A stretch of DNA of 64,000 nt, from the NCBI GenBank assembly GCA_019054805.1, contig JAHQIY010000001.1, positions 10,864,501-10,928,500 of the forward strand, written 5' to 3'. Source of the DNA: Brachionus manjavacas (lineage: Eukaryota; Rotifera; Eurotatoria; Ploima; Brachionidae). Positions 1 through 64,000 of this stretch are shown piece after piece (the first letter of the stretch is position 1; each line of letters starts with the position of its first letter). Under the pieces are notes generated by a model. The model had not been told where the DNA came from. It saw only the letters and a list, made by a program, of their open reading frames with translations, and did not search any database. The translations under genes and the position numbers were made by a program.

Positions 1-939
1 AAAAAAATCGAGTAAGAAATAAATGTGAAAATAAAGTAGCGGGACCGGATCTTGATTGTATCCACAACCCAATGTTAAAAACTGATCTAATGAGACCTTA
101 CTTGAAATATCTCAACTAAAAAATAAAAGTTAAGGCAACTTCCAAAATCCTAAAACAAGCAAGGATAACTATGATTCCTATCATCATATTTGAATGACAA
201 GTTGTCCTGGAAAGTTACCTAAACGTATTTTTCAGAATTCAAAATTTTTTTGAGAGAAATAGCTAACTTTTTCACAGGAAATCTGCATTTAGAAAAGATA
301 GGAGCATTGTGGGTAATCGTAAAACAAATAACCTATACACTATTTATTTTACAGATGATTTGGCTTGATTTTTAACAAGAAAGGAAATCTCGAAAACATG
401 ATTAATAATGGATGAGTTAAACTAACGTTATAATCCAAAGATTAATATAATTAAATAATCCTCAAATAATAAATGGGATCTAAAACCAAAAACAGTAGGA
501 TACCCTACCCCATATCGTCCTCGGTGGTCAAGAAAATTCAAATACCAGAATGATATATCATTTTGTGGATAATTTTATCTTGATTAAAATGAGCTATAGG
601 TTATTTTAATCTGATGATTTTTGCAGAAATTATGATGAAAAAACATCATAATTTTACAATTTTATTAAAAAGTAAATATTTATTATTAAAAGTAATAATA
701 AATAATCGTTTTTTTAAATATCTTTTGATTAAACTTAGATATTGATCTGAAATTTTACCTACTTATTATATAATTTTTAAAAGTTTTAGTATATAATTAT
801 TTAGTATATAATTTATTAAATGAATGTCTAAAATAAATGAAAGTTTAAAGTCTTTTTTACGAGTTTTTTTAAATTTAGGGTAAAGACCCTTTCATAGATG
901 AATTTTTCATCAATTATATTATAAAGGTACTATTAAAAG
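1..939. other. AT-rich stretch without a recognised gene
   Basis: I see no open frame, splice-consistent exon or RNA gene that I can support. The stretch is AT-rich and lies left of the first transposon scraps. Confidence 0.5.
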
Positions 940-942
940 TCA

Positions 943-1110
943 TTTGGTTGATATTTTTGAAGCTGTTTTTCCATTGTCTTTTAAATCCTTTATAAAACGA
1001 GAAACTGTTCTTTGTGACACATTCCTACAAAGCATTTGAAAGCTGGCTTTACCATTTTTATGGTTTTGGATTATAAGTTCACGTAAAGCTTGTTTCTTAG
1101 GACGCCTCAT
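943..1110 (-). pseudogene. Tc1/mariner-type transposase N-terminal fragment (HTH)
   Basis: Read on the minus strand from the ATG at 1110, this gives about 56 residues beginning MRRPKKQALREL and containing NVSQRTVSRFIKDLKDNGK. That resembles the first helix-turn-helix of Tc1/mariner transposases (consensus like VSxxTVxRxIKRYKExG). The frame stops at 940 with no catalytic domain following. The longer upstream frame to 1368 is lysine-rich low-complexity sequence and is probably not part of it. Family assignment rests on the HTH pattern only. Confidence 0.45.
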
Positions 1111-1153
1111 ATTGATTATTAGAAAATTTAAAATGTAATATTTAATAAAAAAC

Positions 1154-1233
1154 CATTCTGGCAGGCAGATTGCGGCTAAATTGAATATTTCCAAAGAATC
1201 AGTGGTTAAAATTTTTAGAGAACTTAATCTCAG
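1154..1233 (+). pseudogene. second Tc1/mariner-like HTH fragment, divergent orientation
   Basis: A short plus-strand frame encodes NHSGRQIAAKLNISKES followed by VVKIFRELNLS. This is a typical transposase helix-turn-helix (GRQIAxxLNIS...V). It starts only about 44 bp from the minus-strand HTH fragment and points away from it. There is no start codon, and the frame runs into a poly-T tract, so it is a relic. Confidence 0.4.
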
Positions 1234-1528
1234 TATTTTTTTTTTATTTTTTTTTTTTTTATTACACTTAACATTAAAAAAAATTAAAAAGTATTGTAAC
1301 ATCAAAAAGTATACCATACGCCAAAACTGAGAAAAGCGCAATCTTTTCACTAAATGGGCTTCTTTCATAAAAGGAATTTTTCGTTTTTTATAAGCCTTAA
1401 TTTAGGGTATGTGTCACCCCTGAGAAAATCAAAATCAATGTGGTAATAATTTTTTTTCTAATTGAAGTTTCGGACAAGCATTATTGGGCACCCATTATTT
1501 AAATTTATCAATTTTATTTTTTTTTATA

Positions 1529-2027
1529 ACGGGTGTTCAAAAAGTAATAGCCGTTTTTTTTAAATTAAAAAAAACATGTTCCACAAGCCAAAAGGCTATG
1601 AAATTTTATACAGATGAAATTTAGCTTTGACGTCCTTAGCTTATTCTATTCTAAAGTTATGATTTAACCTGTGAAAATGTTTGAAATTTTTGCATTAAAG
1701 AAAATTTTCAAAGTTTACTGTTTTTTTATCATAGTTTTTGAATCGATCATTGTATTAAAATAATTTATATATATTTAAAATTTTTGTAAAATTATCTATT
1801 AGATGATATATAAAACTAAATCTTCAATAAAGAATTGTTCCGGGGACTTTTGTGTGCAAAGGTCACAATAAGGCCATTCGCTTTATTCAGCAAATAAGAA
1901 AAATCAAAAAATTAATTTTTTTAAATTAATAGCTTAATTTCATCTGTATAAAATTTTAAAGCCCTTTGAATTGTTGAAAATGTTTTTTTTCAATTAAAAA
2001 AACGGCCATTACTGTTTGAACACCCGT
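1529..2027. mobile_element. MITE with ~100-bp terminal inverted repeats and TA target duplication
   Basis: The left end starts ACGGGTGTTCAAAAAGTAAT and the right end is its near-perfect inverse. The inverted similarity extends about 100 bp inward, through a shared TTTTATACAGATGAAATT block. Both ends are flanked by TA (1527-1528 and 2028-2029), the target duplication typical of Tc1/mariner-superfamily elements. The 499-bp body has no transposase frame, so this is a non-autonomous element. Confidence 0.85.
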
Positions 2028-2380
2028 TATTTTATTTTCATAGTAATTTGAGAATATCTCCGGAACCGCTTCACTGATTTTAATGATTTAATCAAATAAT
2101 TTTTTTTAATGATCTTGGCCGGATCTATCACAATATCTTTAAATTTTTTTTGGGTTTTGTATAATGAAGTAATCAATAGCAAATTATCAAGACGTAGCTA
2201 CATCATTTAACTTTTGGAAGAAATCTATTTAATTAACCAAGACTTTGATAGAAATAAAACAAGAAAAAGAAGAGCTATTGAGTCAGTATTCGATAAACTT
2301 ATCTCATATTCAAGTTGAGATATCACTTAAAAAAATATTATTAATAATTAAGAGTTTATATTTATTTTAATCATTTTATT

Positions 2381-2539
2381 GGCAATGTGAATTTTCATAC
2401 AAACCTTTCAAAAATTACAAAAATAAAATTCTTTTTTCATTAATTTATATTGACAAAATTGAGCTTTTTAATTTGATATAAATTTTATTTGAAGAATTTA
2501 AATTTTGTATTGTAATTTTGTATGGAATTTCACAATGCC
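2381..2539. mobile_element. small inverted-repeat element (MITE-like)
   Basis: The left end (GGCAATGTGAATTTTCATAC) and the right end, read on the other strand (GGGCATTGTGAAATTCCATAC), are imperfect inverted repeats of about 22 bp around a 160-bp AT-rich core. No coding content or clear target duplication was seen. Confidence 0.45.
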
Positions 2540-3221
2540 CATAAATAAACCATAGATCTCAATTTTTTATTTATATATCGTGAGTAAAAAAATATTTTTA
2601 TGGTGATTTGTATAATTCAGTTATTTTTAAGTAAAAATAAAAAACCTGCGGTAAGAAAAAAAATTGCAGATTTTTAGAGAAAAAAATTCTAAATTCACTA
2701 CAAAAATAGGGGTCAGCAATGGAAAAATTAGCTTCTTTTTATCTTTTGATCTTAAAAATTATATTTTATAAAGAAAATTTTTATCTTTTTTTTTTAATTC
2801 AAAATAATTTTTTTTCGAAAAAAAAATTCTACAAATATTTTAAGAATTAATTTTTTTAAACGTTCCTCAAAAAATGAATTTCATCTTATTGGGACTAATT
2901 TAGCGGAAAAAAGTGATGTGGAATTTCCACTTTCCGCTTTTTAGGGAAAAATTAGTTTGTTAGACATTGCAAATTATATTAAATTAGTCACCAAATTTTT
3001 TATTTTGTCTACTCCAAAAAAATCAAATTTTTCCTTTCCAAAAGCTTAAGCCAAAGTTTATTTTTGCTGTATTTATTTTCTAGAAAAAAAATTTCGATTT
3101 GTTCAAAACGAATTTGATTTTAAAAATAAACAACAAAAAAAAAACAATTAAATTTAATAGTAATAATTAATATGAACAATTTAGCAAAACTTGGAAATAG
3201 AAAACAATTTATTTTGAATAA
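2540..3221. other. AT-rich intergenic sequence
   Basis: This is the 3' flank of the potassium channel gene on the minus strand. No gene is supported. Confidence 0.5.
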
Positions 3222-6200
3222 TTAAACGAAAAATTTTTTTGACGAGGATAACATATCATCTGCGTCGTAAAGTGATGACTCATCATCTAATCTCGACTTT
3301 TCATAGCTAGTTTCAAAATCAGTCATATTTTGACTGCTCAGGTCATTATTCGAATTTTTTTTAATACTTCCATTAGAAAAATAATTTACACTTAAAAAAT
3401 TAAAATTCATTTCTGAGCCCTGCTCGATCGGAGTGCTTTGTTTCTGTCCCATGTTTTTTAGTTTATTCTCACTATTGTGTCCTGACTTGGTAAGAGTAGT
3501 GAGTATGGTCGCATTTGTTACTGTCAAATAATCTTCCGGATCATTTTCATCATCAATGTATAAATTTATATCACAGTTTAAACTCTGCTTAGCTGTCTTA
3601 CTTTCTGACTTGAGATGGTCACTTGGAACTGAATCGTTATGTTGGGTAAAACAAATTTTTGGACTTTCTTTTATTTCAAATTTTGTGTCGGCTTCAGCTA
3701 AAGTATTTGGTATTAAAAGATGAGAAATTTTGCCAGGACCGCGCCGAATTGTATAATGAGGCTTTTTGTTTTTTATGTTATTCAAACAAAATTTACATAA
3801 AACTTGTTTACGGTCACTTTGATGATTATTGCTAGATTCAAATCCTATACTATCGGATCTATCGATCAAAAATGTATCGTAATGCTCTTTATGGTGGTTT
3901 AATTTTCCTAAATGGTACATGGAATTGTGGTCATTAAATTCAGGCTTGCTATACGCTTGGATAAATGGAAATTTTCGTCTGAAAGAAAATGAAAAAAATC
4001 TCTTGTTTCCGAAACAAAGTTTAATGCTGTTTTCACGCCTTAATTCTTCTAGATCCGAAGGCTCATAGGCGCAAATTACACTACCATTGACAACATTTAG
4101 CAAATCTGTGCTGCTAAATCGAATATTCTGATTTTGTTTAGTTTTTTTGGAAAATTCCTCGCGCCGTTCATCCTCTGTATTCATGGTCAAAAATTTCAAC
4201 ACAAGTAAATTAATTGACGATGCAACTACGGTTAAACCGAAAAGTATAAAAGTAAATGACAATATCACATAGCTTGTATTTGATAAGTTATTTCTTTCCT
4301 AAATAATAACAAAAAATATTTTTTTTTATTAGAATTTTATTTAAAACTCACTTGAAGAGCCTTTTGTTTTTTTGAAAATTTTTAAAATTTAAATTTTTTA
4401 TTTGTTAAATTTTAATAAAAAAAACTCACGACATAGTCACCAAAACCGATAGTGGTCAAAGTTATAACACAATAATAGATGGCGTTAAAGTAAGTCCATC
4501 CCTCATAATATGAAAACATGGCGGCTCCACCTGCAATCACAATGAAGGACAATACTCCTGCAACAAAGACCATTTCAGTTTGATTAACTTCAGTATGCTT
4601 GAATTTGACACATTTTTTTACAAGTTGAATACAAAATGAGGCAAAATAATTGAGACGTTCACCAACTGATTGGAACATTACAAGACAAAGAGGTATCCCT
4701 ATCAAAGCATACAGCATGCAAAACGATTTACCGGGTATTGTTTGCGGCGTACTGTGTCCATAGCCTAAATGACCATTTTAACTATTAATTTTCAGTTTAT
4801 TTTTTTCTTAATTGAACATTACCAATTGTGGTGATTACGGTAAGACTAAAATAAAATGCCCCGGTGAATTTCCTTTGGAAATTTTTATTACTTTATTATA
4901 AATTTTACTTAAGTTTTTTTAAAATTAATAATCAAATAATATCTTTTTAAACTAAATTGGAACGTAATTAGTAAACAAAATGTTTCAAACAATTTTCGTT
5001 ATTTTTTAAATTAAAATTGAATTTTAGCTATGAAAATTGTTTTTCCTTTATTAGATTTTATTTAAAATGGACTGCTAAATAAGTTTGGAAATTAAAATTT
5101 TATGGTTTTGTGAAATTCAGTACAAAATGAAAAAAAGAATAGAAAAAATGTAAAAAAATTGAATAACTTTTTTTCTAAAGGTTTAAACTTAGTTCTGTAA
5201 ATGCAACATTGTGCAATTTTCAAAGTTGCATCAAATAGCAAAGCCTGCTAAATTTGCAGAGTTATGCAGAAATTAAATTTCAATAAAATCGAGCGTGGTG
5301 CACTTTGCAGAGTTTAAATTAAAATTAATTTAAAAAAAATTAAGTTTTTTAATACTTTGTTCTGTTCTTTTGTACTGAACTTCACAAAACCAAATTTTAT
5401 TTACTAAGTTTTAAAATGATGGAGATGCAGCTGGTATTTGGGAATGAATTTATTATAAAGGCCGTGATATTAATAAAAAATTAATTAGTTAAAATCATTT
5501 GGTCATATACTTATGGTTTATATCAAATGGATTTAATTTTTCAAAAAAAAAGATTAATTTTACTCATCACTTAATAGTAGTTTCACCTAGATATTGTTTC
5601 ACTAAAAAAAATACATAAATGGGTCCAGCATGATTTTATAATATCTATCAAAAATAGTCAAGGTTTATCTTAAACCAATTTGAGTCATTTTAAAAATTAA
5701 TTGAATTCAATTTCTCACTTAAACTTTTTTTTTTGTTTTATTGCTTTTTTCAAGGGATCTTTTATAAATTAAAGATATAAAAACATTTAAGACTATTAAT
5801 AAAAATTTTTTTAGTCCACTGATCAGTTTTGTTTTTAATTTGAATGTTATAATATCTAACCTTTTAAAACCTAAAAAAAACTAATTTAAAATTTTTCGTT
5901 TTCTTATTTGTTTCAATAAGAATACATTTTGGGAAGGCTTCCCATGCTTAATGATGAAGAATCTTAGTCCTTCGATTTATTTTTTTGAAAAAATGTGAAT
6001 AAAATTTAAATGCGTTTAAAAGAATCCTTTATCAAATGTTATAATATTTTGAATTTAGCTTACCATTGAGGAAATTTTCGATATGGATGGTACTTGTTGA
6101 CAATGTCTTCTAAATTTTTATATTCATGGTGGCTGATATTGTATTTTTTTTTATAATCTATCTCAATATTCTCGAGATCTTGTTTTATTAATTCTTCAGT

Positions 6201-6296
6201 TTGACTCTCGAGAGCGTCGAAAATAGCAGCGCCCATGAGCAAATATGTGAATGTTGAGACAATGAACGATAATGTGCGAACATTTTGCTTTTTCAT
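3222..6296 (-). CDS. KCNK3/KCNK9-like: TASK-type two-pore-domain potassium channel
   Basis: Five exons (6064-6296, 4823-4872, 4430-4764, 4352-4360, 3222-4298) join in frame to 567 residues. Family knowledge: K2P channels carry background K+ leak currents across the plasma membrane as dimers. Seen: the N-terminus MKKQNVRTLSFIVSTFTYLL forms TM1. An extracellular cap follows with a possible N-glycosylation site (YNIS), then pore 1 (TTIGYGH), TM2 (ALIGIPLCLVMFQSVGERLN), TM3, pore 2 (TTIGFGDYV) and TM4 (FILFGLTVVASSINLLVLKF). The histidine after pore 1 is the external-pH sensor position of TASK channels, and GDYVALQ is typical of TASK. The ALQ comes from a 9-nt microexon. The last ~300 residues are a long, polar cytosolic tail I do not recognise. 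Intron 1 is large (1,191 bp) and holds an inverted-repeat element. The exact vertebrate paralogue cannot be fixed. Confidence 0.93.
5094..5400. mobile_element. MITE-like inverted-repeat element in channel intron 1
   Basis: The left end contains GGTTTTGTGAAATTCAGTAC and the right end inverts to GGTTTTGTGAAGTTCAGTAC. Outer AAATTTTA-like sequence extends the match to about 35 bp. The 307-bp element lies wholly inside intron 1 of the potassium channel gene. No coding capacity is seen. Similar TGAAATTCA pieces occur near 8,690 and 28,015, so it may belong to a family. Confidence 0.55.
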
Positions 6297-7371
6297 TATT
6301 ACTTAATACAAATGCAGCATACTCAGTCGATTAAATTGGAATTGATTTATTACAAAAAATAAATTTTAACAAAACAAAAAACAGTAAATTAAGAACTATG
6401 CTATTTGATCATTAAAATACCCTGATACTTATTTATATTTGATGTTAGCTAAAATTAAATTTTAATTATAATCAAAATTGGCACCAATTTTACGTCAGTA
6501 AATAATGGAGTCTAAGAGGCATAACTGGAAAAAAATGAAATTCATTTTCTAATTTTAGTTGAAGTTGATTTTAAATTATAGTAAACTAGTTCAGCATAAT
6601 AATTTCGGCATCCGATTTCAGGGTTCAATAGCAAGACTTGCGATAATCTGAATGAGTTTTTTTAAACAACAATAATAATAAAATTTGAATAAAAATAATA
6701 ATATTTTTCATAGAAATATTCTTGGATTTTGGGGTTCGTAGAATCAATTTATGAATACAACTTTAGCTGAGAATTTAATTTGAAGGAAAAAAAAGCATAG
6801 AAAATTCAATCATAATTAGATTGATGCTTTTTGTTAAATTTAACTTATGTGTTAGCCTAATACTTTGTACGAATGCTCAAGGAATTATGCTGCACTACCA
6901 CTTTTATTATAATTCCCGCTTTTATTATGACTCTTAATCATTACTGTTTGCTCTGGTAAATGTGCTAAAATTTCATTAACTCAACTCCAATTGTAATGGG
7001 AATAATTTTTGAATTTTGTGTATCCTTTCATGACGTGAAACCACAAATGAATTTTTAAAAACAATTTAAATTTTTGTTTAATTTTTAAGAAAATCAATAA
7101 ACCAATTTGTAGAATATTTTATGATAAATTCACAAATCTAGTCTTTTAAACTTCGTTTCGGAGACAGAGATACTCACTCCGAAGGGAAACATTATCTCTC
7201 CCGAAAATATTAATAATCATGTAAATAAAAAAATAAGAAAATTAATTGTGAATTTTTTTAATTTTTATTCTAGTTTAGCTTATTTATAGCATAAAATTTT
7301 TATTAATCAATTTTAAAGCTGCACATGTAAAAACCAAAAAAAAAATTAATAATCACGAAAAAGAGTTTAAT
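6297..7371. other. intergenic, potassium channel promoter side
   Basis: This lies between the channel start and the end of the gamma-glutamyltransferase gene, both on the minus strand. It is AT-rich and I see no gene. It must hold the channel promoter, but no motif is convincing. Confidence 0.4.
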
Positions 7372-10300
7372 TCATATTCCATCAGGTCTTCCGCCTTTAA
7401 ATAAAATTAAAATAAGTAATCATATAATTTAAAATCTACCTTTTCTAGGATCTGAATATGCGTTTATGTATTTTTTTGATTGATTTTCATCCATTATACG
7501 AATTCCTTGGATAACCGAACCACCAAAATTAAAACATTTTTTCTTATGTCCTTTTCCAATTATCCCTATTTCGATATCCTTTAAAACGAATTTAAAAATT
7601 TTGAAAAATTGAAATCATTTACCTTTGAAAAACCCGATTCAATTTCAAGATTATTTGGATAAAGCTGGTGATGAATTCGACGAGAGTCGATTGCTTCTTT
7701 AATATCCATTCCCATAAAAAGTGTTTTAATAGCCACCTTAACAACACTTTAAAATTTGTCTTTTTTATTTAAAAAATACTTGAGAAACAGCGGATATAAT
7801 TTTTGAGCCTCCTGACGCACCTAAAATCAAGCGAACATTATTGTCTTTATCAACCACAATTATTGGACACATTGAAGATAAGGCACGCTTGCCAGGTCTT
7901 ATAAAATTTGCTTCAGTTGGTTCAAAACCAAATGAATTTGTGAGACCAGGTGTAGAAAAATCATCCATTATGTCATTGTAGAGTATTCCTGTATATTTTC
8001 CTGCGTATTTGGCACCAAAACTAAAAATTAAATATTTTAAAAGATATAAACTATCACATAAATTACTAATTATTTATAGTTGAAGTTATCGATACGGCAT
8101 CTCCATTTTCCGAATAAACCGATATGTGAGCTTAAGATTTAGATTAGACTTTATTTTTTTAATTTTTAGAAAATACCTGTTCCAGCATCTTGCTTTTCAA
8201 GAGCAGAACCATAGTATGAAGTCGGAAATGTTTGATCATCTTTTATTTTATCTCGTATTGTATCAATATATCCTTCATTTTGCAAGTCATCTAAAATCTT
8301 TGTTTTAATTTTGAAATATTATTCTTAAAAAAAATTTTGGTTTGTATTAAACCGGTTAAATACGAAGAATAAAAAAATATTTTTAATCGAAAAACCTTTT
8401 TTTCTTTATAAATTTTTTATTTTTTCAATTAAACAATTGAGAAAAGTTCAATTTTTATATAAAAAAAAAGAAAAAAAAAATTTTTTTCTTAATATTTCTG
8501 TTATTCAAAATTAAACCGGTTCCAAAAAAACAAACCAATTTTTCTTTAAACCGGTTTCCCACCCCTAATTTAGTTTTAGTCTTGAAGATAGATGATTAAA
8601 AAAAAACTGTACCTATTTTTCATATTTTAAGATTTAATTATGTTCTTTTTTACTTTTTTATTGATCTTTTGAACTGAATTTCACAGTAGCCTTAAGTATT
8701 GTACATATTATAGAGCCAAATTTTATTCTATTCTAAACTTTTTTTAATAGTTTTTTTTTTTCTAAATTTAGATTTCTTACATTAGTTAAATTCAAATATT
8801 TTTCATCAGCCAAAAATGTTCTTTTTGCATATGCATGTTTAAATGCTTCTGTCAATCGATGATAAAACAAAACTTTTTGTTCGTTACTCATAGAACTTTC
8901 TTTTGATAAATCAAATCCTTTTGTTTAAAATTAAAATTTTTTTACTATATTGACAAAAATTAATTACTCTTCATTAATCTAATTATAAATGGAACTAGAA
9001 TTCCACTCGAGGGTGGAGGAGGTGTGTAAATTCTTAGATTTTCATCTAAAGTCACCTCAAATCGGTTTTCATGAACTCTTGCTTTGTATTCTTTAAAATC
9101 TTCCATAGTAACGTTTCCACCTTAAATTTTGATTTTATTTACCAGAATTGGCTAAACAAAACAAACCATTTTCATTTATTTCAGAAACTATAAAGCCAGT
9201 TAAAATTCCATTATAGAACGCGTCGACGCCTTCTTCACTCAAAATTTTGAAAGTTTTTCCCAAATTAACCATTTTGATCGTATCATTTTCTTTATAGACT
9301 TGATTTGTTTTTGGATTAATAAAAACTGATCGTAATCCGTCGTTATTAAATATGAGACTCTCTTTTTGTTTCAAAGCACTTGCTAAAACTTTGGATATTT
9401 TGAATCCGTTCAAGCATAATTCGATTGTTGGAGCAAACAGATCTTTCCATGGTAAATTTCCTCCAATTTTATGAGCTTCCCAGTAGCCTCTTATTTCACC
9501 CGGTATTCCACTAGTTAAAAAAAATTAACTTATTGAAAATATTCAAAAAATTATAAAAACCTGGCTAGTCCACCTTCAAAAAAATTAATTAAAATAATTC
9601 TTAAAAAATTTTACTCCAAAATTACCAAGAGTAGCTTTCTGAGGATTACTGACAAACATAGTTTCGTAAGAATTCAAAGGAGCATTCTCTCTTGCATCGA
9701 TTATATAATTCATGTTCTTGTCTCTTAAAAAGTGGTAGAATAAAAAAATTTACTCATTTTTAAATAGATTGTACTACTTTAAGTAAATGTTCATAAAATG
9801 GCCTCCTCCGATTCCCATACTCTGAGCATTCATTACTGAGTTGCAAAGAGCAGTGGCTATTGCTACATCAACTGCCGAACCATTCATTTCAAAAAATTTT
9901 CTTTGTTTTTATAAATTATTTTAACAAATAATTTATTTATTTAAATGAATTTTATTTACCGTCCTATGCTTGAACAGAGAGCATTATCGGCCGCCACTGC
10001 AAATTTTTCATATTCAGCGAGAACTGAAGCTTGAATCGACGAGTTGTATACTTCATGGGCTGTATCACATTCGTCGGATTCTATAAAAAATATTTTTCAA
10101 TTAAAATATTGTTTTTATTTTTTTTAACAATTTTAAATTTTAAATTATCATTAAAATATTATCTATAATTTTGAAAATTAAACTAAAACTTACCTATTTT
10201 CAAGGGTTTTTTCTTAGTTTCTACTACAATTATTGTAACCAGACAAATTATTAAGCTCAAAGTTATTACTGAAATAGCTATCAAAAATTTTCTTGAGTTC

Positions 10301-10393
10301 AATTATTAATTTTGTATGAGATGATAAATGTAAATCTTACTTTTTAGTCAAATTTTTTTTTGCTTTTAAATTTCCCTCTTCTAAGCTGGCCAT
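7372..10393 (-). CDS. GGT1: gamma-glutamyltransferase (glutathione hydrolase)
   Basis: Fifteen exons (10341-10393, 10194-10291, 9960-10080, 9778-9900, 9626-9723, 9561-9573, 9143-9510, 8968-9120, 8781-8917, 8177-8297, 8067-8130, 7780-8020, 7623-7736, 7440-7578, 7372-7394) join in frame to 621 residues, slightly longer than the ~570 of mammals. The enzyme cleaves the gamma-glutamyl bond of extracellular glutathione. Seen: a short basic cytosolic start, then one membrane anchor (residues ~20-42, type II topology); GSAVDVAIA and MGIGGGHFMNIY; IPGEIRGYW; and DAGTAHIS, where Thr428 is the expected autocatalytic nucleophile that starts the small subunit. GASGGSK and the conserved C-terminus SDPRKGG follow. 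Exon 6 is a 13-nt microexon and the last exon only 23 nt. If intron 14 were read through, a TAA would truncate the protein just after DPRKGRF. The family is certain; the specific paralogue is not. Confidence 0.95.
8298..8780. other. large GGT intron with repeated ACCGGT motifs
   Basis: At 483 bp this intron is far longer than its ~50-bp neighbours. It contains three copies of TAAACCGG near 8,350, 8,515 and 8,555, and partly inverted GGTTTGT/ACAAACC blocks. It may hold a decayed inverted-repeat insertion. No gene is seen. Confidence 0.35.
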
Positions 10394-13110
10394 TTCTTAA
10401 AAATTTTCAGTTTTCTTTTAAAAAATAAATTCAAATGTTAAACACTAGGTAACTAATAAATTTGCTGACCAAAAATCTAGAAAACTAAAAATGAAAAATA
10501 TTAAAATAAGTTATAAACAATTAATAGAAAATTAAACCCACGATTTAACAAAACTTGATATGTCTAAAGTCGTGAATTAAAGAACACAAAAAAATAATGA
10601 AAAACAAAAATATTTAGATAATGAAATCTTAATAAAAAATTAAATTAAGCTAAATAAAATTTCAAAATAATCCAAAATACTAAGTCCTTTTCTGAAACAA
10701 TATTATGAATAACAAGATGACAAATTTTTTTTTGAATTTTATCTGAATAATAAAAATATTTCTTTTTCTGTTTTCATTTTTCAATTTTCTTTAAAAAAAA
10801 ACTTTTCTTTTTAAGTTTAAGTACAGATAATAATAAAATATTAGTAAAATAAAATAATATCCGAATAGGCAAAAGCTAATTAGAATTTTATGACAAAAAT
10901 CCCAATCAAGCTGGCCCAGAAAAGAAAATTATTAAACTATCTTTAAATAAAGGGTTAAAAACTAAAAAATTATAATTTCACTTAGCTTTGTCTTTTCTTT
11001 TCATTCGTATCAATTTTTTTCAAAAAAAAAACGAAATAAGCTTGGTCTACATTATCTTTAGTATTATTTATTTTAAAAACGCCACAAGGGCAATCAAATA
11101 AAAAACAAAAGTAAAATAAACTAGATACGACACAATATTTAAAATTTGCTATGATGCTGGTTCAATTGGATTTAAGGCGAGCCAAAATTTCTAGCTTCAA
11201 GAAAGTCATCGATTTAAAACTAGTGTTGGCAAACGGAGATGCGGTGGAAAAGGAATCTTATTAAATTGACAAAATATATTCAAAATAAATCAATAATGAA
11301 AAAATATCAGTTTTGTCAATTTTTTTTATAAATAAAAGAAAAAAGTCTAATTTGTTGATTTAGTTCAGTTCATGTAACATTTTTTTTCATTAAACTTTTT
11401 AAATAATAATTTTTAAAATAAACTTTTTTTTAAAATCTATATATAACTAATATAATGAATAGCTTAATTCCTGTTCCGACTATTAACGACGATATAAAGA
11501 GATTTTACTGAATCTTAATTTAGTTTCATATTTACAGAGTTCCTGATTTGTTCGAAACGGGTCAATTGTCCGACTGACCTGACCTAGCCAATCTTTCTAG
11601 AGTTAAGCTTTGAAAACAAACATCGAAAAAATTAAAAAACTTATTCCAAAAATATATTTTAATCAACGCTTATCACTTAAAAAGGAGTTAAAATTTAGTG
11701 GCAAGTATCATATTTTTAATTAAATTGTAAAATAATTAAAAGTCATATGATTGCTTTAAGTATTTTAAATGATATTTAGAATTAAGCAATTTGAGTTTAT
11801 ATTAATTATTTGTTTGAAAAGTTCAAAAAAAATTTAATTTTCAATCAGGTATTTTAATCTTATCAAGAATCGATCAGTTAACAAAATATTTCACTTTACA
11901 CCCAGACTCTTCTGAAAGATAATTTTTTATAAAACCAAATATAAAATTAAATCAGCTAACATTATTACTTTTTGTGATCTAAAGCAATAAACATTGAAAT
12001 TCAATTTATCTAAGTTTTTTTCCTTTTATCTGCAATAAAGGCATAATTTTAATAACAAAACTTATTTTTCTAATAAAAAAATTTAAATAAAAATGAAAAT
12101 TTATTAGATGCTAAAAAAGTATTTTATTTAATTGTTTTAATTAGTCTTATGAATCTTATACATTTTTAGTGAATATTTTTTGAACTAGCACTGCATAGTC
12201 CTTATCATTAGTTTTATTTCAAGCGTTCTAAAAAACCACTGTAAAATTGGTTTTTCAAATTTTAAACGTAATGAGTTTTGGAAATTTTTATCTTATGATT
12301 AATGGACCTTAACGATTGATGCAACAATGTTGTAAGTTTTTACATCCATTACACCAAAGTTTGTCAAAAGTCAGAGTCAAAACTTATAAAAATTATTTGT
12401 AGAATAAAGTTTAAAGTCACCACACAATTTTTTGTTTTCCAGAAATATCGTTTTTTAAAACAATTTTTTTGTTTTTATATTATAGTATTCAAGCTTTAAT
12501 TTTTTAAAGAACATATAAATAATTAGCTTTTATAAATTTTTTAGAATTTTAAATATTTTTTTGATTCTAGTTTTAATACTTAAAAAAAAGGAAAAAATTG
12601 CTATTTATTTGTACTACTTTGATTTGATCAATGACATTTTGGACTGAAAAACCGACAGATTAATAATAAACATACTGGTTTGCTATGCATTAGAATTCAG
12701 AGTCACTTATAAAAAATTTTAATAAATTACTCCTTTTTATTTTAATACTTTATTATGATTTTCAAATATTAGAGAAAATGCGGGATTTTAGTGTAGACTA
12801 AAACAATTTTTATCTTTGATTAAAAAATATAGTGGAATTTAATTTTAATAACTAATTTATTAAAGGTGAGTGCGATTTTCCGCTACACAAATCAAAAGCA
12901 CATTAAAAAAGTATAGTTCCAATAAAACAAATTAATTCGATTGAACTAATTTAAATCCAAAAAATCAAATAATATTTAAAGAAACAATCACTTTGATTGA
13001 AATCACTTCAATCATCAACTCTTTTCGGTCTAAAAATATCAAAAATTTAACTAAACTAAAAAATTTACAAATTTTATCAACTACTTTCAAAAATGAGCTT
13101 TAAAGGTTTC
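10394..13110. other. AT-rich intergenic sequence
   Basis: Upstream of the gamma-glutamyltransferase start I find no supported coding exon, RNA gene or clear repeat in this 2.7 kb. Confidence 0.4.
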
Positions 13111-13418
13111 AACCAGAGTTGTTTAAAAGTCTCAAAAAAAGTACAAGTCGGGATTTTTTTTTGATATTTTTCAAAAGTCCAAGTTCGGACTTTAAAATTT
13201 TTTATTTTTAAAACCACTTTTTTTTTAATTTGCTAGATATCAGGCTTTATGTCAAAAAATTTACACTCTTGGGTTTTCTGATGCAAATAGATTTGCCATA
13301 TTTTAGAATTTTCTTGCAATTTTAGCATAAAAGACTTGGACTTTTGAAAAAAAAATTAAAAAAAAAAGTCCGGTCTTGGACTTGACTTGAGACTTGTGAC
13401 CTTTAAACAACTATGGTT
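13111..13418. mobile_element. MITE, 'GTTGTTTAAA' family, full copy
   Basis: The left end AACCAGAGTTGTTTAAAAG is matched inverted at the right end (AACCATAGTTGTTTAAAGG). GACTT/AAGTC-rich subterminal segments lie inside. The middle (about 13,240-13,350: TTTGCCATATTTTAGAA and flanks) recurs at 19.2 kb with high similarity, which makes it a dispersed family. No coding capacity was found. Confidence 0.7.
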
Positions 13419-13551
13419 TCAAAAAATTTAACAACACTACTGATCAAGTGGAGATTTTGAAGAACATGGATAAATAAGCGACGGCGAGTTTGATTGCGTT
13501 CAAGCTGCTTTTGAACAATTCGTTCAGTTCTTCGGAAATTGGTGAGGTACG

Positions 13552-13857
13552 TTGACGAACTTTCAATGAGAAAAATACACTTAAAAGAGAGAAAAACACA
13601 CCTTTAGATTTTTTTTAAATCAAAACCACTAAATTCTGCAATTTTTTTTTTAAAGAGGAAAATACACTTTCAATGAGAATAATGCACTTTCAAAGAGAAT
13701 ATTACACTTTTAAATGAGAAAAATACACAGTTTTTTTAATCAGTTTTAAGTGTATTTTCCTCATTTAAAATATGTTTTTTAAATAATTTCTTTAAGTGAA
13801 AATTTTAGTTAATAACTATCTTTTCAAAGTGTATTTTTCTCATTGAAGGTTCGCCAA
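13552..13857. mobile_element. inverted-repeat element built from TGAGAAAAATACACTT units
   Basis: The ends are inverted copies of CGAACTTTCAATGAGAAAAA (right end CGAACCTTCAATGAGAAAAA). Between them the motif (T)CAATGAGAAnAATRCACTTT recurs several times (near 13,560, 13,668, 13,688 and 13,712) and then inverted (near 13,743 and 13,827). The element looks like a MITE whose subterminal region has expanded. Confidence 0.6.
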
Positions 13858-13860
13858 TAT

Positions 13861-14018
13861 ACTTTACCCTTCGGAAATGATGAAATAAACCAATTTTCTG
13901 TACAAAAATTAGAACTACCATCTATTTTTAATTCATAAGATACTTCAAGCTCTATCACATCACCAACCCTGTCAACTAAACCAAATTCAATTTGAATACG
14001 GCATTCAGCAACCCTCAC
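13861..14018 (-). pseudogene. coding-like fragment of unknown origin
   Basis: The minus-strand frame gives MRVAECRIQIEFGLVDRV followed by GDVIELEVSYELKIDGSS and FCTENWFISSFPKGKVY. Its composition looks like real protein, less biased than random AT-rich frames here. The last residues run into the terminal repeat of the neighbouring element. I recognise no family. It could be a gene fragment or chance. Confidence 0.25.
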
Positions 14019-14116
14019 AGTAAACCATCATAAAGATTTAAAAACATTTCATAAAGATTTTCTAACCCAATCCCTCCACATCAACACCTTTGAAAACTAT
14101 CTTTTACCATCTGTTT

Positions 14117-14405
14117 ATTTGAGCCAAATGACCCTTGGATTATTCAAAAAGATGGTGCCTCGGCACATAACACTCACTCAGCGAGTTCCTGCCATGGTGT
14201 GCCCGTTGACCTGATCTCAACCCAATCCAGAACTTATTAACATGGATGTCAAATTGGTAGACACTAAGGTTACCTCTTTTAAGCATTTAAAAGAGGTTTT
14301 ACTTAAAGAATGGTTAAAGATTCCGACTGAAAATTGATTGAATCTATGCCAAAATAAGTTTTGGCTTATTCAACATCAAAGGCGGTCATTATAAATACTA
14401 AATTG
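14117..14405 (+). pseudogene. dead Tc1-like transposase, C-terminal catalytic part
   Basis: Conserved Tc1 pieces appear in order but in shifting frames: DPWIIQKDGASAHNTHSA, then PWCAR(stop)PDLNPIQNLL, then FKHLKEVLLKEWLKIPTEN, then ESMPK. In Tc1 transposases these are the second catalytic Asp block, the PDLNPIE block with the third acidic residue, and the C-terminal EW...SMPxR helix. Here the block-three Glu is Gln, and at least two frame changes and several stops are present, so it is inactive. No terminal repeats were matched. Confidence 0.7.
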
Positions 14406-16360
14406 TAAAAATTTCTAAACTTTTGAATAGTTTTATTTTTAGTTAGTTGTATCGATTTTTTATTTTTGTATTTTTTTTCACTTAATTTTTTTTGGGCTTT
14501 ATTTTTTTGAACTGATGACAAATAGAAATTTAAAAAAATTCACTTTTTTTTATTTATTTATTTATAAATCTGTACCGAGCAAGAGCTCCTTCAGAATAAA
14601 TAATAAAAAAAAATAAGATCAATAAAAATCAAATAAAGTAAAAAGCTAAAAAAAATGTAAAAAAAGTTAAAAAGATCTAAAATGAAATAGTTTGTTACAT
14701 TTGACACATGTTTACATAGCTAAAGCTACATTTATTTTTTAAAAATTTTATTCATAAAAATATTTCTAAAAATTTCATCATCAATCTAATTATTTAATAT
14801 TAAATATTGTATATTTACATTTTTCAAATGAAAAGTAAATACATGTAGAAAAGTGAATTTTTTTATTACATGATACGTAAATACCAAATAAATAGCATTT
14901 ACACAAAGAAATCTAATATCATATAAAATTTACGAAAGAACTTGTGATTCAGCAGTCTGAATATCAACTATGTTATCTTACAATCAATTTTATTATTTTG
15001 AATTTTTATTTCAATTCTTTTTTACTTAACTTAATCTTTTATAATATTTAAGGAGCAATAATTAAATGAATAAATACAAAACAGTCTAGTATAAGGTATT
15101 TTCTAAAAATTTTAGACTAAGACTAATTGGGCCTATTTTGCATTTTTATTTTAATATTCTAAACTTTTTTTAAATTATTTATTTATTTATTAGTTTCAAA
15201 AATTACGCCCGATTTGGCGAAATTAAACGCTAAATAAAGTCTCGAGATGATTTTTTTTAATTAGTTGGAAGACATGATAAGACAGAAATTAGTGGTGCAT
15301 ATTTAAGGTTGATAAATAAATATTAAGCAATTTTCAAATCAAGATTTGTAGTTTGTATAACTCTTTTATGTAATATATAACTTGCTTTATCTTTTTTATT
15401 TCTTAAATCATCCAATATTTAAATCAAAATACATTTTACGTGTTCTATTAACTACTTTTTTTCAATTTTTTTAATTTTAAGCATTATAAATTTTTTCATA
15501 CAGATAAATAAATAAAAGCGAAAAGTTATTTTTCGTTATTTTCCGAAAAATCTTACTCATATTTTATTTTATATTGCATTATAAATTCTCAATTCTCTAT
15601 TTGTTTTTCTTGAGTTGGAACAAAAATGATTGCAATTGAAAAAATCCATTCTAGAAATCCAAATATTGAATTAAAAGATCCTGATGAAGAACTTTTCAGC
15701 TTATAAGATGACAGTAGAGATGATAGTAACCACGATGATGCCATAATTTGTCCACACCTTCCCAAAAGCTAAATAGAAAATAAATGTTTTGACCATTTAA
15801 AAAGAAATTTAAATTTTGAATTTAGGAAAAGGCCGAGGCTTGGAATGTAACACAAAATAACATGCCATTTTTTTAATTTAAAGTTATTTTTAATGAAGAG
15901 AATCCAGGTAAAACTTAACACGTTAAAACGGGAAAATCGAACTATAGATTCAAGTAAAAAACGGAAAGATTTTTAAAATGAAAAAATTCTTGAAAATAAA
16001 TAAAATCATTATTGAAGATTTTTTAATAAATTTAATGATTAAATAATTTTAATTTTTGATTTCACGAATTTACTCATTTTAAAAAATATTCCGTTAAAAC
16101 TATCACGTTTTTGCTGTTTATATGTTTTTTTTTCTCTCAGAATGTTATTTGTAACAAACAAAATCACAAATTATAATCAGAAAAAGTGCTATTAAAATAA
16201 ACGCACCGTTTAAATATAAATGAATATCTCTAAAAAAAAATTAAAATTCCTCTTATTTTAACTTTTTATTTTTTTATTATTATTATTATTTAAAATGTCT
16301 ATTTTAAGTAATCTTGCATTCCGTCGGTTTTTATTTTGCATGAATCGGTATTTTGTTAGC
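14406..16360. other. AT-rich intergenic sequence
   Basis: No supported gene. The one coding-like patch (15,627-15,772) starts MIAIEKIHSRNPNIELK and continues past an in-frame stop as DDSRDDSNHDDAIICPHLP. It may be a decayed ORF, but I cannot assign it. Confidence 0.35.
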
Positions 16361-16669
16361 TGAAAAACAGACTTGTTTATAAGTCACAGTTTTAAGTCTT
16401 AGTCACAAAAATTTAAAGTCAAAAAGTCATGACTTGCACAAAAATTTTTATCAATACCTGCTTCATCTGGACCAGTTGAAAGTATTATTTTCTAAATCTG
16501 GTTACATTTACAGAGCACATAGGTCAAGATTGACGGCCAGGAATTTGGAAACAACTACTTTATTGGTATCAAATATGGATTTATTAAATCATTGACTTGA
16601 CTTAAAAAAAAAAAAAATTTTAGTCATTGACTTGACTTAAGACTTGTGACTTAAAAAATTTGCTGAAAA
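16361..16669. mobile_element. degenerate copy of the GACTTGTGAC-rich MITE family
   Basis: Left CTGAAAAACAGACTTGTTTA...AAGTCACAG and right GACTTAAGACTTGTGACTT...GCTGAAAA are imperfect inverted ends. The AAGTC/GACTT-rich subterminal sequence is shared with the elements at 13.1 and 19.6 kb. Confidence 0.45.
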
Positions 16670-17687
16670 TAATAACTCAGTCTGTATCAAAGTGGCTAAT
16701 GTATGGGTTTTAGCCTTAGATTAGAAGAATCTGTAATCAAATTTTTTTTGAAATTTCTAAAAGTATTAAACTTTTAATTTTGCTTTGTTGCATTAATAAT
16801 TAACTTCAAAAATAGAAAAAGAAATAAAAACAAATTCGCAGATTAATTAATTTTTTCTCTTTAGAAAAAAATCAAAAAAAATAATTAATTCAAAAGTAAA
16901 AATTAAATTTTTATTTCATTAGATCATACCAACAATTTTCAATTCGCTTAGCTTAAACATAATTAGCTCAGTTAGACCAAAAACTCTGATTTAAATTGCC
17001 ATACTTTAAATCATTGACCTATTTATGTCAAAAATAAAATAAAATCAAATTAATAATTCAACTTTGTTTTGAGACAAATTTAGTGCAATGCACCAAAAAT
17101 TAATGTGCATAGAATGCAAAAACTGCTGTGTATATATTTGTAGAGCAAATTATCCTTTAATTCGAATCAAGCACATTAAAAATAAAAAGCTTTTAATTTG
17201 CATAAATTTGATTATACTCTTTTTTTCTTTTTTTTTGTTCTATTTGCCTTAATATTCAATATTTGAGCATAATTTTTGTTTTTTATTGTTGATTGCAAAT
17301 ATTTCACTCGTCTTGTTCCTTAGATTTCTTGTAAACATTATGATTAAAAACTGTGTATACTATTCCTCCAAGCTAAACAAATGCATCTCTATGTTGCAAA
17401 TGAAACAAAAATTAAAATAATTTATTATTAATTTCATAATTTTGTAGGAAATTTTTCATCGATAATCAATACTGAACCCTGAATAGTTTTATCCAAAAAT
17501 TCTCTAAAAAATGTCATTTGTTTCTAGTTGGTTCGCCGTCGTCCTCAATTCCACGATTTCATGCACTCACTTGTAAACTCTGGAGCACATGTGCTTCTCA
17601 AATTATGAACATGAAGAGAGTGCAGTGATCTCTTAGATTAAGAGAGCGTGCAATTTAAAATTTTAATTTTTTTAATTTAAAGTAGAT
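16670..17687. other. upstream region of the zinc-finger gene
   Basis: The first part is AT-rich; 17,530-17,640 is less so. The promoter and 5' UTR of the zinc-finger gene should lie here, but no core motif is certain. Confidence 0.35.
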
Positions 17688-17717
17688 ATGAATATTGACC
17701 GAAACAAGTCGATCTAA
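17688..17717 (+). promoter_or_regulatory. upstream ORF before the zinc-finger start
   Basis: An ATG 52 bp before the main start opens a nine-codon frame (MNIDRNKSI) that ends in TAA. It is in a different frame from the main protein. If it is in the transcript it could reduce initiation at the main ATG. That is inference. Confidence 0.3.
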
Positions 17718-17739
17718 GAGTGTATTCGAAAAGTCAGTA

Positions 17740-20700
17740 ATGGTCAGATCACCGCAAGAAATAGCAAACAATTCTGTGGATTTAGCCGAAGCATTGAACG
17801 AGAATGAATTGGTCGATGGTGTACATAATGCGACGCAAATAAATGAGCTCATTTCCATAGACACGAATGTTTCTGTAAACAGTAGTGCTCTCAAGAGTCC
17901 GAGCCCGAACGGCATGGGCGAAAAACGCAAGCAGCACAATTGTCCATATTGTGACCGGTCGTTCACCAGGCCCTACCGACTCAACGACCACATTTCCTTC
18001 TCGCACACAGACGAAGTACCCTCAAACATATACAATTATTTTGAAGAAAATTTTAATTCTTTTTCTAATATCTAGAAAAAATATATGTGCACTCAGTGTT
18101 CGAAAAATTTCTCATGCAAAGATAAGCTCAAGCATCATATTGACGTTAAGCATGAAAATAAAAAGCCCAATGTTAAAACAAAGACCAAAGCCAAAAATGT
18201 CGAGGATCTCAAGTATGTTGATAAAATTTTACCTTTTTTTAAGATGATGACGGGTGCCATAAAATGGTTGTCCGAAATTTCATTAAATAAAAAAATAATA
18301 ATTTGAAAATTTGACACGGAGTACAAAATTTTATCTAGTTTTTAAAAATAACAATTTTTTTTTGTTCGATGCATCACTTTATACAGAATTTGAGCATGAT
18401 TAAACAAGTTTTTATTTGTATTTTTCTGATCATTTTTGCAGAATTTATGTTGAAGAAACCTCAAAAACGTACGGTTTTGAAATAAATCGAAAAATAGAAA
18501 ATTTACCATTTTTTTCTAATATCTTTTGATCTAGTTTTAACTATTGACTTGAAAATCTAAAATGAATTAAGTAAAATTTTGAAAATTTAAATAAAAATTT
18601 TGCAGGTGTATTTTAAATTTTTTAATTTATTAGAATTTAAAGTTTTTTTTTAAAGAAAAAAAATTGTATTGTCACTATTTTTTAATAATAAAAAACTTTA
18701 AATGATTTTCTTTCTAAGCTAATTTATGATATTAAGATTTTGTCCAATTCTTTCTTTGTATTTTTTCATTGATTTTTAAAAGTCGATTAAATTATCGACT
18801 AAAAAAAAATTGGTCTATTTATGAATTTTATCAATCGATTGGAGTCGATTACCAAAACTAATTTAGGTTTCTCTTTTTCTGTACTTTTTTTTGCTATCTA
18901 TTGACTGTTTTTGAATTTTTTCCAGCAAAATTCTTTTAGCGCCCATTTTAACTTCTTCAATTAATTGATTTTTTCAAACATGTTTGGCCACATATTTGCT
19001 ACACACACTTATCATGTGAAATGATCGAATGGAATTAATGTTTAGGAGTCTTTCAAAGAAAATCAATTAAAGCTCATTTTTAATAATAAAATTCTCTACA
19101 AAATGATGTAATGAACTAGCAATTAAACTTTTCATTAAAAAAAATTCCAATTTTGGACTTTAAAATTTTTATTTTTAAAAAAGTCCACTTTTTTTAAAAA
19201 TTTTCTAGATCATGCTTTATATCAAAAAATTTATACTCTTAGGTTTTCTAATGCAAATAGATTTGCCATATTTTAGAACTTTCTCACAATTTAAGCATAA
19301 TAGACTTTGACTTTTAAACAACTCTGGGTATGGGTCATTCATGAGTCTAGAACATGTCAAAAAATATTTTTAAAAAGAGCGTATTATTTTTGAAAACCAG
19401 ATATAATTTCACACAAACTGTCAAATTTTGATCATTTTATCTTTATGAGATTACAATTTTTTTTCTTTTGAAATTTCGAAAAACCATTTTTGACCATCAA
19501 TGGGGTTTAAAACTTTTCTTTAGATTTCAATTGATTTCGTCAAGCTTATAAAATTGATTTTTTATTCAATATTCCTTGTCAAAATAAAATTTTGTGCCAT
19601 AATAAGTCCTTTTTGGTTTATGAAAATTTTTTATGCAGAACTGTTTAAAAGTTCCAAAATCCGGACTTTAATTTAGTGACTTTGTCTTAAAAATCAAATT
19701 ATTTATAAGAATAATTAATATTTGAATTTTTACCGTTTCATGATCACTGCCACATGATATTTTTATTATTCCAGGTAGTTGTTGAAAAAGTCCGAATCCG
19801 GACTTTGAAAAAAATTTAGGGTCCGGACTTAAATTAAACTTGTGACTTTTAAACAACTCAGGATTTATGTCAAAAAATTTTTTTGCATTATACCATAAGT
19901 AAAATTTGAAATGTTTCAACGAAATAACGAAACATTAACGTAGAAATTTTTTTTCTAAAATAGACCGACAAACTTATGGAACTCTTTACCAAGTTAATTA
20001 GTTGAAGCATTTACAATAAACCTTTTAAAATTAAGAAATGATTTCTGGATGAATCGGTCAAAGTGTGACAACGTATATAATTCCTAATATTATTAAAAGC
20101 TTGGTAAAATATATTGAGCCTTTATTCAATATTTGGATAAAAAAGTAGCCAATTGAGCTTATTTTTATTTTTATTTTTTTCTTATCTGTTAAAATAGAAC
20201 TTGTTAAGGCTTTCTAAGAGATGAAATTTGAATTAGAAGATTATATAATTTTTAAAATTTTAGAATAAGGTATTTAAATGCTGCTATGGCTTTTGTTTGA
20301 ATTGAATTATTAAAAAAATAAATTAATTTTAATGAGCTGGCTCATTTTTGAAAATGGTTGTTTAAGCTTTTTATTCATAATTTTATGGATCCTAAACATT
20401 TCATTTACAATCAGACATATCAGCCAAAGTAAAGATACGTTTAACTTTTTTTCCGTATGCCTTTGTAATCATCGTGTTTGCTTTGTAAAATAAATCTTTC
20501 AGTTAATATAAATAAATAAGTTACAAATAAATAATATGTTTTTTTTTTTGAAATATTTATAGATTCTCTAGTTTGTCTAGCGTAATTTACCAAAATTGTA
20601 TAAATATATTTTAACTTTAATTTTTATTGCTAGTTTATTTGTTACTTTACTGTTCATTTTTTATTCAAATAAAATAGCAAATTTTTAATGTAACTTTGGG

Positions 20701-23700
20701 GCTTTGAATTGGATAATAATTTATTTGAAAAAAAAATATTTAAAAGCACAAAAGATTATTTTAAATTTAGGATTATTTTTAAAAAATTGATAAAATTAAT
20801 ATATTTTGTTAATAATAATATTTTTTTGTCTAAAAAAAATAAAATGTAAAATTATTTAAATGTCCTTGAAAAAATTTTTTTTCTAAATTTTATAAAAAAT
20901 TATCATTAAGTTAAAAAAATGTTCTCTTATTTTCTTTTTTATTATTTCAATTGATAATATATGTGTTTGGTAAATTAATATTTTGTTTAAAGAAGATATT
21001 AATTTTTATTCAATTTTAAATAATTAATCGACAGACCAAACAGATGAAAAAAATCAATAAAAATATCTATTTTAAAATTTTTTTTTACTTTTTTAAAATT
21101 TCATCTTAATTATTTAAGCATAGAGACGAGATACAGCAATTAATCAAAACAAAATAATAAAAATTTAGAAAAATGTTCTTAAAATTGTTCAAAATTTTAA
21201 AGAGTTTTTTGAAGGATTTAATTTTGGTTATAAATTAAAACTAAAGCTAAAACGAAAAATTTTGAAGATTTATTTTTGAAATTACAATCTTAATAAAATT
21301 TTTTTGTTCAAAACCTCTTCTTGATTGCAGTTTTGGTTTTTTATAAAAACAAGAGCGATCAAAACTAAATTAAAAAATGGTGCGCCAAGCATTTGAAATA
21401 TTGCATTTTAAATTGAAGCTAAAATTAAAAAAAAAATTTCAATTAAAGATGTGAATATCCAGGTTGTACCAAAACTTTTGCCAATAAATACAATGTAAAG
21501 CGTCACATTGAAAACGTTCATTTAAAAGTGAAACGAAAATTGAACAAGAGTTCAAGTAGCAATTGTAGCTTGGCAAACAATAGCGACTCGAATCCGAACA
21601 ATCCATCACCAGATTTGAGCCAAACCAAATCAGACCAAATCTCATCCGGAAACATAGTTTCCTCATCAATAAACAACACAATAGCTCAAGTGATTAGCTC
21701 CGTTAATCAAAATGAACCTAAGCCTGAGCCCGCATTGACGCCAAATAAACAGGTGTCGTGTATTTCCAATAAAAATGTCAGCCATCAACAGCCTTTGAAC
21801 CTGAACAACAATTCACCTTTGACTTTGGTGGCAACTTCAAATGGTATCGGCGGAATTACTTTGACCACTCTGGGCTCTATTCATCAATCACAATTGGGAA
21901 ACTCTCAGAACAATAACATAACCCCGTTGAGTTTAGCATCAATAAATAATGGCAACACGACTTTTTTGACCTTGAACAGTACGCCGTTAATCATTCAACC
22001 TAACCAACCTCAATTAATTTACCAGCCATCTGCTATCCAAGTCATACCAGCCAATTCTGTAGATTCGAACTCTGCTCAAAATAGTAATAACAATGGAATG
22101 ATGATAAAAAATTCGAATATTAATCTAAATTGCTTAAATTCAATGCAATCTAATGCTGTCGATGTGAATAACTTAAATTCTTCGGTTGCAATCAATGATT
22201 CCAATTCAATAGTTGGAATTAATTCTAATTTTGTCCAAAATGGACCAGATCTAGTCAATTCAATTTTAATCAAAAGCGAACAACATGAAAATTCTCTGGT
22301 CCAAGACTGTCATGGACTGATTAATTTTTCTGATTTGGATAACAACCACAATGAAACAGAACAAATTCAAACCAATTATGAACCTAATGAGCAAAATGAT
22401 GTCAAAATGCTCGTTAAGGATGAATGTGACGAAAATTCTCAACATGGTGAGGATGAAAAAGACGGAAAAAGTAAGAGTTTTTTTCAAAATTCAAGTCGTA
22501 AAATTAAAATTTAATTTTGAATATTGTCTGAATTTCGATTCTTTAAATTAATTAAAGAATGGAATTAATAGCAATAGAGAATTTGCAAAATGAAAAAAAT
22601 TTTGCTCTGAAGGTGTTTTAAATAAAGTTCGAACATAAAAAGGTGTTTTACGCATAAATAAAAAAATCTAGATTGTAAAAATAATTATTAACGAAAAATA
22701 TTTTAAGAAAAAATTTAAGTTAAGTATAAAATAATAATTATTAAAGCATGAAAGGTCAAGTCTGGTATAATTAAAAAAATTGCAGCATCAAAAAATTATC
22801 ATCGCATAAAAAGGTAATTATTTGTTTCGTAAAAATATCTTCATATTTAAAAAACCTATAAATACTTTAATCTTAGTCTATTGATACTTAATTCTAGTTT
22901 TTAGTGGAATTGTGAATATCAATAATTGTCAAATTTTGGCATATATTTTTAAAAAAATTAGTACCTTTTCAAAAAAAAAACTAATTATTTTGCTAAATTT
23001 TGAAATGTATACGATAAAAACTAAAAAAATAATATTTTTTATTCTATAAATTAAGATTTAATGCTAAATTTTTTTTCTGTTTATGCGTCAAACACATTCC
23101 TCTATATGAAACTGTTTAAGATCATAATCAATTTGCAAAATCTCAAGTTAGTCTGCGTAAAACTTTTCAGCCCATAAAAAAATGTTAAAATAAAAATTTT
23201 AATTCATTTTTGAATTAAAAAAATAGTCTCTCCTTTGACAAAATTTATTTAAAGCGCCTGCAGAAAAAAATTTAATTATCATTGAGGAATTTATTTTGGT
23301 TTATTGCTCCAAACTCCAGTCTTACAATTAATTTGATAACTAAATGTTTTGAATTACTCATTTCAAAATTAAAACAATCGTTTAAATATAATTCTAATCT
23401 ATAATTTCCAAAATTTACCTCAATTGAAAGACTAATTTAAAAATTTCCAGCTACAAACTTGCTTTGAGACTGTAATTTCAAATAACTTCACAAATTTACA
23501 TTTCTTTAAAGACAAAGTTTTGATTTTAGCAAGGTTTTGTGCCATGGAGAACTGTAAAAATTATAAATTTTTCTCTAGAATTGTAACAAAGTGCAATAAC
23601 CATTGTTCCAACAATTTTTTAAAGACAAGAAAAGTAACAATGGTTGTTCGACTCCATTTGGCATCAAGAAATAAATTTCAACTTATATTTATATTATTCC

Positions 23701-26279
23701 TTCTGTTCTAAATTTTAGAAAAAAAAATTTGCTTTTTCATTATTTTTATGATTATGGATGATTTAGAAACTGGGTCTACCCGGTTATGTTATCAACTGAT
23801 AACATATTTTCTTATCAAACTGGTCACCTCTGGTTTTGTTATCATGATGATAATAAAAAATATTATCAAGGAAAATTGTTACCAAAAAAATTTTAAAAAT
23901 AATATTTTAATAATTTAGTTATCATTACAAAAATTATTTTAAAAAAATTTCGTTATCAAAAAAAATATAAAAATAAGTCTATTTTTTATGAGTGCCGGAC
24001 ATATTTAATTTTAAGCCACGAGGGCCTTCCATATATTAACATTAAACTTATTTTGTTATCAACATGATAACAAAACCGGGTAGACCCTGGAAACTTTGTC
24101 AAAATTATCTATACTGTTCATATACTCAAATTTTTGAATCATGGCTTTCAATATTTTTCTAATAATTTTTTTTTGAAATACGTCTTTAAAAAATAAGCTG
24201 TTGAGGCCAATTTATTAAGAATAGGAAAAAATTTTGAAAATTAAAAATAAATGTAATTTAAACATAGCATTTTATTAAAATATTTAATTTTTCATTTCTA
24301 TCATTTCAATCACATTTAGTTGAATGAATAAATTTTTTCAAAATTTGATAAATCTGATAATAGAATTCAAAGCTTAAGAGAATTTTTGAGTAGATTTATA
24401 ACTAAATTAGCTTTAATCATGGAACAAAAATCAAAAAAAGATAAAATATAAATAAATTTATTTGTTTAATTTTAAAACTCGTTCTGCAAAATGCATCCAC
24501 CGATAAAAATTTTTACTCAAAAATCAGATACTTGATGAAATTTGGACCATTTCGCTATATTAATAATTAAAATTTTTTTTTATCAAATGATTGAGATTAA
24601 ACAAAAAATTCTTGGACAATTTAATTTTTTTTATTTTAACAAATTTCAACTTTTAAGTATATACCTGTGCTCGATGTCCGGAAATGTTCAACTCGGCCAA
24701 GCAATTGCGAAAACATGTGTCCGAAAATCACGAAAAAGGTTTTGTTTTATATAATATGTGGTGATGATCTAAAAAAATATTAATAAATGATTAAAATGCG
24801 AACTAATCAAATCTAAAAAACTTTTGGATAATCGCTAAACGACAAACAAGTAATTAATAATAGTAACCGAGATTGAATTTAAATCTAGTCTGTAGCGAGA
24901 CGAGTTATTTTATACACACAATTGTAAATAGGTCCAATATTTAGTATTTAAAATGGGATAAGTAATTGTGAAGCAATTAGGTTAATGTGTTCATAGACCG
25001 GGAAGAGATGTCGATTCCAAGAGACACATTTTCGTATGTAAAGTAGTTTCCGTTTGATGTATTATTATTATTTTTTAAATTAAATGTATTTTTTATACAA
25101 TTTTAAATAACTGTTCGGGCTCTATCTTAGAGCGTCTGAAGTTTCATCCCTGAAAAATATCTCAGTAATCACCTAACTGTTCAATGCATTCAAGCTTACA
25201 CATCTAATCTTTTATTTTAAAGAAATTTTTTCTTTTTTTTTATTTTGTTAAAATTTTATTATCAAATTTTGATGTAAATTTTTTTAAACTTATTTTTTTA
25301 ACCGTGTTAAAATAAAGACTCTAAAGCCATTGAATGGTGACAGACTTAGACCTTGCATTAACCAAAACAAGCCATCAGACTCCATGGCTCAAATAAACAA
25401 AACTTAATTTAGTTCAAAAAAATAAAAATAAATTTTTAAAACAATCCAAATTTTAGTTCATAAGCATTCAGTAAGGACAGTTTTTTTCGTTTTACTAATA
25501 GTCAATCAGTTACTATTATTAATTAAAAGTTTAAGTCTTGGTGACCAAATTGAACTATTGAGACTAACAATTTCATTTTTTTTAAGAGTACGAATGCTGT
25601 ATATGTAACTTAAATCTCAAAAACCGGTTCGCCTTTCTTAAGCATAAGTACTATCACATAAATTTGGAGACATCAAGAGCTAAGCAAAGTGAGATTGATT
25701 TTTCTTCTTTAAACCTGGAAAGTAACAAGATTGAATTATTTTTAGACGAAAAAAACTGTTCTAGCCGGCCAAAGTCAGATAGTGAGGAAAATAATAAAAC
25801 CGAGGATATTTTTGATCTCAATTCATTATACAAGAGATCTTTGTCCAAGTAATTTTAGCTTCGGTGTGGCCGGCTTCCTCAATACTAATTTTTGTTCAAG
25901 CATTGAGACCTTGTTGAGCATGAATGTTCCTTTTTCGTCAAGTTCCCAGCTTGTGCTCAATGTAATTAAGTCAAGTAAAAAGAGCTTTGAAAGCTTCATT
26001 TCGAACCAAAGCGACCAGGTAAAGTCCTCTGAATTGGTAAAAATCATTCGCCAAAATAGCAGTTGTGACATTTGTATGAAGTGTTTTAGTGAGAGAAAAA
26101 AATTGGTCGCACACAAGCGTCTGTGTGAGAAAAAGTACGGAAAAAAATCTACCTCAATGAAACAAATTAGAAAACATGACTCTTCCAAAGCTGGAAAAAA
26201 GCTTAAAATAAACCAAGACCAGAACCAATTCAGCGATTCGGATTCAAGTTCAAAAAATTTGAATTTTATGTTCGATTAA
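17740..26279 (+). CDS. C2H2 zinc-finger protein with six dispersed fingers
   Basis: Six exons (17740-18015, 18076-18212, 21449-22470, 24658-24738, 25587-25781, 25837-26279) join in frame to about 717 residues. Fingers, in order: CPYC...H-x4-H; CTQC...H-x4-H; CEYPGC...H-x4-H; CARC...H-x4-H; CCIC...H-x3-H; and a last C2HC type (CDIC...H-x3-C). Fingers two to four each begin within a few codons of an exon start, and finger five likewise. Between fingers three and four lies a ~320-residue Asn/Ser/Gln-rich segment, like a transcription-factor activation region. A nuclear DNA-binding regulator is the likely role; I do not recognise the orthologue. The start is the first ATG after an in-frame TGA. 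The intron at 25782-25836 (55 nt) is inferred: it repairs a +1 frame change but could be placed otherwise. Intron 2 is 3.2 kb and holds repeats. Confidence 0.8.
19140..19328. mobile_element. partial MITE copy, 'GTTGTTTAAA' family, in an intron
   Basis: This is closely similar to 13,190-13,400: both carry GCTTTATRTCAAAAAATTTA, a GGTTTTCTRATGCAAATAG block and TTTGCCATATTTTAGAA. The right end GACTTTTAAACAACTCTGGG inverts to the family terminus, but the left end is eroded. It sits in intron 2 of the zinc-finger gene. Confidence 0.65.
19635..19863. mobile_element. third 'GTTGTTTAAA' family MITE, short form
   Basis: Left GCAGAACTGTTTAAAAGTTC and right GACTTTTAAACAACTCAGG are inverted ends, with CCGGACTTT on both sides. 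The interior differs from the 13.1-kb copy, so this is either a diverged or an internally rearranged member. It is also in intron 2 of the zinc-finger gene. Confidence 0.55.
23772..24087. mobile_element. MITE with GGGTCTACCCGGTT ends, in an intron
   Basis: The left end GGGTCTACCCGGTTATGTTATC is matched inverted at the right by GGGTCTACCCGGTTTTGTTATC. TTATCA/TGATAA motifs repeat inside. The element is 316 bp long with no coding frame and no clear target duplication. It lies in intron 3 of the zinc-finger gene. A related end fragment occurs near 47,250-47,300. Confidence 0.7.
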
Positions 26280-26381
26280 TAAAAAAAATCTGAAAACAAA
26301 AATTTTAATTTTAATCTTAATTTAAAGCATTTAAAAGCTTTTCACAGTTGTTATAAAATAATCTTTTTAAATAATATTTCT

Positions 26382-26392
26382 AGTTAAAAATG
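26382..26392 (+). promoter_or_regulatory. acceptor-like site just before the RFC3 start codon
   Basis: The sequence ATATTTCTAG ends at 26383, and the RFC3 ATG follows after only six bases. The previous gene ends 110 bp upstream on the same strand. This is what a spliced-leader trans-splice acceptor would look like, but it could also be an ordinary 5' UTR intron acceptor or chance. Confidence 0.35.
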
Positions 26393-29300
26393 TCTTTGTG
26401 GTGCGATAAACACAGGCCCAAAGAGCTCGGTCTACTTGACTATCATAAAGAACAAGCTGAACAGCTAAAAAAACTAGTAACCTATTTGAAACTAATTACA
26501 AAAAGAGTGTCGGAAATCGAATTCTAAAAATCGACTCAGCAATCGATTAGCTTGACTTTAAAAAAAAAAGATTAGGAATAGTTTTTAATCTAATGTATAA
26601 TTTATATATAATTTATTTTATGAGCAAATGTTTAATGTAGCATCATAATTTTTGATACCAGGTTAAAAAAAATTTCTCATAAATAGAAAAAAAAGTAATA
26701 AACTTTCATTAATAATATTAATATGATCCTATGCTCCAAAAAGAGTGAATAAGGAAAAATAATAAAAAAAATAATATTAATAACAAAAAAATTGAAATTA
26801 CTAAGTTGAATTAGTTAGTTTAATAATAAGAAAATTTTTTAAAAAATATACAATTTTATTTAAAAGTAACAATCATTCGGAAGAAAGATTTTCTGCTAAA
26901 TTATTATTTAAATATATGAGTTATTTAAAAAAAATATAAAATAATGATAAAAAATTTAACAATTTTCTTTGTTTATGACGGTATGAAGAGATAATTCATA
27001 AAGTATTGATTATATGATGGTCAACGGTAATTTTGCGTGAATTTTCGTAAATTTATAAAAGGTCCAAAAATTGTCTCTTCTTTGAATTAATCTTTGAAAA
27101 AATCTTTTTTTTTTGAATTTTGTAGATTTAATTATTTTTCTAACGATATTTTCTATAAATAATAAATAACGTAAATTCACAAGTTTTTATAGAAATAAAT
27201 GGTATAAATAAATAAAAAAAATGCAAAAATATATTAGTTATAAAATTGCCCAAGGCAATAGTAGCTGTCTGCGAAGAATCATTATCTGGGTGATTTTAAA
27301 CACTTTTTTTCTTACTTTTTTTATCTTTTATTCCATTTTTTACAGTATAAAAATGTCAACAGACCTAAATAAACGAAATTTTTTTACTAACTATCTGGCT
27401 CTGGACTTGAAATATTTAGAAAAAATTCTCACAACCAAAAATCCATTTTAAAAAATCAAAAAGGAATCGACAGAATTTTTTAGAAAACCCATTTTTAGCG
27501 AAAATATTTTTTATGAAAAATTATTAAAGTTTTCTTGAATTTTAAATTGAAAAAAAATTCACAATACCTCAACAACCCAAAATTCTTAATGAATCTTTGA
27601 TTAATAGATATAATCGATAATTCAATATGATTATTTTTATCATTAAAATATTTCAATAGATTAAGAAATATTTTTATCATATCATGAATTTTTTGCTAAA
27701 AATGGTTATTTTAATTAAATTTATCATAAAATTTAGTCATTCAATTCTTTATCTTTTCTTAATGTCTGGACGTTTTTTTAAGATTATATTGCGCTATTTA
27801 TTTTTGTTTAAAAAACTATTGTGTTTTTTTAAATCCAAAATCAATTTTTTTTAGAAATTATGCTTTTATAAACAAAAAAAATATAATTTCTTTAATCTAA
27901 CCTTTTAAAAGCCTAGTTTCAACCTTAATAGTGAGAGAAAAAGAAAAAAAATTATTTTAACCATTACTTAAGATTTTGAATCATTTGCGATTCATATATT
28001 AAATTTTTCGGTGTTTGTGAAATTCAATTCAACAGAATAGAAGTAAACTATAAAGTCTTTAATTTTTTTATAAAGCTCTGCGACTGCATCAAAGTATAAC
28101 AAACATAGTCACGTAAAAGATCTTTACAAAATTTACTTCAATCAAATCAATAGAAGTTAATTTCCTTTATGAATTGTAGAGTTTTTGCAGAATGTTAGAA
28201 TAATTTAATTTTTAACAAATTATTCTAATATAAGATTATCTTTATTTTTTGCTTTCAAAAACAACCTTCGTCAGAGTCTTTGGAATAAATTTTTCTGGCT
28301 AATAATTTTTATTTATTTTTTTATCTTCATGAAGCACTAACTTTTTCATGCTGAAAATAAAACTAAAATAAAAATAAAATCAAAATTCCAAACAAAATAA
28401 AATAGAAAAAAAAATTAAAAATGAATTCTAAAATTTTTAAATTAAATTCATTATGAAGATGATAAATTTTTGAAACTAAAAAATTTTCTATGAGACGATT
28501 TTCAGCACTTTAACCGACACACTTAATCAATTTTTGTTGAATAATGGTAATAATTGCTCATTTAAAGGTGCACTCTGAAGACTTTCCGCATCTTTTGGTC
28601 TATGGTCCGAATGGTGCTGGCAAAAAAACTCGAATTATGTGCGCTCTAAGAGAGCTGTATGGACCTGGTGTTGAAAAGTTACGCATAGAGCGACAGCAAT
28701 TTGAGACTCCATCGAAAAAAACCATCGAAATGACAACATTGGCGAGCAATTACCACATTGAAGTAAACGCCAGCGACGCTGGAATTTATGACCGAATCGT
28801 GATTCAGGAAATGATTAAAACGATTGCGCAAACAAATCAATTAGACGCTCAGACCCAAAAAAGCTTTAAAGTTGTGGTATTGACTGAAGTGGATAAGCTT
28901 ACCAAAGATGCTCAGCACGCCCTGCGTAGAACCATGGAAAAATATATGAATACTTGTCGGTTAATTTTGTGCTGTAATTCAACTACTAGAGTCATTCCGG
29001 CAGTTAGAAGTCGTTGTTTATCGCTAAGAGTACCAGCTCCGACAAACGACCAAATTGTTGCTATAATAAAACAAGTCTGTAAGTCTGAGAACATCTCTAT
29101 TTCTCAAGATTTGGCAAACAAAATAGCATCCAAATCGAATAGAAATTTAAGACGAGCCATGCTATTATGCGAAACAGCATACATTTCTCATTATCCATTT
29201 ACTAATGACCAGGAAATAAATGAGCCAGATTGGGAGCTTTTTCTGCGGGAGACCGCGCGCCAAATTGTGCAGCAACAATCAGTTGAAAGGATAATGCAAA

Positions 29301-29548
29301 CTAGAGACAGATTGTATGAGTTATTGTGTCACTGTATTCCTGCAGATCTGATTTTCAAAGGTCTGTTAAAAGAGCTGCTTTTGATATGTGATGGCCAATT
29401 GAAGCCACAGATTGTTGAAATCGCTGCTGACATGGAGCACAAAATGAATTTAGGTGACAAGCAAATATTTTATTTAGAGGCTTTTGTAGTCAAATTCATG
29501 TCTGTTTATAAAAAATACCTTGAGTCTAGTCTTGCTGGATGTATATAA
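26390..29548 (+). CDS. RFC3: replication factor C subunit 3 (clamp loader)
   Basis: Two exons (26390-26476, 28568-29548) join in phase 0 to 355 residues, against 356 in human. RFC3 is a small subunit of the pentameric ATPase that loads the PCNA clamp onto primed DNA in the nucleus. Seen: N-terminus MSLWCDKHRPKELGLLDYH, Walker A GPNGAGKK (residues 42-49), the LTEVDKLTKDAQHALRR Walker B region and the VRSRC arginine-finger motif, followed by the collar domain. The first exon is too short for a simple frame search but matches family N-termini closely. The 2.1-kb intron is unusually long for this window. The gene follows the zinc-finger gene after 110 bp. Confidence 0.96.
26477..28567 (+). other. 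long RFC3 intron
   Basis: This 2,091-bp intron starts GTAACC and ends TTTAAAG. A 76-residue frame inside (27,221-27,451) is hydrophobic, resembles no family, and is probably chance. A GTTTGTGAAATTCAATTCA piece near 28,015 resembles the end of the element in the potassium-channel intron. Confidence 0.5.
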
Positions 29549-30594
29549 AACTATGAGATAATGCTAAATATTTTTTTGTTCTAGATGTAAAAATTTAAAT
29601 TCAGAAGTGTAAATTTTTTTAAATATTGGATTCGAATAAAAATTTTATTTTGTTTAATTAAAATGATTAAAGTTAAAATAAGCATTTGGTCAAGCTTTAA
29701 AAAAATTGACTTAAAAATAAAAATGATTAAATTTTTTATTACATATAATATTTTTAACAAATATAATTATTTTAAACATATATTTACAATTTCAAAAAAA
29801 ACCAAAAATTCATTCTTGACTATTTTATTTATCGTTTTTCTTAGTCCAAAGTTTCAATTAAGATTTTTTAATCGTTAACTTCTACTTTGAGGTTTAGACC
29901 TTATTTATTGTAATAAAATTTGGAATTATTTTAGTGCTTAATTTTGGCAAGTAAAGTCGGACATAAATTTTTTTAACTTTATGTTCAAAGTTTTTCATTG
30001 ACAGGATGTAAACACAGGTTAAGTAAAATCACATTCCTTAATAACAGTATTCAACTAACATAAATTTTTAGGATAAATGTATCAGTTAAATTTTCATGTT
30101 TTAATTTTATGGATAAAACTCTATCTCGATGTGCTCAGTTTTCTATCCTATACTTAAAAATTCAAAGTATTAATTTTAGCAACAATAAGTGATTAAGATG
30201 ATAAAATCGCAAAATGAACAGGATAACGAAACATGACATTCAAAAGAGCCGCAAATAGCCATTACACACGTAAAAATTTAACTGATAATTTTATTCTTAA
30301 ATTTTATGTTAGTTGATTGATGTTATAAAAAGGGATTGATTTTTTAATTGGTAACTAAACACGCCTGTACATGAGAAATTTAAATCAATTAATCAATTGA
30401 ACATTTAATTTTTTATGGCATGTAATTATTAATTATGTCATTAATATTGAAATAAAAAACGAAAATTACTGAACTAAGGAACAAATGTCTTTTTTTAATT
30501 CTATTATAAAAAAAAGGTACATTAAAAAAATAATACAATTTATATCAAATTAGAACAAAATAATTAAACATAAAATAATATTCAATTTAATATT
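29549..30594. other. AT-rich sequence downstream of RFC3
   Basis: It contains a plausible poly(A) signal, AATAAA, near 29,635. The small frame at 29,663-29,878 is lysine/phenylalanine-rich and is probably chance. No other gene is seen. Confidence 0.45.
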
Positions 30595-30873
30595 TTTTGT
30601 TTGTTTGATCCAACTGGTCTACCGCGTTTTTTTTTATTTGGGTCTGTTGAGTAACGATTAGGGTGTCTTCAAGACGATATTTTTTGATATTGGCTCTTGT
30701 AAAGGCGGATCGTTCGAATCTGATTCTTCATATACGCTGATACCCAAATCATTTACATTTTGAGTTTCATTTGGCTGACGAGTTAAGGCATTGATCGTAG
30801 CTTTAGGGTGACCTGGATGAGGCTTTTATGTATAACACCAATAAACTCATCTTGTCGGAATCATCTTTAGAAG
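30595..30873 (-). pseudogene. broken ORF with an AT-hook-like end
   Basis: On the minus strand three coding-like pieces follow one another in different frames: MPSKDDSDKMSLL; then HPGHPKATINALTRQPNE and NVNDLGISVYEESDS; then STDPNKKKRGRPVGSNKQK. KRGRPVGS is an AT-hook core, which binds the minor groove of AT-rich DNA. Such tails are common in transposon-derived and chromatin proteins. Stops and frame changes suggest a decayed gene, although an unseen splice pattern is possible. Family unknown. Confidence 0.4.
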
Positions 30874-31628
30874 GCATTAAATTAATTATTAAAATAAAAA
30901 GTTTTTTTAGATATATATTTGTTTCAATTAGATCAAATTAGCCATCAGAGAAATAAAAAAGTTAATAACTCAATCATATTTGACATTATTTAATTTAATC
31001 GTCCTAACGAAAAATAATTGACACTAACATTAGTATTTTTGTTCTAGAAAATATTATTTTTGTTTTTATAATATATTATACGCTATTTTCTATTCATGTA
31101 AAATTAAATGAATTGAAGTTAATTTAACCCCTGCTTAACTTAAAAGTTAAATTTCTGATTTCATATTCTTGCGTAAAATTCGTTAAAACAAAAATTAAAT
31201 TACTTTAGAAATCATTTTTTGCCTTTTTTTCGACTAATGCAACATGTCACTATAGTCGAAAAAGGTCAAAATGAAAACCAGTGTTCGATACATTAGAACA
31301 TATCATTATAAATAGAGTGACATGTCACTAAAATCGAGCAATTACGTTATTGATTATTATTTTTTAAATAAAATTTATTTATTTACTATTTACTTTGACA
31401 AGGTCATTAAAATCAATTACCACTTGACTTATTAACAATTTAATTTTTTTTATCTTTTTTTCTATAAAATTAACTAATTAATTTTAATATTTTTATAAAA
31501 ATTTTTTTAATCTATAAAAAACATTTATTTTCGACTATTTCCATAAAATTTTAAAGAATAGATAAAAAAATAAATTTAGTCATTTATATAGAAATATTAA
31601 CTTAAAACTAGATTCAAATTATAAAAAA

Positions 31629-31985
31629 ATGGAAAAACTAATTGAGTCTGATCCGGAATTAGCTCGTTTTGTTGCCGAAATGGAACAAAGCTCACGAATG
31701 AAAAAAACTGCTGAAAAACTAACACTAGAATGCTGGGATTTGTGTGTATCAAATCCCAATGTGTCGAGATTTGACAGTAAAACCGAATCATGTCTGGTAA
31801 ATTGTGTAGAGCGATTCATTGATTCAAGTACATTTATAGTCAAAGCATTTTCAAGTCGAGCCCAGCAAACATTGTCTTCAACATCAGATTTTGCGGATTC
31901 AGAGATGGTTTATGACGATAAATTTTCAATGAGTGAATTGCCTAAAGCTGAACCGGAACAAAAATCTGGCTTTAAATTTTGGTAA
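31629..31985 (+). CDS. TIMM8A: mitochondrial import chaperone TIM8
   Basis: A single exon encodes 118 residues. Small TIM proteins form hexameric chaperones (TIM8-TIM13) in the mitochondrial intermembrane space and escort hydrophobic precursors to the inner membrane. Seen: the twin CX3C motif, CWDLC and CLVNC, spaced as in the family, followed by VERFIDSSTFIV, which is close to the TIM8 consensus. The family is usually ~90-100 residues; the extra length is a C-terminal tail after the second motif (ending EPEQKSGFKFW) that I do not recognise. An AACTAG acceptor-like site ends 17 bp before the ATG. Confidence 0.93.
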   Translation: MEKLIESDPELARFVAEMEQSSRMKKTAEKLTLECWDLCVSNPNVSRFDSKTESCLVNCVERFIDSSTFIVKAFSSRAQQTLSSTSDFADSEMVYDDKFSMSELPKAEPEQKSGFKFW

Positions 31986-34153
31986 AAACTTATCATTTAT
32001 TAATTTTAATAAAAATTTTTGAAAATAACTTTTTCTTATTTGCAAAGACAAGTTTATTTTCCGGCAAAAATTAACAATAAAAGTTAGAACGATAAAAATT
32101 AATAAAATTTAACACGTTATTTCATTTTAAAAATTATATGTAATGAAGCAAAAATATAATAATTTGAGTTAAAAAATGAGCCCACTCTATAGGCCGGTCA
32201 ATGTCTTTAAATTTTATAACTCCTGATATTCCTAGATAAATATAATATGTGTTCTCGGATGTATAAATGAGCATTTTATTTTAAAAATTTATTATTGATA
32301 TTTTAATTTTATTTTTAATTAGATAAGATAAATTTAAGGTAAAAAAAAATTAAATAAATTGTGCAAATTTTTCGTTGCTTTGAACAGCTCCTGTTTTTCC
32401 TCTTAAAAATTTTAAACTAAAAGGTCTAAATTTCGCTAATTTTTTTTTGGATCTAGTCCTACAGGAATTCTATCACTCTATTCTTTGAATTAAAATTCTG
32501 AAACTAAAGAAGATTTGGAACCATTGAAATGAGAAAATTATTATTTTTTTTAATTTTCGGATATACTTTTAATAGGACTGAAAATGTTTAATACTACTTA
32601 TTATCAAAAGGTATCTTGAAGTTTTCAGAGAGCTTACGAATTTAATGTGGAAATTTGTAGATAGTGTGGATGTTTTGCATTTCTCGGATTTTATACATTT
32701 AAAATAAATAAATTCTATTGAAAAAATGTTTTAGACTAAAAAAAAACCAAATTAATTTTTTTTTGAAATTTTAAGAAAGAATTTTTTTACATTAATTCAA
32801 TCGTCTAGATTTTTATATTAATCATTATATAAATATTTATTTTATCCTCCAATTTGAAGACAGATCATAAGATTTGTTCATCTTTAAACAATTTTTCACT
32901 CAATTTAGTTAGCTAACCATCTAAAATTTCTAATATTTATTGTGACCTTTTGCATCCTTAATTCATTACCAAATCTACCAATTTTTAATTCCATTTCACT
33001 TTAGGTACCAAAATGAGACTTGTTCATTAGTAGAATCAAGTTGATGACCTTATTCAATTGCATAACCTTCATTTATTGGTTTTGGAAATCTTGATACCAA
33101 ATTTTACTAGTAGAAGTATTTGTAACATGAATGTATTCTGTTTACCACCACTAGTTTGATGCTGATTAAGACAAATGTAAGAATAGATAATTCTAAATGG
33201 CTAGAAGTTGTTTATGTAACTAATATTACTTTTTTATCTTTAAAATTTATTAACTTTATGTGGATTATAATTTTTTATTTAAAAAAATTCTTTTATACAA
33301 AAATGATTTTTGACAAAAGAATTGTATCCAGATTAATAATTCAATTTTTTCACTAGATTCAAAAATGCTTGATTATGAAAATGAATCCGATAGTAGTTTT
33401 ATTGAAAGAATGAAAACTCACGACACTCAAGCAACTAATAGATATACAAACCAAGATAAAAAAAAATGTGCTAAATAGTTTGAATTTTATTAACCATTTT
33501 AAAATATTTGAATTTTTTTGGAAATAAAAAAAAACTTTTTTTTTCTCAATAAAATCGTTTTATGCATTAAAATTTAACTGATACGGATAGTAAATTAATG
33601 CAGGTGGAGTTAAATAAAAATTATAAAAAAAGTATAGGCCATTCTAAATATTTTATTAGTCTAAATCTCTCTTTAATTTAGGAATTTGATACCGCAGCAA
33701 TTAAGCTTAATTAATTTTTAATTTTTTGTAATATTTATCCTGAATAAGTTTTTTAAATGAATTTTATTAAAAATTTTCCGAAATGCATATATGTATTTTT
33801 TTAATTATCTTGTACTTGAATAATTTCGAAAAAAAATCAAGGGATATGTGTGTGTGATCAAATCCCAGTTTCTCATATATGGATTAGAATTATCCAAATT
33901 TTTTTGGTTTAAAGCCAATTCGGCAAGGTAATGTAATAAAAAATTAAAAAGAACAATATGGTCTTAAACTCAGCTCAAAACTCTAACAAAAATTCTAGAG
34001 TTTTTTTTATTTATAAGCCTTAAAAAAAATTAATTTAATTTTAATAGTTAAAAAAATTATTTTTTTGTATCTTTCCCATTTTATTTACATATCTCTTAAT
34101 TTTATAAATCTTTGTTTGAAAATTTTACATTGAGAGAAAAAAAGCATTGTTTT
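31986..34153. other. AT-rich intergenic sequence
   Basis: The only candidate is a 37-codon frame at 33,365-33,478 (starts MLDYENESDSSFIERMK). It follows a CACTAG acceptor-like site and the same ATTCAAA leader seen before TIM8. I cannot support it further. The rest shows no gene. Confidence 0.35.
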
Positions 34154-35453
34154 TTAATTCATCCAGCTTAGTTCAACAATATGACGAACTCTTTTCCTGT
34201 ACTCTTTTTTATTTGTTTGATAAATGTTAGCAGCTTCGTTATTCGCAGGTGAATTTGGATTCGGTTCGTCCAAAAGGGACTTAAATTAAAACATTGAAAA
34301 ATAAATCATTTTTGATTTGATTAAAGCTTAGTCTTGGCCAAAAAATTAACTTATTAATTGAGAGAGAAAAAATAATTTAAAGTCTTTATTTACACAATAG
34401 CCAAAATAAGAAAGCTTAAAACAGACGAACAACAGTAATAGACATTATTTTGTTTAAATTTTATTCATATTAAATTATTTAAAGCACAAAAATTTATAAA
34501 TTTTCTCTTAATTTAATTGTACAAATGAGAACTTAAGTTCGGTGTGAATTTAAATTGAAGTTGATGCGCTGGATTGTTTAGGCCGGACTGTGGGTCCAAT
34601 TTTGGCTAAATGTCGTTCGTCCTGATTTAAAAACTTTCTTTTCTCACTTGGCTATTTATTTTTCTTAATTACATTTTAAGATCGACAAAAATATAAATAA
34701 ATTTAAAAAAAAAAGTTTATTATTTTGTGCATTTATGCTTGCTATTCGATTTTTTATTTTGGCTCTTCGTTTTTATTCTGTTCGGACTCATCGTCTGAAT
34801 CATCCAGCCACGACTCTTGCACTATTTGCTGCACTCGTTTTTCATACTCGCGTTTGTTTTCACGGAACAACTGAGCTGCCTCATTGTTCGCAGGACTATT
34901 CGGATTCGGATCGTGTAATAGTGACTTAAAGTTAAATTTTTATACTCAAGTCAATGTGGAAATGGGGACTAAGCGTTTAATCAATGTCAAAGGGCAAAAA
35001 AAATTGTTCAATTACTTGTATTGATGTGAGAATGGCCGACACGTCATAAGTAGGACTCCAGCGATTTTGAAGTATATCTAAACAAATACCACCATCGGCA
35101 TAAACTTAAATTTTAATAATAAATAATTTGAATTTTTTTTTTTTTTTGGTGCCATTACCATTCGGATGGAACATTTTAGACACAAATCTAACTGTCGGTG
35201 GTTTATTCGGGTACTCTTCGGTAAAAACTAGAGTAAGTTTGAAAGTGCCATCTTCAAAAGGGGTGTCGTGGGGTCTTAAATGTTAGCTTAGAATTTTTTA
35301 CTTAAATGAAGCTGAGCCGAGTGTTTACCCGAAAATGACGGCGTTCCAAAGCATTATGTTGTTGTCTGTTGGCGCGCCACTCACACCAACCGGAGGGTCA
35401 TCTTGGAGTCTTTTGAAATCTCGCATCAGCCTTCGTCTAGCAGTGGTAGTCAT
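34154..35453 (-). CDS. UBE2A: RAD6-type E2 ubiquitin-conjugating enzyme, distal-exon isoform
   Basis: Exons 35329-35453, 35159-35274 and 35016-35104 plus the distal last exon 34154-34279 join in frame to 151 residues, the usual length of UBE2A (152). RAD6 takes ubiquitin from E1 on its active-site cysteine and, with RAD18 or RNF20/40-type E3s, modifies PCNA or histone H2B. Seen: [20 protein letters not shown] at the N-terminus, [31 protein letters not shown], and GGICLDIL with the active Cys88 (usual GSICLDIL, so Ser to Gly next to it). The distal exon starts [20 protein letters not shown] and ends IVELSWMN. Codons 1-110 are shared with the proximal-exon form, whose last exon is annotated separately. 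Confidence 0.9.
34550..34621 (-). other. coding-like block between the two RAD6 last exons
   Basis: After an AAATCAG acceptor-like site, a minus-strand frame of 23 codons ([18 protein letters not shown]... then TAA) is clearly richer in GC than its surroundings. If joined to exon 3 (phase 0) it would give a truncated E2, so I doubt that use. It could be a further tail exon, part of another transcript, or a relic. Confidence 0.25.
34754..34924 (-). CDS. UBE2A: alternative last exon of RAD6/UBE2A with acidic tail
   Basis: This proximal last exon begins after TTTAAG, in the same phase 0 as the distal one, and encodes [40 protein letters not shown] and an acidic tail [15 protein letters not shown] before TAA. 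Joined to codons 1-110 it gives a 166-residue enzyme, 15 longer than the distal form. Acidic tails are known in yeast Rad6 and some invertebrate homologues, where they aid histone contact. Both exons encode the same stretch of the UBC fold, so they must be used one at a time. Confidence 0.88.
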
Positions 35454-38309
35454 TTTCGATTTAAATCTAGAAAATGAGAAAAATCCTTAGATCTTGAACT
35501 TTGATGAAGCTCGAGCCAAGTATCCCAGTGATGAAGCTTTATGAAAATAGATTAACTTAACTCCTTGCACATAATTATCTATTCCAGATTGGTTCTATAT
35601 GGATTAGAAAAAATCGAAACGAGAAAATTTCTTTATTTTGATGTGAATATGGTTGCAAAATTCTTTTACTCAAACAAGTCGTAGCTATAAAGAAGCATTT
35701 TTGCATATTATAATTTGAATTGAAATAATTTTTAATAAAAAAAAATCGCTATGCTTTTAGTCTATGAAATCTTATTATAATTTATTTTTGAAATAATTTA
35801 AATTGGTTATTTTGGAAGTTTTTGTTCCATTTTTCGCTTGGTCATTCACTTGAGTACTCATGTCGACAAAAATGTGAAAAATGCTGGATATTCAGAAATG
35901 TTTTACAGCAAAATTGGTATTTTTGAACACAAATGAATTTTCTAGAATTTTCTTTTTAGGTATTTATATAAGAATTTAAATGATTCAACTGTATTTGTCT
36001 TGAATTATAAAATTTTTTATAATTTATTTGCGAAAAAGTGATTAATACCACAATAAAATTATAAGATTTTTTTTTCATTTGAAGATTCTTGCTAATAATT
36101 GCTAAGAATTATTGTTTTTAGTTGAAGCTACTTGGGTGAATCGACTTGTTTAATATTTTAATATTCAATTGTACAAAATTTCCGATTTCAATGCTAAACA
36201 TAGTTTCTTAGAAAAAAAAAATGCTGAATAATGTTGATTTTATATTAATAAAAATATTTTTCAAAGTTTCTATGCTAGTTTAAACAAAATTAGTTTTATT
36301 TTTTAATTTTCATCGTTTCTCAATTACATTGCTAAATTCGTTTTAAAAATTATATAGATTAGGTAATTTTATTTTTTGAAAAATAATTTTTAAGAACACG
36401 ATTTTTTGTTCACTCGACAAAAATGATGATATTTCTTTTAATCCAACTATCAAAATATTTTGACAAAATAATTACAAATTTCGGTAGCATGATAGTTTTT
36501 GGAAAAATTTTTTTATATTTTTTAATTTTCAAGAGTGAATTTCTAAAAAAATCATTTAAAAGTATATTGTAATTGACAGTAATGGCACAAGAGTAAAAAT
36601 TTTTCAAAATTCTAATAAAATTTCGAGATCTCTAAAATTTTTTAAGAGCTCAAAATTGATCTTTTAAATTATATCTCAGGTGATACATTCAGTTCAATCT
36701 AAATTTGAACAAAAAAATTTTTTTTTCTCAATGATATTCAATTCTTAAAATGTATTTTTATAAAATGTATGAATTTTTCGGATTTGATGCTGAATTAAAC
36801 CACATTATTTGAAAAAGTAGCGATATTGAAGATCATTATGGTGAAAAAATAAGGAAAAGAAGGAAATAAAATTGGTCTGAAAAAGAATCTTGAAAAAAAA
36901 ATTAAATAGTAAAAGTTTGACACATTCAGTGCCGAGCTAAAATAAATTTTCTTTTTAAAATTAAAAATTTATCTTTAAGTGTCGATATAATTTGAAAAAA
37001 ATACAATTTCCCAAAAAATAACTTCATTTTATTTTGGATTTGCTTCTTTTTCAAAAAAAATGATTTAATGAGAATTTGATCCAGAATTGGGATCAAAATG
37101 CAGATTTGGTCAATTTTCAAAATTAATAATTTGTTTTTTTGATGTTGCTTATTTTAAATCCTCAATTTTTTGGGCTTTAATTTTTTTTTTTTAAATATTA
37201 ACAAGCTACGGTAAACTTAATGCTCTAAATTGTACAATTAATAGAACGAATTTTTCCTTAAATATAAAGTCGAATCCCAAAATAAAGTAGCTCTATTTTA
37301 ATATTGTTTTTTTGGTTACTTATTGTACCAGAAGTGAAATTAAGGGATTTTAAACCATAATTTTGGAATAAAAGAGGTCGAATTAAAAAAGAAAATTAAT
37401 ATAAACCTTATGATGATATGGTGATTAATGATGATTCTCCAGAATTTATCTAAGAACCATAAAAAATTAAGACATTATTTACGTGTTTAAATTTACAGTC
37501 AAAAATTTCAAATATTAAAAGAAATGATTGATTCTTCAAAAGTTACAAATGTTCAATCTTTCAGAATTATGGAAATTTATATTTTAATGCAAGTCTATGA
37601 ACCTCTCATTTGGTTAATAATATTAAGTGAATAAATTATTGATTACATAATTATTCGTTGGTATAGATTGTAATTTATTTATTTTATTTCAAAAAATGCC
37701 TATAAAGGCTTTGTAAAGTTAAAAAAGAGAAAAAATAGACAAAAATAGGGTTTTAATAAATTTATTTAAATTTAAATGCTAATTTTTTATAATTTCTAGA
37801 ATTATCATTCTTTTTCTAATAATAAATGAAAATTTTCAAATTTTGTATTACAGTTTAAATTTTTACTTCAATCATGTAATAACTTGCAATTATTTAGATT
37901 TTAAAGGAAATTGAAAATGCAATCTTGCGAAATGGAAATTGATTGAACTAGCAAAAAATTGATAATTCTATGGTTCTTCTCGTACACATGGATCATATTG
38001 ATCAAATTTTTTAAAATCAAATTCGAAAAGAAATGCTTAATTCACAAATATTTTTTTATTGATAAAAATTTTTTTTTTTAAATTATTTGGTACTAAAATT
38101 TTATATTTTTTATATTTTGAAAATATAAATTATAAAAAAAACTTCATTTTTAATATTTTTGAAAAAAAACAAAACATATTTTTCTACTTCGAAATTTCTA
38201 TTAATCAATTAGTTCTTATATATGAAGTATTCCTTTATACTAATTGTATCTGTTTTTTATTTGCAAATAAAAATTAATAGTAAAGAATTAAAAAATAATC
38301 TATCGAAAA
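35454..38309. other. AT-rich intergenic sequence
   Basis: This 2.9 kb upstream of RAD6 holds no supported gene. The few frames are poly-Lys/Phe/Ile runs expected from AT-rich DNA. Confidence 0.45.
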
Positions 38310-38311
38310 TA

Positions 38312-38463
38312 CAGTGTCGGAAATTAACTTGTCACATCATATCATCTGATATCAGATAATATTAGGTAAATTAACATTTGAATTTCTAGTGTAAAAATAT
38401 GTAAATAATTATTTTTTTCATTTTTTCAAATGATATGATGTGACAAGTTAGTTTCCGGCACTG
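38312..38463. mobile_element. short MITE with CAGTG ends and TA duplication
   Basis: The left end CAGTGTCGGAAATTAACTTG and its continuation TCACATCATATCAT are mirrored at the right end with two or three mismatches (34-bp inverted repeats). TA flanks both sides (38310-38311, 38464-38465). The element is 152 bp and has no coding capacity. CAGTG termini with TA duplication point to the Tc1/mariner superfamily. Confidence 0.88.
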
Positions 38464-38944
38464 TAGCTTTTTTAAAAATCATTCAGAGCGGAAAAAGTTT
38501 TTTAATTCTCAAATATTCAGATAAGCCAAGGTCATTCCTTGGTGCCTCGTTGAAAAAATATCAATAACTTTAAATAAAAGAGTTAAGCTTTTCAAGATTA
38601 ATTCAAATTTCTTTTATTCCATCGAATTCATTATCAAAAAATAATCGAAGATTTTATTTCAAATAAAATCTTCTATGTTTAAATGTTTAAATTCTTCTAT
38701 GTTTAAAATAACTTATTTTCAAGTAAAAAATTTAAACCCTCGTGTTTGACTTTCTTATGAGAGTTTATCAAGCGCAAGTCTCACGAGTATTGTCATTACA
38801 TTAAAAATGGTCTGGTAAGCTCTTAATTAATCAACCAAATGAAGTTGAAAAGTCTGAACAGGAGATAAGGGTGAAAAGGTGTACCAATATTTAGAAAAAA
38901 TGGATAAATAGCATTTCATGAAAGTAAGCTTTTAAGACAGAAAT

Positions 38945-39475
38945 GAACTCATCAATGCCGAGCAATTATCGTCCTGTGTCTTTAACTTCTATTCCGTGCA
39001 AAATTATGGAAAGCATAATTAAAAACAAATGGAAGATTTTCTTTATAAGAATAATATTTTATCCAAAGAACAGCAAGGAAAAAAAAAGTCATGGACATCT
39101 AATCATCTTGAAACTCTAGCTTTCATCTCAATAAGTCTAGACAAAAATATTCCTGTTGATGCAATTCTGCTAGGTTTTGCGAAAGCATTTGATAATGTTC
39201 CGCACAGACGACTAACAGCTAAATTGAAAGCGTATGGTTTTGATGGTCTGACACTAAAATGAATCGAAGCTCTTTTGAAAAATAGAAGACAACAAGTTGT
39301 TCAGGGTGAAATTTTGACAGATTAGGTTGATATTTTTAGCGGTGTACCACAAGGGTCAGTGATTGGTCCACTATTGTTCGTTTTGTATATCAATGATCTA
39401 CCAAAAGAAATAGAGAATATTGTGCAAATGTATGCAGATGATATAAAAATGTTCTCACAAAGTACGAGTTTTAAG
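38945..39475 (+). pseudogene. LINE reverse-transcriptase fragment
   Basis: Reverse-transcriptase blocks follow in order: SNYRPVSLTSIPCKIMES, then (after a one-base frame change near 39,027) AILLGFAKAFDNVPHRR, SGVPQGSVIGPLLFVLYIND, and MYADDIKMFSQ with the catalytic YADD. These are typical of non-LTR retrotransposons of the CR1/jockey kind. In-frame stops near 39,260 and 39,324 and loss of both ends show a dead fragment. Confidence 0.85.
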
Positions 39476-40810
39476 TTCTGGAAAAACTCTGCAAGTTTCT
39501 ATAAAATGCACACCATGAAATAACTTTTGATTTAAATATGCAATCAATTGCTGAGTTTTTGCTGAACTTGGAACTCGTTTGTAAAAATTTGTGCAGCATA
39601 TTTCTGTTAGCAGAACAACTTTTGCACAATTAGGAAAAAAAATAACAACGTTTTTCTTTTTGGTACTAATTTTTTTTATCTTTTTTTAAGCCATTTTTTA
39701 TTGTAAAAAAGTGTGAAATTTTCATAATTTCCGTAATCTTTTTTTAAAAGAAAAAAGCTTTAGAAATAATAAGACATACAAAGAAAAGCGCTAAAAAGAG
39801 AAATTTTTTGGCCCTTTCACTATTCACAAGATCTAAAAATATATTAAGCCTTTAAAATAACGAATTTTGAATTTTTTAAAAAAAAAAATTACTTATTCTC
39901 TTTTTTCTCAAAGAAAAGAGACCTAAAGCAAAGCAGGTCTTTTCAAAATTTTATATTTCATTCACTTCTTAAAATTTCCATTTATTATCACTCACCTTAA
40001 AATATTTAAACAATAAAAAAAATAAGTTTAAACTAACGATTTTAAAAAAAGTGGTCAAACCACTTGCTTAAAATTTGTTTTTTTTTAACTTTTGCATTTT
40101 TGCGCTTTTCTACAACATGATTTTGAAATATTTAGACAAGTTTTCTTATAAAAAGCATAAAATCCATCTTATTTTAAAACAAAAATTTTCCAATTTTACG
40201 TAAATAACCAAAGTAAATTATAGCTAATTTACAATGATCAAATCAACACTTTAAGTACAAACCAGTTGAGGAAATAAGTAAAAGAGACAGACCAAATAGA
40301 GAAAAAATGACACAAGCTATCGATTACCGATAAGATTTTGTTATTTAAACATTTTTCAACTTCTCATGGGTGTGTTTAGAATGCCGGTCACAGAAGAAAT
40401 TACAATTAAAAACACAGATTTAAAAATCATCTCTTTTTTACTTTAAACTACCTCTAAAAATCTTTTCATCAATTGTATTTCACTATTATAATTGATAAAA
40501 CATGAAATTTTTTAATGTTTTTACTGATCAATTAAATACAAGCTTAAATTTGATTTTTAAATAATTATTTTTTACCGTTTTTTTTTATTTGAATTTTTAT
40601 TCATAAAAAACAGATTTAAATCATACATAAATAGAAGCTATGCATTTTGATTTAAATTTCAAAATAAAATGTTAAATTATTTTTATAATGTTTCCATAGT
40701 AACCTGTAACAAACTTAAGTCAGAATATGAAATTATATTTGTAAAACTAATATGAAATAAAAATTGATAATTGTTAACTATCTTTGTTTAAAAAAATAAC
40801 ACAAGTAATA
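39476..40810. other. AT-rich sequence upstream of TTC29
   Basis: No gene is supported. The TTC29 promoter should lie in the last part. Confidence 0.45.
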
Positions 40811-42642
40811 ATGACATCATTGGCATCAAAACAAAACTCATTTGTTGGAAAAATAAAAGAAACAAATCTTCCGACCAAGTGGATCGCTCCAAAAAAGCCA
40901 CCTTTCAGAGAGGTATACTGAAAATGTAAAAAATTTTGGCCAATTTTCTCATCATTTCTTTCAGGACATTCTCCAAGACAAAATTTCCAAAGAAAAATCC
41001 CTAAACCATCATAGACAGCAGTTACTAGACAGATATGAAAAAGAAAAGTAAGTTTAATCCAAATTTCTATACCATACTATTTAAACTAAAATTAAAGACT
41101 AAAAAATACATTCAAAAAGCAGCTATGCGTCGAAATGCTCAAAGATGGATATCATAAATCATTTCGTGAGCTAGATTTTATATTAAAACTGCAAATTCAG
41201 GACAGATACCGAGTTGGTTCTGAGCACCCGGTTTGGGACAGACCTCTACTTGACAACGAACACGAAAAACTCGAGTATTTATGCAAAAAATTGACCGATG
41301 CAGAATCAAGCGAAAGAACAAGTAACTGTTATTTTTTTTTCGAAGCTAAAGTTTAATAAATTTTAAAATTAGATGAATTTAAGAAAGTTTATATCAATTA
41401 TAGTGACTTGGCAAATTATTTTCTGCTAAAAGATGATGCTTGGTTATCAGATTATTTTTTCGAAAAGTGCCTCAATATTGTTCAAGACAAATCGCACAAT
41501 CTTGATGACCAGTTTTTGGCCGAAGCCCATTCCAATCTTGGCCTTGCTTATGAAAGACAAAGTAAATTAACTTAAATTTGAAAATTGCTTTGAAAATTAA
41601 ATTCAATAGCTACCGATTACACGGCAAAGTCTGAAAAAGTGAGAGAGTCATATGTAAATGCCATGGAGCATTTTCAAGAATGCTTCAATTTGAGTAATGG
41701 AAAAGATTGGTTCTTTTTAAACAGATCAAAAGCTTTTACCAAAAACCAAGTTGAGAATTTGCACAAAATTCGCTATCAATATGCCGAGGATAATTTGAAA
41801 AATTTAGAATCACCGACCATTTTTGTCGATGCTTGTATTCATCTGCAGCGCATCTACAGGATAACTGCGGATAGATATTCGCCTAGTGCTCAAGAAAAAA
41901 TCGACTTATTGACCAAGGCTTACCAAGTCTGCAAAAGCAGTAATTTATCAATTTTATTATTTTTGCCATTGATTAAAACTGTTGTCTCATAAAGGCTTTA
42001 TCGGTTCTCTGGAAGGACATGCTAGTTTTTTACTTGGTGATGCGTACACAGAAAGCATGGATCTGGACACAGCTTTGGCATGCTATAAAAATTATTTTGA
42101 CATATCCAAGAGAGACAAAGATGAAGAAAATTTTGGTGTCGCTTCGGAAGCCATCGCTAAATGTCACGAAAAGTAAAAATATATTTTTTTTAATTTAAAA
42201 TAGCATAAAATTGTTTTTAGGATGGGCCAAATAGACAAAAGTATTGAATATTTGGAAAAGTATTTAAAAGATGTTAAAAAGATGGATAAACAATTTTCCA
42301 GAGCTTGCAATTGTCTAGCCAATATTTACAATGCAATGGTAGACAAAATTATACTAAAATTTAGATCTTTTTGTTATTCCAAATTTTAAGGGTAAATATG
42401 AACAAGCCGCTGCTTATTCGAAAAAAGCCTTCGATAATTCTCGTCAATTAAATCTAAATGATCAATTAGAAAACAATCGGGTGCTAGTTGGTCTTGCTAA
42501 AGCACACGCAAATTTAAAATATTTTAATATGAATGTGGAACTTGCTAGCCGAAAAACAATCACCAATATTTTAACCTGGAAATATGAACCGGAGCTCGAA
42601 GAAGTCCTAAAAGATGTTCAAAATGACCCAAAGGAAGAATAG
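40811..42642 (+). CDS. TTC29: tetratricopeptide repeat protein 29 (axonemal)
   Basis: Eight exons (40811-40912, 40965-41047, 41098-41321, 41373-41561, 41610-41939, 41995-42172, 42221-42338, 42391-42642) join in frame to 491 residues (human 475). In mammals TTC29 is an axonemal TPR protein needed for sperm flagella. Seen: the family block KKQLCVEMLKDGYHKSFREL, then LEYLCKKLTDAESSERT, SNLGLAYERQ and several TPR-like helix pairs (EGHASFLLGDAYTESMDL; FGVASEAIAKCHEK; EQAAAYSKKAFD). All introns are 48-55 bp. Exon 3 starts at 41098 and not at the nearer AG, because only that keeps frame and gives the conserved KNTFKKQ. Its presence implies motile cilia or flagellated sperm. Confidence 0.9.
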
Positions 42643-44414
42643 ATACATTTTAATTTTAATTTGGCGTTTTTTTTTTCAGAATAAATTTTAAATTACTCTT
42701 ATTTATTTTTTTTTATTTCATTTTAAAATTTGTTTTATCAAGCGATTTACCAAGCTAATAAATATATTAAATTTAATGCAGAAATTAAAATTTGAATTTT
42801 CTACTCTTAAAATCAGAGTTTTTTTAATTGATTTAAAATTTAAGATGTTTGGCAAAAAATTTAAATTTAATATTTAAAAACCGTATTGAAAAGCTAATAT
42901 TTTTTTAAAAGAAATTTATTGGTTTTTTTCCGAAAAGTATTCTCAAGAAAATTAAATTCTTGGGCTTAAAATTAACTTAAAACCCATATTAAATTCAATA
43001 GTAATACGTGACTTGTTCTAGAGACTTTTTACGCATTGTAATAAAGAAAAGTCCTAATATATTCAAAAACAGAGTTAAAAAAATTTAAAAAATTTTTGAA
43101 ATTTTTTATTATGATATTTTATAATTAAATAATTATATTGTTATTTTTAAATAATTTTTTTCTTCCTGAATGGCACTAGGAAAAGATTAATCTCAGGAAG
43201 AAAAATTTCAGCTGTTACCAAGTCAACACCAGAAATTATTTAATCTTTATTTGTTTTAAAGTGAAAGTTTCGAATAATTTATCAAATGTGTAAACAATAA
43301 TTATTTAAGTCGTTTGGCTGTTTTTTTAGAAAATAAGATCTAAATTTGCAATATTTAAAAAAAAAACTAAAAAACAAGGTGTATTTTTTTAAATTCAAAT
43401 TTTATGTCCTGAATAAAAAAGTACATTTTTATTTGGAAAAGAAGACTTAACTGGTATTAATTAAAAAAGCCAATTAAAAAATTTCACCCATAGGACTTCA
43501 TCATTACGTGAGTTTCTTTAGCAAAGTTTTTATCTTAAAAAAAAAAAATAAAGATGCATTTAACAGGTAAATTTTAAACAAACAAGCTTTGAAATCAGTC
43601 CAAGACTGATTAAGTCAGTACCATAAGAGCTCTCTCAAGTGTTCTTCAGACCTGAGGGAGCAATTTCAACATGTCTATATGCTAACTATTGACTAAACAT
43701 TTAATCAATACAGCTTATAACAAATTTTAATTGAGTTTTTATTATTTTCTAAAATTTTCCAGAATAAAACTTAAAAAAATAGTCTAAAAGTTTCTTAAAT
43801 AAAATAATTAATGATCGTGTAGGCCTATAAATATCAAGTACTTAGCAGAATATTTAAAGCTTGCTAATGGAATAAGTGTTTTTAGAAGCCAAGTGGTGAA
43901 GTAATGAAGCTCAACTAAAATAATGTTGATGTTCATTATTTCGACTTGCTTTAAAAAAAAAACAAAATAGTAAAAGTTATTTATATCATTATATTTTGAT
44001 GGGTTTTATTTTTAAAATAAAAGTTTATGCAATAGTTAAATTTTAACGATTTTTCACATTCATAAAAAAATACATCGCCTAAGCAACTTGGCTGAATTAG
44101 CTTTATATTAAAAACTGTTTAAGATAAAGGCACGGTCTGATCGTTTTTATTTTTTTGTTGCTTATGGCACACAAATAGTTAAATTTTGTTTAAATTAATT
44201 TAATTCCATTTCTACTTTTGTCAAGACGCTGAAAATTTTATAAAAGAATAAATTCATTATAAATTTCCGTTTGCAAATTAAAAATTTCAAGGTTTTTAAA
44301 AATCTATTAAATCCTATTTTCTTTCTCAGTTTCGATTCAAGCAAACAAAGCTTTATTTGTTTGCCAGCCTGGGGAATAAATTGAACAAGTCTAAATTTGA
44401 AAATTTAGAAAAAA
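42643..44414. other. intergenic sequence between TTC29 and the tau-like gene
   Basis: A poly(A)-like AATAAA follows TTC29 near 42,682. A pyrimidine-rich CTTTCTCAG near 44,329 could be an acceptor ahead of the tau-like gene. No other gene was found. Confidence 0.4.
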
Positions 44415-45329
44415 ATGACTTATTCACATCAGAAAGGCTACGCGGAAAAATCTCGCCAAGAAAAAGCCTTAAAATTGCCTCCTATAAACCAAAAATTAGA
44501 CCAAAGTGGAGACAAGCGAACAGTCAATTTGGGCTATCCATCCGAAGTTACTTCCAAAACTCCAAAACTTGATTTAACAGAAAGGAGAGAAGAAACCTCA
44601 CTTAGCCAAGAAAGTTCACGTTCAAAGAAAATTTACAAATGGCATATGTGGTATGCTAAATTAATAAAAAATAAAATTCGAAACTAAATATCGCACCTAA
44701 GGTGGGATAAGTCAAGATCAGATGTAAGAGTACCAAGCTTTCCTTTGCCATCCAAAAATGTGCCATCAAAAATTGGTTCATTGGAAAAGATAAAGCACAA
44801 ACCAGGTATTTAACATCATTTAAAAAAATAATTTCTAAAAGCCATCTCAAGGCGGAGGAAATGTGGCTTTGCTAAATGAAAAATTAAACTGGAACAGAGT
44901 AGCTCGCATAGATCATTTAGCTAGAGGATATGCACCAGGAGGTTTGTTTTTATTATTTAAGTATTTTTATTTTTAATAGTAGTTTATTTTAAATAGGGGG
45001 GAACAGAAAAATTTTAAATGAAAAATTAAATTGGAGAACGCCAGCCAAAATCGGCTCTTTAGGTAAATATTTACAGTTATTTAGATATAATGTTTTTATT
45101 TCTTTTTTAATGATTTATAGAGAATGCAAAGCATATTCCGGGTGGAGGAAACATTGCTATCATTGATCAGCCATTTAATAGACATGGAATAAGACCGAGA
45201 ATTGACAGTGGTTTTATTTATGAAGAGACTTATGTGCCTGTAGATTACACTGTAAAAACAACTCCGCGAACACCGAATTTAGAAGCAATTCACGAAACAT
45301 TCAGAAAACCGAGATCAATAAAGAATTAG
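44415..45329 (+). CDS. MAPT-like: tau/MAP2/MAP4-type microtubule-associated protein, compact
   Basis: Five exons (44415-44650, 44702-44805, 44852-44941, 44997-45062, 45121-45329) join in frame to 234 residues. Proteins of this family bind along microtubules through ~31-residue repeats ending in PGGG. Seen: three repeats, VPSKIGSLEKIKHKPGGGN, ARIDHLARGYAPGGGN and AKIGSLENAKHIPGGGN, each followed by a linker (LLNEKLNWNR, ILNEKLNWR, IIDQPFN). The end, IRPRIDSGFIYEE, resembles the conserved region after the last tau repeat. The N-terminal ~80 residues are basic and polar. Each PGGG is cut by an intron or sits next to one, always in phase 1. An in-frame TAG precedes the ATG. An upstream alternative exon cannot be excluded. 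Confidence 0.9.
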
Positions 45330-48300
45330 AACTTTTTAATTTTTTCAGTTAACCAAACAATCGAATGGAATGCAATTAATGTAAAAAATTATGTAAATAC
45401 TTCATATTTTAATTTTATTAAATAAACTTTTTTAATGTTTAATGGAATATTTGATTAAAACTCAAAAAAGAGTCTTGATGTTCAAAAGAGTCTTTTGAGA
45501 TTTAAAAATTGTTTAAAGAATATGCATTTCTTTAATAAAACAAAGAATGAGATTTTTTTTCTTTTTTTTTTTATTTTTTTTTTAAATTCTAATAATTTTT
45601 GGTTAATTTTTTAATTTGTTTATAAATAAATAACAGATTTTAGAGTTATTTAAATAAAAATATTTCTTTTCCCTAAAAAAGATGTAAATATCTAAAATTT
45701 ATGCCAACAAATTTAGGTACATTAACAAAACAAAATTGAGGAAATTAGAAAAATAAAAGAAAAATATTTTGATCGATGGAAATAAATTCTTTAAGTAATT
45801 TTAAAAATATCGTTTCCAAATATAACGTAGTTTTTATAATAAAAGTTCATTTAAAAAAAAATAATAAATTTGATTAAAAAGAAGTTAATACTGATATTCA
45901 TTAGCCAAGATTAATTCTAATTTTAAAACAAAGACTTAAAAACTTCTAGGCGATAACAATATAAATTATTCTGTAAACTTTTATGGTTTAATCGTATTTG
46001 TTAAAATTTAATAAAAATTTTTTATTAAAATAATTTTGTTCATATTTTTGGATTTAACTTAAAATAACCAGAAATCTTAGAAGTTTCAGAATCAATCAAA
46101 TTTTCAAAGCTTATTATTATTTCGGGTATCAAACCGATTTCATTACTTAAAAACTATCTTATTTTGATGCTAAATACATAAAATAATTGAGTGTTAGTCT
46201 GTAATAGAGGACTGATTTTTAAAGTTTATTTTACTAAAATTTGAGTTAATTTACTGGAATTCTAATTTTACTTAAAGTACCAAAAGGGAAAAAAACTATC
46301 CATATTTTATGTGAATTTTTCAAAATCAAAATCTTTTTTCGCTTGTGGTGGTATTAGTTTTAGGTTAAATAGTTTTGGTTTGGTGTAAAGGTGCCTATTA
46401 TTATTCTTTTTTTTTGGTTTAAAATGACTTACGGAAAATTTGCTAAACTTAATGTCCTTCTCTTATCCGATTTTAAGTAATTTTACTCAAATTTTAGTAA
46501 ATTTTCAAAAATTAAGTCAATTTTAAAATTCATTATTGCATTTAATCTTTAAAAAAATATGTTTTTTAAATATCCAATTTTTCATTTTTTTTATGTCGAG
46601 ATTTTGTAGATTTTGAATTTAATACAATTGATTGATTCTAAAATTCAGTTTGAAAAAAAAATTTTATAATGCAAATAACATAAAACATATCTGGTGGCCT
46701 ATTCACTTCGTTTAATTTTTGCTTTGGAAAAAAATGAAATGAAATGGGAAATGCATAAATTTTCCAATTTAATTTTTAAAAAAAATTATGAACTTTTTTT
46801 CTCAAATTTAAATATATTAATTTATAAAAAAACTTTGATGTTTTACTAGATTTTTTTAGGAATTCGCAGTCTGATTATGATGAACAATCTAAGCAGAATT
46901 TACCTAAAGAAAGACGACAATGAGAATTTTTAAAATTAAAAATACTTTCCATCCCGGACCCCGTTGATTTTTAGTAAAATGATTAAATCTCCCGACAAAA
47001 AGTACAAAAATTATTAAAAGAACAAAAGGAAGAAAAGAAAAATGCTTTTTAGTAGTTAAACCGTAAGTGAAACGTCATTTGAAGTTATTAAATTTAACTA
47101 AAACCACAGTTAAAATAATTAATATTTAACAGACAAAAAATAAAAATAAATTTTTTTATAGAAAATTGACTTTTTTTTTATTAAATTCGTCCATAGTTTA
47201 ACAAACCGTTCACAAAAGACTTTTCACAAAACCGGTTTGGTACCCAATGTTAACATATTATGTTATCTGTTGATAACACTTTCGACTAGACCCCAAGTAT
47301 GTTGATAAATATTAATGAATGAATAAATGGTTCATCATAATATTTGATTTGATTTTTAATTTATCAAATCTTTTAAATTCAAAAGCTAATTATTCAGAAT
47401 GAACAACTAAGAATTTTTTTGTTGTTGAAAAAACATAGAACAGATTATATAATAAAATCTAGATTAAAACATTTTTTCATTTAACTATGAAATCGAACTA
47501 TGAAATTATTTCAGTGAATATTATTTTTAAGAAGTAAAAAAATTTAATTAATAAAAGTCATTTTTTTCGTATAAGTAATATTATTTGCATTAGTGGTTGA
47601 AATATTTTTGTATCTTTGTCAGATAGATTACAAAAATTATAAATATTTATTAAAGAAACGTCGCAATAGCCTACTCGTAATGAAAAGAAAAACACATTTA
47701 ATTAGGACTTAGCAAAAGATAGATTGGATTTAAGCAACAAAAAAAAAACGAGAATCAAAGAAAACACACAATAATACCTTAATGAAACAATAGAGAAACA
47801 TTTAAGTTATGAAACCTAGGCATTTAATTAGTAAAGTTAAGAATTAAGTTTAAATCGAAAAAATTTAATGGGATCATATCATTTAAATGACGAATACTTT
47901 TCAATACAAATAAAAGAGAAATTTTATTTATGTTACTTAAGTTTTAATTAATATTCACGACAACAACTTAATAATGATCATAAACTAGATAGTAAGATTA
48001 TGGTATTCCCAAACTCCTAATCAACAAAGAACTTAAAATTAAAAGTCAAATTTTTGTTCTAATTTTGCATTTTACTCCAACGCTAAACCAGATACGTGAT
48101 CGTTCATTGTTGGATTGACTTTATCAATTATTCAATCCGTATTTATTTGTGTATTATCCAAGATATATACTTTTTTTTTAATTTTAAATTTTTTTCATTA
48201 TTTAAATTAAAAATTATGAACAAAGAAGAAAACATAGACGAAAACTTTCACTCTTTTAATCCTTGGTGTCTATGTTTTCAAGCGAATTTTTTTTTCCTCC

Positions 48301-48530
48301 TAATTGTAATGTTTTAAATAAATTTTCAAAATATTTTCTTATCGTTGATTATGTCATGAGGTCTTCTAATTAAAACAACCTCACGAAATTCTCTCTTAAT
48401 CACTTAGCTCTAGTTTTAGACAATGGAAAATATTTAATTGTAGTTGAAAATCTTTAAAAAATAACAAAATTTGGCCAAATTTTGATAGCAAAATGGAAAA
48501 TTTGTAGAAAATCAGTGACCATAGCCTAAA
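45330..48530. other. AT-rich intergenic sequence
   Basis: A poly(A)-like AATAAA lies near 45,421. Around 47,219-47,300 there is ACCGGTTTGGTACCC and an inverted GGGGTCTAGTC...TTATCAACAGATAAC piece related to the MITE at 23.8 kb. No gene is supported. Confidence 0.4.
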
Positions 48531-50177
48531 ATGACCTTTAGTTGTATTAAATTTAAAAAAAAGTTCAAAATGAAGTTTAACTTGACAAGTGGCTGCGCTA
48601 ACGCTTCGTCTACTTCGACCAACGACGGCGCCATCAAAGAGCCCAATCCGTCGAAAAGTTCCCGCTCTTCTTCCACTAGCTCTTCGTACAAATCCTATTC
48701 GAACCACTCCAACATCGAGCTAAACAGCTCAAAAACCGGTCTGTGCAAAAATGCCAAGGCTCAGACCGGGTCTAAAAGTGCCATTAAGAGCGACACCAGC
48801 AAAAAAGTCGACAAGCCAAAAGAAATAGCGCGGAAACATTTGTCCAAAAATAGTAGACGGTCCAAAAAAGATAAAAAGGAATCGAAAAAAAACAAATCTC
48901 ATTTTATTGCTCAATCCTTGCAGCCTGCGCCCAACCCGCCATCCATTGATTCCATACCGTCTTTGCCGAGCTCGTTTCTGGCGCCATCAGTCATTACCTC
49001 TAATTCGCTGCTAACCACTGGCACGTCTTCCTATTCGGCCAATTCTTCCGCTTTATTAATGAAACACAAGTCTTCCAGATCAACTAGCAGCGCAATTTCC
49101 GACCCTAGAACCAAAGTCGATTCCAAAATGGAAAGATTGGAAAAGTTAAAGGATGCAAAATACCAAAAAGAAAAGAGAAAAAAAGAAAAATTCACTAAAC
49201 AAGAGGTGTATGAGAAAATAAACCTGAATGGAAAGCTAAATGATCACTTGTATTGTCCTCTTGATTTCAGTAATAGTGGCAAAATAGACGAAAAAATAAT
49301 TCAGACGCCAAAATTTTCCAAATTAATAAAAAAAAAATGCGACGATTCAAACATTGTGTCTTTGATTGAATCGACCAGAGAGAATGCGGAGAAAAATGGG
49401 AAAATTCTGGAAATGAAGCAGGATGAATACAATTATGCAGTGAGTCAAAAAAGCACCTCAACTGAATCCAAATCAGACGAAAATCTAGTTTACGGAGATG
49501 ACCATATTGTGCCTGAGCACCAAGAGGTCTACGACGAGTACATAGACAACACCAGTCAGAACCACAGTGAGGAATACGACTATCAGGATGAAAATAACCA
49601 AAGTTGTCAAGATTGTCAAAAAGAATGCGACTATTCCAAAGACGATTACGAAAAAGAATATGTATATGAATATGAGTATGAAGAGCGAAATGAAACTAGC
49701 TGTGAAGTGGAAAACTATGAGCTGAAAAATGCCAATGAAAGGGAGCCTGCTGAAAATGAGTATGATGCTGTTGATTCGTGTGAGGATGATTTGGCAGCTG
49801 GGCGCAGGAATGATCAAGTTGACGTGGAGAAAAAAATCGGTATTAATTATTTCAAGCTGGTTGATGATGAAACTTATTTAGACTTGAACGAAATAACAAT
49901 TGGTGGTCATGAATTGGTGCAGGAAGTTGAGAATGGAATAAAAAAAGAGGAAAAAGCGCAAATTGAAGAGTTGAACGCACAGAACAATCTGGATAATATT
50001 GAGACTGAAGGAGAACAGGAGATTGAGTTCAATTCGGAGAACTCGGACAGTGAAGCTAATAGATCGTTAAATCAGAATTTAAATTGTCAGAATGAGTATG
50101 AGCTGAAGTTTGATAAATACCGTAGTTTGAATGATTTGACAGCGGCAGAAAATTCAGTCACTTGTACCTCGTTTTGA
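48531..50177 (+). CDS. unrecognised single-exon protein, basic N-half, acidic C-half
   Basis: An uninterrupted frame of 548 codons, by far the longest intron-free one apart from the RAD50 and chitinase exons. I recognise no domain. The first ~200 residues are Ser/Thr/Lys-rich and strongly basic (for example SKKDKKESKKNKSHF). A charged helical stretch follows (MERLEKLKDAKYQKEKRKKE), then an acidic, Tyr-rich region (EEYDYQDENN, KEYVYEYEYEERNE) with several cysteines. The C-terminus TCTSF fits a class I PDZ ligand (S/T-x-hydrophobic). The first ~500 bp are richer in GC than the surroundings, which supports real coding. The start could instead be the Met at 48,570. No signal peptide or membrane span is seen. 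The role is unknown; a scaffold or disordered regulator is only a guess. Confidence 0.75.
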   Translation: MTFSCIKFKKKFKMKFNLTSGCANASSTSTNDGAIKEPNPSKSSRSSSTSSSYKSYSNHSNIELNSSKTGLCKNAKAQTGSKSAIKSDTSKKVDKPKEIARKHLSKNSRRSKKDKKESKKNKSHFIAQSLQPAPNPPSIDSIPSLPSSFLAPSVITSNSLLTTGTSSYSANSSALLMKHKSSRSTSSAISDPRTKVDSKMERLEKLKDAKYQKEKRKKEKFTKQEVYEKINLNGKLNDHLYCPLDFSNSGKIDEKIIQTPKFSKLIKKKCDDSNIVSLIESTRENAEKNGKILEMKQDEYNYAVSQKSTSTESKSDENLVYGDDHIVPEHQEVYDEYIDNTSQNHSEEYDYQDENNQSCQDCQKECDYSKDDYEKEYVYEYEYEERNETSCEVENYELKNANEREPAENEYDAVDSCEDDLAAGRRNDQVDVEKKIGINYFKLVDDETYLDLNEITIGGHELVQEVENGIKKEEKAQIEELNAQNNLDNIETEGEQEIEFNSENSDSEANRSLNQNLNCQNEYELKFDKYRSLNDLTAAENSVTCTSF

Positions 50178-50657
50178 ATATTTGGACTAAAGCAGTTAAA
50201 TCATTTGGTTTTTGGAATTCAATTTAACTTCAAATTTTATAGCTTTTTTTTGAATTATGAAGAAGTTTTTTTGAATAAAGTTTATAAAACTAATTTTTTT
50301 ATTTTTTAAATCTTAATTCCACAAATATAGAAATTGAAGACAAATATATTAAATTTTTTTTCCATATTTGCTGCTTGTGGAGCATAAGTTCATTCTTTGC
50401 ATTTTCCCTTACTTCATCCATGTCATGCCCATTTCGGTGATCTCTTTCGTGATTTTTGACTTTCAATTTATTACTAGTCGTCCTACTCTCCGTCGCCCTT
50501 GAGGTATCCATCGTAAGACTCTGTTTGGTATAAGTATTCTTTTCATTCTAAGGTTCTGGCAATGTAAAACGTCCACACTATCTTAGAACTCGATTTTCGA
50601 CCTCAAATTCGTAATCTGCATTTGTAAAAACCTCAGAATGCCAATTTATAGGAGGCG
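50178..50657. other. 3' flank of the unrecognised gene
   Basis: It contains a poly(A)-like AATAAA at about 50,274. The short minus-strand frame at 50,299-50,511 is not supported by any family. Confidence 0.4.
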
Positions 50658-51400
50658 TTGAAAAAAAAATTTTCTACAACAGGGGCTCAAAGAGTTTTTT
50701 AATAGTCAATAGTATGCTTCGGTCCGATCAGAATATCTTTTGCAAACATATACAAAAGATATCACATACTATCTTATATAGCAAAAAATTCTCTACTAGA
50801 AAATATTTTTATTTTCCAAAAAAAAAATTTAGTCTCGAGATTTATTCAAAAAAAACCGAAATTTTACCCATTTTTTTGTTTTTTTTGTATCTTGTCCCAG
50901 GGTAGCCCCTGACCCCAAATGAGATAAACAAATTCTAGGTTTTACTTTTTCAAAATTTTGATTTTTAAGCCCAAATAAATTAGTTGAATAAGAGAGTATT
51001 TTCTCAATTTTTATTGAAATCATTAATTTTTTTTAAAGTTTATTTCATTAAACATAATTTTTTTGCAATTTTTCAGTAAATTTTATTTTCATGTTTAGAA
51101 ATAGTAAAGATTTTTTATAAAATAATCTAAATAAAAATATAAGTAAAAAAATAAGAATTAATTATTATTTTTTAATTTTAATCTTTTCTAAAATTGATAT
51201 TTTTTGAAAAAATCTAAGACAAAAAATTATTGAAAATATGGGGTTAAATTAATTTTTTGAGAATTTTTTGCTTTACAAGATGATATGTGATTTTTATATC
51301 CTTTGTATATGTTTGCAAAAGATATTCTCATCGGACCGAAGCAAACTATTGACAATTAAAAAACTTTTTTTGCTCCTGTTGTGGAAAAATTTTTTTTCAA
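50658..51400. mobile_element. inverted-repeat element with ~140-bp ends
   Basis: The left end (TTGAAAAAAAAATTTTCTAC, then ACAACAGG) and the right end are inverted copies over about 140 bp. Both include TGCTTCGGTCCGAT, AGAATATCTTTTGCAAACAT and AAAAAATTCTC. The 743-bp element has an AT-rich core with a less AT-rich patch (CTTGTCCCAGGGTAGCCCCT) near 50,900. No transposase frame is visible. The long termini suggest a foldback-type or non-autonomous DNA transposon. Confidence 0.82.
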
Positions 51401-52260
51401 TCATATCCTATCATATCCCTCTTTTAAATTCTGATCTTAAAGCTGATCTTAAAAATGCTCCTAAAATTGCCAAAAATAAAGTTTTGCACCATTTCTAAAT
51501 GTCAGAGGTCAACCTTGTAATTAAAGATCTGCATTTTCTCAAGAGCATCAAATGAGCTTTAATTTGTATTGTAACTCTAGGATAAAATTCAAGCAAAAGA
51601 AAATATGGACTCTTATCAGACATACTCCTTTAGTAGACAATTAATTTTTAAACTTCTAGATATTAAAAATTAATTTATTTATCAAAAATAATTAAAAAAG
51701 GATCAATTTTTTGACTTGCCTTTTATTAAATAAGCTTAAAATTACTCAAAAAGCTTGCACCTAAGAATGCACCCCTTTTCCTCAAAAATCATATAAAATT
51801 TAATTATAAAAAGAACAAAATAAATTATTTGGTTATAATCTGAACAATTTTTGTCAAATTTTTAATTTATGGAATTTTTAAATAATGCAAATTTTAATCA
51901 AAATTCTGATGATTAAACGCGAAATATAATCTTTACCCATTCTTTGAATAAAATATACCATAAATTAAATAAAAACTGCATTTTAAGAATAAAATTTTTT
52001 TATTAAATAAAAATATAATAAATTGATTAAAAATTAAATAATACTATTGATTTTTTCTAATTTAATAAAAAATATACTTTTTGATATAAAAATAATCTTA
52101 ATTAACACATTTCATTAAGAAGCTCATTAGTCATATAAAGAATGTCAACTATTAATCAATAATAATTGGCATTTAATAAAATATATGACTGAATATATAT
52201 TGAATACTTTATGGTAAACTTAAACTGAATTAATAATTTAGTATAATTTGAACTGAATAT
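51401..52260. other. AT-rich intergenic sequence
   Basis: No gene or clear repeat is supported here. Confidence 0.4.
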
Positions 52261-52434
52261 GGCCGAAATTCCGATATTCATTTCATCAGAAAGTACTTAA
52301 GGTAACCCTATAGAAGAAACACTTATCGGCGCAGAAGACATAGGTTGCAATTTAGTCAAGACCAAGTCTAATTCCAAGCCAAGAGGCTCAGTTGTGAAAT
52401 ATGAGTTCTATACAGAATTCGAAGATATTGAAAG
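52261..52434 (+). pseudogene. fragment of an unidentified ORF with one stop
   Basis: From an ATG the frame reads MAEIPIFISSEST, a TAA stop, then GNPIEETLIGAEDIGCNL, VKTKSNSKPRGSVVKYEF and YTEFEDIESFRKQ. It ends where a LINE tail in the opposite orientation begins. Its composition is protein-like and unlike random AT-rich frames. Origin unknown; a transposon ORF start is one possibility. Confidence 0.35.
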
Positions 52435-52632
52435 CTTTCGTAAACAAATATATTTGGGTCTTGTTGTTGTTGATGTTGATGTCATTGCGTCAGGTGGTAA
52501 TCTATTCCAGTTATCAACTTCTCGATTTAAAATGAAATGCGCTCTGTGACTTATCCTTGTGTAATGCTTTACCAGTCTATGCTTTTGACCACGAATGTTA
52601 CCAGCAGGGCCGTACGAAAACAATGAACCCAT
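52408..52632 (-). pseudogene. 3' end of a LINE ORF2
   Basis: The minus-strand frame encodes GNIRGQKHRLVKHYTRISHR, then HFILNREVDNWNRLPPDAM. This is the typical C-terminal end of CR1/RTE-like LINE ORF2 (RGHxxKLxKxxxR...FFxxRVVxxWNxLP). Only this tail is present, so it is a truncated copy. Confidence 0.7.
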
Positions 52633-52640
52633 TAATTTAC

Positions 52641-53062
52641 TCGGATTTTGCCCGTAAACTTTGCTTTTCCAAAAAGTTTATTTATTAATTTAAAGATAAA
52701 AAAAATAATTCAGAAAAAATTATCTTGTTTAAAAATACAATTATAATGCAAAATCTTATCAAAGACTTGAGAAATTAATTAAATTAATTAAAATAAATAT
52801 TGACTCAATATATCTATTTATTTAACTTTTGCTAATATAATTTATATTTTAAAATATTGAATAAAACAATTTTGTTCGATTTAAATTTTTTAATTAATCA
52901 ATTGATTTTTAATTGTAAGGTTTAAAATAAAAATATAATTGTGATTTCAAGTCTTAAAGTTAATTAAGTTTTGAAGTTTTTTGTAACATATAAAATAAAA
53001 AAATGATTGAATAAAATTTTCATTTTTTTTTCTTCAATGTAAATTTAAATAATCTAAAAAAA
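52641..53062. other. upstream region of RAD50
   Basis: AT-rich; it should contain the RAD50 promoter. No gene or convincing motif. Confidence 0.4.
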
Positions 53063-56000
53063 ATGTCTAGTATTGAAAAAATGACAATTCAGGGCATCCG
53101 AAGTTACGGTCCCAAGGAAAAGGATACTCAAATGATCGAATTTTTCACGCCAGTTACTTTAATTTGTGGTCAAAACGGCTGTGGTATGCTTTAATTTCTC
53201 AAAATTTGAGAAAAATATCTACCAAAAATGAATTAAGGTAAAACAACTGTTATCGAGTCTCTTAAATACGCTACAACAAGCGACATGCCTCCAAATACCA
53301 AAGGATCCTCGTTTTTGTTCGATCCAAAATTAATCGATGAAATCGAAACAAAAGGAAAAATCAAGCTTTTTTTTAAAGATACCAGTGGACTAACTGTCCA
53401 AGTCCAAAAAAATCTATGCTGTACGCAAAAGGCCAAAAAATTAGAGTTCAGAACTTTGGAGACTATAATTAGCAGATATGACAGTCAAGGAAAATTAGCG
53501 AGTACGATCACCAGTAAGTGCATCAATGCTGACGCAGAGGTTGTAAATGCTTTTGGAGTGTCCAAAGCAGTCATGGAACACGTCATCTTTTGTCATCAGG
53601 AAGACTCGAACTGGCCATTGAGTATTTTTTTTTCAAAACCTTTTCTTTCCTTGTTTGGACCATTTTTTAACAGGTGATGGAAAACTTTTGAAAACTCGCT
53701 TTGACGAAATTTTTGCTGCCACCAAGTACATCAAGGCTTTGGATGCTCTAAAAAAAGTTCGCTTGGAAAAAAATCAATTAATAAAACAGATGGGGATCGA
53801 GCGAAAACATTTGGAAGCCTACAAGAGTCGATCCGAGCAGCTTAAACGAGACTCAGAGGACAACACCAAAAAACTAGAGCTTTTAATAAACAAAAAAAAA
53901 GATCTGGGCGAAAAATTAAAGCCCATTAAAAAACAATTGGATTTCTATTTTCAGGAATCAGCGCGGATTTTTGAAATTAAAATCGAACTTGACAAAATTG
54001 AAAACGAAAAAGATCTCTTTGAAAGACAAATCAAAGAATATTTGGCCGCAACCAAAGACTGTCTGTTCACTGGAACCGATGCCGAATTGGAAGAGTATGT
54101 AGAGCATTTCAAGGCAACCACTGATAAAATGCGACGCGAAGAAGAAAGAGAAGTATATGAAAAAATTGAAAGTACCAAGCATCAAATAAAACAGATTAGT
54201 GGCTCTAAATCCAAAATCAGCTTGGAAATGGGAGCTTTGGAGAATAGATTTAAAGATTATGTCCAAAACAAAAAAAAGCTAGATGCTATTGCCACTAAAG
54301 CATGTGATTTAATCGGTATCGAATGCCCTAGTATTGAAGTGATCACTGCAAAGCTATCTGATTTTATCACTGACTACGAATATCAAATTGGTATAGATCA
54401 AGAAAATGCCAAAAAGCAGGACACTCGGCTTCAAAGTGAAATTGATGCTGAGCGAGACAAAAAGTCAAGAATTGAACAAAGTATTCAGAATAAAAAGGAA
54501 TCCATAGCAAAATATCAAAATCAGTACTGTCAGATAGAAGAAGAGCTGAATTTAATCGAGGATGACAAGGTGCAGGCCGAGCTTTGTGTCAAAATAAATC
54601 ACTGCGAGGCTGAAATAGAGAAACAAAGCTCTCAGTTGATCAATGTGGATGAGATAAAATCAAAAATAAAACAATTAGATAATTCCAAATTAAATTTAAA
54701 ACAAAGAGAACAGGACATTGATGCCAAAATTAATAAATGGCACCAGAATTCCAAGCTACAGACAGAATTAAGCATGCTAAGGAACGAAAAAAAAGCCAAA
54801 CAGGAACAAATTAGGAAAATTAAAATGCACATTGAGGAAGACATGGAGAACTTTTTTGACCAGAGCGAAAATTTGATGACTGCCAAGTCAGATGACTCGA
54901 TGCTCAAGGCAATATTTGATGTAGAATGCAAAGACTTGGACTCTCAGCTAGGCTCGCTGGAGTCAAGTCGAAAAGACTTGGACAAAAATTTAAGTTCCAA
55001 CGAATTCAAGCGAAAAATGTTCAATGACGACTTTCGCTCTAAGGAAAAACAGCTCAGAAATTACGAAGATATTCTTTTGAATTTAAATGATCTCATTACT
55101 AATGAATCGGACATTGACCGATTCGATTCCATTCTGGAAAAACTTCAGGACGAGCAAAAAAATTTACTAGATGAAAAGGGCTTTTTGAGCGGAGTAGACA
55201 AAACTTACAAAAGATTTGTCCAGCAGCTGCAGCTGAACTCGGACGACAAACACTCGTGTCCGGTTTGTATGCGAATGTTCAAGGACATCGATGAAGTGAA
55301 CGACACTGTCAATGAGCTAAACAAGTACACGCGCAAAATTCCGCAAAAAGTCCAAGATCTGGACCAAAAATTAAAGTCAAACGAGCAAAACTTGGAGAAA
55401 ATGTTCAATGCCAAATCTGTTAAGGAATCATATGACAAGATTAAAAACAACGAATTGACTCAGTTGAAACAGAAAATAGAAGAACATGACAAAAACATTC
55501 TGCCAAAATTGAGAAAAGAGCTGATCGAAACTGATGGTAAGATTAAAAATTTGACCAAGCGAAAATCTTACGCGATTTCGTTGCAAAGCGAGGTAATTAT
55601 GATAGATAAATGTACAAGTGAAGTCAGGGATGTTGAGAAGAAAATTGAGAGTTTGGCCAGAAATGGTAATTTGGAGGCGGCGGATGACACCGACTTGGAG
55701 ACTCTGTCCGAGCAGAAAATGGTTATTCAGGGTGAATTGGAGCAGATTAGCCGAAGCATTCAATCTGATCAGGAGGAAATTTCCTCTTACTATGCTCGTA
55801 GTGATCAAATTCACAAAATAAGAGAGAAATTAAATGATTACAAGACTAGACGGAACGAAATTGAGTCAAAAAACCAAAAGAAATCTCAGCTTGTTGACAA
55901 AAAAGAAGAACTTAGGACCGAAATAGTCAACTTGAAAAAAGAAATACTCGCTTTGGAAGCTAGCTTTAAGACTTGCAGCAAATTGGTTGAAAATTTAGTG

Positions 56001-58118
56001 AATGAAAAAGAGATTGTTTGTCAAAAAACGCACAAAGAATTGACGGATAAAAAAAAATTTTATCAAGAAATAAATGCCATGTTCAACCAGATAAATGATT
56101 TGGTCAAGCTTGTGAAAAATTTTGAACAAAATGACGAGTCAAAGATAGCTGAATACAAAAAAGAATTTAAATTATTAGATTCGACCGAAAAAGATTTGAA
56201 TGGTAGAGTGGATAAATTGTACCAGGACGCGGAGAATATAAAACTAGAAATAGCTAGACAAGAGATAAAGCAGAGAGAGTTGAACGACAATTTAATGTTG
56301 AGACAAAAGAGAAAGCTCTTTGACGCCAAAGAGAAACAGCATGCCAAAAAAAAAGAGGAACTTCAGCTAAACGATAACACTAATTTAAAAGACTTTAAAA
56401 TGGAGCAGGAAAAATTGGAAAAAAAGCGTGATGATTTGCACAAAGAGATAAACGAAGTAGCTTCGAACATCAACATTTTAGAAGGTAGACTACAGGCCAT
56501 TAACGAAGAGCTCAGTTTGGACACAATTAAGAACGCCGTAGAAAAGTACATGGTATGCACCAGTGACCTAAAAGTGCTGGAGTACAGTGTTATGGATATA
56601 GAAAAGTACTACAAGGCTTTGGATAGGGCAATAATGAATTATCATCAAATTAAAATGAATGAAATTAATAAGATTATCAAGCAATTGTGGAGACAAGTTT
56701 ACCGTGGGGTTGATATAGACTATATTGAAATTAGAAGCGAGGAAGAGAACGGTGCTGAAGAACAAATTAAATCCAAAAAAACTTATAACTATAGGGTTGT
56801 GCTCATTAAAGGTGACACTTGTTTGGACATGAGAGGTAGATGTAGTGCTGGTCAAAAAGTATTGGCTAGTATAATTATAAGATTGGCACTGGCCGAAACG
56901 TTTTGTCTTAATTCGGGAATTTTGGCGCTCGATGAACCTACTACAAATTTGGATAGAGATAATATTGAAAGCTTGGCTAGTGCTCTTGTTGAGTAAGTTT
57001 TTTTTTAAATTATAACTTTTGAGAATTTAAAAATTTTAAATATGGTTAGGATTTATTTTTTATTAGATAGAAACGATTATTTATTAAAACGATCATTTTT
57101 TGATTTTTAAATTTTTGCTAGACTTAAGTAAAATAATTTTCGAATGATTTTAAAATTAAAACTATTAATAATTAATAAACAAGCTACTGTTTTTAAAGAC
57201 AATAAATTTATAAATAAAAAAAAGTTTAGGTGGTTAACTTTCACCATCATTTAGGAAATAAACTTGCATAAATTGAAAAAAGTGATGTTTTTTTTCACTT
57301 AAGGTATTTTTTTAGACCTAGTGTTAAATGATAGCGATTTTTTTTTAATTTAATTAAATCAAAATCATAACTGTTTTGCTATTTCTTGAATCACTTCGGC
57401 TGATTTAAACTTTTAGAAAATAGATAGTTCTTAAAATATAGTTTTAATGAGAATTACATGACTTATCATTTAAATAGAATAAAAAAGTTATAAAAAATTT
57501 TTCTTGAAATTTTTTTCCTTTAGGTTTGATTAAAAATATTAAAAAAAAATCAAGTTCTTATATTGAGTGATCAGTATTTTTTACATATTCGTGTTACGAT
57601 TTAAAATAGTTAAAATTTAAATTAAATTTATTGAATCTAAAAAGGTTTTAATTTTAGCAAATTATGATTTAGTTAAGTTAAATTATTTAATCAAAAATTT
57701 CTTAAATAAATATAATTAATGATTAGAAAAAAAATTAGATAATTTGATTGATTTTAAACAGTCTTGTTATTTCTAAATTAAAGAAATTATTTTTTTGAAA
57801 AAAAAAATCTTTGATTCTAATTTCATTTCAGTTTTATTTAAAATGATGAAAAAAATAAAAATTTCATAAACATTTTTGCTTATCTTTAAGAATTATCAAA
57901 ACAAGATCTTTGCAAAAAAACTTCCAGCTGATAATTATTACACATGATGAAGATTTTCTAGATATGCTTGGTCGCTCCGAGTATATGGATCAATTTTACA
58001 GAGTTCATAAAGATGAAAAGTAATTTATTTGAATCTCAACTAAAATTATTGTTTAGAAATTTTTAAATTTTCTAGTGGTTTTTCAAGAATTTCCAAAAGA
58101 AATAAATCAAGTCTATAA
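53063..58118 (+). CDS. RAD50: DNA double-strand-break repair protein RAD50
   Basis: Five exons (53063-53183, 53238-53621, 53674-56992, 57891-58019, 58076-58118) join in frame to 1,331 residues (human 1,312). RAD50 is the SMC-like ATPase of the MRE11-RAD50-NBS1 complex, which senses and tethers broken DNA ends. Seen: N-terminus with Walker A GQNGCGKTT, Q-loop [12 protein letters not shown], two long coiled-coil arms, the zinc hook CPVC (Cys697 and Cys700) for dimerisation, the ABC signature [12 protein letters not shown], Walker [12 protein letters not shown], and the C-terminal [19 protein letters not shown]. The last 43-nt exon ([13 protein letters not shown]) is inferred: without that splice the frame would stop at TAA 58021-58023, nearly the same protein. 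Exon 3 is 3.3 kb, unusually long here. Confidence 0.96.
56993..57890 (+). other. long RAD50 intron
   Basis: An 898-bp intron (GTAAGT...TTTAAG) lies inside codon 2 of the EIIKTRS block, just before the last ATPase segment. No gene or repeat is recognised in it. Confidence 0.6.
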
Positions 58119-58324
58119 AAAAAGTAAAATCGAAATAAAAAAAAAATTTACACCAACTTCAAAAATTCCTATTTCTAAATATTATGAAATTTACCATTCC
58201 ATTTTTCACAAATATATATTTATTTAACTTAAAAATAAATTTGAAAAACTTTATTAATTTTTGAAAATCTTAAACGCTGTAACAATCGTTTAATCTCTAA
58301 AATTAAAAATAAAAGAAATTATTT

Positions 58325-58350
58325 TTTTTCCCTAGATAAAAGCAGAAATG
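58325..58350 (+). promoter_or_regulatory. acceptor-like site just before the ZMAT2 start codon
   Basis: A strong pyrimidine tract, TTTTTTTTCCCTAG, ends at 58335. The ZMAT2 ATG lies 12 bases further on, and RAD50 ends 229 bp upstream. This could be a spliced-leader trans-splice site or the acceptor of a 5' UTR intron. Confidence 0.4.
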
Positions 58351-59055
58351 AGTTTGCCAGTAAGTTTGCTTTCAAAATTATCATAACATTTCCTTAAATC
58401 TCTAAAATCAATGTTTATTTTTTAAGGCACCCGAAGATCATAGACGAAAATGGGACGTGAATCAATACGCAAATCAAAATACAAAGCGTCCTTTGAGCGA
58501 CGAAGAAGAAGACGAAGAATCAAAGACAAAGCCGGAAATGCTAAAAGCCCGAGACTACAAAATCGATTTAGAATCAAAACTTGGTAAAACTGTAATCATT
58601 TCAAAGGCGACACCAGCAAATTTAGCCGGAGGATACTATTGTAATATTTGTGATTGTGTGGTAAAGGATTCAATGAATTTTTTGGATCACATAAATGGAA
58701 AAAAACGTAATTAAAAAATTGATGATTTTTTTCTTTATTTAATTAAATCATTTTAGATATAAAAAATTTGGGCATGTCAATGAGAATTGAGCGTAGTACT
58801 TTGGATCAAGTCAAACAAAGGTTCGAGTTCAATAAAAAAAAAAAGGAAGAGAAGAAAAAACAATATGACTTAGATGAGAGGATCAAAGAATTGAAGGAAG
58901 AAGAGGAAAAAATTAAAGCATATCGTAAAGAAAAGAAAAAACAAAAAAAAAATAAAAATGAGACAGAAAATGATGAGGAGGAAGGTTCTAGCGAGACCTT
59001 GGATATGGCTTCTATGATGGGATTTTCCGGATTTGGTGGCTCAAAAAAAAGTTGA
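58348..59055 (+). CDS. ZMAT2: spliceosomal zinc-finger protein ZMAT2 (Snu23)
   Basis: Three exons (58348-58359, 58427-58706, 58757-59055) join in frame to 196 residues (human 199). ZMAT2, yeast Snu23, is a U4/U6.U5 tri-snRNP component that helps activate the spliceosome. Seen: RRKWDVNQYA near the N-terminus, RDYKIDLESKLGKTVIIS, the matrin-type finger YYCNICDCVVKDSMNFLDHI, NLGMSMRIERSTLDQVKQRF, a charged helix, and the MGFSGFGGSKKS end. The first coding exon is only 12 nt (MSLP). The gene follows RAD50 closely and converges on the chitinase gene, whose stop lies 92 bp away. Confidence 0.95.
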
Positions 59056-59147
59056 TATTTTTTAAAAAAATTGTAATTAAATTTTTATTTTTTATTATTT
59101 TAATAAACAAATCTTACTTTAAAAAACTAAAAAAAAATTTAACAAAA

Positions 59148-62100
59148 CTAATGTTCAAATCTATTATCATTACAATTCGAGTTGTAATCACAAACTCCAA
59201 ATTTCTTGTTGAATACTAAATCCCCAGCACATTTCTTGAGATATGGCACTCCTCTATAGCATTGCCAAAAACTTTTACAGTTTTTTCTATTTTCAAACAA
59301 ACCATTCGCTTCAGGACAAACAAAAACTAAAAGAAAAAAATTTATCATCAATAATTTTTTATAAATTTATTTTTAGTTTACCATCATTCGATTCATTGCT
59401 AACAGGAAGGGTTTGTTTAAAATATGATGAGTCTAATCTCATTAGATCATAAGTTAACAATTTTTTTAATGTTTGCTTGCATGAATCACTTGTCCATGCA
59501 CAAACTTTGAGTTTATTATCAAAAACTAGATTTCCGGGACATTTTTTATCAAACGGAATAAAGTTAGAGCAGTGCCAAAATCGGTCACAGCTTTCTTGGT
59601 TTGGGAACAGACCGGACGCATGAGGGCATTTAAATGTCGAGTCATCATTATCAATTATAGTTGTTTTTAAAGTGGATGATTGAGTCAAAGTAGAAAAAAA
59701 ATTACTCTCGGTAGTTTTAGATTCCTGAGTTTTCCCAGGGCTTGCATAAGCAAATATTGTAGTTTCAGAATAAATTGTTTCACCAGATTCTGAAGACTTA
59801 GTGATGTCAGGAGTCACGTAAACTATTACTGTAGTGTTTAATATGGCTTCAGTTGTAGATTTAGTACTTTGCGATGTTGCATAAGCTATTACTGTTGAAT
59901 TAAATAAATTATCATCTGACTGATTATTTACTGTCTTGATATCTGAAGTTACATAAGCCATAACAGTAGTATTTGCCACAAAAAAGTCCTCATTTTCTTG
60001 GTTAATGGAAGTAGATTTTTGGTCTGAAGTTACATAAGCCATAATAGTAGTATTTGCCACAGAAAAGTCCTCATTTTCTTGGTTAATGGAAGTAGATTTT
60101 TGGTCTGAAGTTATATAAGCCATAACAGTAGTATTTGCCACAGAAAAGTCCTCATTTTCTTGGTTAATGGAAGTAGATTTTTGGTCTGAAGTTACATAAG
60201 CCATAACAGTAGTATTTGCCACAGAAAAGTCCTCATTTTCTTGGTTAATGGAAGTAGATTTTTGGTCTGAAGTTATATAAGCCATAACAGTAGTATTTGC
60301 CACAGAAAAGTCCTCATTTTCTTGGTTAATGGAAGTAGATTTTTGGTCTGAAGTTACATAAGCCATAACAGTAGTATTTGCCACAGAAAAGTCCTCATTT
60401 TCTTGGTTAATGGAAGTAGATTTTTGGTCTGAAGTTATATAAGCCATAACAGTAGTATTTGCCACAGAAAAGTCCTCATTTTCTTGGTTAATGGAAGTAG
60501 ATTTTTGGTCTGAAGTTACATAAGCCATAACAGTAGTATTTGCCACAGAAAAGTCCTCATTTTCTTGGTTAATGGAAGTAGATTTTTGGTCTGAAGTTAC
60601 ATAAGCCATAACAGTAGTATTTGCCACAGAAAAGTCCTCATTTTCTTGGTTAATGGAAGTAGATTTTTGGTCTGAAGTTACATAAGCCATAACAGTAGTA
60701 TTTGTAGCCGTGTTGTTTATATTATTTTGTTGGTTTTCTGTTGTTAAAAAAGATCCAGGTGTGACAAAAGCAACTTGTGTGGTATCATCATTGTCTTGGG
60801 TTTTGGCATATTTTGTTGTATTTGATAGTTCAAGTATTGATTTAGTTGCATACGCAAAAACTGAAGTATCAGGTGAAATCATCGGAATCAAGGTAGTTGA
60901 TTCAATTTCCGTTTTACAGGTAACCTTTTACGAAAACTTAACAAATATTTTACTCTTAAATCAGTTAATTTTTACTGGTTTATTTTTTGAACAAGTTTGT
61001 TGGCTTGGATCAAACCATAAGTTTACGGGACACTTTAAAATCGCAGCTGGATTTTCAAAGCCTTTCAAACAAACTTGATAAAATTCGCATCCAATAAAGC
61101 TTGGTATCAAAATAGTTCCATTGCATTTGTCTAAGATAATCTGTTTAAATTTTTAGTTTTAATAAAAAAATGCATACATGATGACATTAATTCAAAATCC
61201 ACTGAATTATCATAAGAATCTTTTGTCACTAAAAATATTTAATTGATAAAAAAAAATTTGATGCTTTATTTTAATTACCTGATTTTTTTGTTGAAGATTC
61301 CGTTTCAACAAATTGCGTAGCTTAGATAAAATATTTACTAATTTTTTAATTTAAAAGACAAAAAATTATACTTTTCTCGAAATGAATTGTTTCCGAAGTC
61401 AAAGTCTCTTCTTTCACTTTTTTTTTAAATTTAGCAATTATTTTAACACAAGTTTAGATAAAATTTACCAGGCATTCTAACTGGAGCCACTGTGGTAACT
61501 GGTTCTGCTAAAATTAAATTTAAAAAAGTAAATTTAAAAAATAATTTTAATACCTGATGAAGCGATTTCCTGTTTAATGATTGATTCATAGCATTCTGAG
61601 TCTTTTAGAACTTCATTTAGAATTGTCATTAGTGGATAAGTTCCTTCATCACAAAATGTTCCTTTGAAATCATCAAAATCAATCTTAAAAATATATCCCG
61701 AATAAAATTTTATTTTATTTTCTAGTTTAGTTATTTCTTCTTACAGTCCAAATCATAGCTCCTCCAAGACACATATCTTTGATGTAACTTGCTTTTAAAA
61801 TTACTGATTCTTGATTTTCATATCCGATCCATTGATTATCAAAAGTGAGACCAGGCACTCCAAGTTCATTATCGAATTCTTCAGCTAAATTTTTCTCTTT
61901 TTTTATTTGACATATCTTAATGATAAATTTAAACCGAAATATTTTATACCTAATTTAAAAAATATACTTCATAAAAAGACAAAAAACCGGCTTCTTTAGT
62001 AAATTTTCCAGCTCTGGATGATCCTCTAGAAAGTGAACCAACTTTATTTGAGTGGGAATTAGCCAGTTTGAAACCTCTTCCATAAAAAGCTATGCCCAAT

Positions 62101-63186
62101 ATTAGCTTCTCTTTTGGACAACCTTTTTTAAGCCAGTAATTTACTGACCAATCCTTACAAAAAAATTTTAAACACAAAATAACCAAATTGAAAAATCTTA
62201 CCACATTTAAAGTATTTTCCCATGATAAATCGCCTGTTTTAGAATACAAAGCTGAATGAAAGCCTGTCTTAATACTCCAAGAACCGTGAAACTAAATTCA
62301 AATTGAATTTCTTAATTTATTTTTTTTATTTTTTTTACGTCATAGGCCATCAAATTCACAAAATCAACATATTGACTAATTTTATCTACTTCATAGGAAG
62401 TGTCAATGGTTGCTTGGCCACCAGATACTGCAATTGATAGCTCAAGAGATTTATTCTTTGGAGTTTCATTATCAAATTCAAGTCTCAATATCTAATTAAT
62501 AATATATAGCTAAATTTAAAATTTAATTGAAAAACTTTACTTCTAAAAGTCTTGTAAATTGCTTTTTTTTAACAACAGGAAACTCCCAATCGACATCTTA
62601 ATTTTTTTTAAAATAAAAAATTTTAGATTCAAATTTTTAAGTATACCGAGTCCGTCGAATTCCCATTTTCTTAAAAAATTAATTGAATTTTTGGCAAATG
62701 TTTTCATTGTTTCATCATTTTCAACAACTTTCAGATACATTAATTTTTTTAAATACCACTCTTATAATATTAATTAAATTTTTACCAGTATCAAAACCGG
62801 CTGATCCCTGAGCCCATCCGCCTACCGCAAGTAAAATGTTTAATGCAGGATTTATTATTTTTAGAACCATTATTCGCTCATATAAGCCAAAGCCATCATC
62901 GATTTCTATATCAATTGCTTCAGTTGGCGCAAGAGTATAATTTTCGATTTTGGCAAAAGCATATATAACATGTGTACACAATTCAGGGTTGATGTCTTCA
63001 GGATAAAATTCGGCACCACTTGGTCTTGAGTGGGCCCAATTTGTGAAATAGCTAAAATTCTAACATTAATTATTTTTTTAATTAAAAATTTACAATTTTT
63101 TACCAAACTTTTTTAAAGGTTGCCAAACAGCAGCTTAGATTTGCTAACAAAAAAAATAGAACAAAAACTTTTTTTTTAATTTTCAT
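59148..63186 (-). CDS. secreted modular chitinase (GH18 with CBM14 modules)
   Basis: Sixteen exons (63104-63186, 62786-63051, 62647-62727, 62541-62596, 62339-62491, 62202-62291, 61968-62153, 61745-61915, 61554-61683, 61469-61507, 61372-61416, 61279-61320, 61178-61228, 60976-61130, 59382-60924, 59148-59326) join in frame to 1,089 residues. GH18 chitinases cut beta-1,4-GlcNAc chains. Seen: signal peptide MKIKKKVFVLFFLLANLSCC; barrel start CYFTNWAHSRPSG; catalytic motif FDGLDVDWEFP with the acid Glu148; MAYDFHGSW; FYGRGF; GGAMIW. Four small phase-1 linker exons follow, then a divergent CBM14, a Ser/Thr-rich region of 81-bp repeats, and two CBM14 modules (CPHASGLFPNQESC...; CPEANGLFENRKNC...). 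It probably acts outside the cell on cuticle, lorica, eggshell or food chitin. Some linker-exon boundaries rest on phase alone. Confidence 0.9.
59977..60705 (-). repeat. nine 81-bp in-frame tandem repeats in the chitinase
   Basis: Nine complete units of 81 bp, each encoding 27 residues (ANTTVMAYVTSDQKSTSI plus NQENEDFSV), followed by a decayed tenth (TSDIKTVNNQ). The units are nearly identical. One position, Val or Ile in AY(V/I)TSD, reads V V V I V I V I V along the protein, so a two-unit 162-bp block has itself been copied. The Ser/Thr and NTT content suits a glycosylated spacer between the catalytic and chitin-binding modules. Confidence 0.95.
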
Positions 63187-64000
63187 CTCTAAAAATTTAT
63201 TTAATAATATTTAGAATTGTCTTTTATTTAATTTGTCTTGTGCTTATTGAGAATAAAATTTTTCGGTTCTTACTAAAGCTTGTTTTTTATAGAATTTTAT
63301 AAAGTTAAATTTTTTTGAGAAATTTCTGAACCATGAATTCAGAAGGGCTTTTAAAACGATTTGGACTGGAAAAAAAATTATTTAGACTGAACTGTTTTGA
63401 CTATGCTAAAATTTTGTTGCTATTCGAAGTAATTAAAATACTCTTGAAATACTTGATATTAACCGTAGGTCTATAATTACTTTTCGTATCACAGCAATGG
63501 TCATTCTAAAACAGCTTGAGTTTGATCAAGGGCAAAAGAAAATCGAATATCACAAATAAGCGTAGGTGTAGTGATTTTTATAAGATTTAGTTGATTATTT
63601 AAACTTTCAATGCTTTTTTTTCAAGATTAAAATTACAAGGAGTACTTTGCATGATTTGAATTAAATGCTTTGTTGTGACACTATTAATTTTTAGATTGTC
63701 TTAGGGCGAACTAAATCATTAATTTATTTGATAGTTAGCAGAGAGCATTTATTCTTAAGGACTAAAATCATTTAGGAGAAATGTCAAAAATTTATTTTGA
63801 TGAACTCATTTAATTTTTTTTAATTTTGAAATGGGTCAATTAAAAGTTAAATGAATGAACTCGGTTAATAAAAGGCTAAAAAAACTAAATTTCCCACAAC
63901 TACAATTACTATTTTTTTATTTTTGATAACCTTGTAATTATAAAATAAAATTTGCACTCAAAAATCAAATTTGATTGCTTTTTGTCTTGGACGAAGACAT
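63187..64000. other. upstream region of the chitinase, window end
   Basis: AT-rich. It should contain the chitinase promoter. No gene or repeat is supported. Confidence 0.4.

Follow-up and report, generated by a model that had tools for sequence, protein, structure and literature searches.

The window, a 64,000-nt stretch of the Brachionus manjavacas genome with a G+C content of 26%, carries on its minus strand one RAD6/UBE2A gene in which three shared exons are followed by two homologous last exons, here called 4a and 4b. RAD6 is a ubiquitin-conjugating enzyme (E2) that acts in DNA repair and in the tagging of histones. Exons 1-3 encode residues 1-110 and include the catalytic cysteine. Both 4a and 4b begin in phase 0 after codon 110, and each has its own acceptor and its own TAA stop and is thus a last coding exon, although a non-coding last exon common to both kinds of transcript may follow. 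The features are, in the direction of transcription:

35329 to 35453, minus strand: RAD6 exon 1, start codon at 35453; its opening residues align with human UBE2A and C. elegans E2-21.5 kDa
35275 to 35328, minus strand: intron 1, GT..TTTAAG, 54 nt
35159 to 35274, minus strand: RAD6 exon 2, from the genome protein search and translation
35105 to 35158, minus strand: intron 2, GT..TTTAAG, 54 nt
35016 to 35104, minus strand: RAD6 exon 3, carrying the active-site Cys (ICLDIL) and ending after codon 110 in phase 0
34925 to 35015, minus strand: intron 3 leading to exon 4a, 91 nt, terminating in CTTTAAG
34754 to 34924, minus strand: last exon 4a, residues 111-151 followed by a 15-residue acidic tail and a TAA stop
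34655 to 34721, minus strand: two AATAAA motifs after 4a, beginning at 34721 and 34660, a possible end of the 4a mRNA (pattern only)
34280 to 34753, minus strand: stretch from the 4a stop to 4b, comprising the 4a 3'UTR and the end of the 4b intron, 24% G+C, ending in AATTTAAG
34154 to 34279, minus strand: last exon 4b, residues 111-151, tailless, with a TAA stop
34080 to 34085, minus strand: AATAAA motif 69 nt beyond the 4b stop (pattern only)

This anatomy is certain. The end of exon 3 at 35016 and the exon starts at 34924 and 34279, together with the phase 0 junctions, the TTTAAG acceptors and the stops, agreed exactly with the initial annotation, and translation confirmed its two predicted products, a tailed form of 166 residues ending in 4a and a tailless form of 151 residues ending in 4b. 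That both exons encode the same C-terminal part of the UBC fold was likewise borne out, since a search of the window with the 4a peptide matched 4b at E = 3.8e-16, with 63% identity over 41 residues; the likeness of the two exons is far beyond chance. For both forms the best PDB match was human UBE2A (E = 5.3e-88 for the 4a form and 5.6e-87 for the 4b form). Among the best 60 of 157 PDB matches of the 4a form, the top 16 (5.3e-88 to 6.2e-69) were RAD6/UBE2A/UBE2B chains, counting those with generic depositor names, which we take to be of these types (1q34, 1z3d, 2aak and the chains named E2 2 are among them); an unassigned chain, 5v0r, followed at 5.3e-53, and UBE2D types from 9.3e-39. With the 4b form, 16 PDB sequences of the same kinds fell below 1e-60. 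The E2 core of both forms thus matches RAD6-type chains ahead of other E2s, and the Pfam UQ_con scores were 178.3 bits for the 4a form and 178.8 bits for the 4b form. Both translations contain the HPN motif, the active-site Cys in ICLDIL, the gateway S120 and the helix-3 A126, residues whose meaning in RAD6 enzymes is described in PMC9630792.

Other genes were noted in the same window. Positions 28541-29545 hold a gene for an RFC-type clamp loader, and a RAD50-like gene, assigned by eye with a Walker B match just below the cut-off, occupies 53237-56996 of the plus strand, about 18 kb from RAD6; that three DNA-repair/replication genes stand within 30 kb is probably due to chance. A long open frame on the minus strand (59359-60927) encodes nine tandem 27-residue units NTTVMAYVTSDQKSTSINQENEDFSVA, five of them exact and the core occurring nine times, followed by an end that by eye is Cys-rich and chitin-binding-like, and near it there is a chitinase-like exon (Glyco_hydro_18) at 62721-63059. 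No Rfam family was detected in the window at gathering scores.

Copy number was assessed in the 114-Mb assembly (61 contigs) by a six-frame search that scored the best candidates. A whole-RAD6 search detected no second RAD6 locus in this assembly: exons 1-3 turned up a single time, and 4b matched the RAD6 protein at E = 2.6e-11. A single match was likewise obtained for the 4b DNA. Since exons 1-3 were detected once in the genome, exon 3 is the only upstream partner detected for 4b. Other E2 matches in the genome were at most 44% identical over 100 or more residues, and no shorter one exceeded 50%. Among the non-RAD6 E2 genes, two of very similar sequence (L018, C3:4248790-4249142; L016, C3:4254262-4254639) lie some 5.4 kb from each other on one strand, apparently the result of a tandem gene duplication. 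We found no convincing third copy of the last exon in the window or the genome; the next-best window match for either peptide, obtained with composition correction and masking off (E = 0.003, 27 residues, 49283-49360), is Lys/Asn-rich and was taken as compositional. Relatives of the 4b form were also sought in viral_contigs (16 pattern stretches) and genome_contigs (36 stretches), and none was found in either set. The published B. manjavacas guide targets for vasa and mlh3 (PMC10395877) each had one match in the assembly, an exact one, when up to 2 mismatches were allowed, which fits this rotifer or a very near relative as the source; the nematode telomere repeat was absent.

A comparison of the two exons revealed old divergence at the DNA level together with conservation of the encoded protein. 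They agree at 26 of 41 residues and, in the DNA, at 76 of 123 bases, and each remains about as close to distant RAD6 proteins (human UBE2A 111-151: 30/41 for 4a, 29/41 for 4b; C. elegans: 31/41 and 29/41). At the 26 shared residues the same codon is used 10 times, where 10.3 would be expected from independent draws according to the codon usage of the RAD50, RFC and RAD6 coding stretches of this window; synonymous codon choice is therefore indistinguishable from random. Third codon positions agree at 16 of 41 sites as against 10.5 expected by composition alone, an excess of the sort that shared residues would cause. Ser120 is encoded by AGT in 4a and TCA in 4b, and Ser148 by TCG in 4a and AGC in 4b, so that both positions use codons from the two unlinked serine families, which we take as a sign of great age and of a strong need for serine. 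The last 12 and 11 intron bases on the acceptor side align along with the exon starts (63 nt, 78%, E = 8.7e-5), so the acceptor was probably copied together with the exon. Further out the likeness fades: over 91 nt of upstream intron, 4a and 4b show hardly any similarity (its score was reached by 49 of 500 shuffles), and the downstream sequences show no likeness (187 of 300 shuffles).

In a pairwise codon model, which averages omega over both branches and here draws on one short pair of 41 codons from one genome, omega 0.5, the expectation for a constrained 4a and a 4b dead since the duplication, was rejected (2dlnL 16.6), as were omega 1 (27.5) and omega 0.2 (7.4), and omega 0.1 was not (3.5). 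The dS is saturated, with the fit going to its bound and even a dS of 2.1 disfavoured (2dlnL 6.6); the NG86 method returned a dN of 0.35 and no usable dS. When neutral evolution was simulated from 4a, 176 of 20,000 runs still had an open frame and 26/41 identity or more at 0.3 substitutions per site, and none of 20,000 did at each of 0.5, 0.75, 1, 1.5 and 2 substitutions per site. The pairwise test thus points, within this single genome, to selection on the protein for both exons. Residues shared by human and worm have moreover been lost on either side, D114, E115, Y130, Q131 and E146 being retained by 4b and lost in 4a, and Q128, L129, E132, R135 and E138 being retained by 4a and lost in 4b, and neither exon looks like a worn copy. 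As codon choice is random and yet 26/41 residues are kept and omega 0.5 is rejected, there is strong evidence from sequence that 4b would be an old coding exon maintained by protein-level selection.

A first rival to this interpretation is that 4b is an unused, dead or dying relic of an old duplication, as the initial annotation had allowed. The base composition of 4b, with 36% G+C and a GC3 of 0.31, does fall below that of 4a (44% and 0.44), although its own flanks are lower still, at 24% and 20%, and 4b could have fallen out of use very recently. With codon choice randomised, however, an unused exon should have lost both its frame and its protein, whereas 4b retains the open frame, the acceptor, the stop and 29/41 human residues, among them the five human/worm residues that 4a has lost. 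On this sequence evidence a dead duplicate is very unlikely.

A second rival, to which we also assign a small probability, holds that 4b ends a separate transcript unit, either a tandem copy of RAD6 with its first exons missing from or collapsed in the assembly, or one with exons supplied by trans-splicing. Tandem E2 copies do appear to occur in this genome (C3, 4.248 and 4.254 Mb). The six-frame whole-RAD6 search of best candidates, however, detected exons 1-3 only once, and a collapse would need near-identical exons 1-3 next to last exons whose divergence is saturated. No Met precedes the homologous part in the open frame of 4b (34285-34154), the best E2-like match between 4a and 4b (E = 6.1) does not rise above chance, and the bdelloid spliced leader was absent at up to three mismatches, though Brachionus may use another.

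The differences between the two protein ends are unevenly distributed, with 2 of 17 residues differing in 111-127, where the gateway loop and the beginning of helix 3 are found, 7 of 13 in 128-140 and 6 of 11 in 141-151. Exon 4a has a net charge of -7, of which -5 resides in the 15-residue tail, and exon 4b of +1, and the computed pI of the whole proteins is 4.87 for the 4a form and 6.83 for the 4b form. In yeast Rad6, according to PMC9630792, residues 141-149 are required for Rad18 binding and 150-153 for Ubr1 binding, and activity requires the acidic tail. Because these regions map to the divergent part, the exon swap would alter the partner-choosing parts and mostly spare the catalytic side, which suggests, by analogy with yeast, that exon choice may act as a partner or substrate switch. 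Candidate E3s in the genome comprise eight matches to the UBR box and a borderline one of BRE1-like type.

All four RAD6 acceptors are TTTAAG. For comparison, a homology-based scan of other E2 genes, limited to introns of 36-139 nt so that longer ones would be missed, yielded 19 junctions, 6 of which were dropped by eye as spurious (L002, two in L004, L012, L013 and the second in L007); the acceptors of the 13 accepted introns were 9 TAG, 3 AAG (one of them TTTAAG) and 1 CAG, those of L016 and L018 being near-copies and not independent. TTTAAG is hence a permitted acceptor, though not the commonest among these 13 E2 junctions. This set disagrees with a composition-based screen of the window, which gave 16 candidate introns, 13 with AAG (2 TTTAAG) and 3 with TAG, against a background of 46% AAG; we place more trust in the homology-based set, and nothing in the argument rests on either. 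The 13 accepted introns measure 47-119 nt, whereas the intron from exon 3 to 4b would span 736 nt, and if the former lengths are typical we would guess that joining to 4a may be the default, with 4b as the regulated choice. AATAAA follows both stops, at 34721 and 34660 after 4a and at 34085 after 4b, and occurs again at 34465 and 34390, but this is a pattern only, and the motif is expected by chance in DNA so rich in A+T. Which of two homologous last exons is used commonly depends on poly(A) sites and not on splicing by itself (PMC3228551), and last exons are known to be selected through splicing that competes with an upstream poly(A) site (PMC5928244). We infer such a poly(A)-coupled choice of the last exon here. 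The 4a 3'UTR also contains a donor-like CAA/GTGAGA (GT at 34647, minus strand, about 106 nt beyond the stop), and its joining to 4b could yield a decay-prone mRNA.

That donor would speak for a third rival, in which both exons are used mainly for dosage, one junction or poly(A) choice giving a stable mRNA and the other a poorly made or decayed one, for enzymes that behave the same, but we hold this to be improbable, since regulation alone explains neither the protein-level selection on 4b nor the concentration of differences after residue 127.

We therefore favour, as the probable explanation of the sequence, that this Brachionus RAD6 gene underwent an old tandem duplication of its last exon and yields two enzymes by means of alternative last exons. 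On this explanation, the last exon of a single RAD6 (UBE2A/B-type) gene would have been duplicated in tandem long ago. The exon 3 donor would be joined to 4a, with cleavage and polyadenylation occurring before 4b or without its use, or alternatively 4a would be skipped and the same donor joined to 4b; use of both junctions is likely, judging from the signs of selection on both exons. With 4a the enzyme would have 166 residues and an acidic tail (exon net charge -7), and with 4b it would have 151 residues, no tail and a C-terminal part that is more basic (+1). As S120 and A126 are identical in the two forms, both are predicted to be active E2s. They should differ in their best E3 (Rad18-, Ubr1- or Bre1-like) or in their handling of a basic substrate such as histones, a functional difference that is plausible and is drawn from yeast rather than from a rotifer result. 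The more specific proposal, that the tailed and tailless forms constitute a regulated switch of E3 partner from one gene, is tentative, and we regard it as possible rather than probable.

How does this gene compare with known systems? The E2 core of both rotifer products matches that of the RAD6/UBE2A/UBE2B family (yeast Rad6, human UBE2A/UBE2B, C. elegans UBC-1). To our knowledge, known members have one ending per gene, the human one being tailless, whereas the rotifer gene has both kinds, each encoded by one of its two homologous last exons. Vertebrate UBE2A and UBE2B are separate genes; vertebrates thus also have two RAD6 proteins per organism, but in the rotifer one gene provides alternative ends. 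The C. elegans RAD6 enzyme has a full acidic tail, and its chain 1q34, with 163 residues, extends past 151, so the earlier statement that RAD6 is invariant in invertebrates was too strong: what stands of its claim of rarity is that tailed and tailless forms from one gene are unusual, and not that an invertebrate RAD6 has a tail as such. The acidic tail of yeast Rad6 comprises 23 residues (PMC9630792).

With the same phase, their own acceptors, their own stops and shared upstream exons, 4a and 4b have the anatomy of homologous alternative 3'-terminal exons. Mutually exclusive internal exons in the strict sense sit between further exons and are chosen by splicing alone; 4a and 4b carry stops and are last coding exons, but a shared non-coding exon may follow them. 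A similar arrangement is found in human CAPZB, in which two similar last exons, with their own stops and separate poly(A) sites, follow a shared body (PMC3228551). Like CAPZB, the rotifer gene has homologous last exons with their own stops after a shared body; unlike in CAPZB, the duplicated exon supplies roughly one quarter of a catalytic domain, and an acidic tail is added by just one of the copies. The two differ also in gene and function, and exon choice in the rotifer is predicted from DNA. KRAS4A/4B and CDC42 are further examples of homologous last exons. In a search of the open-licence literature we found no report of a RAD6/UBE2A gene with two last exons, the splicing events described for human UBE2A there being a 5' exclusive first exon, an apparent alternative promoter and one event of unstated type, and nothing relevant on mutually exclusive exons in rotifers. 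Within that literature, homologous alternative last exons and the acidic RAD6 tail are already known, and the presence of both endings in one RAD6 gene is apparently new.

RAD6 works for several E3s as one protein, and two selected versions of the E3-binding end and tail would amount to a natural experiment on which residues are assigned to which partner. Brachionus manjavacas is editable with CRISPR (PMC10395877), and therefore each last exon could be removed alone. If the two forms do constitute a switch, it would assign RAD6 either to tasks such as the marking of histone H2B or protein turnover, or to DNA repair of the Rad18 type, perhaps in step with the life cycle of the rotifer, with its asexual females, sexual phase and resting eggs.
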